A stretch of 45,548 bases of DNA from Candidatus Bathyarchaeota archaeon (lineage in GTDB: Archaea > Thermoproteota > Bathyarchaeia > 40CM-2-53-6). Under the pieces are notes generated by a model. It was not told where the DNA came from. It saw only the letters and a list, made by a program, of their open reading frames with translations, and made no database searches. The position numbers were made by a program, and so were the translations under genes. This document shows positions 1 through 45,548 of this stretch, piece by piece. The stretch spans positions 1 to 45,548 of the forward strand of contig VBBQ01000012.1 of NCBI GenBank assembly GCA_005888755.1, given 5' to 3'. Position 1 is the stretch's first letter. Each line of letters starts with the position of its first letter.

Positions 1-2
1 GG

Positions 3-134
3 GCCAGAAAACTGATTATTCCCTCGTTGGTCGTCCAGACTGTCCAGACATCCGCGATCAGGGCTGATGTTATGGCCTCTTTTCGAAGTATCTTTGAATC
101 CAAGGGGGACTCACCATTCTTGTCTGGAACGTAG
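3..134 (+). CDS. Possible C-terminal end of a gene cut by the window edge
   Basis: An open frame enters from the left edge and ends at TAG 132-134 after 43 codons, with ordinary protein-like composition (reads ...IIPSLVVQTVQTSAIRADVM...). An open run this short is expected by chance fairly often, so this is weak. It contains copy 1 of a dispersed repeat (51-75), which encodes AIRAD in this frame. It faces the TnpB gene tail to tail. I do not recognise a family. Confidence 0.25.
   Translation, partial: ARKLIIPSLVVQTVQTSAIRADVMASFRSIFESKGDSPFLSGT
51..75 (+). repeat. Dispersed repeat copy 1, palindromic core ATCAGGGCTGAT
   Basis: CGATCAGGGCTGAT plus flanks recurs at 2041-2066 and 19133-19159. 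The core ATCAG-GG-CTGAT is a perfect 5-bp dyad. This copy has GTTATGG after the core where the other two have AATG. Function unknown. Confidence 0.6.
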
Positions 135-182
135 GAGTTGCAGGGCTACTGGAACGATTTAGCCTTGTGCTCGGAGGTTCTG

Positions 183-1361
183 TTAAGTCTTCGTCGGATC
201 GGTTGGACCTAACTTGCCTCCATCAACTTTGAGGATTAGGGTCGCGTTCTCCGGTTCCCGTTCCTCTACCATTGCTTCACCTGGAGGCCCGCTGGGGCTG
301 AACCTCAGCCCTCCCGCAGCCAGGTTCCTGGCCGCGTTCTCGTCCCTGTCTACTATGGTTCCACATTGTGGACACCATAGTCTTCGTTGGGTGCTCTCTA
401 GGGTCTTGTACCCGCAAATTGAGCACCGTTTGGACGTGTTCCTAGCACTAACGTAGATTACTCGGACGCCTTCCCATCCAGCCTTGTACTCTATCTGTCG
501 CTGTAGCTCTCCATAGCTCCAACTGTTCATCCTCGCCCGATAGTTTCTGCTTTGGGAATTGCCTTTGCGATAGAGTCGTCTCATCCCAGTCAGGTTTTCC
601 ATGATTATTCCACATCGTCCGGTCTTGGCCTCTTCAACTATTCTCTTGGACACGCCGTAAAGTAGTGGTTGTACACGGTTCTGCTGCTTCTCTCCATACT
701 TGGAGAAGATTTGCGTTCTTGTTCGGGAGTCGTTTCTCTTGAATCTGCTCTTGACATATCGATAATCAGCGTTGATCACGGTCGCTTTTGACATGTCGAA
801 TGTTTTGACCGTCCCGTCTGTTGATGCAATTGTGATGTTGTCTAGGTTACGGTCTATCCCCACGTATCCTTCCGGCTCGATCTCGACCGTCTCTTTGGAG
901 TAGCTCATGGTTAGCGAGTCTGGGGTCAGCGTGACGGAGTGGACGCTGAGCCCTGAGACGACTTGGAGCGTGTGATTGTTCAGCCTGACATAGCTATACT
1001 GTCGCGGTCTGACCGGCAGTCTGAGGAGACCATTCTGGATTTTGAACCCGTAACAGGTGGTCAGCATCAGCTTCCTAGCATACGGAAACCTTGTCCGAGG
1101 ATTCTTCTTCTTGGTCTTTCGATAGTTGCGAAGTATTCCGGTAGCTGTGCTGATCGCGCAGAGCCGGTAGTAGCCGAGGATGCCACAGCTTAGACGATGG
1201 TACGATTTCAACGAGAGAGTCTTGAGACTGGAAACGTTCTCTTCTATTCCAACAGCGATGCAGACGTTCATCATACGTCTGAACTCGTTCAGGAGCTGTA
1301 GTAGATCGGCTGAGGCCTCATGTTTCTGTCTGACCGACTTCACCACCCGCACCCTGGACAC
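183..1361 (-). CDS. tnpB: TnpB, RNA-guided RuvC-type endonuclease of IS200/IS605-family element
   Basis: A 392-residue TnpB, the usual family length, and seemingly intact. All expected RuvC residues are visible: Asp170 in GIDRNLDN, Glu255 in IIMENL and Asp340 in DRDENAARN. The zinc ribbon is C313-x2-C316 and C330-x2-C333. TnpB proteins are ancestors of Cas12; they are guided by an omega RNA that overlaps the 3' end of the gene and cleave the donor joint next to a short target-adjacent motif. Here the omega RNA would run leftward through about 250 to 100. No tnpA is in the window, so movement would need a transposase in trans. The C-terminal tail after GLRFSPSG is Pro/Glu-rich and is repeated as remnants elsewhere in this window. 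The start is the first Met before a typical TnpB N-terminus. Confidence 0.93.
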   Translation of the reverse strand: MSRVRVVKSVRQKHEASADLLQLLNEFRRMMNVCIAVGIEENVSSLKTLSLKSYHRLSCGILGYYRLCAISTATGILRNYRKTKKKNPRTRFPYARKLMLTTCYGFKIQNGLLRLPVRPRQYSYVRLNNHTLQVVSGLSVHSVTLTPDSLTMSYSKETVEIEPEGYVGIDRNLDNITIASTDGTVKTFDMSKATVINADYRYVKSRFKRNDSRTRTQIFSKYGEKQQNRVQPLLYGVSKRIVEEAKTGRCGIIMENLTGMRRLYRKGNSQSRNYRARMNSWSYGELQRQIEYKAGWEGVRVIYVSARNTSKRCSICGYKTLESTQRRLWCPQCGTIVDRDENAARNLAAGGLRFSPSGPPGEAMVEEREPENATLILKVDGGKLGPTDPTKT

Positions 1362-1465
1362 AACCCAGACTAGTGAACGCGTTTTCTAGCCAAATATTGC
1401 AAAGAGGACCGCGAACATAACCAACACCATAGCTAATCGTAATCTATGAAGAGTTAGCAACAGTT

Positions 1466-1498
1466 CAATCCGACGAAGAGTTAGAAGAGCCTGCTCGG
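1466..1498 (+). repeat. Inverted copy of the tnpB tail sequence
   Basis: The reverse complement matches 170-201: both carry TCTTCGTCGGAT preceded by an AGG-(T/C)TCT-TAA block. It still encodes NPTKS-stop, ending at 1482-1484, in the frame equivalent to the tnpB C-terminus. It lies in the gap between tnpB and the UPF0248 gene, where I see no other feature. Confidence 0.6.
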
Positions 1499-1540
1499 AC
1501 AATGGAAAAACCCATCTTCTAACCATTCAATTGTTCTTCC

Positions 1541-1801
1541 ATGCGGGAGCATCCTCTGAAGGCAATCCTTTCGAGGATTATGCGCGGTGGAGGTGATCCT
1601 TCAGAGTTCGAGCTGGCCTACGTTCATCGGGGCGCAGCGGACGATCAAATGATCATCAAAGTCTCAGACATAATTAGGCTGGGAAAGGGGTCGTTCCTCT
1701 TGCGGGACGGTGAGACTCAGATTCCCTTTCACAGGGTCCTGTATGTGCTAGACGGGAAGAAGACTTTGTTGTGGAGGAAGAGGATACGGGAGAAAGGCTG
1801 A
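1541..1801 (+). CDS. UPF0248 / DUF504 family protein (MJ1316-type domain)
   Basis: An 86-residue protein with the family signature: a Lys/Arg-rich first helix (LKAILSRIMRGGG), D-P-x-E-F-E-L-A-Y-V-H-R-G-A, a strand with I-x-x-S-D-I, and the closing I-P-x-H-R-V-L-Y-V segment. This is Pfam PF04457, widespread in archaea and also found fused to eukaryotic RNA-processing proteins, where it has been described as an RNA end-recognition domain. The length equals the stand-alone archaeal members. The ATG at 1541 is the first possible start after a stop-rich leader. It lies alone between the TnpB element and a gene-poor stretch, so the neighbours give no functional hint. No Shine-Dalgarno is visible. 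Confidence 0.85.
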   Translation: MREHPLKAILSRIMRGGGDPSEFELAYVHRGAADDQMIIKVSDIIRLGKGSFLLRDGETQIPFHRVLYVLDGKKTLLWRKRIREKG

Positions 1802-2304
1802 ATGCGCCTTCATGAATTGCTTTAGTTTTGGTGTCTCTTCCGATCCGGACTGGTCTGCGTCGCGGGACCGAAACCGTTCTCCTGGTCATTGTTTCTTGGA
1901 CCCGCTTTCTGTCTGAGCCTGATTATGGGCTTGTTTCGCTGCAGTTGGAGTGTTATCGGCTTGTCTGGGCTTTTTCGATCCCCGTGGATTCCCCTTGGGA
2001 TCAACGTGGAAAACCGGGGTTCTAGAAATCAAAGACTTGGATTCGCGATCAGGGCTGATAATGGGCGATTTTGCTGGGATTTTAGGCCACGAAGGAAGAG
2101 GGATTGCGCTATCAGGGGCCGAACGTGGAATTCCTTGGGTTTCACGAAGGGCGGGGCACGGGAAAAACAGGGGCCCTGGAGGGTCATGATTTAGCTAACA
2201 GGAAAAATAGTCATGGAAAGGGAGACTGACGGAAAGCCATTTATGGACTGTAGAAAAATTTGCGGTGAGACAGGATGGGGGAATAAGATATCAGAAAAAT
2301 TGTC
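1802..2304. other. Gene-free interval with a dispersed repeat and an inverted repeat
   Basis: No convincing gene: the open frames here have unusual composition and no family features. It contains an AAGGC/GCCTT hairpin right after the UPF0248 stop (about 1793-1810), a GATCCC/GGGATC pair at 1977-1982 and 1997-2002, and repeat copy 2 at 2041-2066. Confidence 0.5.
2041..2066 (+). repeat. Dispersed repeat copy 2, palindromic core ATCAGGGCTGAT
   Basis: Nearly identical to the copy at 19133-19159 over about 26 bases (ATTCG, then GATCAGGGCTGATAATG); copy 1 is at 51-75. It lies in an interval without a convincing gene. Confidence 0.65.
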
Positions 2305-2934
2305 GTGTTGTCGTTTGTATCGCTTGATGGGGTAATGCAGGCCCCGGGTGGGCCTGAGGAGGACACGAGTGGCAATTTCAAGCATGGGGGATGGGTTGCC
2401 GGCTATTGGGACGGAGTTATGGAGAAGGTGATGGGTGACCAAACGCGTGGCTCACTCGATCTCCTGCTTGGCCGGAAAACCTATGAAATATTCGCCGCCT
2501 ACTGGCCGAAAGCAAAAGAGGACCCGTTCGCAGACATGCTAAACAAAGCACGGAAATATGTCGCCTCCACAACGCTCAGACGGCTCGACTGGAACAACTC
2601 CACACTCGTGAAAGGAGACATCCCAGAAGAGATCAGGAAACTCAAGAGACAGGATGGGCCTGAATTACAGGTTCACGGCAGTTCCAATCTTATCCAGACT
2701 CTTCTAAAACACGATCTCATCGACGAGTTCTGGTTGAAAATATTCCCCGTTACCATTGGACACGGCAAGCGACTCTTCGGCAACGACACCATACCCGCCT
2801 CGTTCAAGCTCCTTGAAACCAAGACCTCCACCACAAGCGTTATCACAGCCAACTACAGGCGCGACGGAGAGATCAGAACGGCCACTTTCGATCTAGACAA
2901 CCAAAAGCGAGATCTTAAGACTTCAAAGGCATGA
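2305..2934 (+). CDS. RibD C-terminal / dihydrofolate-reductase-like family protein
   Basis: About 210 residues with the RibD_C/DHFR fold features: SLDGVMQAPGG near the start (substrate loop), L-L-L-G-R-K-T-Y-E-I-F, a V-H-G-S-S-N-L-I-Q-T-L nucleotide-binding segment, and D-E-F-W-L-K-I-F-P-V-x-I-G-H-G-K-R-L-F. Such proteins are NAD(P)H-dependent reductases related to the riboflavin reductase domain; the YyaP/YwjB-type stand-alone forms have no agreed substrate. The start is odd. Family members begin M-R-K-I-V-V-L-S-F, and that sequence is encoded here, but the Met position is ATC (2290-2292) and a stop lies just before it. The first usual start is GTG 2305, which removes half of the first strand. 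A second member lies at 28673-29260. Confidence 0.85.
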   Translation: MLSFVSLDGVMQAPGGPEEDTSGNFKHGGWVAGYWDGVMEKVMGDQTRGSLDLLLGRKTYEIFAAYWPKAKEDPFADMLNKARKYVASTTLRRLDWNNSTLVKGDIPEEIRKLKRQDGPELQVHGSSNLIQTLLKHDLIDEFWLKIFPVTIGHGKRLFGNDTIPASFKLLETKTSTTSVITANYRRDGEIRTATFDLDNQKRDLKTSKA

Positions 2935-3010
2935 AACAGGTAGAAAGCCTCCTGGAAGAAACCAGTGTCTAACCTTTTTTAGTAGAATACCGATAGCAAC
3001 CTTTCCAAGC

Positions 3011-3448
3011 TTGCCGCGGAAAGAAACCCTCGATCTTTCCATGATAGCAGACCGCGTCACGCCTCAGATCTGGTCTCTATTCCAGGCACTTAGAACCCGT
3101 ATGCGCCAGCTGAAAGGCGTCTCTATGAAAGTGCTATACGAGAAACACAGCAGTGAATCTCTTCCCGCCTTCTTCTATGAGGGCCGCCAACTCTTCCATC
3201 TTCATCTGCGAGGAGGGGAGATGAGCGCAACATTTCACACGGACTTCAAGTCTAGGGTCCGTCTCACTGAAAACCAGTCTATCGACTGGCGCCTCCGAGA
3301 TGAGATCAGAAAGCGGACTTGGGCCGGGTTTGCCTTCCAGTCCTCAAAGGATCTCGGGCCCTTCATGGAGCTCGTCAAGGCAAAATACCAGATTGTTGGT
3401 GAAGAGGCCGGTGGCAAACTGCGAGAGGAACGACCGATCGCCTTCTAG
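3011..3448 (+). CDS. Conserved small protein, possibly DUF3788-like
   Basis: A 145-residue soluble protein I cannot name with certainty. The middle reads as alternating strands (M-K-V-L-Y-E, A-F-F-Y-E-G-R-Q-L-F-H-L-H-L, M-S-A-T-F-H) followed by a helix and a Trp-containing segment near its end. That layout resembles DUF3788 and YdhG-like proteins, but the match is by general pattern only. The start given is TTG 3011; a T-rich TATA-like box lies about 30 nt upstream (2975-2985), which fits a leaderless message at this point. ATG 3041 is an alternative that would remove ten residues. Confidence 0.5.
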   Translation: MPRKETLDLSMIADRVTPQIWSLFQALRTRMRQLKGVSMKVLYEKHSSESLPAFFYEGRQLFHLHLRGGEMSATFHTDFKSRVRLTENQSIDWRLRDEIRKRTWAGFAFQSSKDLGPFMELVKAKYQIVGEEAGGKLREERPIAF

Positions 3449-3526
3449 ATCTTCCAGGGACCCAAGCCCATGCCGAACTCTCTTCACCGTCAATGAACGA
3501 AGCAGCATCCACTGGGTGCTAAGCCT

Positions 3527-4114
3527 ATGCCCAATCCAACCCTGAGTTCAAACCTTCTCCACCTCGGAGACAAATTCGCCGCAATTAATCCGTCAAACGA
3601 CGGTGACCAAGTTGAGGCAGTAGTGGCGATTCTTCTCTGGGACGAGCCTGGAAGAGGGCTGCAGACTCTTTTGGTACAGAGAGCGGAACGGGAAGGCGAC
3701 CCTTGGTCGGGACAGATTGGACTTCCCGGTGGTCAAGTCAAACAAGGCGACGAAACGCCTCGAGCCGCGCTTCATCGGGAAGTCGAGGAAGAAGTTGGAA
3801 TCAAGCTCGAAGAGGTCGGCATAGAACTTGGGAAACTCGCCGTTGGCCATCCAATGCGAAGGACGGGAATGAGAGTTCAGCCCTGGGTCTATGGTTTGAG
3901 AATCAAACCCGCGGTGAATATTGGACCTACAGAAATCGCAGACTCCTTCTGGGTGAACCTAGCCGAGCTGCCCTCCAAGAAGAAAATGAGCGAAATTACG
4001 ATCAGAAGCGAACTATGGCGCGTGGAATCGTTTGTTGTCGAAGGAAAGATCGTTTGGGGCTTCACTTATCGTGTCTTGACCGAGCTGCTTCCGATTCTAG
4101 AAATCTCGCTCTAG
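3527..4114 (+). CDS. Nudix hydrolase, CoA-pyrophosphatase-like
   Basis: A 195-residue Nudix protein. The catalytic box spans residues 69-92 (PGG, then E76, then REVEEEVG at 84-91), with one extra residue between the first Gly and Glu as in several NudL-type enzymes. The preceding L-L-V-Q-R-A-E-R-E-G-D-P-W-S-G-Q-I-G-L-P-G-G resembles the motif of CoA and nucleotide-sugar pyrophosphatases. It would hydrolyse a nucleoside-diphosphate-linked compound to two phosphates with Mg2+. The substrate cannot be fixed from sequence; CoA is the best guess. It is convergent with the tRNA thiolase gene, and both stop codons share one CTAG at 4111-4114. Confidence 0.85.
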   Translation: MPNPTLSSNLLHLGDKFAAINPSNDGDQVEAVVAILLWDEPGRGLQTLLVQRAEREGDPWSGQIGLPGGQVKQGDETPRAALHREVEEEVGIKLEEVGIELGKLAVGHPMRRTGMRVQPWVYGLRIKPAVNIGPTEIADSFWVNLAELPSKKKMSEITIRSELWRVESFVVEGKIVWGFTYRVLTELLPILEISL

Positions 4115-5058
4115 GCCGGAATTTCGGGGATAACCGAGTCAATGCCCTGCATCTTGCACGCCTCACATATCTCGAATGGCGTTGGTTCTCCGCAAGACTT
4201 GCAAGGTTGCAGATGAGACGGTGCGAGACTTGGTTCGGCGAGTGTTCGAAGTCGGAGCATTGCTCGATAGGCAGAGAAGGTCACGCCCGGATGAGCCAGT
4301 TCCAGCTTGTTCAGAACACTTCGAAGCTCATTCCTCAAGGCCTCTGTCATATAGGGGCATGAAGCGGTTTGGAACTGCAAGTCTTCAGCGTATCCATACA
4401 TGACAATCTCTCTCTCAGGAATCTCGCACAACGGCTTTACCCGGGTTAGGAAGAGTCCGCGGGGATCTTTGAGAACCGGGCTGAATCTGATGAACCGCTC
4501 GGCATCGCCCTGGAACAAGTTCAACATGTAAGTCTGCACAATATCATCGAGATTGTGGCCTGTTGCTATCTTGGTGGCTCCAATCTTCTTTGCGGCTAGG
4601 TTGATTGCCTTTCTGCGAAAAACCCCGCAGTAGGAACAAGCGGTCATCCGCTTCTGCTTGTTCTTCAAAAAATCGTCTAGACCGGACCCAAAAAGATCCT
4701 CGAACGAAAGAACCTCATGCTCGATCCCGAGATCTCTACAATACTTTGTCGCTAAGTCAATGGCCTCCTCCCGGTAGCCGGCAATACCTTCGTCCACGGT
4801 GACAGCGGTGATTCGGGTGCGGGGAAAGCGCCTTGCGAGCTTGTGGAGGATCATGAGCAGGGTCAAGCTATCCTTCCCTCCCGACACTGCCACCGCGACA
4901 TGGTCTTCAGGGCTGAACATGTCCCAGTGACTAATGGTCCGACGAACCTTGCGTTCCAACGAATCTCTAAAGCAGCTCTTGCAAAGAACAGACCCCTCAT
5001 ACTCTCTTCGGAAATAACCGGGATTGCGCTTACACACTGTGCAAAAACTAGGATCCAT
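4111..5058 (-). CDS. tRNA 2-thiouridine synthase of the Ctu1/TtuA (NcsA) family
   Basis: A 315-residue PP-loop ATP pyrophosphatase that adenylates a tRNA uridine (U34 in Ctu1, U54 in TtuA) before sulfur transfer. The order is N-terminal zinc site C6, C9, C26, C29; PP-loop SGGKDS at 59-64; cluster-type cysteines C141-x2-C144 and C234, which bind a [4Fe-4S] cluster in TtuA; GHNLDDI at 167-173; and a C-terminal zinc site C286, C289, C298, C301. The start is set at ATG 5058: the open frame runs further upstream, but that part overlaps the protease gene and family members begin at this point. It follows the protease gene by 4 nt, so the two are probably co-transcribed. Ctu1 versus TtuA function is not decided by what I can see. 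Confidence 0.92.
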   Translation of the reverse strand: MDPSFCTVCKRNPGYFRREYEGSVLCKSCFRDSLERKVRRTISHWDMFSPEDHVAVAVSGGKDSLTLLMILHKLARRFPRTRITAVTVDEGIAGYREEAIDLATKYCRDLGIEHEVLSFEDLFGSGLDDFLKNKQKRMTACSYCGVFRRKAINLAAKKIGATKIATGHNLDDIVQTYMLNLFQGDAERFIRFSPVLKDPRGLFLTRVKPLCEIPEREIVMYGYAEDLQFQTASCPYMTEALRNELRSVLNKLELAHPGVTFSAYRAMLRLRTLAEPSLAPSHLQPCKSCGEPTPFEICEACKMQGIDSVIPEIPA

Positions 5059-5062
5059 CGGA

Positions 5063-6220
5063 CTATCTCGGAAATATCGTTCCGAACAGGATGTAGGACA
5101 GAATAATGTTTGAGCCCAACAGACCGAGAGAAATGACACTGGCCACTGTCCGTATGTTCTTGGTATTCTTGAGTCCCAGAACGCCCAAGAGGGTGTCTAG
5201 GTAGCGATCCCCGTCGAATGGGAAGAGAGGCAGCATGTTGACCAAGGCGACTCCGAGGAGAATCAACTGCATCCAGCCGAATGCAGTGAGAAGTTGATAT
5301 GATGAAACAACTGGGAGAAATTGGTATCTAAGAGGAACGTAGTTCGCCGTTTGTACCCCAAGTATTGCCCTGCTGGAGTTGGTATCAGACTTCCCTGTAG
5401 TCACCTTCAGAGTCTGTGATGGATTACTGAAGTGAACTGTAACGTTCGTGCCAGGGCTGAGACTGCCCAAGTAAGATCCAAGGTGCTGGACATCGGGTGT
5501 CGCATTGTTGTTGACTTGAGTGATGATGGACCACTGGGGGAGGCCCGCGGTCTGTGCTGGGCTTCCATTTGTGAATCCGGTCACAAGGACCCCGGTGGGT
5601 GCAGGCTGATAGAGGGCGACTAGAAGAACTAGGACGAGCGCCCAGGTGGCTACGTTGGTGAATGATCCTGCGGCGAAAACCCTCAACTTTGTCCTCGCTT
5701 TACGTTTCGCTAGATTCTCTTCATCGATTTCAACGAACCCGCCCGGCAGGAAAACCGCCATGAACACTCCTGAGGACTTCAGAGGAACTTTGTCAAGTAC
5801 ACTGGCTATTCCGTGCGCTACTTCGTGAGGAATCAGGAGAACGGCTATCGCTAGCAAGATGTATGGGAAGATGTCCCATCCGATGGTCAAACCAGGGAGT
5901 GGAATAATCAGAAGGGTCGGTCCCGCGCTTGAGCTATGTCTGAACAATCCTACGGCATTATTGATGAAGCTATAGATGACGAATATTAGAAGCCCAATTC
6001 CCATGGCTGCGCCAATGTCGAAGAAGGCAAGCCAACCTCTCCGAAATCGGCCCCCTATCCTCTCTATCCAGCTGTTGAAAACTACTGTTTTCAGCATGAG
6101 ATAGTACGGCCTAGCTATGATGCCGTGCTTGTCAGCCTTCAACAGTACGGCAAGAGCGTAGATGACAACCCAAACGGCGAGGTAGAAGAGTAAAGGAATG
6201 TAGGGGTCGAGTAGACTCAA
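5063..6220 (-). CDS. Site-2 protease family membrane metalloprotease (M50) with PDZ domain
   Basis: A 385-residue intramembrane zinc protease. Hydrophobic segments lie at about 8-27, 65-90, 117-131, 185-205 and 310-332, with another at the C-terminus. The HEVAH zinc motif is at 132-136 and the third ligand is in N-M-L-P-L-F-P-F-D-G around 328-337. A PDZ-like domain at about 207-275 sits between them, as in RseP-type enzymes, and typically gates substrates. Members cleave membrane-tethered regulators or leftover signal peptides. The start is TTG at 6220. The thiolase gene follows within 4 nt, though no functional link between the two is known. Confidence 0.92.
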   Translation of the reverse strand: MSLLDPYIPLLFYLAVWVVIYALAVLLKADKHGIIARPYYLMLKTVVFNSWIERIGGRFRRGWLAFFDIGAAMGIGLLIFVIYSFINNAVGLFRHSSSAGPTLLIIPLPGLTIGWDIFPYILLAIAVLLIPHEVAHGIASVLDKVPLKSSGVFMAVFLPGGFVEIDEENLAKRKARTKLRVFAAGSFTNVATWALVLVLLVALYQPAPTGVLVTGFTNGSPAQTAGLPQWSIITQVNNNATPDVQHLGSYLGSLSPGTNVTVHFSNPSQTLKVTTGKSDTNSSRAILGVQTANYVPLRYQFLPVVSSYQLLTAFGWMQLILLGVALVNMLPLFPFDGDRYLDTLLGVLGLKNTKNIRTVASVISLGLLGSNIILSYILFGTIFPR

Positions 6221-6282
6221 GAAGCTCTTCTCTTAGTATCGGGGAATTAGGCTCGGCTCAAGCGGGTTTCATATTACCTTTT

Positions 6283-7014
6283 TCAGCTTCTTCCTCTAAG
6301 TGTTCTTCTGAGGGCTGGGTCGGAGTCCACACGCGCCTGAAGTACCTCTTCGAAGGATTGTCCATCTCGGACTGGGATCCTGAGATACATTCCCGTTCTC
6401 CCAATAGTGTCCCTTCGAGTCAGGACTCTTACCCGTTCTGTGACAATGGCAACACTGACCCCGAGTAGTCTCGCAACTTCATTTTCTCTGCCAACGACGG
6501 GAGACTCGAAGTGCCCCTCTGCGGTGGGTTCGATCAGAATCAGCTTCTTAGTACAGCCCGGAGTTCGAATGCTGCTTTTCAATTCGGGAAGTGTGATCTT
6601 TCCCCCGAATGCGTAGAATTCCAGTTCTAGTGAGCGGAAGGGTGTTAGTGGAACAGTAACTGAAGTGGTCTGTTCGGCGTCTAATTGGAGATGTGCTTTG
6701 GGGGAATGAGATGGTGTTGCTTGGGCGATTTCTTTTGAGAAGATGGTGAAGCCACCGCCTTCTAGGGCCGCCTCTACCAGTTGCGTGTTTACATTGGATG
6801 GAATCAAAACGTCAACATCGCTCTTGTCATCGACGTCCCCTCTGGCGACGCTGCCATGGGTCAGAGCGATTTGGCTCCACGCGGCCAAGGCGTTGATGAC
6901 GCGGACGGCTCTATCCCTCAGCGACTCCAGTTTTGCCCAGTGGGACACGGGATAGGTGACTTGGACCCCGTCAGAGGTTCTGCTCGGCTTTGAACCCGAG
7001 CCGCGTCTTTTCAC
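6283..7014 (-). CDS. Predicted nucleotidyltransferase with C-terminal helix-turn-helix (COG1665-like)
   Basis: A 243-residue protein with a minimal nucleotidyltransferase signature: H-G-S-V-A-R-G-D (Gly54-Ser55), then S-D-V-D at 65-68, giving the metal-binding Asp pair. The C-terminal third (E-N-E-V-A-R-L-L-G-V-S-V-A-I-V-T-E-R-V-R-V-L) looks like a helix-turn-helix. Archaeal proteins of this arrangement are conserved but uncharacterised; transfer of a nucleotide to a protein, nucleic acid or small molecule are all possible. Its ATG overlaps the TGA of cofE (ATGA at 7011-7014), so translation is coupled to that gene. Confidence 0.75.
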   Translation of the reverse strand: MKRRGSGSKPSRTSDGVQVTYPVSHWAKLESLRDRAVRVINALAAWSQIALTHGSVARGDVDDKSDVDVLIPSNVNTQLVEAALEGGGFTIFSKEIAQATPSHSPKAHLQLDAEQTTSVTVPLTPFRSLELEFYAFGGKITLPELKSSIRTPGCTKKLILIEPTAEGHFESPVVGRENEVARLLGVSVAIVTERVRVLTRRDTIGRTGMYLRIPVRDGQSFEEVLQARVDSDPALRRTLRGRS

Positions 7015-7784
7015 AATGTCCCCTTGAACAGGTCGTCTCGGGCGGGTCCTGTTAAGTCAGAACTTCTCGCTTTGTCGTGGAATCGAACTCTCTTCAATCC
7101 TCTCACAATGGCTGCTGGAATAGCCTCTCTGCCTTGACCCATAACGAGCTCAGCTGCGCCAGCTACTTCGTCTGCCAATGCCACGTTCTTGAAACGCAAT
7201 TGATACCCAAACAGATCTCTTTGGCCTCTATAGTCAACATGAGGCTTGAGCCCCGCGATTCCAATCGTCTCCTCGACCTGCCCCAGTCTGAACGGCCGAC
7301 TGTGAGTATCTGTTACAATGACGCCAATTTCTTTGCCCGTGAGACGTCTTATTCTGTTTCTGATCTTTCTCGCGGAAGCATCTGGGTTTGTGGGAAGTAG
7401 CGCATAGTTCTGGTCCCCTTTTACATTTGACTTATCAACGCCAGCGTTGAGACAGGTCCACCCGTGTTTTGTTGTGACTATCAAGGCCATTTTGTCCGCT
7501 CTAACAACTTTCTTTGAGTCGTTGAGGACTATCTGAACGAATTCGGGTTTTCGACCGGTCTTCCGTGCAATGCCCAACGCCCTCTTCGACGGGCGAACAG
7601 AGCCAAGGTTGACGAGTCTGCCTTCGGCCTTGGAAACGGCCTTCTGTCCCACAACTATGACGTCTTTCTCTTGGATTCCCCATCCAGCTTTGCCTGCGGT
7701 TTCAACTATCAACCGGGGCAAGTCGTCTCCTGGCTTGATTAGTGGAAGCCCACTTAGGGGAAGTATCTGCACCGCGCCATGCAT
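7011..7784 (-). CDS. cofE: Coenzyme F420-0:L-glutamate ligase
   Basis: About 257 residues, the usual size of archaeal CofE, which adds glutamates to F420-0 in a GTP-dependent reaction. Conserved blocks are visible: I-K-P-G-D-D-L near the start, K-D-V-I-V-V-G-Q-K-A-V-S-K-A-E-G-R, a T-K-H-G-W-x-C-x-N-A-G-V-D segment, V-I-V-T-D-T-H-S-R-P-F-R-L-G-Q, and G-I-A-G-L near D-Y-R-G-Q-R-D-L-F-G. The start is set at ATG 7784 (MHGAVQILPL), where family members begin; the open frame runs ten codons further to a TTG at 7814. F420 synthesis fits the archaeal assignment. Confidence 0.93.
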   Translation of the reverse strand: MHGAVQILPLSGLPLIKPGDDLPRLIVETAGKAGWGIQEKDVIVVGQKAVSKAEGRLVNLGSVRPSKRALGIARKTGRKPEFVQIVLNDSKKVVRADKMALIVTTKHGWTCLNAGVDKSNVKGDQNYALLPTNPDASARKIRNRIRRLTGKEIGVIVTDTHSRPFRLGQVEETIGIAGLKPHVDYRGQRDLFGYQLRFKNVALADEVAGAAELVMGQGREAIPAAIVRGLKRVRFHDKARSSDLTGPARDDLFKGTL

Positions 7785-7988
7785 GAGGAGCTGGACTGCT
7801 GCATGGGTATACAAACTAAGTTTAGGAGAGAATTACGTTTCTTCCCCCTAGACAGCGAAAGCACGTTTATATTCTGAAGTGTCCACTTTTCTGTTGTCAG
7901 GTTGACTGGCCGGAGAACGCCCGGTAGCCGTTACGAAACGACGACTGCTGATTTCTCCCGTAGCAACCGAACGGAAGAAACGAAGAAC

Positions 7989-7995
7989 GGAGGTG
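7989..7995 (+). promoter_or_regulatory. Ribosome binding site deciding the TRAM gene start
   Basis: GGAGGTG ends 9 nt before ATG 8005. The site itself overlaps GTG 7993, an earlier in-frame start candidate, so the ATG is the real start. Confidence 0.7.
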
Positions 7996-8004
7996 GAAAA
8001 TGCT

Positions 8005-8244
8005 ATGGGTTATGAAAGGAGAGGCTATGGCGGTGGTGGCGGTGCGAACAGATTCGGACCGAAACCGGTTGAGGAAGGCAAAGAATACGATGTCGACATC
8101 AAGGAGATCAGTCGCCGCGGTGAAGGAATCGCGCGCGTTGAAGGACTTGTTGTCTTCGTACCAAACACGAAACCCGGAGATCACATCAAGATAAAGATCA
8201 CACGGGTCTCGAACCGCTTCGCCTCAGGCGAAGTCGTCCAGTAG
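8005..8244 (+). CDS. Small TRAM-domain RNA-binding protein
   Basis: A 79-residue protein. Residues 1-16 are a Gly/Arg/Tyr-rich tail and 25-79 form a TRAM beta-barrel: K-E-Y-D-V-D-I-K-E-I-S-R-R-G-E-G-I-A-R-V-E-G-L-V-V-F-V-P-N, then P-G-D-H-I-K-I-K-I and the closing A-S-G-E-V-V. Stand-alone TRAM proteins are abundant in archaea and act as RNA chaperones comparable to bacterial cold-shock proteins. The start follows a strong Shine-Dalgarno (7989-7995). It stands alone and is divergent from cofE. Confidence 0.93.
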   Translation: MGYERRGYGGGGGANRFGPKPVEEGKEYDVDIKEISRRGEGIARVEGLVVFVPNTKPGDHIKIKITRVSNRFASGEVVQ

Positions 8245-8348
8245 GACGCCCTGGAATTAGGGAGAGACACGATTTCTCCCAAATCCCCCATTTCTTATTT
8301 CTACGAAAGCCTAAAGGCTGCATAGACTGTCAAGGGAACTAGTTTCCT

Positions 8349-9053
8349 ATGACCGAGGGGAAGCCGGGTCGCCTGGGCTGGACTGAAATCCGAGTCTTCA
8401 TCGAAAGACGACCCTGGTCCGTCTTATCATGGTCAGCCGGCCTATCCGCATTGGCTTTCATCGTGTTCTACGGGCTGCAAGCCACGACGAACCCGCAAGT
8501 AGGGATACAATTCGTCCAGTCGGAGTGGCCTGATCCGTCGATCTTTCCCTATTTCTACGCAAAACCGATAACCTGGTTCGCTTACTTCAGCTTCGTATAC
8601 TGGGCCGCGGGCCTCGAATCAAACAAAGATCATTTGCTCAAACTTTCCCCGAGAGCTCGAAACATCCTCTTCCTCGCCACAGCCCTCGTCGCTTTCGCCT
8701 CATTCTACGAGATTTTCTATAACTTCATGGTCTGGTTAGCTCTGGAAGTTCTAACGACGAATTGCAAACCCTTCCCCTGCAACCCAGACCAGGTGGCAAG
8801 TATTTTCGATCTCCGAAGCCCACTCAACCTAGTTTTCGCAACAAAGATCGTGACCACAGCTTTCGGTTTGTCTATGTACTCGCTATGGTTCCTTCACCGC
8901 GTGGACGTGGAGACGGAAAGGCGAAATCAGACGACAGCGACTCTCCCTGGGGATGTGAAGGCCCCTTTGCCCAGCCCATCAAGGAAACGTATAGAAATCG
9001 AAGCCGGCCTCGCTGCCCAGAAACCGATAGATCCAACTGTAGACCAAACCTGA
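8349..9053 (+). CDS. Multipass membrane protein of unknown function
   Basis: A 234-residue protein with four likely membrane segments (about 28-46, 71-88, 101-131 and 158-180) and a polar C-terminal tail of about 50 residues rich in Pro, Arg and Glu. An extracellular or lumenal loop carries T-N-C-K-P-F-P-C-N-P, where two close cysteines may form a disulfide. I do not recognise a family. It ends 25 nt before the geranylgeranyl reductase gene and points the same way, so it may be the first gene of the lipid block, but this rests on position alone. Confidence 0.6.
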   Translation: MTEGKPGRLGWTEIRVFIERRPWSVLSWSAGLSALAFIVFYGLQATTNPQVGIQFVQSEWPDPSIFPYFYAKPITWFAYFSFVYWAAGLESNKDHLLKLSPRARNILFLATALVAFASFYEIFYNFMVWLALEVLTTNCKPFPCNPDQVASIFDLRSPLNLVFATKIVTTAFGLSMYSLWFLHRVDVETERRNQTTATLPGDVKAPLPSPSRKRIEIEAGLAAQKPIDPTVDQT

Positions 9054-9078
9054 ATCAATATCCCAGGAAAACAGATCT

Positions 9079-10242
9079 TTGGAAACCTATGATGTAGCCG
9101 TAATCGGAGCTGGTCCCGCAGGAGTGATGGCCGCGTGGAAATCAGCCGAATCACACGCGAGAACCTTGTTGATAGAACGAGAAGGTTCTCCCGGAAAGAA
9201 AGTTTGTGCTGAGGGAGTATTGGCAGACGCTCTTACTGACGCGGAGGTTAAGCCGTTACCTAAGTTTGTAGCCAACGAAATTTCCGGGGCGTTCCTCTAC
9301 GCTCCAGATGAAGCGAAGAGAGTGAATGTTGGCGGCGAAGGCTACATTCTTGACAAGCCAGCATTTCTCAGAGTCCTTGCCGACCGGGCCGAAAAGGCTG
9401 GCGCAGTAGCAAGATACTCAACCTCTGTAGAGGATATCGAGCGACAAGATGGATTGATTGAGATCCGGAGCAAGACGGATGGAGAGCCCAGCTCGGCAAA
9501 AGCGAGAGTTGTCATAGGATGCGATGGAACGGGGTCTATACTGGCTAGGCGGTTCTTTCCGCGAAAGAACTACCAAGCGATTACAGCTTTGCAATACTCG
9601 ATGACCAATTGCGAGGTCGAGGACGAGTCAAAACTGGAGATCTACGTCGGACACGAAAAAGCACCCGCTGGTTACATCTGGGTGTTTCCTAAGGGAAAAG
9701 GCGATGCGAACGTGGGCATCGGCGTGAAGGGAGCTGGGGCGAAGATGCTTCTCGACAAGTTCATCGACAAACACCCCAAGGCGTTCGGCTCTGCTCAGGT
9801 AGAACGGACCCTTGCCGCGCCCGTTCCCGTCGGAGGGGAGGTCGAGAGTTATGTTGCTGACAACATGATGCTTTGCGGTGACGCGGCAGGACAAGTTATA
9901 CCGCTGACTGGAGCGGGAATTCACACTGGGCTGGTGGCTGGAAGGATTGCTGGCGAAGAAGCAGCCATCTGTGCCCTAAGCGGGAACACGTCGGCAGAGA
10001 ATCTGAACCACTACCGAGATAGATTCGACAAGCTGTGGGGACAGCGTATATCCAACAGTCTGAGAGCACTTGACTCCTTCGAAAGATTCTCGGATCCAGA
10101 GCTCAACATCATAACGGGCCTATTGGAGGGGCAAGATCTGGTTGAGATGGCAAACGGCTTCAGCCCCACTCGAGCGGTTGGACTACTTGCACGACACCCT
10201 CTCCTAGCGATGAAGGTCGCCTACCAACTATTGACAGGATAG
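9079..10242 (+). CDS. Geranylgeranyl reductase family FAD protein (digeranylgeranylglycerophospholipid reductase)
   Basis: A 387-residue flavoprotein that saturates the geranylgeranyl chains of archaeal lipid precursors. The FAD-binding G-A-G-P-A-G is at 10-15 after a beta strand, followed by the ER of the second strand. The K-V-C-A-E-G-V motif with Cys43 is typical of archaeal GGR, as are the central G-Y-I-W-V-F-P-K-G and the later G-D-A-A-G-Q-V-I-P-L-T-G-A-G-I-H-T-G, which contacts FAD phosphate. The start is TTG 9079 (M-E-T-Y-D-V), the only one giving a full Rossmann strand. GGGPS starts 12 nt after its stop, so the two are an operon. Confidence 0.93.
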   Translation: METYDVAVIGAGPAGVMAAWKSAESHARTLLIEREGSPGKKVCAEGVLADALTDAEVKPLPKFVANEISGAFLYAPDEAKRVNVGGEGYILDKPAFLRVLADRAEKAGAVARYSTSVEDIERQDGLIEIRSKTDGEPSSAKARVVIGCDGTGSILARRFFPRKNYQAITALQYSMTNCEVEDESKLEIYVGHEKAPAGYIWVFPKGKGDANVGIGVKGAGAKMLLDKFIDKHPKAFGSAQVERTLAAPVPVGGEVESYVADNMMLCGDAAGQVIPLTGAGIHTGLVAGRIAGEEAAICALSGNTSAENLNHYRDRFDKLWGQRISNSLRALDSFERFSDPELNIITGLLEGQDLVEMANGFSPTRAVGLLARHPLLAMKVAYQLLTG

Positions 10243-10254
10243 AAGGAAAGGCAA

Positions 10255-10995
10255 ATGGGACCTGTAGAGTCTTCCTTGCGTTCCGCGATCAAGGAACAAG
10301 GTTGCATTCACTTGTCGCTCATTGACCCTGAGAAGTTCACAGGACGTCTGTCAAAATCGCTAGAAGACCTCCAGAGTTGGGGGACAGCGGCCATAATGGT
10401 GGGCGGCTCTACCGTCAGCTCAGTAGATCAGCTCAACGGAACAGTGAAGAAAATCAAGGAGCTAACCAACCTCCCAGTCATCCTCTTTCCAAACGGTCCC
10501 AGCGGCGTGAGTCGTTTCGCGGATGCAATATTCTTCATGTCCCTTCTCAACTCATCCACTCCTCGATTTCTGATCCGTGCCCAAGCGAAAGGTGCTCCAT
10601 CAGTGAAGCGATTCAAGCTCGAACCAATTCCCTTGGGATACCTGGTAGTCGGAGACTCGAACACTGCTGTGAGCTCTGTGGGAAGAGCGAACAGAATTCC
10701 GTATTCTAAGTCTGAATTGGCAGCCGCCTACGCCCTTGCCGCCCAATACTTGGGGATGCGATTTGTCTACCTCGAAGCAGGGAGTGGAGCCGAACACCCG
10801 GTGGAAACGAGCATGGTTCACCAGGTCTCTTCCGACTTGGACATTCCGGTAATCGTAGGAGGAGGTATTCGAACACCCGAGCAAGCGCGCGCGTTGGCAA
10901 AGGCGGGAGCATCAGCTATTGTGACCGGGACCCTTCTTGAACAACAAGGACCCGGTCCAGTGAAGAATATCGTATCAGCCATGAGACGCGCCTAG
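10255..10995 (+). CDS. Geranylgeranylglyceryl phosphate synthase
   Basis: A 246-residue TIM barrel that joins geranylgeranyl diphosphate to glycerol-1-phosphate, the first ether bond of archaeal lipids. Visible signatures: H-L-S-L-I-D-P-E-K (metal and substrate Asp), A-I-M-V-G-G-S, I-L-F-P-N-G-P-S-G, F-V-Y-L-E-A-G-S-G-A and the phosphate-binding V-I-V-G-G-G-I-R-T-P-E-Q-A with A-I-V-T-G-T. The length is usual. It lies between GGR and DUF2070 with 10-12 nt gaps, and the G1PDH that makes its substrate is two genes further on. Confidence 0.95.
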   Translation: MGPVESSLRSAIKEQGCIHLSLIDPEKFTGRLSKSLEDLQSWGTAAIMVGGSTVSSVDQLNGTVKKIKELTNLPVILFPNGPSGVSRFADAIFFMSLLNSSTPRFLIRAQAKGAPSVKRFKLEPIPLGYLVVGDSNTAVSSVGRANRIPYSKSELAAAYALAAQYLGMRFVYLEAGSGAEHPVETSMVHQVSSDLDIPVIVGGGIRTPEQARALAKAGASAIVTGTLLEQQGPGPVKNIVSAMRRA

Positions 10996-11005
10996 TGGAT
11001 ACGTC

Positions 11006-12838
11006 GTGGCTCAAGAGGCTACTGAGGGCGTAGGTGGCACCGTTGGCGCATTCAATTTCATCCGACGAGTAGGATTTCCATCGACGCCTGAAGTTCTCTC
11101 AGCCTTCCTAACACTCGCAGTGCTTGCATCGATTCTTGCACTTCCCCTGGCGGGTGTCGATCTTCAAGCGGCGCTGCTCTTCCCCTTGACTGTCGTCTTG
11201 ATTCCGACCATTATCGGGGAAGCCCTGAACTCAGCGACGATTCTTCATGGGGACAAGGTTCTGAACTTTCGTCGGCTGATCGGACTGGAGATCCTATCGT
11301 GGTTCCCGCTGGTCGCGGCACTGCCCCTCGGAGCGATCGCAGGGGCCATCGCTTCGAACACAACGTTTTGGGCGGATGGATTTTTCATGGTACTGGTATT
11401 TTCTTTGCCAATCAGGTTCCTCACAGTTGCCTCGATCTCATCAATGCCATCGTGGAAGAAACTCTCGGCGTCAGCATTGCCACCAATTCTTTCGATCGTC
11501 TCCTTCCTGATCATCGGTCCCACGGTCGGTATTGCAGACGTTGCGAGTGCTCTCTTCATGCGTGGAACAGCGGCATCGGTGGTAGGCATCGTTCTCTCCG
11601 CAGCCGGCGTGTCGAGGATCATACGTGACGTAGAAAAATCAGGCACTCCAGAAGTTAGGGATTCTCCGTTGACGCTCTTCAGGGTATTCCTTCAACACTG
11701 GCTAAGGTCCGACCCAGAGCCACTGGAGAGCCGACTCGGTGCGCTGGGGACCCAAGGAGTGATTGAAGGCTCGATTCTCAGCTTCTCTGACACGAAAGGA
11801 GCTGTTGGATCCGTTGTGGTATCGAACTTCCATCCAGGGCCTTATCGCGACCTTGGCAGTGCAGGTCTCCCTTCCCGGCTGAAAGCGTCCCTTGAGAGAT
11901 CGAAAGGAGGAGTTGTCCAGGTCCCACATGGAATCTCAAACCATCAGTTGAACATCGTTTCGCAAAAGGACGTGCAGAGGGTCATAGAGAAGGTTGTGGA
12001 ACAGTATCCTGTTGGAACTCCAGTTCACGACTCCAGCGCCATGATTAGGTCCGCGGTAGATGAGGCCAAAATATCTGGCCAGATTTTCGGTAATGTCGCA
12101 TTTCTCACCTTGACTCTCTCACCTACAGACATGGAAGACTTGCCCGATGAGGTTGCCCGTGAAATCGAGCGGGAATCGCAAGCACGGGGCCTGACGGCTA
12201 TCGTCGCAGATGCCCACAACAGCCTTTCAAATCAAACCTCAATAACCCCCGAACAGGCACGAAAGCTCGTTGAGGCGTCAGTCAAAGTGCTGGACCAGCT
12301 GACTCTCGCCCGAAGATCGCCGTTCAGAGCAGGGTCAGCATCAGATCCTTTGGAAGAGTTTCACCTTGAAGACGGGATCGGTCCAGGCGGACTTTCCTCG
12401 CTCGTAGTACGGAACGGAAACCAGATTGTTGCCTATCTGACCATCGACGGGAACAATATGAAAACAGGAGTAAGAGAGACCATTCTGCGAGACCTCGAAA
12501 CGATAGGAATTTCCGACGGCGAAATAATGACGACTGACACACATCTGGTGACAGGGCTCGTCAGGTCAAATCTCGGATACTACCCAGTCGGAGCTCATGC
12601 TGATCTCGGACTGTTGACCCAGAAGGTGAGAGAAACGGTTCAGCGCGCGATGGCGACGATGGAAGAATCCACCGCAGGTTTCTCCAAATTCTCGATTGAA
12701 GTGCGAGTCCTCGGGTCGGAAACTTTTCAGACTATTACAGGTTTCGTGGGCCGCATTGCAAGACGTATTGCGCGCCAATTCTATATGCTTGAAGTGCTAA
12801 CCCTCGCGGTCACACTAGTCATCCTGTTCTTCCCGTGA
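11006..12838 (+). CDS. DUF2070 family integral membrane protein
   Basis: A 610-residue DUF2070 protein of unknown function. Residues 30-205 hold about six membrane helices, 240-590 form a large soluble domain, and 594-610 is a last helix ending F-F-P. The soluble domain has spaced His/Asp motifs: FHPGPYRD (275-282), HGISNHQ (308-314), ADAHNS (401-406), IDGNN (480-484), TTDTH (509-513) and GAHAD (529-533). That is the look of a metal-dependent hydrolase or phosphatase, which is inference. It starts at GTG 11006 only 10 nt after GGGPS and its stop overlaps the G1PDH start (GTGA, 12835-12838). Tight packing between two ether-lipid enzymes suggests a role in lipid or isoprenoid metabolism. Confidence 0.9.
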   Translation: MAQEATEGVGGTVGAFNFIRRVGFPSTPEVLSAFLTLAVLASILALPLAGVDLQAALLFPLTVVLIPTIIGEALNSATILHGDKVLNFRRLIGLEILSWFPLVAALPLGAIAGAIASNTTFWADGFFMVLVFSLPIRFLTVASISSMPSWKKLSASALPPILSIVSFLIIGPTVGIADVASALFMRGTAASVVGIVLSAAGVSRIIRDVEKSGTPEVRDSPLTLFRVFLQHWLRSDPEPLESRLGALGTQGVIEGSILSFSDTKGAVGSVVVSNFHPGPYRDLGSAGLPSRLKASLERSKGGVVQVPHGISNHQLNIVSQKDVQRVIEKVVEQYPVGTPVHDSSAMIRSAVDEAKISGQIFGNVAFLTLTLSPTDMEDLPDEVAREIERESQARGLTAIVADAHNSLSNQTSITPEQARKLVEASVKVLDQLTLARRSPFRAGSASDPLEEFHLEDGIGPGGLSSLVVRNGNQIVAYLTIDGNNMKTGVRETILRDLETIGISDGEIMTTDTHLVTGLVRSNLGYYPVGAHADLGLLTQKVRETVQRAMATMEESTAGFSKFSIEVRVLGSETFQTITGFVGRIARRIARQFYMLEVLTLAVTLVILFFP

Positions 12839-13908
12839 CGACCATGGAAGCAGACGATTCCCTACACTACATGCAGCTTCCACGAGAAGTCATAGTAGGC
12901 AAGAATGTCCTAGGCCGGATCGGGGAGGTTTGCGCACGGCTTGGCTATACTGGTATGGCCCTCGTGGTGTCTGGTCCAGTGACCTACCCGCTTGCCGGCG
13001 AGCCTGTTGCGAAATCAGTTGTAAAGGCCGGTTTGAAAGTGGACCATGTTATCGCCAAAGAATCGACTGAGGTGGTCGTAACTCACGTCATAGGATCGAT
13101 TAAGCGTACAAAGGCTTCGATTGTCCTGGGTGTTGGTGGCGGCAAGGATATCGACGTGGCAAAACTCGCGTCAGCCAAAGCTTCTGTTCCCTTCATTAGC
13201 ATTCCCACAGCAGGAAGCCACGACGGAATCGCAAGTCCATACGCTTCGATCAAGGGCGGCTCAAGGCCCTACTCGATTAGGGCACAAGCACCGGTCGCAA
13301 TCCTCACCGATATCGATGTCATAGCCGATTCACCCTACAACTTGCTGGCGGCAGGCTGTGCGGACATCGTTGCCAAGTTTACAGCTGTTAAGGACTGGCA
13401 GCTCGCCCACAAACTGAAGAACGAGTACTACGGCGACTACGCAGCCGAACTCGCACTCATGAGTGCTGAGCTTGTTACCAAGAACGCTAAGGAGATCCTC
13501 AAGCGAAACATCGAAGGCGTCAGAACAGTTGTAGAGGCGCTGATAAGTTGCGGCGTGGCAATGAGCATAGCGGGGAGCTCCAGACCTTGCAGTGGGTCGG
13601 AACACTTGTTCAGTCATGCCCTTGACATTGTGGCCGGTGAGACGAGTCTGCATGGGGAGAGAACCGGTGTTGGCGCAATCTTGTGCGCTTATCTCCAAGG
13701 GTCTAACTGGGAAGCAATTCGAGCATTTCTGAAGGAGATTGGAGCGCCTTCAACTGCTAAGGAGCTTAACGTCTCCTCTGAACAATTGGTCAGGGCCCTG
13801 ATGATGGCTCATAGTCTGCGTCCCGAACGATATACTATTCTTGGTGAGACGGGAGTGGCTGAGGCTGCGGCGGAGAAGGTCGCTCGGACTACAGGCGTCA
13901 TTGGGTAG
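12835..13908 (+). CDS. egsA: sn-Glycerol-1-phosphate dehydrogenase (NAD(P)+)
   Basis: A 357-residue iron-alcohol-dehydrogenase-fold enzyme that reduces dihydroxyacetone phosphate to sn-glycerol-1-phosphate, setting archaeal lipid stereochemistry. The NAD(P) motif G-V-G-G-G-K-D-I-D is at 99-107 and I-P-T-A-G-S-H-D-G-I-A-S at 123-134. The zinc ligands are Asp177 (G-C-A-D), His257 (S-E-H) and His273 (S-L-H-G-E-R). The GTG start overlaps the DUF2070 stop by 4 nt; ATG 12844 is an alternative three codons in. The next gene overlaps its 3' end. Confidence 0.96.
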   Translation: MTTMEADDSLHYMQLPREVIVGKNVLGRIGEVCARLGYTGMALVVSGPVTYPLAGEPVAKSVVKAGLKVDHVIAKESTEVVVTHVIGSIKRTKASIVLGVGGGKDIDVAKLASAKASVPFISIPTAGSHDGIASPYASIKGGSRPYSIRAQAPVAILTDIDVIADSPYNLLAAGCADIVAKFTAVKDWQLAHKLKNEYYGDYAAELALMSAELVTKNAKEILKRNIEGVRTVVEALISCGVAMSIAGSSRPCSGSEHLFSHALDIVAGETSLHGERTGVGAILCAYLQGSNWEAIRAFLKEIGAPSTAKELNVSSEQLVRALMMAHSLRPERYTILGETGVAEAAAEKVARTTGVIG

Positions 13909-14881
13909 GGCATTGAAGAGTTCCGCTCGCGCTTATGCGATTCAAGGGCTCGTGAAATACCATGGTCTCCGGAACGAGAGACTGCGGCTGCCATTTCACG
14001 ACAGCATATCTGTATGCATGAAAGCGCTTCCCACGATCACGACAGTAGCGTTCAGCCGAGAGTTCGTTGATGATCGTATCAGGATAAACGGCAAGTCACC
14101 TTCACGGAAGGAACAGGATAGAGTGCTGGCGGTCGTTAACCATCTCCGACACTCGTCTCCTCTGGGGTCCGTGAAAGCAAGAGTAGAATCCAGGAACCCT
14201 GACGTCAAGGGCAAGGGACTGGGATTCTCAGCCTCTGGATTCGCTGCGTTGGGACTCGCAACGGCAAGAGCGTTGGAGCTGGATATCAAGACGTCTGAGC
14301 TTTCTGAAGTTGTTAGATTGGGCGCTGGTTCTGCTTCACGCAGTTTAGCGGGGGGCTTCTCCATTTGGTACGCGAACAGAAACGGTCGTTCCTATGCGGA
14401 AGAGCTTGCATCTGCTAGCTCAATCAAACTAAGAACGATAATTGTTCCGATAGAGTCAGAAATCAAAACGGATAGAGCTCACGCTGACGCTGTCAAGTCC
14501 CCATTTTTCAAACCACGACTAGTTTACCTTAGAAGTATTCTTCCACGGATGAAACGTGCGATTTCACACAAGGACGTGGAATCCATTGGAAAGCTAGCTG
14601 AAGAAGACACGTTGAACCTGCATGCAGTTACCATGACAGGTAAGGACGGATTGATTCTGCTCAGTCCACTATCTATCGAAATCATCCGAGAGGTGAGAAG
14701 ACTTCGAAAGGAAGACGAGTTCCCGGTTTGGTTCTCGCTAGACACTGGCCCATCGGTGTTCGTAAACACTACACCAGATGCTACCCAGTCAGTCCGAAGA
14801 AATCTCAGTAAGATTACAAATAACATCTTCGTCTCGGAGCCAGGTGGATCCGCTGAGATCATCGACAAGCACCTTTTCTAA
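13901..14881 (+). CDS. Diphosphomevalonate/phosphomevalonate decarboxylase family protein (GHMP kinase fold)
   Basis: A 326-residue protein, if started at TTG 13901, which overlaps the G1PDH stop by 8 nt; TTG 13913 is the other option. Family blocks are clear: ATP loop G-L-G-F-S-A-S-G-F-A-A-L (107-118), G-S-A-S-R-S-L-A-G-G-F (143-153) and the catalytic-Asp segment S-L-D-T-G-P-S at 279-285. The N-terminal motif that is K-Y-W-G-K-R in eukaryotic diphosphomevalonate decarboxylase reads K-Y-H-G-L-R (19-24), so the Lys that contacts the diphosphate is missing. Archaeal relatives act on mevalonate 5-phosphate, mevalonate 3,5-bisphosphate or mevalonate (3-kinase), so the substrate is open. It lies in the lipid operon, fitting isoprenoid supply. 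Confidence 0.85.
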   Translation: MGRALKSSARAYAIQGLVKYHGLRNERLRLPFHDSISVCMKALPTITTVAFSREFVDDRIRINGKSPSRKEQDRVLAVVNHLRHSSPLGSVKARVESRNPDVKGKGLGFSASGFAALGLATARALELDIKTSELSEVVRLGAGSASRSLAGGFSIWYANRNGRSYAEELASASSIKLRTIIVPIESEIKTDRAHADAVKSPFFKPRLVYLRSILPRMKRAISHKDVESIGKLAEEDTLNLHAVTMTGKDGLILLSPLSIEIIREVRRLRKEDEFPVWFSLDTGPSVFVNTTPDATQSVRRNLSKITNNIFVSEPGGSAEIIDKHLF

Positions 14882-14920
14882 CCACTCAATCCGTTTGAGT
14901 TGTGAGAATAGGAAGCTCGG

Positions 14921-16441
14921 ATGTCATCGCAGAAAGGACCCGCTGTTGGATCGACCGATGCCAAGACTCTGGCTCCTCTCCCAAACGCGGACAAGTATTC
15001 CAAGATCGTAACCCGGTTTGCTCCGAATCCTGACTTCGTACTCCACATAGGGTCTCTACGCGCTGTGTTTCTCTCACATGATTATGCGAGGATGTACAAA
15101 GGCAAATTCATACTTCGTTTCGAAGATACGGATCCGAGACTGAAGAGGTCGGTTCTCGAGTACTATGGACAGATCGAGAAAGATGTGAAGTGGCTGGGTT
15201 GCCAGTGGGACGAGGAATACATCATGAGCGATAGGGTCCCGATTTACTACGAGTATGCAGAGAAGGCGCTCGGACAAGGATTCGCGTTTGTCTGTACCTG
15301 TGAGCCTGACCAGTTCAAGGCGATAATCGAGTCAGGCCGTGCCTGTCCACATAGATCGAAGAGTCCAACCGAGAATCTTGACCAGTGGCACAAGATGCTG
15401 AGTGGAGGGCTAAGGGAAGGAGAAGCGGTGGTTCGTGTCAAGACGGAGACAACTCACCCGAATCCGGCGGTTCGAGATTGGCCAGCGTTTCGAATCATAG
15501 ATCCGGAGAAATATCCTCATCCTCGAGTCGGGTCGAAGTATCGGGTCTGGCCGCTTTACAATTTCTCAGCTGCGGTAGACGATCATCTGATGGGGGTTAC
15601 TCATATCATTCGGGGTAAGGAGCATTTGACCAATGCGGTTCGACAGACGTTCCTCTACAAGCACATGGGTTGGTCGTATCCTGAAGCGATCGAGTATGGA
15701 CGCTTGAAGATGATAGGCTTCAAACTTAGCAAGTCAGAGATGGTGAAAGACCTAGACGATGGACTGGTCGATGGATTCGATGATCCGAGAATTCCAACTG
15801 TAGCATCTCTCAGGAGGAGGGGATACTCGCCTGAGGCGCTGAGAAAGATCGTTCATGAGATGGGCGCTCGCCCAGTGGACGCAACGTTGAGTTGGGACAA
15901 TATCAACGCTGCCAATCGCAAGGAAATTGACAAGCTAGCTCACAGGTACAATTTCATTCCTAATCCTGTCCCTATGGATGTGGACAGTGTATCGCAAGCC
16001 TTCGAAGCGTATCTGCCTCTTCATCCAGAACTTCCATCGCTTGGAAACCGTACATTGAAAGTTGTACCCCACGACGGTGTGGCACGCATCTGGCTGTCTG
16101 GAACCGATCTTCAGGTGTTCGAGAAGTCGAAGGTTGTGCGGCTGATGGAGCTGTTCAATGTGGAGATTCACTCAACTAATCCAGATTTGGTCAAGGCAAC
16201 TTTTCACAGCCAGGAGTACGCGAAGGCTCGGGAGCTCAAAGCACCTTTGATCCAGTGGGTTCCTGACGACCAACATGTCTCGTGTGAGGTGGTTATGCCA
16301 GATGCTACAAGGACCAGGGGGTTTGGCGAGACGAACTTGCTTGGGGAACACGTAGGGAGTATCATTCAGATGGTTAGATTTGGCTTTGGAAGAATCGACT
16401 CGAAGGAAGAACCGCTAACTATCTTCTTTGCCCACAAGTAA
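14921..16441 (+). CDS. gltX: Glutamyl-tRNA synthetase, archaeal type
   Basis: A 506-residue class I synthetase. HIGH-type motif L-H-I-G-S at 41-45, R-F-E-D-T-D-P at 66-72, cysteine cluster C125-x-C127 with C142-x-H144 (probable zinc site), and KMSKS-type K-L-S-K-S at 268-272. The C-terminal 190 residues are the beta-barrel anticodon-binding domain of the GlnRS/archaeal GluRS kind, not the helical bacterial type. Archaeal members usually have about 50-70 more residues before the HIGH motif, so this N-terminus is short. In most archaea the enzyme also charges tRNA-Gln, later amidated. It starts 39 nt after the decarboxylase-family gene and closes the rightward block. Confidence 0.93.
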   Translation: MSSQKGPAVGSTDAKTLAPLPNADKYSKIVTRFAPNPDFVLHIGSLRAVFLSHDYARMYKGKFILRFEDTDPRLKRSVLEYYGQIEKDVKWLGCQWDEEYIMSDRVPIYYEYAEKALGQGFAFVCTCEPDQFKAIIESGRACPHRSKSPTENLDQWHKMLSGGLREGEAVVRVKTETTHPNPAVRDWPAFRIIDPEKYPHPRVGSKYRVWPLYNFSAAVDDHLMGVTHIIRGKEHLTNAVRQTFLYKHMGWSYPEAIEYGRLKMIGFKLSKSEMVKDLDDGLVDGFDDPRIPTVASLRRRGYSPEALRKIVHEMGARPVDATLSWDNINAANRKEIDKLAHRYNFIPNPVPMDVDSVSQAFEAYLPLHPELPSLGNRTLKVVPHDGVARIWLSGTDLQVFEKSKVVRLMELFNVEIHSTNPDLVKATFHSQEYAKARELKAPLIQWVPDDQHVSCEVVMPDATRTRGFGETNLLGEHVGSIIQMVRFGFGRIDSKEEPLTIFFAHK

Positions 16442-16630
16442 GCCCAGGAAAATAACAGTCTGGCGGCGGATTTGTCGATGAAGCGATCTGAGTTGAAACC
16501 AGTCATGTTTTCTTATGGAGACAGTAGAGCTTAAGCCTCGTATAGAGATAGATCCAGTTACATCGGGCGACCAAGGAAATACACATCCTTCCAGCGTGAT
16601 CCGTCCTGGGCGCATGGATGTCTGAGGCTG

Positions 16631-17578
16631 TTGAAACTGAAACCAATACTCGCTGGCCGTCTTAGAGTCGGTGCGGTCGCTCTGTGCCTCCTATTGCTTC
16701 TGGGGTGGCTGGGGCCAGCTAGGACTTCCGGGGTCTTGGAGAACAGGCTTGGCCCGACTTCGGTTGCTTCTTGGAACCAGAGCGTATCTTGCTCTGCAAC
16801 CATTGTTGCAATCTCTACAGTTCTCGGTTCTGCTTATCCGTCTCAGTCCCTCCAAGGTAGCCGGTACCAAATCAACGGTTCGGCTGGGGGGGTTCCCTAC
16901 AAGAGGGCACTCTCGCCTCCCTGCAGCCTTGCAAATGTTAATGGCCAAACTGTTTCCACCTTCGTAGAAGTCGACAACTTGACTCTCCAGAACTATTTCT
17001 ACGAAACTCGGGATTGTTCCGCCGACTACTGGCCGATCAATGGGGGCGGCCCGTTTGGCGAGACCATGTGCGACAGCACGGGGGATGTTTACGAGTCAGC
17101 ATCTTCCAGCGGTTTTATTCATGTGGAGATTGACCAGGACTGGATGGTCAAGGGATATTGTGGGCCAGCCAGCAACAATTGTAACAATAATACTATTGCG
17201 CAGGTTCCGATGCCGTGCACTATTCCTATTCCTTGCGCGTCAAATGTTCGCATTAACATCCAGGGGTTTGTCTACTGGGATCCTGAAGGTCAGTGGGAGA
17301 TTCATCCCTTCACGGCCTGGGAGCTTGCAACGGGAGGCTCTAATGGAGGTTCGAACGGGGGCTCGGGAGGGTCGAACAATGGTTCCGGTGGGTCGAACGG
17401 GGCCTGTTCCTTCTGCCTAGGTCTTCCGCCACTCTCATTCTCTTTCTGGCTGTTAATTTTGGGCGGATCGGTAGGGTTGCTGGGTTCACTAGGCTTGGTC
17501 ACCGCTAGGGCCCGGGCAAGGCTTAGGCATGCCAAGGAGAGGCTGAGGAAGAACGAGACTCCTCGGCTAAACGGTTAG
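16631..17578 (+). CDS. Secreted, C-terminally membrane-anchored surface protein
   Basis: A 315-residue protein of unknown function. Signal peptide at 1-33 (basic start, then A-V-A-L-C-L-L-L-L-L-G-W-L-G). The exterior part has about 11 cysteines and several N-x-S/T sites, giving a likely disulfide-bonded, glycosylated domain to about residue 232. A low-complexity linker made of Gly-Gly-Ser-Asn units follows (about 234-258). Then come a C-S-F-C pair, a membrane helix (about 268-290) and a basic cytoplasmic tail. The start is TTG 16631, chosen because the signal peptide begins there. I recognise no family. It precedes another surface protein, and the two may serve the envelope together. Confidence 0.7.
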   Translation: MKLKPILAGRLRVGAVALCLLLLLGWLGPARTSGVLENRLGPTSVASWNQSVSCSATIVAISTVLGSAYPSQSLQGSRYQINGSAGGVPYKRALSPPCSLANVNGQTVSTFVEVDNLTLQNYFYETRDCSADYWPINGGGPFGETMCDSTGDVYESASSSGFIHVEIDQDWMVKGYCGPASNNCNNNTIAQVPMPCTIPIPCASNVRINIQGFVYWDPEGQWEIHPFTAWELATGGSNGGSNGGSGGSNNGSGGSNGACSFCLGLPPLSFSFWLLILGGSVGLLGSLGLVTARARARLRHAKERLRKNETPRLNG

Positions 17579-17685
17579 CTGTTGGGACGAACACAGGAAA
17601 CGTTTGGGCAACCCCCTGGCGCGTCGCAGAAGGGTTGTTTTAGCATCCTTGCGGAATTTGTCGTTCGCTATTCGGGATAAATGTT

Positions 17686-17695
17686 AATGTATATC
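17686..17695 (+). promoter_or_regulatory. TATA-like box for the beta-propeller gene
   Basis: AATGTATATC lies about 34 nt before TTG 17725 in an AT-rich stretch of an otherwise GC-balanced gap, matching archaeal TATA spacing with a short leader. Confidence 0.5.
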
Positions 17696-17724
17696 GATCC
17701 GGAAAGGGCTATCCGGTTATTCGG

Positions 17725-18783
17725 TTGTGGTCTTGGGCCTCGAATCTCAGGATAGGCATAATCGGGGCAGGCATTTCCCTACTCGTGCTCGGCGGAGCAT
17801 ATTTCTACGCGACCAGTTCGGATTCTCCGCAAATCCTAGTGTCACGCTTCCTAGTCGCGGGGGATAATGGTTCATTGTACCTCTTCAGCGGTAGGGCGCT
17901 CTCACAGATTCCTACTCCAACCCGCGCTGACCTAACCCACGTTGGATGGAGGCATGATGGATCGTATGCTCTGATCACTATGACCAAGAATGTGCTTCTG
18001 AAATACGACGGAACTTCCCTGTCCGAAGTGGAAACAGGTCTTCCCCCGAATGTTTGGCTCTACAGTGTTACTTGGAAGCCTGACGATTCCGAGGCTCTAA
18101 TCTCTGGATCCAACGGCACCATTCTCTCATTCAATGGACACGATTTTACCCGAGTCCCAGTAGCCTTCAACGGCACGATTCGTGCCGCTGAGTGGAACCC
18201 GGCGGGGCAAAGGGCGCTATTAGTGGGTGACGATGGCTTCGTCGCAGACTATAATGGAACCGGTTTGAAAATCATTCCTTCTCCTACCAATAATACCCTA
18301 TTCACCGTGGACTGGAACCCAACGGGGGCTTACGCCCTCATAGGGGGAGCTTGGGCGACCCTGCTCAGGTTTCAGGACGACAGGGTGTTCTCTATCTTCA
18401 CCCTGTTCCTCTTCGGGTATAACGCTCATGACGCTCACTGGATCAGCGATATCTCCTTCAACAATCAAACAGGATACGCGTTGATCGTAGGCCATAAGGG
18501 CCTCACGATCCTATACTTGGATGGTAGTCTCCAGAGAACGAGAGACTACATCAATATGACAGGTCAAGATGATGATTTACATCATATCGGCCACTTTTAC
18601 GGGGTCAGCTGGATACCTCGGACCAGCTTTGCTTACGCGGTGGGCGAGGATGGAAGCGTGGCTTTGATCCGGCTAGTGTCTAATACGCGGGGTCTGGTTC
18701 CTCACACTTACTATTCGGTCACCGTCCGAGAGATATTCAGAGGTAACCCTGAGACCTCGTTCAAAAGCATCGCAAGTTTCTAG
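17725..18783 (+). CDS. Membrane-anchored extracytoplasmic beta-propeller protein (about seven repeats)
   Basis: A 352-residue protein with an N-terminal hydrophobic segment (about 10-29) that is probably an uncleaved anchor. The rest is a repeat array with the pattern V-x-W-x-P-x-G-x-x-A-L-x-x-G-x-x-G-x-x-x-x-Y-x-G. I count one partial blade at 40-60 and six further blades starting near 71, 115, 156, 195, 240 and 290, which would make a seven-bladed propeller. Several N-x-S/T sites suggest glycosylation outside the cell. Propellers of this sort bind proteins or sugars; no catalytic residues are evident. TTG 17725 is the first start and a TATA-like box lies upstream. Confidence 0.75.
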   Translation: MWSWASNLRIGIIGAGISLLVLGGAYFYATSSDSPQILVSRFLVAGDNGSLYLFSGRALSQIPTPTRADLTHVGWRHDGSYALITMTKNVLLKYDGTSLSEVETGLPPNVWLYSVTWKPDDSEALISGSNGTILSFNGHDFTRVPVAFNGTIRAAEWNPAGQRALLVGDDGFVADYNGTGLKIIPSPTNNTLFTVDWNPTGAYALIGGAWATLLRFQDDRVFSIFTLFLFGYNAHDAHWISDISFNNQTGYALIVGHKGLTILYLDGSLQRTRDYINMTGQDDDLHHIGHFYGVSWIPRTSFAYAVGEDGSVALIRLVSNTRGLVPHTYYSVTVREIFRGNPETSFKSIASF

Positions 18784-18880
18784 ATCGACCATTAACTAGT
18801 TTCCTAGCTCGATACCTGTTCTTCGAGGTGGGCTGACCAACTACTTCCTTGGCTAGGCAGGGTGGGACAGCTCAAAGTCT

Positions 18881-19106
18881 CTTCAGTAATTTTGCGGGAT
18901 AGTCACTGAAGTGAGGTCGGGCGGATAACTATCGCCTCACGTTGGTTGGCTACCGAGTCCGCTCCTGCGACGCGAGATTCGCTCGCTAGGACCCCCTTAT
19001 TTCTAGAACACCTGCTGATTGGCGGAGATAAGGGGGTCAGACTGGCGATTCAAGGCGCAATCCGAGCTTAGGGGCTCGGCGAAAAACGTGATTGCCTAGC
19101 GAATCT
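18881..19106 (+). ncRNA. Candidate structured RNA or palindromic mini-element
   Basis: Perfect inverted repeats follow each other closely. H1: CTTCAGT 18881-18887 with ACTGAAG 18905-18911. H2: GTGAGG 18911-18916 with CCTCAC 18935-18940. H3: GACCCCCTTAT 18990-19000 with ATAAGGGGGTC 19028-19038, extendable by four pairs including G-U. H4: CCGAGC 19062-19067 with GCTCGG 19074-19079. H3 and H4 are enclosed by AGATTCG 18975-18981 plus CTAGG 18986-18990 pairing with CCTAG 19095-19099 plus CGAATCT 19100-19106, giving a closed multi-branch shape. Strand is a guess. I see no match to RNase P, SRP, tRNA or rRNA signatures. A palindromic mobile mini-element is the main alternative. Confidence 0.45.
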
Positions 19107-19132
19107 AGCGGTGATCTTGGGGTCGCATCCCA

Positions 19133-19159
19133 GATTCGGGATCAGGGCTGATAATGCGC
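19133..19159 (+). repeat. Dispersed repeat copy 3, palindromic core ATCAGGGCTGAT
   Basis: Near-identical to copy 2 at 2041-2066: GATTCG, one variable base, then GATCAGGGCTGATAATG. It lies 27 nt after the closing stem of the structured element. Confidence 0.65.
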
Positions 19160-19254
19160 TTGTCTTTCCCTAGCATCCAAACCTAAGGTGATTGGCCATG
19201 GGTCGAGGTTGAATGCGTGAGGGTGACCGCCGCAAGAAACTTAGGAAAGATATC

Positions 19255-19325
19255 TTTACTTAATTTACCTATCAAGTAAAATTATATATACTTCTACGCT
19301 TGATGGAGTACAGAGATGTTTACTT
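19255..19325 (+). promoter_or_regulatory. TATA box with an array of TTTACTT operator half-sites
   Basis: Half-sites are TTTACTT 19255-19261, TTTACCT 19264-19270, inverted AAGTAAA 19274-19280 and TTTACTT 19319-19325. The TATA box ATTATATATA is at 19281-19290, directly after the inverted half-site. A regulator bound here would block TBP/TFB or the start site. The winged-helix protein encoded just downstream is the obvious candidate for autoregulation. Confidence 0.6.
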
Positions 19326-19491
19326 GACAAGCGAAAAGGACGAGATACGTGACGAACTCCGGGAGGAAATAAGGTCCCTCAAGGACGAGATACGCCACCA
19401 GGTATCCCAAGCACTCAATAGCTCTGGAACCGGTTCGATCAGGGTCGACCTCAACAAGGACGATGTGGCCCAATCCGAGCCATCCTTTTAG
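19303..19491 (+). CDS. Short acidic coiled-coil ORF, probably the N-terminal part of the next gene
   Basis: A 62-residue charged protein. Residues 9-36 (S-E-K-D-E-I-R-D-E-L-R-E-E-I-R-S-L-K-D-E-I) have coiled-coil heptads, and the rest is a polar linker. It overlaps the winged-helix gene by 29 nt in the +1 frame. At its end the run TTTT (19487-19490) precedes TAG; with three T the frame would continue without a stop into the next protein (S-E-P-S-F-R-Q-I-R-E-N). A coiled coil joined to a winged helix is a common archaeal regulator layout. So this may be one gene with a sequencing error, a programmed frameshift, or a real split. ATG 19303 is used; TTG 19324 would also fit the TATA distance. Confidence 0.6.
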   Translation: MEYRDVYLTSEKDEIRDELREEIRSLKDEIRHQVSQALNSSGTGSIRVDLNKDDVAQSEPSF

Positions 19492-19846
19492 ACAGATCCG
19501 CGAGAACGTAAAGTCAAGCCTAGCGACAAGAGGAGAGATTGCCGTAGACGAACTTGTCGACAGCATGCCAGAAACAACGGCAGCCGACCTACTGAAGTCG
19601 CTGGCAAATACTGACAGACTCAGGATGGTCAAGATGCTCTATTCTACCAAGAAGACTTTCTCGGACTTTAAGACCGCCACTGGTCTTGAGGCTGCGTCAG
19701 TCAATAATCACTTGAAGAGCCTGCTGAACATGGGCCTCGTCTCCCATAGTGACGAGGGAGGCTACGAGCTCACGAAGAGGGGGAGAATACTCACTAGGAC
19801 TTTAGCATTGATGAGCGAAGCGCTCGGGGGAGAACAAATTGATTGA
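19463..19846 (+). CDS. ArsR-like winged helix-turn-helix transcription regulator
   Basis: A 127-residue regulator. The wHTH spans about 45-110: L-L-K-S-L-A-N-T-D-R-L-R-M-V-K-M-L-Y, then K-T-F-S-D-F-K-T-A-T-G-L-E-A-A-S-V-N-N-H-L-K-S-L-L-N-M-G-L-V as the recognition part, and the wing with G-G-Y-E-L-T-K-R-G. No cysteine pair for metal sensing is visible. It opens an apparent operon: its stop overlaps the next start by 8 nt (19839-19846). The half-site array at 19255-19325 is its likely operator. If the upstream frame is fused (see 19303-19491), the full protein would be about 180 residues. Confidence 0.85.
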   Translation: MWPNPSHPFRQIRENVKSSLATRGEIAVDELVDSMPETTAADLLKSLANTDRLRMVKMLYSTKKTFSDFKTATGLEAASVNNHLKSLLNMGLVSHSDEGGYELTKRGRILTRTLALMSEALGGEQID

Positions 19847-21098
19847 GATAGGACGCGATTCTAGGATCGCGCTGGCGACCCGGCGAACCGCAACCACCTT
19901 GGGCGGGATATCAGCGATTCTCGCCTTGGTCTGGCTGATCAGAGGACCCCTCGGACTACAACAATACTCCGCTTCCATACTCCTCGCCGGCATGGGGCTG
20001 TTCTTCCTAGGCCGGGGCTTCCGCACAGAGACTAACTCGGGACCGGGAAGAGCAGTCGCCAGCCTCCTCTGGAACCTCACCGCGGCATTCGTCGGCATCA
20101 TATTGTCGATCTGGATCCTGGGCTGGGTTGCATCTTTGCAATCCGACGTTTATCCGACCGTCATTTCAAGCCGGGTCCCCATTCTTGCCGTTGGAGCCAT
20201 CACGGCAGGTCTTGGAGCGTACGCCGTGCAAAGGCTCGGACTGACCCGCAGATGGACAGCAACCCCCTTCGTCGTTCTCGAAGGTAAAGGGCCAACGATG
20301 GAAGGAACCAAACTAACCGTGAAACAAGACACAGTGGGGATGCCAATCAGGCGCGAGAGACGAACGATCGGTTGCGTACTATTGGGTGAAGTTTCAGGCT
20401 CATTCAAGACCCCGATGGGGATGGTGAGCGCATCTCTCCCGCCTCCAGTTACCACAGTGGGAGTCCCTTTCCAAGGAAGAACCATATCTAGCGAAGATGT
20501 CGTGAAGATGACTGGGAAGTCACCAAGTCAGCTTGCTGGAGATGTAAGTTCGCGGGCAGACGACTTGGATGTTGGTCGGATCAGGCTCCGCGACGGCTGC
20601 ATGGGTGACCGATGGAAGATTGGTCCACTCATATTCGACTGGGACGCGGACGGCGAGCACCATCCAAAAGAGAGATGGTTGGCGAAGGGAGTTGGGACCG
20701 CCTACGTCACTACGAACGGTCAGCGTGCTACGGCGAAATGGAACGGAAGCGTCCTCTCGTTCGGGGATGGATCGATGGAGCTCTCGGCTGGCTCCGACAG
20801 TTTCTCTTACACTCCCACGGAGGTGAAGACGGCATCTCCTCTCCACTCGCTCCGGGTCACGCAGGACAAGATTACACTTGATGTTCGAAAGTTCACGTTG
20901 AAAGTCTCAGGGGACGCTGTCGTACTGAGAACTGAGAGCAAGACCAGCAGAACCGAATCAAAGGTACTGGCAAATGATCTACGCTCTCTACTTACTGAGA
21001 CGGCGAAGAAACAGGTGAAAGATGTGATGGAAGGATCCCCGATCGACATTGGCGAGATGCTCAACACCACAGAGGAGGTTCTCGCGAAATATGATTGA
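19839..21098 (+). CDS. Membrane protein with four helices and a C-terminal beta-rich domain
   Basis: A 419-residue protein. Membrane segments lie at about 20-35, 43-58, 75-100 and 112-130. Residues 140-385 are predominantly strand-forming: a G-x-V-S-G-S-F-K-T-P-M-G-M stretch, W-K-I-G-P-L-I-F-D-W-D-A-D-G-E-H-H, then repeating short strands as in toast-rack or bactofilin-like folds. The last 35 residues are helical and acidic. I cannot assign a family. The TTG start overlaps the regulator's stop by 8 nt, so the two genes are translationally coupled. A regulator directly followed by a membrane protein suggests a signal or envelope-stress unit, which is inference. Confidence 0.65.
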   Translation: MIEIGRDSRIALATRRTATTLGGISAILALVWLIRGPLGLQQYSASILLAGMGLFFLGRGFRTETNSGPGRAVASLLWNLTAAFVGIILSIWILGWVASLQSDVYPTVISSRVPILAVGAITAGLGAYAVQRLGLTRRWTATPFVVLEGKGPTMEGTKLTVKQDTVGMPIRRERRTIGCVLLGEVSGSFKTPMGMVSASLPPPVTTVGVPFQGRTISSEDVVKMTGKSPSQLAGDVSSRADDLDVGRIRLRDGCMGDRWKIGPLIFDWDADGEHHPKERWLAKGVGTAYVTTNGQRATAKWNGSVLSFGDGSMELSAGSDSFSYTPTEVKTASPLHSLRVTQDKITLDVRKFTLKVSGDAVVLRTESKTSRTESKVLANDLRSLLTETAKKQVKDVMEGSPIDIGEMLNTTEEVLAKYD

Positions 21099-22179
21099 GG
21101 AACCTGCAATGATAGCCGAGTCAAAAGAAATTGAGAGTGGACGAATGAAAGCGATTATCCGCGAACGATACGGATCGCCAGACGTTCTAGAGATGAAGGA
21201 GTTAGAGAAACCTGCTCCCGACGATGTTCGCGGAGTATTGGTAGAGATCTACGCGTCCTCCGTAAATGCCGCAGACAAGTATGAGATAAGAGGACCACCC
21301 TCCTTCATCTTACGACTTGCCCTTTTCCGATCTGGCGTGCGTCGACCGAAAGAACACGGAGTAGGCAGCGACATTGCCGGCAGGGTGGAAGCAGTCAGCA
21401 ATAATGTAACTCAGTTCAAGCCAGGAGATGAAGTGTACGGCGTATGCAATTGCGCTTACGCAGAGTATGCAACTGCAAAAGAAAGCAGAATCGCCTTGAA
21501 ACCCACAAATCGCTCTTTTGAAGAAACTGCCGCCGTCCCCATCGCAGGATTAACCGCACTGCAAGCTCTCCGAGACCACGGACACATCAAGCCCGGACAG
21601 AAGGTGCTCGTTAACGGTGCCGGTGGTGGAGTGGGAACATTTGCGGTGCAGATTGCCAAGTCCTTCGGAGCTGAAGTCACCGCCGTCACCAACACGGGGA
21701 ATCTGGATCTGGTCCGCTCTCTCGGCGCAGACCGTGTCATTGACTATACGAAGGAGGATTTCACCAAGAACGGGCAAAGGTATGACTTGATCGTTGACAC
21801 TGCCTCGAGTCATTCAATCTCTGCCTACAAGCGCATATTGAATCCGAACGGGACATTTGTCCTCGTTGGTATGAGAGACAAGATCATCAGGCGCCTGCTC
21901 AGTTTCATTATCCGAGCACGATTGTCAAGGGGAGACAAGAAATTCTTGTTCTTCGTGGCAAAGGGAAACCAGGAAGACTTGGTTACATTGAAGGAACTCA
22001 TGGAGTCGGGAAAGATCGTGCCTGTTATCGATAGGCGCTTCTCGTTAGGCGAGACTGCTCAGGCGGTCCGGTACTTTGAAGAGGGACGTACGCGAGGAAA
22101 GATAGTCATCACCGTGGGCCATACTAACTCGAAGCCGACTTCGGCTGACTCGTACCTATCCTCTAGGAGGATGGCATAG
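21091..22179 (+). CDS. Medium-chain dehydrogenase/reductase, quinone-oxidoreductase-like
   Basis: About 362 residues. The GroES-like domain carries M-K-A-I-I, S-S-V-N-A-A-D and G-S-D-I-A-G-R-V-E-A-V; the Rossmann part has V-L-V-N-G-A-G-G-G-V-G-T-F-A-V-Q-I-A-K and V-D-T-A-S-S. The catalytic and structural zinc cysteines of alcohol dehydrogenases are absent, so it belongs with zinc-independent NADPH quinone or enone reductases. ATG 21091 is chosen because AGGAGG lies at 21073-21078 and it overlaps the preceding stop; ATG 21145 (M-K-A-I-I) is where shorter relatives begin. Fourth gene of the operon. The substrate is unknown. Confidence 0.88.
   Translation: MIEEPAMIAESKEIESGRMKAIIRERYGSPDVLEMKELEKPAPDDVRGVLVEIYASSVNAADKYEIRGPPSFILRLALFRSGVRRPKEHGVGSDIAGRVEAVSNNVTQFKPGDEVYGVCNCAYAEYATAKESRIALKPTNRSFEETAAVPIAGLTALQALRDHGHIKPGQKVLVNGAGGGVGTFAVQIAKSFGAEVTAVTNTGNLDLVRSLGADRVIDYTKEDFTKNGQRYDLIVDTASSHSISAYKRILNPNGTFVLVGMRDKIIRRLLSFIIRARLSRGDKKFLFFVAKGNQEDLVTLKELMESGKIVPVIDRRFSLGETAQAVRYFEEGRTRGKIVITVGHTNSKPTSADSYLSSRRMA
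22165..22170 (+). promoter_or_regulatory. Ribosome binding site for the SDR gene
   Basis: AGGAGG lies inside the end of the preceding reading frame, 11 nt before ATG 22182. It marks independent ribosome loading within the operon. Confidence 0.6.
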
Positions 22180-22181
22180 CG

Positions 22182-23126
22182 ATGATTCTTGTCGTTGGCG
22201 GCCTGAACGGGTTCATAGGCTCGAACACGACAGAAGCCCTGGTGGACCTGGGTAAGGACTGCGTGGTCACCAGGCACGAGAACATTGAGATTCCCGGTTT
22301 CCTAAAGAAGCATATTGATCATCGCCACGTGTTCATCGAACCTGCCGACTCGACCTCAATTACGGACTTACGAAAGATCGGCGAGAAGCACAAGATCGAT
22401 GGCATCGTCAATGTCGCTGGAGGTTTCTCCTCAGGGGAGGGCCCGCTGCGCGGCCTTCAGGGATACTTCGACATGCTCGACGCCACCTTCCAAGTGGCAC
22501 AGGAATGGAAAGTCAAGAGGGTGACATTCTCAAGCACAGGTGGAATGTATCTCGGGATTTCGGGAACAGCAGATGAAGAGCACCCTATTGGTCTTCAAAG
22601 TATGTTCCCTATTCTCGCGTATCAGAAGATTGTCGAGGTGGCCGCCGAGCAGTTCGCAAAGAAAACCGGCATCAGCACCATCTGCGCACGGTTAATGGGA
22701 ATGTACGGCCCCTTTGACGGCAATCAGCTCGGCCTCCCGTCACGATTGATACTTGCGGCTGTAAGAGGAAAACCGGCGAACCTCGAGAACGTGTTTTTCG
22801 GTAACGCGGACGATATGGGAGATATGTTGTACATCAAGGACATGGCCCGGGCCATCGCACTGCTTCAAACCGCTGAAAAGCTCCTGTACGACGTCTACAA
22901 CATAGCTTCAGGCAAACTCACTCCGAATAGCGAACTCGTGGAAGCGGTCAAGAGAGTGTTTCCGAACTTCAAAGTAGACCTTGCACCAGGACAATTTCCA
23001 TTTCCACCACTACCTAACATCGAAACCAAGCGATTACAACAGGACACTGGCTTCACGCCAAAATTCGACACTCGATCAGGTGTTCAACACTATGCCGACT
23101 GGCTCAAAGCAGGCAACCCAAAATAA
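22182..23126 (+). CDS. Extended SDR, NAD-dependent epimerase/dehydratase family
   Basis: A 314-residue extended short-chain dehydrogenase. The NAD loop is G-G-L-N-G-F-I-G (6-13), there is V-N-V-A-G-G at 77-82 and the catalytic Ser/Thr region S-S-T-G-G-M-Y at 117-123. The usual Y-x-x-x-K is not intact: Tyr147 is followed by Q-K-I-V, so Lys is at +2. Either Lys149 substitutes or the protein does not do classical SDR chemistry. The C-terminal part has the R-L-M-G-M-Y-G-P and later Y-N-I-A-S-G elements of nucleotide-sugar epimerases. It starts 2 nt after the MDR gene and is the last gene of the operon. Confidence 0.85.
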   Translation: MILVVGGLNGFIGSNTTEALVDLGKDCVVTRHENIEIPGFLKKHIDHRHVFIEPADSTSITDLRKIGEKHKIDGIVNVAGGFSSGEGPLRGLQGYFDMLDATFQVAQEWKVKRVTFSSTGGMYLGISGTADEEHPIGLQSMFPILAYQKIVEVAAEQFAKKTGISTICARLMGMYGPFDGNQLGLPSRLILAAVRGKPANLENVFFGNADDMGDMLYIKDMARAIALLQTAEKLLYDVYNIASGKLTPNSELVEAVKRVFPNFKVDLAPGQFPFPPLPNIETKRLQQDTGFTPKFDTRSGVQHYADWLKAGNPK

Positions 23127-23188
23127 GCAGAATGCCGGTAAATTCCTAGTCTAGGGACATTTGGTCTCAAGGCTGAATTTTGGGGTCG

Positions 23189-23836
23189 CTAGCCCTCCCA
23201 AGGCGGGAGTTCCAATGCATGCTCGTAGGCCGCGCGGTTATGCACCGGTTCACGGTCACAGTGTGAAATGATGACTTTCTCAAACGGGAGCTTCAGCAAC
23301 TCTCGCAGCGCTGGCAACGCTCGCTTCTCATGCCACGGCGAACCCCAGACCCGGAGCTCGCCACTACGCTCCGTCAGTGCGTCTCCAAAAACTATCACTC
23401 GTTGCTCAGGCAACCAGAGGGGCGTCTCAAGGCGTCCTCTTCCATCGTAAAGCGCGACAAGGCCTCCGGGAAGAACCCGGTCCGGTTCGATTATCTCCAA
23501 CGCGGTCTTGGGGACGTCGTCGGGCCAGAAGAGTCTCGGACCGAATGGACGGACTTTGTAACGGCGGACAAAGTCTTCGATGTCCCGCACGTGGTCAGGG
23601 ATAACGACGGCGGCCACTGTCGGCGGCCGGTTGTCTAGACGGTTCCACAATTCTGTTGCGCCAGTTTTGGGGATCAGTGGGTCAAGCACGAGCCTCTCGC
23701 CTCCCGATTCGACAAAGGTTGATGTGACAATCGGTTGCCAGTCGTCGCCGGGTTTCCAGTGATGATGTTCTGAACGCCAGATCCACAACCCGGTTGTTAT
23801 GTCGCGAATCTCGACCTTACTGGTCACGGATTGCAT
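23189..23836 (-). CDS. Metallo-beta-lactamase-fold protein lacking the metal motif
   Basis: About 215 residues. The fold is suggested by T-S-T-F-V-E-S-G-G-E-R-L-V-L-D-P, P-P-T-V-A-A-V-V-I-P-D-H, the W-L-P-E-Q-R-V-I-V-F-G-D-A-L strand pair and the last V-I-I-S-H-C-D-R-E-P-V. Where active members have H-x-H-x-D-H this one has I-P-D-H-V-R-D, so most metal ligands are gone. The start is set at ATG 23836 because GGAGG (complement of 23845-23849) lies 8 nt before it; upstream codons run into the next gene. It follows the dienelactone hydrolase gene by about 65 nt on the same strand. Confidence 0.7.
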   Translation of the reverse strand: MQSVTSKVEIRDITTGLWIWRSEHHHWKPGDDWQPIVTSTFVESGGERLVLDPLIPKTGATELWNRLDNRPPTVAAVVIPDHVRDIEDFVRRYKVRPFGPRLFWPDDVPKTALEIIEPDRVLPGGLVALYDGRGRLETPLWLPEQRVIVFGDALTERSGELRVWGSPWHEKRALPALRELLKLPFEKVIISHCDREPVHNRAAYEHALELPPWEG

Positions 23837-23901
23837 GATATGTTCCTCCATAGTCCATGATCGAGTTAAGAATTGCTGAAAGAATTGACTTCCCTGGCTA
23901 G

Positions 23902-24579
23902 CTACTGTAGTTTGTTGAGAAACTCTAGGGTTCGATTCCAAGCCAGGCCTGCTGCTTCCCGGTCATAAACGTCGGTCCGGTCCTCTTCGAAGAACCAGTG
24001 TTTCGTTCCAGGGTAGAAATGAAAGGTAGCCTCTCTCCCGGCCCCGCGAATCTTCTGCTCCAGAGCCTTCACGGTTGCTGTAGGTTCCCACTCGTCTTCA
24101 GACGCGAAGTTGCCCAGAAACGATGCTCTTGCCTCGGAAAAGTCCAGTAGGTAAGTTCCATAGAATACGACTACCGCCCCCACATCTTCCGGCCTCTTTG
24201 TGCTCAACCACAACGCCCAGGCAGCACCCATAGAGAAACCAACAACACCCATCTTGTGCCCTGATTGCGAAGGCCGAGACCGCAAATAATCTATGGCGCC
24301 CAAAGCAGCTGGTGGCGCCTTCGAATTTTCATCAAAGCTCGACGCTAACTCTTTCGCTTTGCTAACGGTCTTTGCAACAGGCCCTCCGTAAAGATCCGGT
24401 GCTAAGGCTAGAAAGCCGTGGGAGGCGAGCCGGTCGCAGAAGCTCTTGAAGAAGTCGTTCAGTCCCCACCAAGCGTGCAATACAAGCACTCCGCCTCGAG
24501 GCTTCTCCGGCAACGCCAGGTACCCGACTGCCTTGCCTGGCTCAGTCTTGAACTCAACCATCCGACCCGTATGCTTCAT
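23902..24579 (-). CDS. Dienelactone hydrolase family protein
   Basis: A 225-residue alpha/beta hydrolase. G-V-L-V-L-H-A-W-W-G-L-N-D-F-F is the family entry motif with the oxyanion region. The nucleophile elbow is G-F-S-M-G-A, so Ser replaces the Cys of true dienelactone hydrolases, as in many carboxymethylenebutenolidase-like esterases. The acid is probably Asp in A-S-E-D-E-W and the base His in G-T-K-H-W-F. It would cleave a small ester or lactone in the cytoplasm. A 16-base dyad lies just upstream of the start (24591-24606). Confidence 0.88.
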   Translation of the reverse strand: MKHTGRMVEFKTEPGKAVGYLALPEKPRGGVLVLHAWWGLNDFFKSFCDRLASHGFLALAPDLYGGPVAKTVSKAKELASSFDENSKAPPAALGAIDYLRSRPSQSGHKMGVVGFSMGAAWALWLSTKRPEDVGAVVVFYGTYLLDFSEARASFLGNFASEDEWEPTATVKALEQKIRGAGREATFHFYPGTKHWFFEEDRTDVYDREAAGLAWNRTLEFLNKLQ

Positions 24580-24590
24580 AGTAAGAGAAC

Positions 24591-24606
24591 CGCGAAGCTC
24601 TTCGCG
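24591..24606. promoter_or_regulatory. 16-base dyad upstream of the dienelactone hydrolase gene
   Basis: CGCGAAG-CT-CTTCGCG is symmetrical over 7 bp on each side and lies 12-27 nt before the ATG at 24579. That is where an archaeal promoter-proximal operator would be. The regulator is unknown. Confidence 0.45.
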
Positions 24607-24768
24607 TCGAGACTTCTTATTGTTTGTTGAGCAGCAGGAGCTGGATGAAAAACCTCGACAGTCGTAATTTCCAATCTTCCGTAAAAGAAACCCGTGACTA
24701 ACGCGAATTAATCAATCTCCATTATCGAACTGGTGTGGGCTTGATAGACGGTTAGCCTGATTTTGGTC

Positions 24769-26655
24769 TCATCGCCCAGTTTGATGACGACGCTTACCCG
24801 GAAAATTCACCGCAACTATGTCGAACAATATGCGTCTGTAGTTTATCGTCAGAGCTCTTGCAAAGAACGGTCCTTCGATGCTCATTTCCTTGAATTCATG
24901 GCCTTTTCTTTCGTGTGGGCCGAATCTTTCGAACGACAAGCAGCTCTCGAGATATGGCCTGAGCTTGGCAACGTCAGTGTCTACCATGACCTCCTTGGGT
25001 ATGAGCCTCTTCTTTGACGAGTGGAGCAGGTCATTCAGCGCTTCTCTGGCTGCTTCATGGTTCTTCCATGCTTCCTCAACGAATCCGGGGAAGAGTCCTT
25101 TCGCGACCAGTTTTGACACGAACGACCCGTCGTTGTCCTCCGCATATCCTTTGAGAAGGTGCGCTTTGATGTTGAGCTCATTTGTTCTGTCGAAGCTGTA
25201 CAGGAACCGGCGAGCCTCGCGTTCCATATCTGATTTGTAAGCATGGTTGAGAGAGTCGCCGAACGAGCCGCTAGCAAGGAGCCACCTTGCCATATCATAA
25301 TCTCCCGAGATCAGAGCGCTGGAGATCATGTGTGCAAAGTCAGGCTCGTATGGGATTTCGCTCATCAAGAGTCCCTTCCAGGTGGCTCTGCCTGAGGGGC
25401 GGTCGATTGCTCCAATTTCGATAAGCCAGTTCTCTGCAAAGGCGACCTCGCGGTGGTCTACCTTTGACATGAATTCGAGCTTTGAGAGTTTGAGGCCGTA
25501 CTTGGACATGAGGAGCACTAGGTCAAACGGGGTCTCGGTTTCGAGAGCCTTGCGCACAGGTATCGGATTGATCTTCTTTGGGAGGGGCGTATCAGTAAGG
25601 ATGACGGCGCGGCCGGGCTTGAAGCGGCCGACTCTGCCCATCATCTGTAATAGAGAGTTGTCGTCGACACTCATGTAATGTAGTGTCTTTTGACCTAGCT
25701 TGTCCTTGCTATCAATCACGTCATCAAATATCAACACGTTATCCACGTAGATGTTCACTGAGGATGCGATTACGTTTGTAGCAAAGATTCTCAGATTCTT
25801 GTCATGCTCGGCTCGTTTCTGGATCCTATTTACTTCCGAGCCTGCAAGGCCTCCGTGAATATAGACGCCCCGATAGCCGCTGGCATACTTTTCGACCAGC
25901 CGCCTCGTGGGCAGAAAGACTAGCCAGGATTCGTCGCGGGGCTGCGAGTATAGATAGTAGTCTAGAGTCTTGAACATTCCATTTAGGTCGTCTGCAAGCT
26001 CCACCTCGAGCGTGACGGGATATCTGCGACCGCTCATTCGGTAAAGATTCGAGATGCCTAGGAAGGATAAGAACTCCTTCGGGTCGATTGTGGCGCTCAT
26101 GACCCGGAACAGGTTCTTTGCGCTGGCTTCTTCCTTCTTTGCGAGTGACATGCAGAGTTCCAGCTGGGAAGACATCTGGTGGCTTTCGTCAAAGTAGATT
26201 GAAGAATCATAAATCGAGTTCTCAGCCAGCATTCTTAGCAAGACCCCGTCTGTGACTATCTTGATCTTGCCGCTGACATTGATCTTAGTGTCCTTTGTAA
26301 CTACTGCCAGTGAATCTCCCAGTTCTGGATGAAGCGCGTTGAGCGAATAGAAGAGAGCGTTACAGGCGGCCCTTGAGGGCTCGCGGATGACGATTTGCCT
26401 GCTCCCCTTGGAAAGATCGTATTCGTGAATGGGGGTTATGGTGCTCTTCCCCGTTCCAACATCGCCGATGATTACGAAATGTTCCGAGAAGTCTATCGAG
26501 TCAAGGATTGAGAAGATTGGCAGTTTTGGTTCTGGCCGTTTGTCCATCGTTTTCTGTGCATGGCCCTGCACTCTACTCTCTGGGAGAGCTGGAAGACGAT
26601 GATCATAATCAACGCCGAGTTCTTTGCCGGCCAAAAGTAGACTCGAGCCCTCCAC
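24769..26655 (-). CDS. DEAH/HrpA-type superfamily 2 helicase
   Basis: A 628-residue helicase. Walker A G-D-V-G-T-G-K-S-T (64-72), motif Ia R-E-P-S-R-A-A (91-97), motif II D-E-S-H (156-159) in place of DEAH, motif III S-A-T (187-189), motif V A-T-N-V-I-A-S-S-V-N (292-301) and motif VI Q-M-M-G-R-V-G-R (337-344). This order and the G-D-x-G-x-G-K-S-T opening are those of DEAH RNA helicases. A helical C-terminal half of about 250 residues resembles HA2-like extensions. It probably remodels RNA or RNA-protein complexes. The GTG start at 26655 has a TATA-like TTTATTT about 30 nt upstream on the minus strand; Met37 (26547) is a shorter option. Confidence 0.82.
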   Translation of the reverse strand: MEGSSLLLAGKELGVDYDHRLPALPESRVQGHAQKTMDKRPEPKLPIFSILDSIDFSEHFVIIGDVGTGKSTITPIHEYDLSKGSRQIVIREPSRAACNALFYSLNALHPELGDSLAVVTKDTKINVSGKIKIVTDGVLLRMLAENSIYDSSIYFDESHQMSSQLELCMSLAKKEEASAKNLFRVMSATIDPKEFLSFLGISNLYRMSGRRYPVTLEVELADDLNGMFKTLDYYLYSQPRDESWLVFLPTRRLVEKYASGYRGVYIHGGLAGSEVNRIQKRAEHDKNLRIFATNVIASSVNIYVDNVLIFDDVIDSKDKLGQKTLHYMSVDDNSLLQMMGRVGRFKPGRAVILTDTPLPKKINPIPVRKALETETPFDLVLLMSKYGLKLSKLEFMSKVDHREVAFAENWLIEIGAIDRPSGRATWKGLLMSEIPYEPDFAHMISSALISGDYDMARWLLASGSFGDSLNHAYKSDMEREARRFLYSFDRTNELNIKAHLLKGYAEDNDGSFVSKLVAKGLFPGFVEEAWKNHEAAREALNDLLHSSKKRLIPKEVMVDTDVAKLRPYLESCLSFERFGPHERKGHEFKEMSIEGPFFARALTINYRRILFDIVAVNFPGKRRHQTGR

Positions 26656-26834
26656 GGATGTAGTTTCCTAAAAGGGCAGAAATAAACCAGCGCAAGTGAG
26701 AAATTAGCTAGCCATGCGACGGCGAGCCTGAAGTACGCTCGAGAATTACTTGGACGAACTGGTTTCTTCCCTTGTGTGCCTTTTAGGATGGTGATTCTTG
26801 ATTTTGGGATTTGAAGTGTTCGGCCAGAATCGCG

Positions 26835-26862
26835 CGCCATCCCGGCGGCTTCGGGGATGGCG
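26835..26862. other. Strong hairpin in a gene gap
   Basis: CGCCATCCC (26835-26843) pairs with GGGATGGCG (26854-26862) around a 10-base GC-rich loop. It lies between the helicase promoter and the VOC promoter in a gap of about 300 bases with no gene. It has no T-run, so it does not look like an intrinsic terminator. Confidence 0.5.
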
Positions 26863-26904
26863 GTTCAATAGAGATTAGAAGACTCTTACGGATGATTTAA
26901 GGGG

Positions 26905-26914
26905 CTAAATATTT
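26905..26914 (+). promoter_or_regulatory. TATA-like box for the VOC gene
   Basis: CTAAATATTT lies about 43 nt before ATG 26953; a start near 26936 would leave a short leader containing GGAG at 26930-26933. Confidence 0.45.
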
Positions 26915-26952
26915 GCTACAAGTCGATCCGGAGAAAACAGAGAAGACAAAAT

Positions 26953-27330
26953 ATGATAGACCACGTTATTCTAACAGTCAGTGATTTCGCGCGTTCAGTC
27001 GCCTTTTACGCCAAGGCCCTGAAGCCACTTGGGATCACAAACTTTACAGATTACGACGGCCAAGACGGACACCCCGATTTGAAGGGTTTCGGTGACGGCA
27101 AAAGAGCTTTTTTCTGGCTCAAAGAAGGAAAGCCCGATCCCCAAGCCGTGCATGTTGGATTTGTAGCGAAAAACCATGCTGAGGTAGATGCATTCTACAA
27201 AGCTGCTTTGGACGCCGGAGGCAAGAGCAAGAAAGCACCCCAAGCTCGGCCCGAATACTATCCTGGCTATTATGCGACATGGGTGTTCGATCCTGACGGC
27301 CACGATATCGAGGTCGTTCACAAAAGCTAG
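26953..27330 (+). CDS. VOC superfamily (glyoxalase/bleomycin-resistance-like) protein
   Basis: A 125-residue protein with two beta-alpha-beta-beta-beta modules. It opens I-D-H-V-I-L-T-V-S-D-F-A-R-S-V-A-F-Y, with His3 as first metal ligand, and has V-H-V-G-F-V-A near the middle (His67 region). It ends W-V-F-D-P-D-G-H-D-I-E-V-V-H, where Glu is the usual last ligand. Such proteins include lyases, dioxygenases and binding proteins; no substrate can be named. It is monocistronic, with its own TATA-like box. Confidence 0.9.
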   Translation: MIDHVILTVSDFARSVAFYAKALKPLGITNFTDYDGQDGHPDLKGFGDGKRAFFWLKEGKPDPQAVHVGFVAKNHAEVDAFYKAALDAGGKSKKAPQARPEYYPGYYATWVFDPDGHDIEVVHKS

Positions 27331-27399
27331 ATTATTATTGAAACAACCCTGCCGCGTTCAGGGATCTCTTCTGAGACAACATTGCTTGGGAGCGAGCGC

Positions 27400-27507
27400 T
27401 CAAGCCATGCCGTGGGGCGCGACAAGCTTGGGTGCTCGCTCGAGAGCCGCCCATTCTTCCTTGTACGAAACCCAGAGTTTTCTCGCGGTGTTCGCGTACG
27501 GTGACAT
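27400..27507 (-). CDS. Possible 35-residue ORF or gene remnant
   Basis: A minus-strand frame reads M-S-P-Y-A-N-T-A-R-K-L-W-V-S-Y-K-E-E-W and ends P-H-G-M-A-stop. It stays open upstream for 17 more codons without a usual start. The composition is protein-like (Trp, Tyr, charged residues), yet the length is within chance. It follows the terpene-cyclase-like gene on the same strand. It may be a decayed C-terminus. Confidence 0.2.
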   Translation of the reverse strand: MSPYANTARKLWVSYKEEWAALERAPKLVAPHGMA

Positions 27508-27566
27508 CCAGTCGCGGAACGATGCTGTCTGGCAGAATATCCCGCTCAGCGGTTCGGTTCAGCTGA

Positions 27567-28595
27567 CTACTTTCTCGAAATAACCAGGTCTCCAGTTGCG
27601 GTAAGGGCTCTGAAACAGTTCAGGGTAACCCATTTGCTTGGCTTCCAGAGCTCTTCAACATCCACCAGCGCCTTCCTCTTGTTCTCTTGCGCCTCCGGCT
27701 CGCGAGACCAGTCTCCCTCCAACAACCACTTCCCGTCTGGAGAACGCTTGGATAGGATCAGGTGGACCGCGTCCCTAACCCGTTCATCGTCTCCGTATCC
27801 CAATTTTGCAAGGACCCTCAGACCGTGCAGGGCATCGTAATAGTAGTACATTGGAAAGTGGAACGTTGTGGCGAATGGTAGGCTGTGTTTCCAGTGATGA
27901 TGGTCACTCTTGTAGACGCGGTGCATCAGCAAGAATTCCGCTCCCTTTTCGGCGGACCGTTTCATCTTACGCGTCCACTTTGTACGTGGAATCTCAGCGT
28001 AGGCCCAGAGTGGTTCGATTGTTGACATGAAGCTGCTGTGCTTCACTTTCTTCTCTGGATAGTTGCAGTTCCAGCCTCCATCGTCAAGCTGATGCTCGGG
28101 CATCCAATCGATCGCCTTCTTCACCCTCCTGTCTTCTCCGTACCCGAAAATGAGCAGGGTCCGGATCATGTTGCCAGTGAGGCAAGGCTCCTCCCAGCGT
28201 TTGCCCTTTTTCCCCGGGTGGCGGCTAACCCAGCGCTTCACGTCCAGAGGGCTGGGACATGTGAAGGCGCCGTTGTCCAGCTGGTGGAGGTCTAGAAATG
28301 TCTCGCAGGCACGCTTGACGTCTTCGTCCGGGGTGAACCCCATTTCACCTAGCAGCATTAAGGGCCAAACCGTGGATGTCCACTTGGGAGAGTAGCAGGT
28401 CTCCTTCGGTGGCCAGTATCCATCCCTCGTCCGAGCCCCCAGTACCTTTCGTACAGGAGAATATTTTCTGATCTGATCTCTTGCTTCTAGCACTTCCTTG
28501 CTTTTGGGAGAGCGTCCGAGGATGTCAGTAAGAGCAAATAGTCGAATGGGAGGATCTTCTCGCTCCAGGAGCCAATCTAGGCCTGCTGGTTTCAT
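27567..28595 (-). CDS. Terpene-cyclase/prenyltransferase-type alpha-toroid protein
   Basis: A 342-residue all-helical protein with repeats of the squalene-cyclase kind: Q-L-D-N-G-A-F near 107, Q-L-D-D-G-G-W-N near 170 and S-P-D-G-K-W-L-L near 290, each following a helix pair. Databases often label such archaeal proteins as hypothetical or, misleadingly, nitrogen fixation protein NifH. No D-x-D-D acid motif of squalene-hopene cyclase is seen, so cyclase chemistry is doubtful and a binding role is possible. ATG 28595 faces the divergent RibD/DHFR-like gene, and 77 bases lie between the two starts. Confidence 0.7.
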   Translation of the reverse strand: MKPAGLDWLLEREDPPIRLFALTDILGRSPKSKEVLEARDQIRKYSPVRKVLGARTRDGYWPPKETCYSPKWTSTVWPLMLLGEMGFTPDEDVKRACETFLDLHQLDNGAFTCPSPLDVKRWVSRHPGKKGKRWEEPCLTGNMIRTLLIFGYGEDRRVKKAIDWMPEHQLDDGGWNCNYPEKKVKHSSFMSTIEPLWAYAEIPRTKWTRKMKRSAEKGAEFLLMHRVYKSDHHHWKHSLPFATTFHFPMYYYYDALHGLRVLAKLGYGDDERVRDAVHLILSKRSPDGKWLLEGDWSREPEAQENKRKALVDVEELWKPSKWVTLNCFRALTATGDLVISRK

Positions 28596-28672
28596 CGTGC
28601 GCGAGCAGGCGCAGTATCCCTATCAAGATTTCGCCCAAAAGCTGATTTTGTTCTGCATGTGACAACCTCACC

Positions 28673-29260
28673 ATGCGAAGGGTAATTGTCTCCAACGTCA
28701 TGTCTCTCGACGGTTTCGTGTCCGGGCCGAACGGAGAGCTGGACTGGTTCGTGTACGCCGGGTTCGTTAAGGGAACAGAATTCGGGGAATACGCACGCGC
28801 TCTCATAAGTAGCGTCGACGGCATTCTGCTGGGGCGTCTGACCTACGAAGAATTCTCCAGCTACTGGCCCACGGCCAAGAATGACGACCCGGTCATCACT
28901 GAAAGAATGAACCACCTGCCCAAGGTCGTGTTCTCGCGGTCTCTGAAACAGGTCGCCTGGGGTGACTGGGGAACGGCGAGGCTGGTGAAGGAGGGCGCAG
29001 CCGTGGAGGTTAGCAAGATGAAACAGGAACTGGGGAGGGACATGGTAGTCTACGGGAGCGCTACACTCGTGTCCGGGTTGATGAAAGCAGGACTCATAGA
29101 CGAGTATCAGCTCGTTGTCTATCCGGTCGTCTTGGGGAAAGGGAGGCCCGAGTTCAAGGACCTGAACCAAAGGTACTCGCTAAGCCTGATAGAAGTTAAG
29201 CAGTTCAAATCGGGAGCAGTGAAACTCGTCTACCAACCTCTCAACCAAGCGAAGCCGTGA
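28673..29260 (+). CDS. RibD C-terminal / dihydrofolate-reductase-like family protein (second copy type)
   Basis: A 195-residue NAD(P)H reductase-fold protein. N-terminal M-R-R-V-I-V-S-N-V-M-S-L-D-G-F-V-S-G-P-N-G, then G-I-L-L-G-R-L-T-Y-E-E-F, M-V-V-Y-G-S-A-T-L-V-S-G-L and L-I-D-E-Y-Q-L-V-V-Y-P-V-V-L-G-K-G. It is the same family as the 2305-2934 gene but clearly diverged, so this is not a recent duplication. Its start codon is normal (ATG), which supports the view that the other copy has lost its initiator. The reaction is unknown; diaminopyrimidine or pterin-like substrates are plausible. Confidence 0.88.
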   Translation: MRRVIVSNVMSLDGFVSGPNGELDWFVYAGFVKGTEFGEYARALISSVDGILLGRLTYEEFSSYWPTAKNDDPVITERMNHLPKVVFSRSLKQVAWGDWGTARLVKEGAAVEVSKMKQELGRDMVVYGSATLVSGLMKAGLIDEYQLVVYPVVLGKGRPEFKDLNQRYSLSLIEVKQFKSGAVKLVYQPLNQAKP

Positions 29261-29319
29261 GTGTGTAGTCGAGAAGGCATATTTTTCCTGGTCATTCAAA
29301 GGTAAGGAGTGTCTCCGCC

Positions 29320-30078
29320 TTGTTTCCAAAGCTTCGAAAGACCACTCACGAAGAAAGGTTGAGGATCGCACATCTCATTTCAGACCGTATCGTCAAAAAA
29401 TATCGCAGCAATGTTCTAGCGGTCTATATCTGTGGCTCAACCTCGAAGAAACTTGACCGTCCCTTCTCCGACCTAGAGCTGAACGCCGTTGTTCGTGATC
29501 TTGCTGAGATCCCGATGAAATATTATCTCCACCGAGGCCTCATCATACACATTCAATATCTCAAATCCTCAAGCATTCTCGATGACGCAGAGCGGTTCAC
29601 TGATAATTGGCATTGGGCAGCGGACGAATACAGAAACAGAATTGTTCTCTACGAGTGGGATGGATGGTTCAGAAAGCTCGATGCCGCGGTGGCGAAGAGT
29701 GACAAAGCGGATTCTGTTGAAGCGATTCGAAAGTCGTTCATGATGATGACCGAGTCCATGGCTGTCATGAGGAACGCGATGCTGACAAAAGACAGGGTCC
29801 GAGTATTGATGAGCGGGCGCGTGCTCGCGGAGCAGGCTGCGGGAATATTGCTTCTCTTGAACCGAAGATACGTGACTACAACCAGCTGGTTCTGGAAGAT
29901 CGCCTTCGACCTAGACAAGAAACCGAAGGACTTCAAGGAGCTTGTCGAGAAGATGTGCGGGTTCGTCCCAACGACGGGAGAGGGAGTTGTCGCTTCCTCT
30001 GAGAGGATGTACAAAGAGATCTATGAGATCGTCAGAGATCACGGGGTCAAAATCGAACGCGATCATTTATGGGTCTGA
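29320..30078 (+). CDS. Kanamycin-nucleotidyltransferase-like protein
   Basis: A 252-residue protein. The nucleotidyltransferase core has C-G-S-T-S (Gly39-Ser40) and S-D-L-E (50-53), giving the Asp/Glu metal pair. The C-terminal half is helical with V-L-M-S-G-R-V-L-A-E-Q-A-A-G-I-L-L-L-L-N, as in the KNTase C-terminal domain. Archaeal relatives are common and need not confer drug resistance; their substrates are unknown. TTG 29320 is used, 4 nt after GGTAAGGAG-like sequence upstream is too far to decide it, and the next in-frame start would cut the first helix. A short leader of about 60 bases precedes it. Confidence 0.75.
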   Translation: MFPKLRKTTHEERLRIAHLISDRIVKKYRSNVLAVYICGSTSKKLDRPFSDLELNAVVRDLAEIPMKYYLHRGLIIHIQYLKSSSILDDAERFTDNWHWAADEYRNRIVLYEWDGWFRKLDAAVAKSDKADSVEAIRKSFMMMTESMAVMRNAMLTKDRVRVLMSGRVLAEQAAGILLLLNRRYVTTTSWFWKIAFDLDKKPKDFKELVEKMCGFVPTTGEGVVASSERMYKEIYEIVRDHGVKIERDHLWV

Positions 30079-30155
30079 GCGCTAGCCATAGCGGCTGTCG
30101 CATCGAAACGGCCTCTTGGCTGCTAAGTTGCTCAGTCTCGCTTGATTCCAGAGCT

Positions 30156-31037
30156 TTATCTTTGGTTTTCAGAACCCATCTTGGGCCGCTTACGAGAAGT
30201 AGTTGTGGAATGTTTCCTTGTTGACGCTTCCTTTTTCTTTCCGGGAGCTTTCGGCTTCTTGGGGGCCGACGCGGGTTCTGACTCCGCCTTCTCCTCTTTC
30301 TCTTGAGGAACTTCCGCGGGTTTCGCAGTGGCGGCGGGCAATTCTGGTTTTGGTTCGGATCTCTTGAAGACTTCTTGGAAGGCGACAGTATCTATGTCCG
30401 GGAAGAATTTCTGCAGGTCCGATGTGACAGCTTTCTTAGCCACTTGCAGTCCGCTGAGATAGAAGGCCTCCTCGGGCACTTCTATTGTGAGATCGCTTTG
30501 ATGTTTCTTCAAGGCGAACTTTTCTTTGGGCACTTCAGGGATTCTCAGGGCGATTAAGTTGAGTATCTTTTCGTTCTCGTTTTCCAGGACCTTGTCGATT
30601 GACACATCGTAGACTAGGGTTCTTCCAGCAAGTGGATGATTGAAGTCCATCTGGACTCGACCAGCACCGACCGCGCGCACCACCGCAGGTCGTCCTTCGA
30701 ACTCAACTTGCCTGCCAGGAATCGGATATTCTCTGTCTTTGAATCGTCTCAGCGGGACAAGTCGCATTTTCTGAGGGTCGCGAGTGCCAAAGCCCTTCTC
30801 GGGGGTCAACTCCACTGTCTTGCTTGTCCCGGGGTCTAGGCCGACTAGAGACTCTTCCAGTCCCTTCGGCAGCCATCCCTCACCTAGGATGATGAATTTC
30901 GGGGCAAAAGTCGAATCTTCTCGGTGAATATGCGCATCTTTCGCTACAGAGTCGAACGTGGTGTCGACTGTTTCTCCGCTCTCTTTTACTTTCAGTGTAT
31001 AGTTGACTAGGAGAAAGTCTCCTGGTTTGACCGCCAT
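30156..31037 (-). CDS. FKBP-type peptidyl-prolyl isomerase, long archaeal form
   Basis: A 293-residue protein. FKBP core at 1-160 with D-F-L-L-V-N-Y-T-L, F-I-I-L-G-E-G-W-L-P-K-G-L-E-E-S-L-V-G and the inserted IF chaperone domain (T-P-E-K-G-F-G-T-R through V-E-F-E-G). A conserved C-terminal module follows at about 155-230, as in the 26-kDa archaeal FKBPs. A Lys/Pro/Glu-rich then Arg/Lys-rich tail of about 65 residues is longer than usual and may bind RNA or ribosomes. It starts 5 nt after the aminotransferase stop, so the two are co-transcribed. Confidence 0.92.
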   Translation of the reverse strand: MAVKPGDFLLVNYTLKVKESGETVDTTFDSVAKDAHIHREDSTFAPKFIILGEGWLPKGLEESLVGLDPGTSKTVELTPEKGFGTRDPQKMRLVPLRRFKDREYPIPGRQVEFEGRPAVVRAVGAGRVQMDFNHPLAGRTLVYDVSIDKVLENENEKILNLIALRIPEVPKEKFALKKHQSDLTIEVPEEAFYLSGLQVAKKAVTSDLQKFFPDIDTVAFQEVFKRSEPKPELPAATAKPAEVPQEKEEKAESEPASAPKKPKAPGKKKEASTRKHSTTTSRKRPKMGSENQR

Positions 31038-31042
31038 TGCTC

Positions 31043-32212
31043 TCAGTTCACCATTCCGGGGAGTCTTGATAGGGTTTCCCTTGCTGCTTCCAATCCTTCG
31101 TCAATCTTCGCCTTGAAACCCAGTTCCGATGTCGCGGACCCTATCGCACCAACAGTGGTCATGATGTCGGAGGATCCGACGTTGCCCATTATTCCGACTC
31201 TGAACATTTTTCCTTTCGCTTTCCCGAGGCTTCCGCCGAAATCTATTCCATACTTTGTTCTTATGAGTTCCCTCACTTTTCCCTCATCCATTCCCAGAGG
31301 GCTGTTCACAGCAGCAACCGTGTGAGATCGAGATTCCTTTTCTGCGTACAGTCCGAGTCCCATAGCTTCCATTCCGTTGTAGACCGCCTCCGCACAAATC
31401 CTGTGCCGTTCATAACGAGCGGGAAGTCCTTCTTCGAGTATCATGTCGCAAGCCTCGTTCAAGGCGTAAAGAAGACTGACAGCTGGAGTGAAGGGGGTGT
31501 AGCCGTCCTCAATGTATTTCTTGTACATCACAAGGTCAAGGTAGTAAGACCGATCGATCTTCTTCGACTTTATTTTCGTCCAGGCCTTGTCGCTGACAGA
31601 GACGAAGGCCAATCCTGGAGGCGTCATCAAGCATTTCTGGCTGGCGGTCACGCAAATATCGACGTTCCAATCGTCGACAGGCAAGTTATCGCCCCCCAGA
31701 ATCGAGATCGCGTCCACAATCAAGAGCATGTCTTGATCAGCACACATCTCTCCAAGCTGTTCAAGAGCCCTCACGGTCACACCAGTAGAAGTCTCATTGT
31801 AGACGACTGCAAGAGCCTTGGCGTCAGGGTTGGCCTTCAGAATCTTCTTGAAATCCTCAACTCGAGGAGCCGCGCCCCACTCCGAACCCAGAACAATAGG
31901 CTTTCCCCCGTATGCCTTGATGGCCTCGCCTAGCCGTTCGCTGAAGAACCCGTTCACGTTGACAATTATCTTGTCCCCGTCATCGGTTATGTTCTGAAGA
32001 GCGGCCTCTGTCGCTCCAGTACCCGAGGAAGTAAGAATGAACATGTCCCCTTTGGTCTCGAAGACTTTCTTGGTCTTGCCGAGAAGCTTGCTGAATAGTT
32101 CCTTGAATTCCGGGCCTCTGTGTCCGATAAGGGGCTTCAACATTGCCCTCATCACCCGAGGCGGGACGTTGGTGGGACCTGGCAACATCAGAAGTTTCTG
32201 GGTCTCACTCAC
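31043..32212 (-). CDS. Class V (alanine-glyoxylate / serine-pyruvate type) aminotransferase
   Basis: A 389-residue fold-type I PLP enzyme. L-P-G-P-T-N-V-P-P-R-V at the start and L-I-G-H-R are hallmarks of the subgroup. S-G-T-G-A-T-E is at 63-69, the cofactor Asp is in L-I-V-D-A-I-S (167), and the PLP Lys193 in T-A-S-Q-K-C-L-M-T-P-P-G. A terminal R-V-G-I-M-G region binds the substrate carboxylate. Amino donor and acceptor cannot be read from sequence; alanine, serine or aspartate with glyoxylate or pyruvate are the usual cases. The start is GTG 32212 with a TATA-like box at 32231-32238 (minus strand). It leads an operon with FKBP. Confidence 0.9.
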   Translation of the reverse strand: MSETQKLLMLPGPTNVPPRVMRAMLKPLIGHRGPEFKELFSKLLGKTKKVFETKGDMFILTSSGTGATEAALQNITDDGDKIIVNVNGFFSERLGEAIKAYGGKPIVLGSEWGAAPRVEDFKKILKANPDAKALAVVYNETSTGVTVRALEQLGEMCADQDMLLIVDAISILGGDNLPVDDWNVDICVTASQKCLMTPPGLAFVSVSDKAWTKIKSKKIDRSYYLDLVMYKKYIEDGYTPFTPAVSLLYALNEACDMILEEGLPARYERHRICAEAVYNGMEAMGLGLYAEKESRSHTVAAVNSPLGMDEGKVRELIRTKYGIDFGGSLGKAKGKMFRVGIMGNVGSSDIMTTVGAIGSATSELGFKAKIDEGLEAARETLSRLPGMVN

Positions 32213-32230
32213 AAAGTAACCCTGCTGGTA

Positions 32231-32238
32231 ATATTTCG
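32231..32238 (-). promoter_or_regulatory. TATA-like box for the aminotransferase-FKBP operon
   Basis: On the minus strand GAAATATT lies about 20-26 nt before GTG 32212, the spacing of a leaderless archaeal promoter. It lies outside the TnpB remnant that starts at 32272. Confidence 0.5.
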
Positions 32239-32271
32239 CGAAACGAAGTCGTGGTTCTTTTAAGTCTTAGT

Positions 32272-32635
32272 CTCCGGGGCTCTGTTAATTCTTCGTTGGA
32301 TCCTACTTTCATCGGCCTCAAACTATTATATTCCAGAGGGAATATGATAGTGCGTCGTCGTGTATGAGCGCCTGTGCAAGAAGCCTCTGATGGTCTATTG
32401 ACCTAGAAGAAGGCTTACGGGTGTGAGATAGGCTTACAATATATGACAGGCCTAATGCCTGTTCTGGGGCGGTTGAGGTTCGACCGTTCCAGGCCAAAAT
32501 AGACCCTTGAGTGGGCTTGAGGCGGAAGGGCTCCCAGTTGAAGCGATGAAACGGAACCCGACGACGACGGTAATCCCTAGAGTCGATGAGAGCAAGTTAA
32601 CCTATCCAATGATTGGTTAACAGAACCGTCTCCGG
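32272..32635. mobile_element. TnpB-derived mini-element with inverted ends (defective)
   Basis: The left end (32272-32303) carries CTCTGTTAATTCTTCGTTGGAT, close to the tnpB tail end at 170-201 in the same orientation. The right end (32603-32635) is an inverted version with TTAACAGAACC. The two ends face outward exactly as at the 170-1498 element, but the interior is only about 300 bases and has no TnpB catalytic region. It is therefore a defective derivative or two tail remnants placed tail to tail. The interior holds only the degenerate tnpB tail described next. Confidence 0.6.
32510..32620 (+). pseudogene. Remnant of a tnpB C-terminus
   Basis: In one frame the DNA reads S-G-L-E-A-E-G-L-P-V-E-A-M-K-R-N-P-T and ends ...V-D-E-S-K-L-T-Y-P-M-I-G-stop (32618-32620). 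This aligns with the intact TnpB end, which has G-L-R-F-S-P-S-G-P-P-G-E-A-M-V and K-V-D-G-G-K-L-G. Upstream of it the frame loses the zinc ribbon and RuvC parts. Confidence 0.7.
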
Positions 32636-32787
32636 GCGATGTAGCTCTCTTCGTTGGTTCCGCGAGAAAGTGCACGCCCTCGTGCCCTTGAGCAGAAGAG
32701 AACTTGGATTGATGCTCTAATATTCCCCATTTCGGGCCGGTCAAGCTTTTTCTAAAGCGGACCTCGATTTTTCCGATTGCAAGCATC

Positions 32788-33534
32788 GTGAAGCCAGCAC
32801 TGCGAGCTCGTTTTGTTACTTTGTCCGCTGCAGCAGGGATTATCGGGCCGATCCTCTTCGCAATAATCGTGATAGCTCTGGGCTATCTATGGACGGGGTA
32901 TGACCCTCTGACCCAGACGATCAGCGAGCTGGGAGCAACAAATGCTCCGTACATGGGCATTCAAGCTCTGAACTTCGCCATCCTTGGCATTCTCACAATA
33001 ATTTTCGTCATTGGACTGGCTATTCACAATGGACTCTTCAGGTCAACTGCCATCGTCGTCGGAATGTATGGGCTCGGAACCTTGCTAGTGGCGTTTCTTC
33101 CGTGTGATCCTGGTTGCTCGTTTCGTGGCAGCTCGGTCGTGCAGGTTGCACATGGTCTAGATGCACTGATTTCCTTCATAGGACTCGCCATTGCGCCTTT
33201 ACTCTTCTGGCGGTCCAGTAGGACAGCTTCATCTTGGACCAAGACTTCGGTATGGTCGCTGCGCGTAGCGATCGGGTCGATACCATTACTCTGTGCCTAC
33301 CTGGCAATCACAATACTCGCCTCGTTGCCGTACACAGGGTTGCTTCAGAGAATCTTCTTCGGATTGCTTTTTGCCTGGATGATAGTGATAGCCTTGCGTT
33401 TGTTCAGTCTGCGCGGTATTCGCTTTCCTGGTTCTTCTGGTGAGGATGCTCACACGACAACAGTGGGGAGCGTCCATCCTTCCAGTAGTGACAATCTGGG
33501 GCGGTCTGAGACCTCTCCGAAAGAGCCCGCTTAG
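32788..33534 (+). CDS. DUF998 family membrane protein
   Basis: A 248-residue protein with six likely membrane helices (about 13-34, 57-77, 86-106, 122-141, 153-175 and 183-205) and a polar 45-residue tail. D-P-L-T-Q-T-I-S-E-L-G-A after the first helix and F-P-C-D-P-G-C near the third are typical of DUF998 (PF06197), whose function is unknown. The start is GTG 32788. It lies just beyond the TnpB mini-element, from which it gets no visible signal. Confidence 0.82.
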   Translation: MKPALRARFVTLSAAAGIIGPILFAIIVIALGYLWTGYDPLTQTISELGATNAPYMGIQALNFAILGILTIIFVIGLAIHNGLFRSTAIVVGMYGLGTLLVAFLPCDPGCSFRGSSVVQVAHGLDALISFIGLAIAPLLFWRSSRTASSWTKTSVWSLRVAIGSIPLLCAYLAITILASLPYTGLLQRIFFGLLFAWMIVIALRLFSLRGIRFPGSSGEDAHTTTVGSVHPSSSDNLGRSETSPKEPA

Positions 33535-33556
33535 CTGGGCATGTACGTCTCAGTCC

Positions 33557-33997
33557 TCACTTTAGGCGTGCTGCGGCAGCTTTGGCGGCGAGAGCTGCGA
33601 ACTCTTCGCGGCCGAAGGCTGTGCCCGAAAGCCCCCAACCACCTTCAGCGGCCTCAGTGAGTAGCACCCAAGTGCGACTAGCTTGGCTTGGGTCGCCCGA
33701 GATCTTGGTGACGATCTCGGTGATCTCTTTGACTAGTTGCTTCTGACCTTCCCGTGCCAACGCCGCTGGAGGAGTGATGACTTGGACGCGTACGGTGCGA
33801 GCGGAGGGGGTGGCTGCGGTGTGAACCGTCTTCGGGTCCATTCGGTGGATGTATGCGGCGGTGTTGTTCAGGTGGAAGGGACCAGGGGTTTTCACGCCTT
33901 CGGCGCGGAGAACGGCCATTGTTAGCTCGTGGCCAAGCTGAGCATCAGTTCCTGTTGGAAAGAGGTCTGCTGGTGCGTAAACATCGATCATTGGCAT
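33557..33997 (-). CDS. Tautomerase-superfamily protein
   Basis: A 146-residue protein with the catalytic Pro at position 2 after Met removal (M-P-M-I-D-V-Y-A-P). Two beta-alpha-beta halves follow (V-R-V-Q-V-I-T-P-P-A and the T-W-V-L-L-T-E strand with W-G-L-S-G). It is about twice the size of 4-oxalocrotonate tautomerase subunits, like the malonate semialdehyde decarboxylase and cis-CaaD branch. The arrangement with a divergent HxlR regulator gene is more usual in bacteria, so transfer is possible. Confidence 0.82.
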   Translation of the reverse strand: MPMIDVYAPADLFPTGTDAQLGHELTMAVLRAEGVKTPGPFHLNNTAAYIHRMDPKTVHTAATPSARTVRVQVITPPAALAREGQKQLVKEITEIVTKISGDPSQASRTWVLLTEAAEGGWGLSGTAFGREEFAALAAKAAAARLK

Positions 33998-34030
33998 GGA
34001 CGAAACGATTGGCAGATGGCAAAATGATAG

Positions 34031-34040
34031 CTAATATAGG
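34031..34040 (+). promoter_or_regulatory. TATA-like box in the tautomerase/HxlR divergent gap
   Basis: CTAATATAGG is centred about 30 nt before ATG 34068 and about 40 nt before the tautomerase start on the other strand. One HxlR dimer could control both directions. Confidence 0.4.
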
Positions 34041-34067
34041 TTGCTGGCTCCGAGGTCACCAGAGGGC

Positions 34068-34448
34068 ATGATGCAAGCTAAACGAAGAAAACGCGCAATG
34101 GCTGATTACGCGAAGACCACTACGAACGGTTACACGATTTGTGCCGCGGTCGAGTCAGCCCGAAGGATAGGAAACCAGTGGCGGTTGATAGTAATAAGGT
34201 ACCTCCTGGAACATCCCATGAGGTTCAACGAGCTCCTCAAAGTTGCCTGTGACATTGACCCCAAGACGCTCTCTCGAGTCCTGAAATATCTAACGAAGGA
34301 ACAAATCGTTCGAAGAGAGGTCCTCGACACGCAACCCTTCACTGTCCGGTACGAGCTGACAGACAAGGGAGAGCAAGTAAGACCGATAATGCAATCTCTG
34401 AAGGCATGGGGAGACGCCTGGGTGTTGCCTGAGATGTCTGCGGCGTGA
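34068..34448 (+). CDS. HxlR-type winged-helix transcription regulator
   Basis: A 126-residue HxlR family member. Characteristic C-A-A-V-E-S-A-R-R-I-G-N-Q-W-R-L-I-V-I-R-Y-L-L opens the wHTH. R-F-N-E-L-L-K-V-A-C-D-I-D-P-K-T-L-S-R-V-L-K-Y-L is the recognition region, and the wing V-R-Y-E-L-T-D-K-G is followed by a dimerisation helix with A-W-G-D-A-W. HxlR proteins usually control a divergent gene, here the tautomerase 70 bases away. The start is ATG 34068 or 34071; the codons upstream of it overlap the promoter. Confidence 0.9.
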   Translation: MMQAKRRKRAMADYAKTTTNGYTICAAVESARRIGNQWRLIVIRYLLEHPMRFNELLKVACDIDPKTLSRVLKYLTKEQIVRREVLDTQPFTVRYELTDKGEQVRPIMQSLKAWGDAWVLPEMSAA

Positions 34449-34497
34449 AGCTAGTCAGAGGAGCTGCATCTTGCTAATTTTACAATCGGTTACAGTC

Positions 34498-34508
34498 GCC
34501 TTTTTTTT
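34498..34508 (+). terminator. T-run after the HxlR gene
   Basis: CC followed by nine T (about 34499-34508) lies 50-60 nt after the HxlR stop; archaeal termination often needs only such a run. No hairpin precedes it. Confidence 0.4.
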
Positions 34509-34533
34509 ACCGGGACCTGCGAGCAAGCTCAAA

Positions 34534-34674
34534 TCAGGCTTCTCCCCTTGCTAGGAACTCTCGCTGCCTTTTCTTTTGTCTCCCGGTCCTGTGTCTCATG
34601 TAGAGCGCGTAGCCTCCAAGCATAATGCAGACGTCTCCTAGCACGAATGCCAAATCATTCAGAGGTATGATCAT
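34534..34674 (-). CDS. 46-residue single-pass membrane microprotein
   Basis: ATG 34674 to TGA 34534-34536 encodes M-I-I-P-L-N-D-L-A-F-V-L-G-D-V-C-I-M-L-G, then G-Y-A-L-Y-M-R-H-R, followed by a strongly basic tail (T-G-R-Q-K-K-R-Q-R-E) and a short end L-A-R-G-E-A. A hydrophobic helix at 4-26 with a positive C-terminal side fits a small N-out membrane anchor. It fills a 330-base gap between two opposed transcription units and has an AT-rich stretch about 20 nt upstream. No known family. It could be chance, but composition and topology are convincing for its size. Confidence 0.45.
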   Translation of the reverse strand: MIIPLNDLAFVLGDVCIMLGGYALYMRHRTGRQKKRQREFLARGEA

Positions 34675-34743
34675 GGTGCGTCGGGACAATTATCCTAGAC
34701 CATCACATCTCTGTAACAGTCGATATGTGAGTCAGGTGACGCG

Positions 34744-34750
34744 TTTAAGT
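34744..34750 (+). promoter_or_regulatory. TATA-like box for the SAM hydrolase gene
   Basis: TTTAAGT lies about 27-33 nt before ATG 34777, the spacing for a leaderless archaeal transcript. Confidence 0.5.
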
Positions 34751-34776
34751 CTCACTTCTCATGCCTCGACTCTTCG

Positions 34777-35568
34777 ATGAGAGTCGTCACTTTACTTTCT
34801 GACTTCGGGTCAAGAGACGGCTACGTTGCACAGATGAAAGGAACGATTCTGAACTTGTGCCCAAGTGCCCTCATCACGGACATTTCCCATGAAGTCGAGC
34901 GACACAATATTCCGATGGGATCGTTCGTTCTCGAAACGACCGCTCCATACTTTCCGAACGGCACCATACATGTGGCGATAGTGGATCCAGGAGTTGGAAG
35001 CCCTAGAAAGGGAATTGTCGTCGAATGCGAAAGGGGAATTTTTGTTGGACCTGATAATGGGCTAATGGCTCGAGCAAGCGAAAAGCTAGGTTTGAAGTCG
35101 GTTTATGAGATCCGAGAAAGAGGGTTTCAGAGGATGCCGGTTTCATCTACGTTTCATGGGAGAGATGTATTTGCACACGTCGCGGGCCTAATAGCTTTCG
35201 GCAGGAGACCTCATGAATCAGGTCCCAGAGTCTCCAAAATGGAAAAGCTCGATCTATCTCGGGCGAAGCTCTCCGGGAACAACCTTGTCTGTCAGGTGTT
35301 ACATGTAGATGTTTTTGGAAACGTTATCACCGACGTTGACGAAAACCTAGTCCGAGACCTGCCGAAAGGTGTTGGAAAAACCATCGAAATCAAGTCGGGA
35401 ACCAGAGTGCTCCAAGCCGAATACGTCGGATCCTACTACGAAGTCGACAATGGAGCCATGGCAGTTTTGCTCGGTAGTCAAGGGTACCTGGAAATTGCGG
35501 TTAGGGAAGGAAGCGCGAGAGACAAACTCAACACAAAGCCGTTAGAAAAGCTGGAACTCCGCTTCTAG
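34777..35568 (+). CDS. SAM hydroxide adenosyltransferase (DUF62, chlorinase/fluorinase superfamily)
   Basis: A 263-residue enzyme that splits S-adenosylmethionine into adenosine and methionine. Signature blocks: L-L-S-D-F-G-S-R-D-G-Y at 6-16, I-V-D-P-G-V-G-S-P-R near 68-77, F-V-G-P-D-N-G near 89-95, T-F-H-G-R-D-V-F in the middle, and H-V-D-V-F-G-N-V-I-T-D opening the C-terminal domain. The D-x-R/H water-activating set of the hydrolase group appears (D-P-G-V-G-S-P-R, H-G-R-D), and no halogenase loop insertion is seen. It is convergent with nadM, sharing one CTAG for both stops. Confidence 0.9.
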   Translation: MRVVTLLSDFGSRDGYVAQMKGTILNLCPSALITDISHEVERHNIPMGSFVLETTAPYFPNGTIHVAIVDPGVGSPRKGIVVECERGIFVGPDNGLMARASEKLGLKSVYEIRERGFQRMPVSSTFHGRDVFAHVAGLIAFGRRPHESGPRVSKMEKLDLSRAKLSGNNLVCQVLHVDVFGNVITDVDENLVRDLPKGVGKTIEIKSGTRVLQAEYVGSYYEVDNGAMAVLLGSQGYLEIAVREGSARDKLNTKPLEKLELRF

Positions 35569-36086
35569 TTCTTGTCGGTCTGGGCTATCTCTCTCATTCG
35601 TTCCTCTCCCTTGATTTTCTTAATGTAAGCGGCGACAGATTTTGGTAGGAGTTCTTCCCAGTTTTTCCCCTCTACGATCCTCTTCCTCACTTCTGTTGCA
35701 GTAAACGAGGTTCGGTTGAACATCGGTATCTTCTCAACGCGCATCCCTGCCTCTTTCAGCAGCCTACCTGTTAGCGGTTCATTGGTGAAAACTAGATCAA
35801 AACTAGGTGTCTGGGAGAGAAGGTGGGAGACCCATACTTTGTGGAACTCGGCATCGGGAAGAGGCAACACCGTGAATCTGTTCGCGTCTATCTTCGCCTC
35901 CTTGAGAGCCAGCCGAATCATCGTAATTCTTTCCCCCGCGGTAAACGGGTTCTCGAGAGTATGGCTGTCATGTGCGCTTCCCACGACTATGACTAGTTCG
36001 TCTACCTTGCTCAGGATGTGTTTTACCGCCTCAAGATGTCCGAGGTGGAATGGTTGGAACCGGCCTATGTAGAGGCCAGTTGTCAA
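35565..36086 (-). CDS. nadM: Nicotinamide-nucleotide adenylyltransferase, archaeal NadM type
   Basis: A 173-residue nucleotidyltransferase that makes NAD from NMN and ATP. G-R-F-Q-P-F-H-L-G-H at 8-17 holds the H-x-G-H motif, V-G-S-A-H-D-S-H-T-L-E-N-P-F-T-A-G-E-R follows, and F-T-A-T-E-V-R-K-R-I is the ISSTxVR-like end motif. The start is TTG 36086 (M-T-T-G-L-Y-I-G-R). It is 3 nt from the ogt stop, so the two form an operon. Confidence 0.94.
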   Translation of the reverse strand: MTTGLYIGRFQPFHLGHLEAVKHILSKVDELVIVVGSAHDSHTLENPFTAGERITMIRLALKEAKIDANRFTVLPLPDAEFHKVWVSHLLSQTPSFDLVFTNEPLTGRLLKEAGMRVEKIPMFNRTSFTATEVRKRIVEGKNWEELLPKSVAAYIKKIKGEERMREIAQTDKN

Positions 36087-36089
36087 GTC

Positions 36090-36662
36090 TCAGGCTCCAG
36101 TCGGAACCCAAAGGGCCTTTGAGGAAATCCTGTCTGCTTCTATCGATACGCCTTCTCGCTCTAGAAGGTCCCGCTTGACCTCGCAGCCGTAGTCAGAAAG
36201 CGCCCCTCCAATTGAGTAATTGCCAACCTCCAGGTCAGCCGGTACTACTCGGTGACATGGGACGAACAGTGGCCATGGATTTCTCGCGACAGCTGTTCCA
36301 ACTGCCCTTGGACCGGAGTTGATTCGTTGGGCTATCAACCCGTAGCTCGTCACACGGCCCTTCGGAATCTCTCTCATGCGTTCGCAGACGTTCTTCTGGA
36401 ATTCAGATACACTTCCCCAGTCAAGGCGAATTGTACTGGTCGACTTCTTACCCTCGTAGAGGTTGACCATTTGGTCCAATGCGTTGTCCGACTCGCGCGT
36501 AGGGTCACGACTGATAGTTCCGCTAGTGTCGGTCCGAAGGTGACGCTCCAGAGCCACTTTTGATTTTGAGAATGACGAGGCGATTAGTCCACTTCGACCA
36601 CTTATCAGTACGCCAAACCATGTTCCATCGTGCTCTCTGGTCGCCAGAGTGAGTTTCTCCAT
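36090..36662 (-). CDS. ogt: Methylated-DNA-protein cysteine methyltransferase
   Basis: A 190-residue O6-alkylguanine repair protein. The acceptor Cys136 is in P-C-H-R-V, preceded by R-V-T-S-Y-G-L-I-A (DNA-binding helix, arginine finger region) and followed by Y-S-I-G-G in the place of the usual Y-x-G-G. The N-terminal 80 residues are the less conserved ribonuclease-H-like domain. Together with NadM it makes a DNA-damage/NAD gene pair; no functional tie is known. Confidence 0.93.
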   Translation of the reverse strand: MEKLTLATREHDGTWFGVLISGRSGLIASSFSKSKVALERHLRTDTSGTISRDPTRESDNALDQMVNLYEGKKSTSTIRLDWGSVSEFQKNVCERMREIPKGRVTSYGLIAQRINSGPRAVGTAVARNPWPLFVPCHRVVPADLEVGNYSIGGALSDYGCEVKRDLLEREGVSIEADRISSKALWVPTGA

Positions 36663-36697
36663 TGGTCGCTTCGCCTCTTTCTCCGAAAGCTGCTCTC

Positions 36698-36706
36698 CTT
36701 AAAGAA
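36698..36706 (+). promoter_or_regulatory. TATA-like box for rtcA
   Basis: CTTAAAGAA is centred about 29 nt before ATG 36731, so the message is probably leaderless at that ATG and not at TTG 36713. Confidence 0.5.
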
Positions 36707-36730
36707 TAGTCCTTGAACGCTGGGCCCAAG

Positions 36731-37786
36731 ATGATCGAGGTAGACGGGAGCTTCGGCGAAGGAGGAGGACAAGTTCTCCGAACCGCAGTGGCTATCGCGG
36801 CCGTACTATCGAAGGAGATCCACGTCTTCAATATCAGAGCCGGAAGAGCTGAACCCGGAATCAGACCTCAACACATGACTGGAGTCAAAGCCGCAAATGA
36901 GCTCTGCTCTGGTAATTTGGAAGGGTTGAAGGTCGGTTCTAGAGAGTTCACCTTCAAACCAGGAAAGCTGAGGGTTGGAAGTCACCGATTTGATGTGGGC
37001 ACGGCAGGAAGCGTGACCCTCGTCCTCCAGACGTTAATGCCCATCCTTGCGTTTGCGCCTGGTGCTATCCAATTGGAGATCACAGGTGGAACCGACGTCA
37101 AGTGGAGTCCACCAATTGACTACCTTCGCCTCGTAACATTGCCTATCCTCAAGAAAATCGGCTATCAGGGTGACTTGGAAACGGTGCAAAGGGGACACTA
37201 CCCGAAGGGAGGAGGACTAGTCAGATTCTCAACCAAAGGTCCTTCCACGCTGCAACCGCTAATCGACGAGAAGCCCGGCTCTATCTCGAAGGTCTATGGC
37301 ATCAGCCATGCTGTTGCCCTACCTAGACTTGTGGCGGAGCGACAGGCAACCGCCGCCAAGAAGATTCTCGAAGAAGCAAAACTGCCGTCTCCCTCCCTAG
37401 AGATTGAGATCACAGAAGATAGGAGACAGTTGGGACCTGGCAGTGGAATAGTGTTGTCCGCCGAAACTCAGAACAAGAGCATTCTGGGATCAGACGCTCT
37501 CGGTGAGAGAGGAAGACCCGCAGAAGAAGTAGGCTCAACCGCAGGAAAGATCCTCGTAGAAGAGGTCGAGTCAAGGGCGATGCTGGATCGCCACATGGGA
37601 GACATCATCGTTCCATATCTGGCACTTGCAAATGGGACGTCTGAAGTCTCTGTCTCACGAGTTACTCAGCACACACAGACTAATGTCAAGGTTGCGGAGT
37701 GGTTTACTGGAACTAGATTCGATCTTGAGGGCGAGATTGATCACCCGGGCAAGGTTCGGGTCAGGGGAATTGGATCGACGTTCTAA
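36731..37786 (+). CDS. rtcA: RNA 3'-terminal phosphate cyclase
   Basis: A 351-residue enzyme that converts RNA 3'-phosphates to 2',3'-cyclic ends using ATP. It opens I-E-V-D-G-S-F-G-E-G-G-G-Q-V-L-R-T-A, followed by N-I-R-A-G-R-A-E-P-G-I-R-P-Q-H, both family signatures. The inserted domain is at about 180-270. The nucleotidylated His is probably that of M-L-D-R-H-M-G-D-I, followed by V-P-Y-L-A-L-A. The start is set by the TATA distance. UPF0248 at 1541 has been linked to RNA end recognition, but the two genes are far apart. Confidence 0.93.
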   Translation: MIEVDGSFGEGGGQVLRTAVAIAAVLSKEIHVFNIRAGRAEPGIRPQHMTGVKAANELCSGNLEGLKVGSREFTFKPGKLRVGSHRFDVGTAGSVTLVLQTLMPILAFAPGAIQLEITGGTDVKWSPPIDYLRLVTLPILKKIGYQGDLETVQRGHYPKGGGLVRFSTKGPSTLQPLIDEKPGSISKVYGISHAVALPRLVAERQATAAKKILEEAKLPSPSLEIEITEDRRQLGPGSGIVLSAETQNKSILGSDALGERGRPAEEVGSTAGKILVEEVESRAMLDRHMGDIIVPYLALANGTSEVSVSRVTQHTQTNVKVAEWFTGTRFDLEGEIDHPGKVRVRGIGSTF

Positions 37787-37819
37787 CCCGAACTGGATTA
37801 CTCGTGTTCGCGTATCTGG

Positions 37820-39055
37820 CTATCTAACTCTCGCATTTGACGGCACGTCTGCTCTAACAATCGCTCCTGGGCCAATCCAGGCGTCTGCTCCGATCTTGAC
37901 TCCAGGGAAGATGGAGACGTTGATGCCTGTTTTCACCCCCTCGCCGAAAATTGCACCCAACTTTCGTTGTCCACTGTCTACCATTTCCCTTTTCACTTTC
38001 GACTCCACATCGGAATCATTGAACTTCAGATTGGCAGTGATCGTCCCTGCCCCGAGCGAAGTTCCCTCACCAAGAACGCTGTCTCCAACGTAGCATAGAT
38101 GGGAAATCCTGGCGTCATCCATGACGAGACTATTCTTGACTTCGCAGCCCGCCCCGACCTTCACTCCCTTCCCGAGCGAGGTTCCTGGTCGGAGGTACGC
38201 ATTCGGGCCCACTACCGCACCCTCACCGACGTAAACAGGACCCTCAATGTAGGATCCAGACTTCACAAGCGATCCGCTCGACAAAGTGACACTGCCCTTC
38301 AGATGCACGCCTACCTCCGTCTCTCCATCACGAACCTCTTCGTCAGAATCCAGTGCCGACCGGTTCGCCTCTAACAGATCCCAAGGATAGCTAATGCCCA
38401 CCCAATCTTCCTTGCCAAAGGGAATTGCACGGATCCGTCTCCCTTCTGCCATCAGCAAGCTTAGCGAATCGGTTAGCTCGAACTCTCCCCTTCGAGACTT
38501 GCGGGTCCTCCTTATGGCAGGGAAGATGGAATTGTCGAGAACATAGATGCCTGCGTTAACGACTCCAACGTTGCCGCTAGCCACCTTCTCATGGATCGCG
38601 ACAATATTTCCCCTCTTGACTATGAGGCTACCGAAGCGCGACGGGTCCTTTACTTCTGCCGCACCCATCAACAGATCCTTAGAATCCGAAGACTTGACGA
38701 ACTTGTCAAGAGCATCCTGATCATAGTAGTTATCCCCATAGACGATTAGAAAACGATCTTCGCCCCGGAATTCGTTCTCAACCGTCTTCACCGCGTCCGC
38801 CGTTCCTCCCAGCCTCTTCTGTTTCAGGCACCTTATCTCGCAGCCAAGCTGTCGCCCATCTTTGAAGAAGCTCTTGATCTTCTCGGCTTCGAACTGGACT
38901 ACCATTACGATCTCCCGGACCCCTGCCTGAACAAGCGCCCTGACTGTTCTCCTTAGGAGGGGTTCTCCACCGACGGGAAGGAGATGCTTAGGGTTCTTCT
39001 CGGCAAGCGGCCAGAGCCGTTCTCCTCTACCCGCGGCGAGAATAGCAGCCTTCAT
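37820..39055 (-). CDS. Bifunctional sugar-1-phosphate nucleotidylyltransferase/acetyltransferase (GlmU-like)
   Basis: A 411-residue protein. The N-terminal nucleotidyltransferase has L-A-A-G-R-G-E-R-L-W-P-L (6-17), N-P-K-H-L-L-P-V-G-G, and V-Y-G-D-N-Y-Y near 100 for the metal Asp. From about 250 come hexapeptide left-handed helix repeats (V-Y-V-G-E-G-A-V-V-G and onward) with the G-A-G-T-I-T-A-N-L-K-F-N acetyltransferase motif. This is the layout of ST0452 of Sulfolobus, which acts on glucose-1-P and GlcNAc-1-P and acetylates glucosamine-1-P. It lies 5 nt after the mutase gene, which would make its substrate. Confidence 0.92.
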   Translation of the reverse strand: MKAAILAAGRGERLWPLAEKNPKHLLPVGGEPLLRRTVRALVQAGVREIVMVVQFEAEKIKSFFKDGRQLGCEIRCLKQKRLGGTADAVKTVENEFRGEDRFLIVYGDNYYDQDALDKFVKSSDSKDLLMGAAEVKDPSRFGSLIVKRGNIVAIHEKVASGNVGVVNAGIYVLDNSIFPAIRRTRKSRRGEFELTDSLSLLMAEGRRIRAIPFGKEDWVGISYPWDLLEANRSALDSDEEVRDGETEVGVHLKGSVTLSSGSLVKSGSYIEGPVYVGEGAVVGPNAYLRPGTSLGKGVKVGAGCEVKNSLVMDDARISHLCYVGDSVLGEGTSLGAGTITANLKFNDSDVESKVKREMVDSGQRKLGAIFGEGVKTGINVSIFPGVKIGADAWIGPGAIVRADVPSNARVR

Positions 39056-39060
39056 TCTCT

Positions 39061-40392
39061 TCAGCGTCCCTTCAAGACGCGTCTCAAGAGTCCGAGCGTT
39101 TCTTTCATGACTCTGGTTGCTTCGGGTTTATCTTTCGATTCTCCAGTCACGCGTATCACAGGCTCAGTGCCACTGTCCCGGACGAGAACCCAGGCGTTCT
39201 CGGTGCTCACTCTCAGCCCGAACCTTGTCTCGACGGAAGAGTCTTTCCCGAGAATCTTCTTCAAGCCGGTGCCGACCGTAGAGATCATCCCTTTAGAGAG
39301 CTTGCCAACATGATTGATGCCTTCTCTGATCATGTGATATTCGGGAACATCGCTGACCATTTCTGAAACACGCAGACCGAGGGTTTCAGAAGCCTTGAGA
39401 AACAGTAGTCCAGAAAGCGGTCCGTCTGGACAAGAATTGTAATCTCGGTGAATCCACGCCCCAGACGGTTCGCCGGCGAAGTTCGCTCCCAATCGTTTCA
39501 TCTCGCGCAAGAGCTTAGCATCCCCCACCGGCCCTCGAACCAGCTTCGCGCCATGCGTCTCAGCTATCTCATCCACGACCATTGAGGCATCGAGCGGGAC
39601 GACGAAGGGACCCTTGGAGCTTTTTGCGAGAAAGGCGATGTAGGATGCGAGTATTCTATCTTGCAATGGGCAAACCCCGTTCTCGTCGACGATGTACATT
39701 CTGTCTGCGTCGCCATCAAACGCGATGCCCGCATCAAAATTAGTCTCAACTACCATACTACCAAGGGTCCCAACGCTTTTCCTCGTGGGCTCCGAGCCCC
39801 GACCGGGAAATTCTCCATCAGGATACCCGTTGATTGTCGTAACTTTGTCGAGTCTCTCTCTGTAAATTGCCGGAGCGAGTTCTGAGGCTGCACCGTTACC
39901 GAGATCGAGTACAATCTTCCATTTCTTCTTGAAGGCCACGCGTGCTAGCAATTCCTTGTACTCTCTCGGTTCTGCGGGCTCAACGCCTGATGCTCTTCCG
40001 TTGTAGGGAAGCTGTTTCCAGTTCTTCAAGCTCAGACGCGTCTCGTCATCGAGAGCCTCCCCAAGCTTGTTGAACACTTTGAACCCGTTATACTCCGGCG
40101 GGTTATGACTGGCAGTGATCATTACTCCGGCCGATCGTCCCAGAGATTTCGTCTCATAAGCGAGTGCCGGTGTCGGAATCAAGCCAAAGTCGAGAACTTT
40201 CGATCCGTTCTCGAGTGCGGCTGCAAGAAAAGATGCTTTGAGTACCGGGCCTGAGTATCGTGGATCGTTTCCAAGCGCCAGCTCCTCTCCCAAGTTCCTT
40301 GGGATGAGCTTGCCTAGCTCGAATGCGACTGATGAATTTACAGTTTCAGGATATTTGCCCCGGATTCCGGAGCTGCCGAATTGCAGGTTCAA
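39061..40392 (-). CDS. Phosphohexomutase, phosphoglucosamine/phosphomannomutase family
   Basis: A 443-residue enzyme. The phosphoserine is Ser95 in T-A-S-H-N-P-P, the Mg loop is D-G-D-A-D-R (226-231), G-E-P-S-G binds sugar, and R-D-S-G-T-E-P-V-I-R binds the phosphate. Together with the GlmU-like gene it gives the step glucosamine-6-P to glucosamine-1-P, so phosphoglucosamine mutase is the best reading, although family members often take mannose and glucose too. The start is TTG 40392, 11 nt after the eS1 stop, so the sugar genes may be read with the ribosomal cluster. Confidence 0.92.
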   Translation of the reverse strand: MNLQFGSSGIRGKYPETVNSSVAFELGKLIPRNLGEELALGNDPRYSGPVLKASFLAAALENGSKVLDFGLIPTPALAYETKSLGRSAGVMITASHNPPEYNGFKVFNKLGEALDDETRLSLKNWKQLPYNGRASGVEPAEPREYKELLARVAFKKKWKIVLDLGNGAASELAPAIYRERLDKVTTINGYPDGEFPGRGSEPTRKSVGTLGSMVVETNFDAGIAFDGDADRMYIVDENGVCPLQDRILASYIAFLAKSSKGPFVVPLDASMVVDEIAETHGAKLVRGPVGDAKLLREMKRLGANFAGEPSGAWIHRDYNSCPDGPLSGLLFLKASETLGLRVSEMVSDVPEYHMIREGINHVGKLSKGMISTVGTGLKKILGKDSSVETRFGLRVSTENAWVLVRDSGTEPVIRVTGESKDKPEATRVMKETLGLLRRVLKGR

Positions 40393-40403
40393 AACTGGCA
40401 GCG

Positions 40404-41078
40404 CTACGCTGCTGGCTCAGTAGGCACGGCGATTTCAGGAGCGGGCGCAATCATTTCAGGAGCAGCCTTGGTCTTGGGCTCAGCGCCCTCAAGAGTCAGA
40501 GGCATCGAGAGCAGTTTTGACTTGCGCACACCGATATGGCGTAGAGGGCAGACTTTCTTCGCTTCGTTGTAGACGTCCGATCCCATCTTTCCGAGAACCA
40601 TCTCGTGGCAGAGCTGTGAGTATGTGAGCTTGGATGCTTTTTCTGCAACGATCTTGCCCATGACTTGTCGTATCCCGTGTTCCTGAGACCCATTTATTCT
40701 GCCATGGCTGAATCCCACAATGTAAACTCGCGTAAGATAGTTGTCAACTGTTCGACCGGTGAAAATGCCGTCGATGCGAGTGCTTCCCCGCCTGACAAGG
40801 CTTCTCAGATAGTCGGTTGAGTATTCATGGCTCTTGAGGATCGTATCAATCCGCTCGCCTGTGTTGGAAACGGCGAGGAAGTATAATTTGATCGACTGGT
40901 GCGAAAAGTCACCAGTAATATCGTAAAGAGTAGTTTCAACGACTCGACCAATAAGCTTCTTCGGATCCTCGCAGGGAATGCCTGCAACGTTTTGTTCTCC
41001 GAAGTAGGCGGGTGTGTATACGGAGTACCACTCCTTGAGTCTCCACTTGTCCCGCACTTTTTTGGTTGTCTTTGACAC
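40404..41078 (-). CDS. rps3ae: 30S ribosomal protein eS1 (S3Ae)
   Basis: A 224-residue ribosomal protein. K-V-R-D-K-W-R-L-K-E-W-Y-S-V-Y-T-P, then G-R-V-V-E-T-T-L-Y-D-I-T-G-D-F and C-P-L-R-H-I-G-V-R-K-S-K are characteristic. A Pro/Ala/Glu-rich C-terminal tail of about 25 residues extends it. The start is GTG 41078. It lies downstream of pcc1 in the order uS15-DHH-pcc1-eS1, which is conserved over many archaea. Confidence 0.95.
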   Translation of the reverse strand: MSKTTKKVRDKWRLKEWYSVYTPAYFGEQNVAGIPCEDPKKLIGRVVETTLYDITGDFSHQSIKLYFLAVSNTGERIDTILKSHEYSTDYLRSLVRRGSTRIDGIFTGRTVDNYLTRVYIVGFSHGRINGSQEHGIRQVMGKIVAEKASKLTYSQLCHEMVLGKMGSDVYNEAKKVCPLRHIGVRKSKLLSMPLTLEGAEPKTKAAPEMIAPAPEIAVPTEPAA

Positions 41079-41096
41079 AGTCTCTATTCCATTTTC

Positions 41097-41339
41097 TTAG
41101 TTTGATACTTTTTCTAGCGTCTCCTTTGCTGCTTGAAGACAGCGAAGGAGGTCGTCCAAGGTGAATATGAATGTTTCAATCTTTCCACCAAATTCCAGAG
41201 TAAAAGATGCTGAGCGGTCCAATGCTTTTCCCTTCACTTTGAGACCTTTCATGTTCAGATTATCGGGCTGGACCGATGATACGAGCGCGCTGGATGTTGC
41301 CTTGTTCCGTGTCGAGATTCTTACCTCCGCTCTTATCAC
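41097..41339 (-). CDS. pcc1: KEOPS complex subunit Pcc1
   Basis: An 80-residue protein of the size and alpha/beta pattern of archaeal Pcc1. It includes V-Q-P-D-N-L, the conserved Asp-Asn pair near 29, and F-I-F-T-L-D-D-L-L-R-C-L-Q-A near the C-terminal helix. KEOPS makes the t6A base at position 37 of ANN-decoding tRNAs, with Pcc1 as the dimerising subunit. GTG 41339 overlaps the TGA of the DHH nuclease gene (GTGA), so translation is coupled. Confidence 0.88.
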   Translation of the reverse strand: MIRAEVRISTRNKATSSALVSSVQPDNLNMKGLKVKGKALDRSASFTLEFGGKIETFIFTLDDLLRCLQAAKETLEKVSN

Positions 41340-42820
41340 TTGATCGTCGACTCGATCGTCTTCTCAAACTGTGTCAAGAAGGATTCCAAGCTCTGACGCT
41401 CGACGGTTGCGCCTGCCGCGATCGCATGGCCCCCTCCATACCCTCCAAACTTAGGCGACAAATCTTGAAGGATCTTCCCCAGATTCAGACCCTTCTCAAT
41501 TAGCTGATCGGTTCCGCGGGCGGAGACTTTTGACTCGCCTTCTTTCGTCGCGGTTACCACCAAGGTTACTTTTGAGCCGCCGAAGAGGTTCGAGGAGGAG
41601 AGTATTGAAGAGACGGCTCCGGTCATATTTTCATCAATCACTCCCTCTCCCCTCACTATCACCAAGTGTCCCTTCTGAACCAATGACTTGGGATCAGAGG
41701 TTATCCAGTTCATGTATTTTGAAAGGAATTTTCGGTATTCCGAGTAGACTTGTTGCGCCTCGTCAAACGATGCCCCACGGTCTCCAAGGCCCAATGCAAT
41801 CCCAAGACCGGGCTTGCCCATACGGCCGCAAGCATTCAGCAACGATGCATACTCCCTGCCATCGCGGAGAGGGGTCGAAGGTTCTTCGTTCCTAAGCGTG
41901 TACACGGACCCTATCAGCTCAAGCGCCACCTCTCCACTCAACTTCAGCGAGATCATGTGCTGAATGATCCTGTCGACAAGCCTCTTTTTCTCTTCGAGCG
42001 AGAGATCGGAGATAGTCCTCCAACGGTCATCTACCTTCGTGGGGATGTTTACAGAATCGAGGAGAGCTAGGCACCGATCCTCTTCCCCACTTAGTCCCGG
42101 AAGGAATGGCGTTGTAGTTGATGCGATAGCTCGGTGGATTGGCCTGGTCTGTCGTCCGAACAGGACTAGGTCTTGCGTGACCTCGACCAGTTTCGCTTTG
42201 ACCGCGTCTTCAAGAATCTCAGTGTTGAGGCCAATTAGAGATCTCTTGGGACCCTTGTCCTGTTGGTCCCCGAGACATCCAACTATGGCTAGAGAAGAGA
42301 GGTCTACGTTCTGTGGGTCTATCGCCTTTGCGAGGAGGTAGGCCGTTCCGGCCCCGCTGATCTCTTCTGAGCCGTTGAAGCCCATCAGATGAGTGTTGAA
42401 GTGGTGGAGATTAGCCTGGGGTTCGCCCAATGCTTGATGATGATCGGCGATGACGATTTCTCGGTTTTTGAGACCCTTGGATATTATGTCTAGATAACCG
42501 CTGCCGATGTCTGAGAACACGATGAAGTCCGAGTCAATGGCGCCGATTTCTTCGATGGTTCTCTCGCTGAGATTTTCCACTATTCGCAGATGGACAATAG
42601 TATTGAGGCGTTTCACCGCCTCGAAAGCGATAGATCCTGCCGTTAGACCGTCGGCGTCGAAATGGGTCACTGTTAGAATCGTTGATTCTTTGGAGGCTGC
42701 CTCTCTAATTATCGCCGCCGTTTCGTCGGCGGTTCGCTGAAGCTCTAGTCGACGATCGCTGAGACTAGTCGAGTGAGGCTGCAACAGGCTTGTACGTCCA
42801 ATCCTTAGGAATTCTTCCAA
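41336..42820 (-). CDS. DHH-family single-strand exonuclease, archaeal RecJ/GAN-like
   Basis: A 494-residue DHH phosphoesterase. The first metal site T-H-F-D-A-D-G (52-58) is followed by an F-S-D-I-G-S-G-Y motif and the eponymous D-H-H in V-I-A-D-H-H-Q. The DHHA1 domain with G-G-Y-G-G-G-H-A-I-A-A-G lies near the end. Archaeal members process DNA or RNA ends, and GAN binds GINS at replication forks. It overlaps the uS15 frame by 56 nt, more than usual, so a start further inside is possible, but the first downstream Met would remove the first metal motif. Confidence 0.92.
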   Translation of the reverse strand: MEEFLRIGRTSLLQPHSTSLSDRRLELQRTADETAAIIREAASKESTILTVTHFDADGLTAGSIAFEAVKRLNTIVHLRIVENLSERTIEEIGAIDSDFIVFSDIGSGYLDIISKGLKNREIVIADHHQALGEPQANLHHFNTHLMGFNGSEEISGAGTAYLLAKAIDPQNVDLSSLAIVGCLGDQQDKGPKRSLIGLNTEILEDAVKAKLVEVTQDLVLFGRQTRPIHRAIASTTTPFLPGLSGEEDRCLALLDSVNIPTKVDDRWRTISDLSLEEKKRLVDRIIQHMISLKLSGEVALELIGSVYTLRNEEPSTPLRDGREYASLLNACGRMGKPGLGIALGLGDRGASFDEAQQVYSEYRKFLSKYMNWITSDPKSLVQKGHLVIVRGEGVIDENMTGAVSSILSSSNLFGGSKVTLVVTATKEGESKVSARGTDQLIEKGLNLGKILQDLSPKFGGYGGGHAIAAGATVERQSLESFLTQFEKTIESTIK

Positions 42821-43211
42821 TCTTTCGATAATAGCTTACAAGCCGATGAATCTTCGACTCAATCAACGCCAAGTCTCTCTTGTTCGGGTAATCCTTCCGA
42901 TTCTTCTCAAGGTGTCTCGTCGCGCTCGTAGCTTTCTTTAGCAGATTATCAAGGTCCTCAGGAATCTTTGTGCGGCTTTCTTCTGGGAGAATGTGTTCAA
43001 GGCGACGGCCGGCAATTTGGGAGACCAAGGGAATGCCGTATTTGTCTCGGAGGATCTGCCCGACGAGGCTCGGTGAGTTTCCCTCCTTGGACAGTTTCAG
43101 AACAAGGGCTTCTACCTCTTCAGGCTCATACTTGAACCAGGCAGGAGGACGCCTGCTTACGGGTCTTGTCGACCCTGAACTTCCCCTCTTACCCGAGTAA
43201 AGCCTTGCCAA
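42765..43211 (-). CDS. rps15: 30S ribosomal protein uS15, archaeal/eukaryotic (S13e) form
   Basis: A 148-residue protein. Archaeal uS15 has an N-terminal extension (M-A-R-L-Y-S-G-K-R-G-S-S-G-S-T-R-P) before the bacterial-like core (R-D-L-A-L-I-E-S-K-I-H-R-L-V-S-Y-Y-R), and ends with W-T-Y-K-P. Both parts are present. The start codon is TTG 43211, as the next Met would remove the extension. It leads the group uS15-DHH-pcc1-eS1, with a TTTAAATAA-like stretch upstream around 43251-43260. Confidence 0.95.
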   Translation of the reverse strand: MARLYSGKRGSSGSTRPVSRRPPAWFKYEPEEVEALVLKLSKEGNSPSLVGQILRDKYGIPLVSQIAGRRLEHILPEESRTKIPEDLDNLLKKATSATRHLEKNRKDYPNKRDLALIESKIHRLVSYYRKIGRIPKDWTYKPVAASLD

Positions 43212-43256
43212 TTCTATGATCCCTTGTTTACACCGCGGCCCCGGGTTGGGCGTTAT

Positions 43257-43667
43257 TTAAGTCGAACTGGGAGCAACACTCTTTGACATCAACAGACCTC
43301 GGTGACGCTTCGGGTAGACCGTGGCTATTCCTAGCCTGGATAGAGCAGCTCGCAATTTGCGATCGACAGTTGCTACTGCCAGTAGTTCGTTTGTGGCTAG
43401 CGAGAAAGAAAGTATTGCGGCGTCTGTATCCGACGTTTCTATTCCAGCGGAGAAGATCTGATATCTTCTCAGTTTCAAGAGTTCAAGAGCTGCGTTCGCT
43501 ATTGCGCCGATCTTCGAAGCTCTAGTTCTTCCAATACGTTGGAGTTCTCGTTCAGCTAGGTCTAGAGTAGCAATCCGGACCGGACCAGCGATTAGATCTC
43601 GCAGTTCTTCGTCGATGTCTCTTCTCTGCTCAAGCATCATTAAAAGGAAACTGGTGTCCAGAAGAAC
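43257..43667 (-). CDS. PIN-domain protein (Fcf1/Utp24-like) without a usual start codon
   Basis: A PIN nuclease fold. The first strand and catalytic Asp, V-L-L-D-T-S-F-L-L, are at 43667-43641. S-D-T-D-A-A-I-L-S-F-S and V-A-T-V-D-R-K-L-R carry the further acids, and the end G-I-A-T-V-Y-P is usual. The frame before 43667 is open back to a TGA but contains no ATG, GTG or TTG. The first ATG (43640) lies after the catalytic Asp and would give an inactive domain. So the true start is either a rare codon or the sequence has an error. The overlap with the membrane-protein stop (43729) suggests coupled translation. Archaeal Fcf1-like proteins act in rRNA processing, which fits the neighbours uS15 and eIF2-gamma. 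Confidence 0.75.
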   Translation of the reverse strand, partial: VLLDTSFLLMMLEQRRDIDEELRDLIAGPVRIATLDLAERELQRIGRTRASKIGAIANAALELLKLRRYQIFSAGIETSDTDAAILSFSLATNELLAVATVDRKLRAALSRLGIATVYPKRHRGLLMSKSVAPSST

Positions 43668-43728
43668 TGTTAGAGGATGGCCTGTTTTCGCCGAGTTCCT
43701 CTTGACGCTACCAGATTTCTCAAAGGGT

Positions 43729-44238
43729 TCAGACTTGATGATTGTTCATCCACCCACGTTTGAAACCTCGAACCTTCCTCCAATAATGCACCGGCCAGGA
43801 GAATCCAAAGATCACCCAAGCAAGAACAGTCAGTCCTGCAAAGTAGGAGTAGACTCCGCCATACTCTAGCCATAGGTACTCGGATGATGCGAGAATCACA
43901 ATTGAGGGCACGGCAACCAGAAAAAAGTTGTTGGTCGACCCCTTGAGCCAAACATAATAATCGTGATGAACCAATTCGTAATGAGGATTCTTCCAGATTG
44001 GGAAAGCTCGTCCGGTAATAACTAACTGGCAGATTGTGCAACGCCGCTCTGTCCTCTTGCTAAGACCGGAAAGGATTGTAACGAAATTTCCGAGCATCAA
44101 GACAATGAGTCCTCCGACGAGTATTACTGAAAGCACGATCATCGGAAGCCATGGGATCAGGATTGCAAACACCAACGCGGCAACGAGCATGTTCACGCCT
44201 GCAATAATCATCGAAACGCCGAGAGTCGAAATCCTCAC
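43729..44238 (-). CDS. Four-helix membrane protein with a CxxC...H-H-H loop
   Basis: A 169-residue protein. Helices at about 9-28, 34-55, 104-118 and 129-146. The cytoplasmic loop between helices 2 and 3 has R-R-C-T-I-C, then H-Y-E-L-V-H-H-D-Y-Y-V-W, which could bind a metal (Cys67, Cys70 and nearby His). I do not recognise the family. The start is GTG 44238, with ATG 44211 as an alternative. It sits between eIF2-gamma and the PIN gene, all reading leftward, so it is probably co-transcribed with translation genes. Confidence 0.65.
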   Translation of the reverse strand: MRISTLGVSMIIAGVNMLVAALVFAILIPWLPMIVLSVILVGGLIVLMLGNFVTILSGLSKRTERRCTICQLVITGRAFPIWKNPHYELVHHDYYVWLKGSTNNFFLVAVPSIVILASSEYLWLEYGGVYSYFAGLTVLAWVIFGFSWPVHYWRKVRGFKRGWMNNHQV

Positions 44239-44291
44239 GGTAACCGAGCACGCTCCTTGCTCCGGTTGTCGATCGAAGCGTGTGATTTATC

Positions 44292-45548
44292 TTATCGAAT
44301 CGTTCCGAACCCTATCAAGCGCCAACTCTCACCGATTCTCCGGCTTAGGGCGACTTTTGAGCCTGGGTCAGCGCAGATTGGTTTCTTCAGCTGTACATCT
44401 GCAATGTCTTCTCTTGCTGATACGACCAATCCAGAGGTAACAGCAGTGCCCGCATTGAGCACGAGTGGTTCGTTCATCTTGATCTTCTGGACCGGGACTA
44501 GTTGTTCTGTCCCGACAGCCTTCTCGAAGAGATCCACATCGAGGCTGACCTTCTCTAGAATATCAGGCAGCGTCCCCGACCTCCCTAGGACATTTCCTAC
44601 CAGTCCGTCAGACTTTGTTATGGAGGGATCCAAGTCGGTTCCAACAGCAACTAGGCCTCCTGGCGTAGCCTGTCTGACTTCTCCATCGCCGGCTTGCAAG
44701 GTCTCCACGTTCGCGACAAGTCTTTCGTAGGTGACCCGGTTCGACTCGCCTACCTTTATTCCGGGTTTGATCTCGATCTCGTCGCCTCTCTTGAAAATCC
44801 CCTGAACAACAGAACCTCCAACAACGCCTCCCAGAAGTCCTTCCACTTCGGTACCTGGTTTGTTTACGTCAAATGATCGGAGAATGGACATCCTTGCCGC
44901 GACTGCGGAATCTCGTTTCGGAGTGGGAATCCTCTCCTGTATCGCAGCGATCAAAACGTCCATGTTCAACTTGTGCTGGGCTGAAACAGGTATCACTGGA
45001 GCTGCTTCTGCAACAGTGTTCTTGGTGAACTCGCGAATTTCCTGATAGTTCGTCTTAGCCCTTGCCCGGTCCACTACGTCTATCTTGTTCTGCACCACTA
45101 CCATCTTGCGCAGGCCGACCATCTGCGCCGCCAGCATGTGCTCCCGGTCTTGCGCTTGCGGACATTTGACATTTGCCGAGACCACGAACATCGCTCCGTC
45201 CATGATCGCCGCACCCGAGAGCATCGTGACCATGAGGCTGTGGTGACCGGGACAATCGACGAAACTCACCGATCTCAGGAACTTAGTCTCGCTCTTACAG
45301 TTCGGACAGATCTTACTGGTCGAATAGTTGAACGGAGGGTCACAGGATGGGCATTCGTAGAATGAGGCGTCAGCATAACCGATACGAATCGTAATTCCTC
45401 TTCGAAGCTCTTCAGAATGTCTAGCAGTCCAAACCCCTGTTAGCGCTTGGACAATGGTGCTCTTTCCATTGTCGACATCGCCACCCGTACCTATGTTAAT
45501 TTCGGGTTGCAGCCTAATGTCACCTATTAATAGAACGTCCTCCGCGGG
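44292..45548 (-). CDS. Translation initiation factor eIF2 subunit gamma (5' end outside window)
   Basis: 418 residues in the window, open to the right edge with no start yet. The GTPase motifs are Q-P-E-I-N-I-G-T-G-G-D-V-D-N-G-K-S-T (G1), R-R-G-I-T-I-R (G2), D-C-P-G-H (G3), N-K-I-D (G4) and V-S-A-Q (G5). A zinc ribbon C-P-S-C...C-P-N-C lies between G2 and G3, as in aIF2-gamma. In G1 the usual G-H-V-D-H-G-K-T is G-D-V-D-N-G-K-S; it still fits Walker A, but two histidines are replaced. The family is about 410 residues, so only a few codons are missing. Forms aIF2 with alpha and beta subunits and carries initiator Met-tRNA. Confidence 0.94.
   Translation of the reverse strand, partial: PAEDVLLIGDIRLQPEINIGTGGDVDNGKSTIVQALTGVWTARHSEELRRGITIRIGYADASFYECPSCDPPFNYSTSKICPNCKSETKFLRSVSFVDCPGHHSLMVTMLSGAAIMDGAMFVVSANVKCPQAQDREHMLAAQMVGLRKMVVVQNKIDVVDRARAKTNYQEIREFTKNTVAEAAPVIPVSAQHKLNMDVLIAAIQERIPTPKRDSAVAARMSILRSFDVNKPGTEVEGLLGGVVGGSVVQGIFKRGDEIEIKPGIKVGESNRVTYERLVANVETLQAGDGEVRQATPGGLVAVGTDLDPSITKSDGLVGNVLGRSGTLPDILEKVSLDVDLFEKAVGTEQLVPVQKIKMNEPLVLNAGTAVTSGLVVSAREDIADVQLKKPICADPGSKVALSRRIGESWRLIGFGTIR

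Follow-up and report, generated by a model that had tools for sequence, protein, structure and literature searches.

Which reaction, if any, does a DUF2070 protein carry out when its gene is packed among those for archaeal ether-lipid synthesis? The question is raised by a window of 45,548 nucleotides (the whole stretch of DNA that was analysed) from a soil bathyarchaeon, whose closest named contigs are those of Candidatus Bathyarchaeota BA_23 and similar, at 85% protein identity. We know of no reported activity for DUF2070. The family presumably corresponds to COG3356, whose name is 'predicted membrane-associated lipid hydrolase, neutral ceramidase superfamily'. If that name is right, the relation to ceramidases may already have been proposed, and what is new here is the permuted order, the mapped ligands, the topology and the counts of gene neighbourhoods. 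A search covering part of the literature found no report of the permutation, and a full-text search, likewise of part of the literature, found no relevant paper on DUF2070 or COG3356. Neither 'ceramidase' nor COG3356 occurs in the text of PMC5898192, which surveyed archaeal membrane proteins of uncharacterised function in 2015, and we noticed no DUF2070 row in its Table 1.

The locus and its DUF2070 protein

The gene lies in a run of genes on the forward strand:

9079..10242, forward strand: GGR, geranylgeranyl reductase family flavoprotein (TIGR02032, 209.8 bits, over the cut-off; PF22578)
10255..10995, forward strand: GGGPS, geranylgeranylglyceryl phosphate synthase (PF01884, E 6.7e-51)
11006..12838, forward strand: DUF2070 protein, 610 aa, GTG start, a proposed membrane-anchored ceramidase-like hydrolase (PF09843, E 1.1e-100)
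12835..13908, forward strand: G1PDH, glycerol-1-phosphate dehydrogenase (NF002022, 470.7 bits, over the cut-off)
13841..14881, forward strand: mevalonate-decarboxylase-like (MVD-like) ORF (PF22700, E 2.9e-43, over the cut-off)

The first-pass annotation had described this tight order from GGR to the MVD-like ORF, and it is borne out by the profile matches, by gaps of 12 nt (GGR-GGGPS) and 10 nt (GGGPS-DUF2070), and by a 4-nt overlap of DUF2070 with G1PDH (GTGA, 12835-12838). GGGPS is also over the cut-off for TIGR01769, NF003198, PRK04169.1-2 and GGGP. DUF2070 is thus on the same strand as GGGPS and G1PDH and close to or overlapping both, which places it in an ether-lipid operon in the window. 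A glutamyl-tRNA synthetase gene comes next after the MVD-like ORF in the same-strand run, and no tRNA or Rfam features were found in the window.

Two of the surrounding ORFs deserve comment. The best match of the MVD-like ORF is phosphomevalonate decarboxylase MvaD (NF040704, 265.7 bits, under the cut-off of 475). Its PF22700 domain starts at residue 31. With a start at 13841 the ORF shares 68 nt with G1PDH, so that translation probably begins downstream of that position. Directly upstream of GGR, positions 8349-9053 (forward strand) encode a 234-aa hydrophobic protein that has no Pfam or NCBIfam match, occupies the same position in close relatives (11 loci), and may be part of the DUF2070 operon.

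The match of the DUF2070 protein to PF09843 is full-length (residues 24-601, 338 bits against a cut-off of 30). Compared with the DUF2070/PF09843 (COG3356) family at large, the window protein is structurally the same, and it is the position of the gene between GGGPS and G1PDH that sets its lineage apart. All five motifs that the first-pass annotation had read as a hydrolase pattern are present, namely FHPGPYRD (residues 275-282), HGISNHQ (308-314), ADAHNS (401-406), TTDTH (509-513) and GAHAD (529-533). Judged by conservation in 159 aligned DUF2070 proteins, four of these are family signatures, whereas GAHAD is not: H276, H313, D511, H513, N483 and N484 are 100% conserved, D378 99%, H404 and N405 98%, and H308 85%, while H531, the GAHAD histidine, is conserved in just 8%. 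A further strongly conserved motif, IDGNNM (D481 96%, and the N483/N484 pair), had been missed.

A circularly permuted ceramidase-type domain

An AlphaFold2 model of the window protein, built from 72 sequences (mean pLDDT 90.8, pTM 0.87), consists of helices that run from the N-terminus to around residue 217, followed by an alpha/beta domain at 241-570 and a C-terminal helix at 571-608. The gene can accordingly be divided as follows:

11084..11614, forward strand: N-terminal membrane part, six predicted transmembrane helices, residues 27-203 (model helices, hydropathy, positive-inside)
11726..12715, forward strand: soluble neutral-ceramidase-like domain, residues 241-570, predicted cytosolic (VIA fold match; positive-inside)
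12770..12829, forward strand: C-terminal transmembrane helix, residues 589-608 (model helix 571-608; hydropathy 1.8)

Across the 72 sequences, Lys and Arg are dense at the N-terminus, in loops 80-91 and 137-150, in the link 204-240 and in the stretch 571-588; they are sparse in loops 46-52, 116-120 and 171-182. Because basic residues alternate in this way, the positive-inside rule predicts a cytosolic ceramidase-like domain anchored by about seven helices. Neutral ceramidases are secreted or face outwards, so that the predicted orientation of DUF2070 differs from theirs, as does its set of transmembrane helices. For the membrane part, matches to RND pumps (Z 5-5.7) were dropped as below a meaningful level. 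Two ORFs of about 310 aa elsewhere in the sample (G021:C18:31942-32478 and G037:C87:2005-2529) show matches below the cut-off that are confined to positions 12-189 of the DUF2070 profile, its membrane part, and are possible stand-alone relatives of the membrane module.

Among solved structures, the neutral ceramidases (PF04734) share the fold of the whole soluble domain. In the VIA comparison, the soluble part matches Pseudomonas aeruginosa ceramidase 2zws with Z 18.4 (276 residues aligned, 3.8 A), followed by 2zxc from the same species (Z 18.3) and the human enzyme 4wgk (Z 17.2), and the first non-ceramidase row in the search of the model has Z 5.7. Foldseek likewise ranks ceramidases first and second. 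The first-pass annotation had proposed a metal-dependent hydrolase on a membrane platform, to be checked by structure prediction against metallohydrolases; a match to neutral ceramidase at Z 17-18, together with the mapped ligands and the predicted topology, supports that proposal. Plain sequence search misses the relationship, which is therefore visible only by fold or profile-profile comparison: a sequence-profile search of the PDB gave nothing convincing (best E 0.19), the window protein has no match to the PF04734 model, and weak PF04734 matches occur in 4 of 72 DUF2070 relatives (best E 0.058).

The order of the parts was resolved by comparing, with hhalign, a profile of archaeal PF04734 proteins with DUF2070 profiles. 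These archaeal proteins share the catalytic-domain family of neutral ceramidase and are distant profile relatives of DUF2070. Unlike DUF2070, they have the linear order and are sporadic (44 of 300 Thermoproteota genomes), and none was found in the window's own genome. The initial comparison already paired the C-terminal part of DUF2070 with the N-terminal part of ceramidase, and two blocks are significant:

11759..11944, forward strand: residues 252-313, corresponding to ceramidase segment 171-239 (H204 region)
12392..12703, forward strand: residues 463-566, corresponding to the ceramidase N-terminal segment 38-142 (H97 region), moved to the C-terminus

The 463-566 block scores 58.1 (E 5.5e-7). 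The 252-313 block scores 39.6 in linear order (E 2e-4) and 36.9 alone, against shuffled-control maxima of 23.7 and 22.1, respectively. The two blocks stand in swapped order in the DUF2070 and ceramidase profiles, and when the DUF2070 profile is rotated, they merge at every cut tested (320 to 460) into a single alignment of 178-179 columns with a score of about 86 and E of about 7e-11, compared with at most 23.7 for 25 block-shuffled profiles and 13.7 for the reversed profile. Residues 412-570 were also folded alone (pLDDT 86.8), and the top four Foldseek matches are all ceramidase chains. By VIA, this piece lands on the N-terminal end of ceramidase (4wgk 100-242, 2zxc 2-161, 2zws 1-146). Nylon-oligomer hydrolases also reach Z of about 8 with it, so that this structure search is weak if taken alone, and the worth of the test is its landing place on ceramidase. 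From the swapped profile blocks and the fold of the C-terminal piece, the domain order of DUF2070 is circularly permuted relative to neutral ceramidase, and does not begin with the THTHSGP segment. A collinear order, which would put H276 at the THTHSGP motif, was first favoured as HPGP resembles HSGP; it was rejected, as the two significant blocks are swapped and the C-terminal piece, folded by itself, lands at the N-terminus of ceramidase. A third block, DUF2070 residues ~352-411 against ceramidase ~357-413 (the E411/Y448 segment), lies at the expected position and is suggestive, with a score of 17.1 beside a control maximum of 17.9.

The zinc ligands of P. aeruginosa ceramidase are H97, H204, E411 and Y448, a numbering that was checked against the amino acids found there in the sequence of the PDB chain. 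Mapping onto DUF2070 was made by alignment through the archaeal PF04734 proteins and gives the following candidates:

11831..11833, forward strand: H276 codon, proposed metal ligand, counterpart of H204 (alignment; 100% conserved)
12137..12139, forward strand: D378 codon, possible metal ligand, tentatively aligned with E411 in the third block, score 17.1 (99% conserved)
12215..12220, forward strand: H404-N405 codons, near the Y448 counterpart, role tentative (98% conserved; weak alignment)
12542..12544, forward strand: H513 codon, proposed metal ligand, counterpart of H97 (alignment; 100% conserved)

The computed alignment thus places H513 at the position of H97 and H276 at that of H204. Y448 itself aligns, in the low-scoring third block, with the non-conserved Q410. 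H313 is aligned to the Asp/Asn within the NGAxGD motif of ceramidase. DUF2070 is therefore ceramidase-like in fold and in two ligand positions, yet it is not classed here as a member of PF04734, because neither the domain order nor the Pfam threshold agrees.

Distribution and gene neighbourhood across archaea

DUF2070 was found in 234 of 250 Thermoproteota genomes and, among the archaeal controls, in Haloferax volcanii and Sulfolobus acidocaldarius. It was not found in the control methanogens Methanocaldococcus jannaschii and Methanosarcina acetivorans, and since these two are without the gene, DUF2070 is dispensable for core ether-lipid synthesis. Within the phylum sample, loss from a whole lineage is clearest in family f32, where DUF2070 is missing from all six near-complete genomes (G069, G110, G159, G284, G292 and G296).

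Linkage was counted in genomes where both genes were located, with a gene split across contigs scored as not near. On this basis, GGGPS adjoins DUF2070 in 3 of 53 families (f1, f3 and f4, all of one order, the same as the window's), and G1PDH adjoins it in 3 of 48, only f1, f3 and f4. Within these three, the GGGPS-DUF2070-G1PDH packing is present in 17 of 17 genomes with both flanks scorable. The tight operon probably arose in that one order, and such linkage was not kept across the archaea that carry DUF2070. A placement inside the ether-lipid operon, as first described, is thus true of the window and tight in just those three families. The first-pass annotation had also looked to enrichment beyond close relatives as a check, and this exists in a weak form only: GGGPS lies within 12 kb of DUF2070 in 20 of the 53 families, 17 of them beyond f1, f3 and f4 and with GGGPS 2-12 kb upstream. 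In all 43 genomes with a nearby pair, GGGPS is upstream and on the same strand; in the remaining families the two genes are unlinked. Between them in the wider set lie genes for the DNA polymerase D large subunit, MazG-like and LSm-like proteins, SHMT and others, names that were assigned by reading the sequences rather than by family search. Because these intervening genes are informational or housekeeping genes, the wider association is not a lipid operon but a gene cluster that is old and shared.

A different lipid gene adjoins DUF2070 in family f37, where the gene stands tail to tail with GGR in 7 of 7 genomes examined. One representative has a 21-nt overlap between the two genes, and its GGR reaches 740 bits where the equivalog cut-off is 580 (NF041080). 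A convergent neighbour is weaker evidence than an operon.

Other lipid-related observations came from the same survey. A membrane protein (cluster c36; L158-L164, f26 and others) is encoded directly downstream of GGGPS in several families; by eye it looks like a member of the dolichol-kinase or cytidylyltransferase family, which would make it a second lipid gene of the old cluster. Two nearly complete genomes of the window's order (G021 and G026, family f2) have GGGPS and DUF2070 and no convincing G1PDH by NF002022, and the sole G1PDH of family f5 is divergent (263-276 bits); possibly, the glycerol phosphate backbone is supplied there in another way.

Proposed function and its alternatives

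We consider it fairly probable that DUF2070 is an integral membrane protein whose permuted neutral-ceramidase-type domain faces the cytosol and acts as a metallo-amidase or hydrolase on a membrane lipid. The membrane helices would keep the ceramidase-like domain close to the inner leaflet. There a zinc-like metal would be bound by H276 and H513, together with a carboxylate (probably that of D378) and perhaps H404. The bound metal would activate water for the cleavage of an amide (or ester) bond in a lipid that the bilayer presents to the domain. Archaea are not known to contain ceramide, so that homology does not give the substrate. Since the gene is packed with GGGPS and G1PDH in three bathyarchaeal families, an archaeal polar or isoprenoid lipid appears likely, and the role would be one in remodelling or turnover rather than core synthesis. 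The connection to lipids made in the first-pass annotation is in this respect plausible, given the fold, the membrane anchor, the GGGPS and G1PDH neighbours in three families and the GGR neighbour in one other. More tentatively, and as a reading that we find possible without giving it even odds, DUF2070 might be a near-universal lipid-modifying enzyme of Thermoproteota, a permuted, membrane-embedded and cytosol-facing branch of the neutral ceramidase superfamily that works on ether or isoprenoid lipids in a maturation or turnover step which no known archaeal enzyme covers.

The substrate could also be something other than a lipid. A permuted ceramidase-like metallohydrolase might, at the membrane's cytosolic face, cut an amide of a peptide, sugar or small molecule, with the lipid-gene neighbours due to chance or inherited synteny; outside f1, f3 and f4 the neighbours are indeed the DNA polymerase D large subunit, MazG-like, LSm-like, SHMT and POR, and the distant fold neighbours of the C-terminal piece include amide-cutting nylon-oligomer hydrolases and aminopeptidases (Z 5-8). 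We regard this as unlikely, since for the whole domain ceramidase stands far above the other fold matches, and the GGGPS/G1PDH packing in all scorable f1, f3 and f4 genomes is joined by GGR adjacency in the separate family f37. Less probable still is a non-catalytic relative, in which the ceramidase fold would have been retained for lipid binding or regulation, as a scaffold that senses lipids or presents them to GGGPS and GGR. Just two of the four ceramidase ligands were mapped with confidence, as such a scaffold would allow, but the near-invariance of H276, H313, D378, H404, N405, N483, N484, D511 and H513 (n=159) is the pattern of an active site.

The first-pass annotation had itself guessed at a lipid-phosphate or isoprenoid-diphosphate activity, in favour of which the adjoining genes handle isoprenoid diphosphates and phospholipid precursors. 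That guess did not hold up: the fold is that of an amidase, an amide-bond hydrolase, and no established lipid-phosphatase family matches DUF2070 over its cut-off, so that we consider a phosphatase highly improbable.

With the cytosol-facing, ceramidase-like lipid hydrolase as the preferred reading, a gene carried by most genomes of an archaeal phylum (the 234 of 250 above) can be assigned a fold and a location as well as a probable active site. Its permutation is a clear case of domain rearrangement within an enzyme superfamily. Because Sulfolobus acidocaldarius and Haloferax volcanii carry the gene, its function is testable in a genetically tractable archaeon. And since archaeal membranes are not, to our knowledge, known to contain ceramide, a ceramidase-like enzyme at the inner membrane face would point to an unrecognised amide- or ester-bearing lipid, or to an unrecognised step of lipid remodelling.
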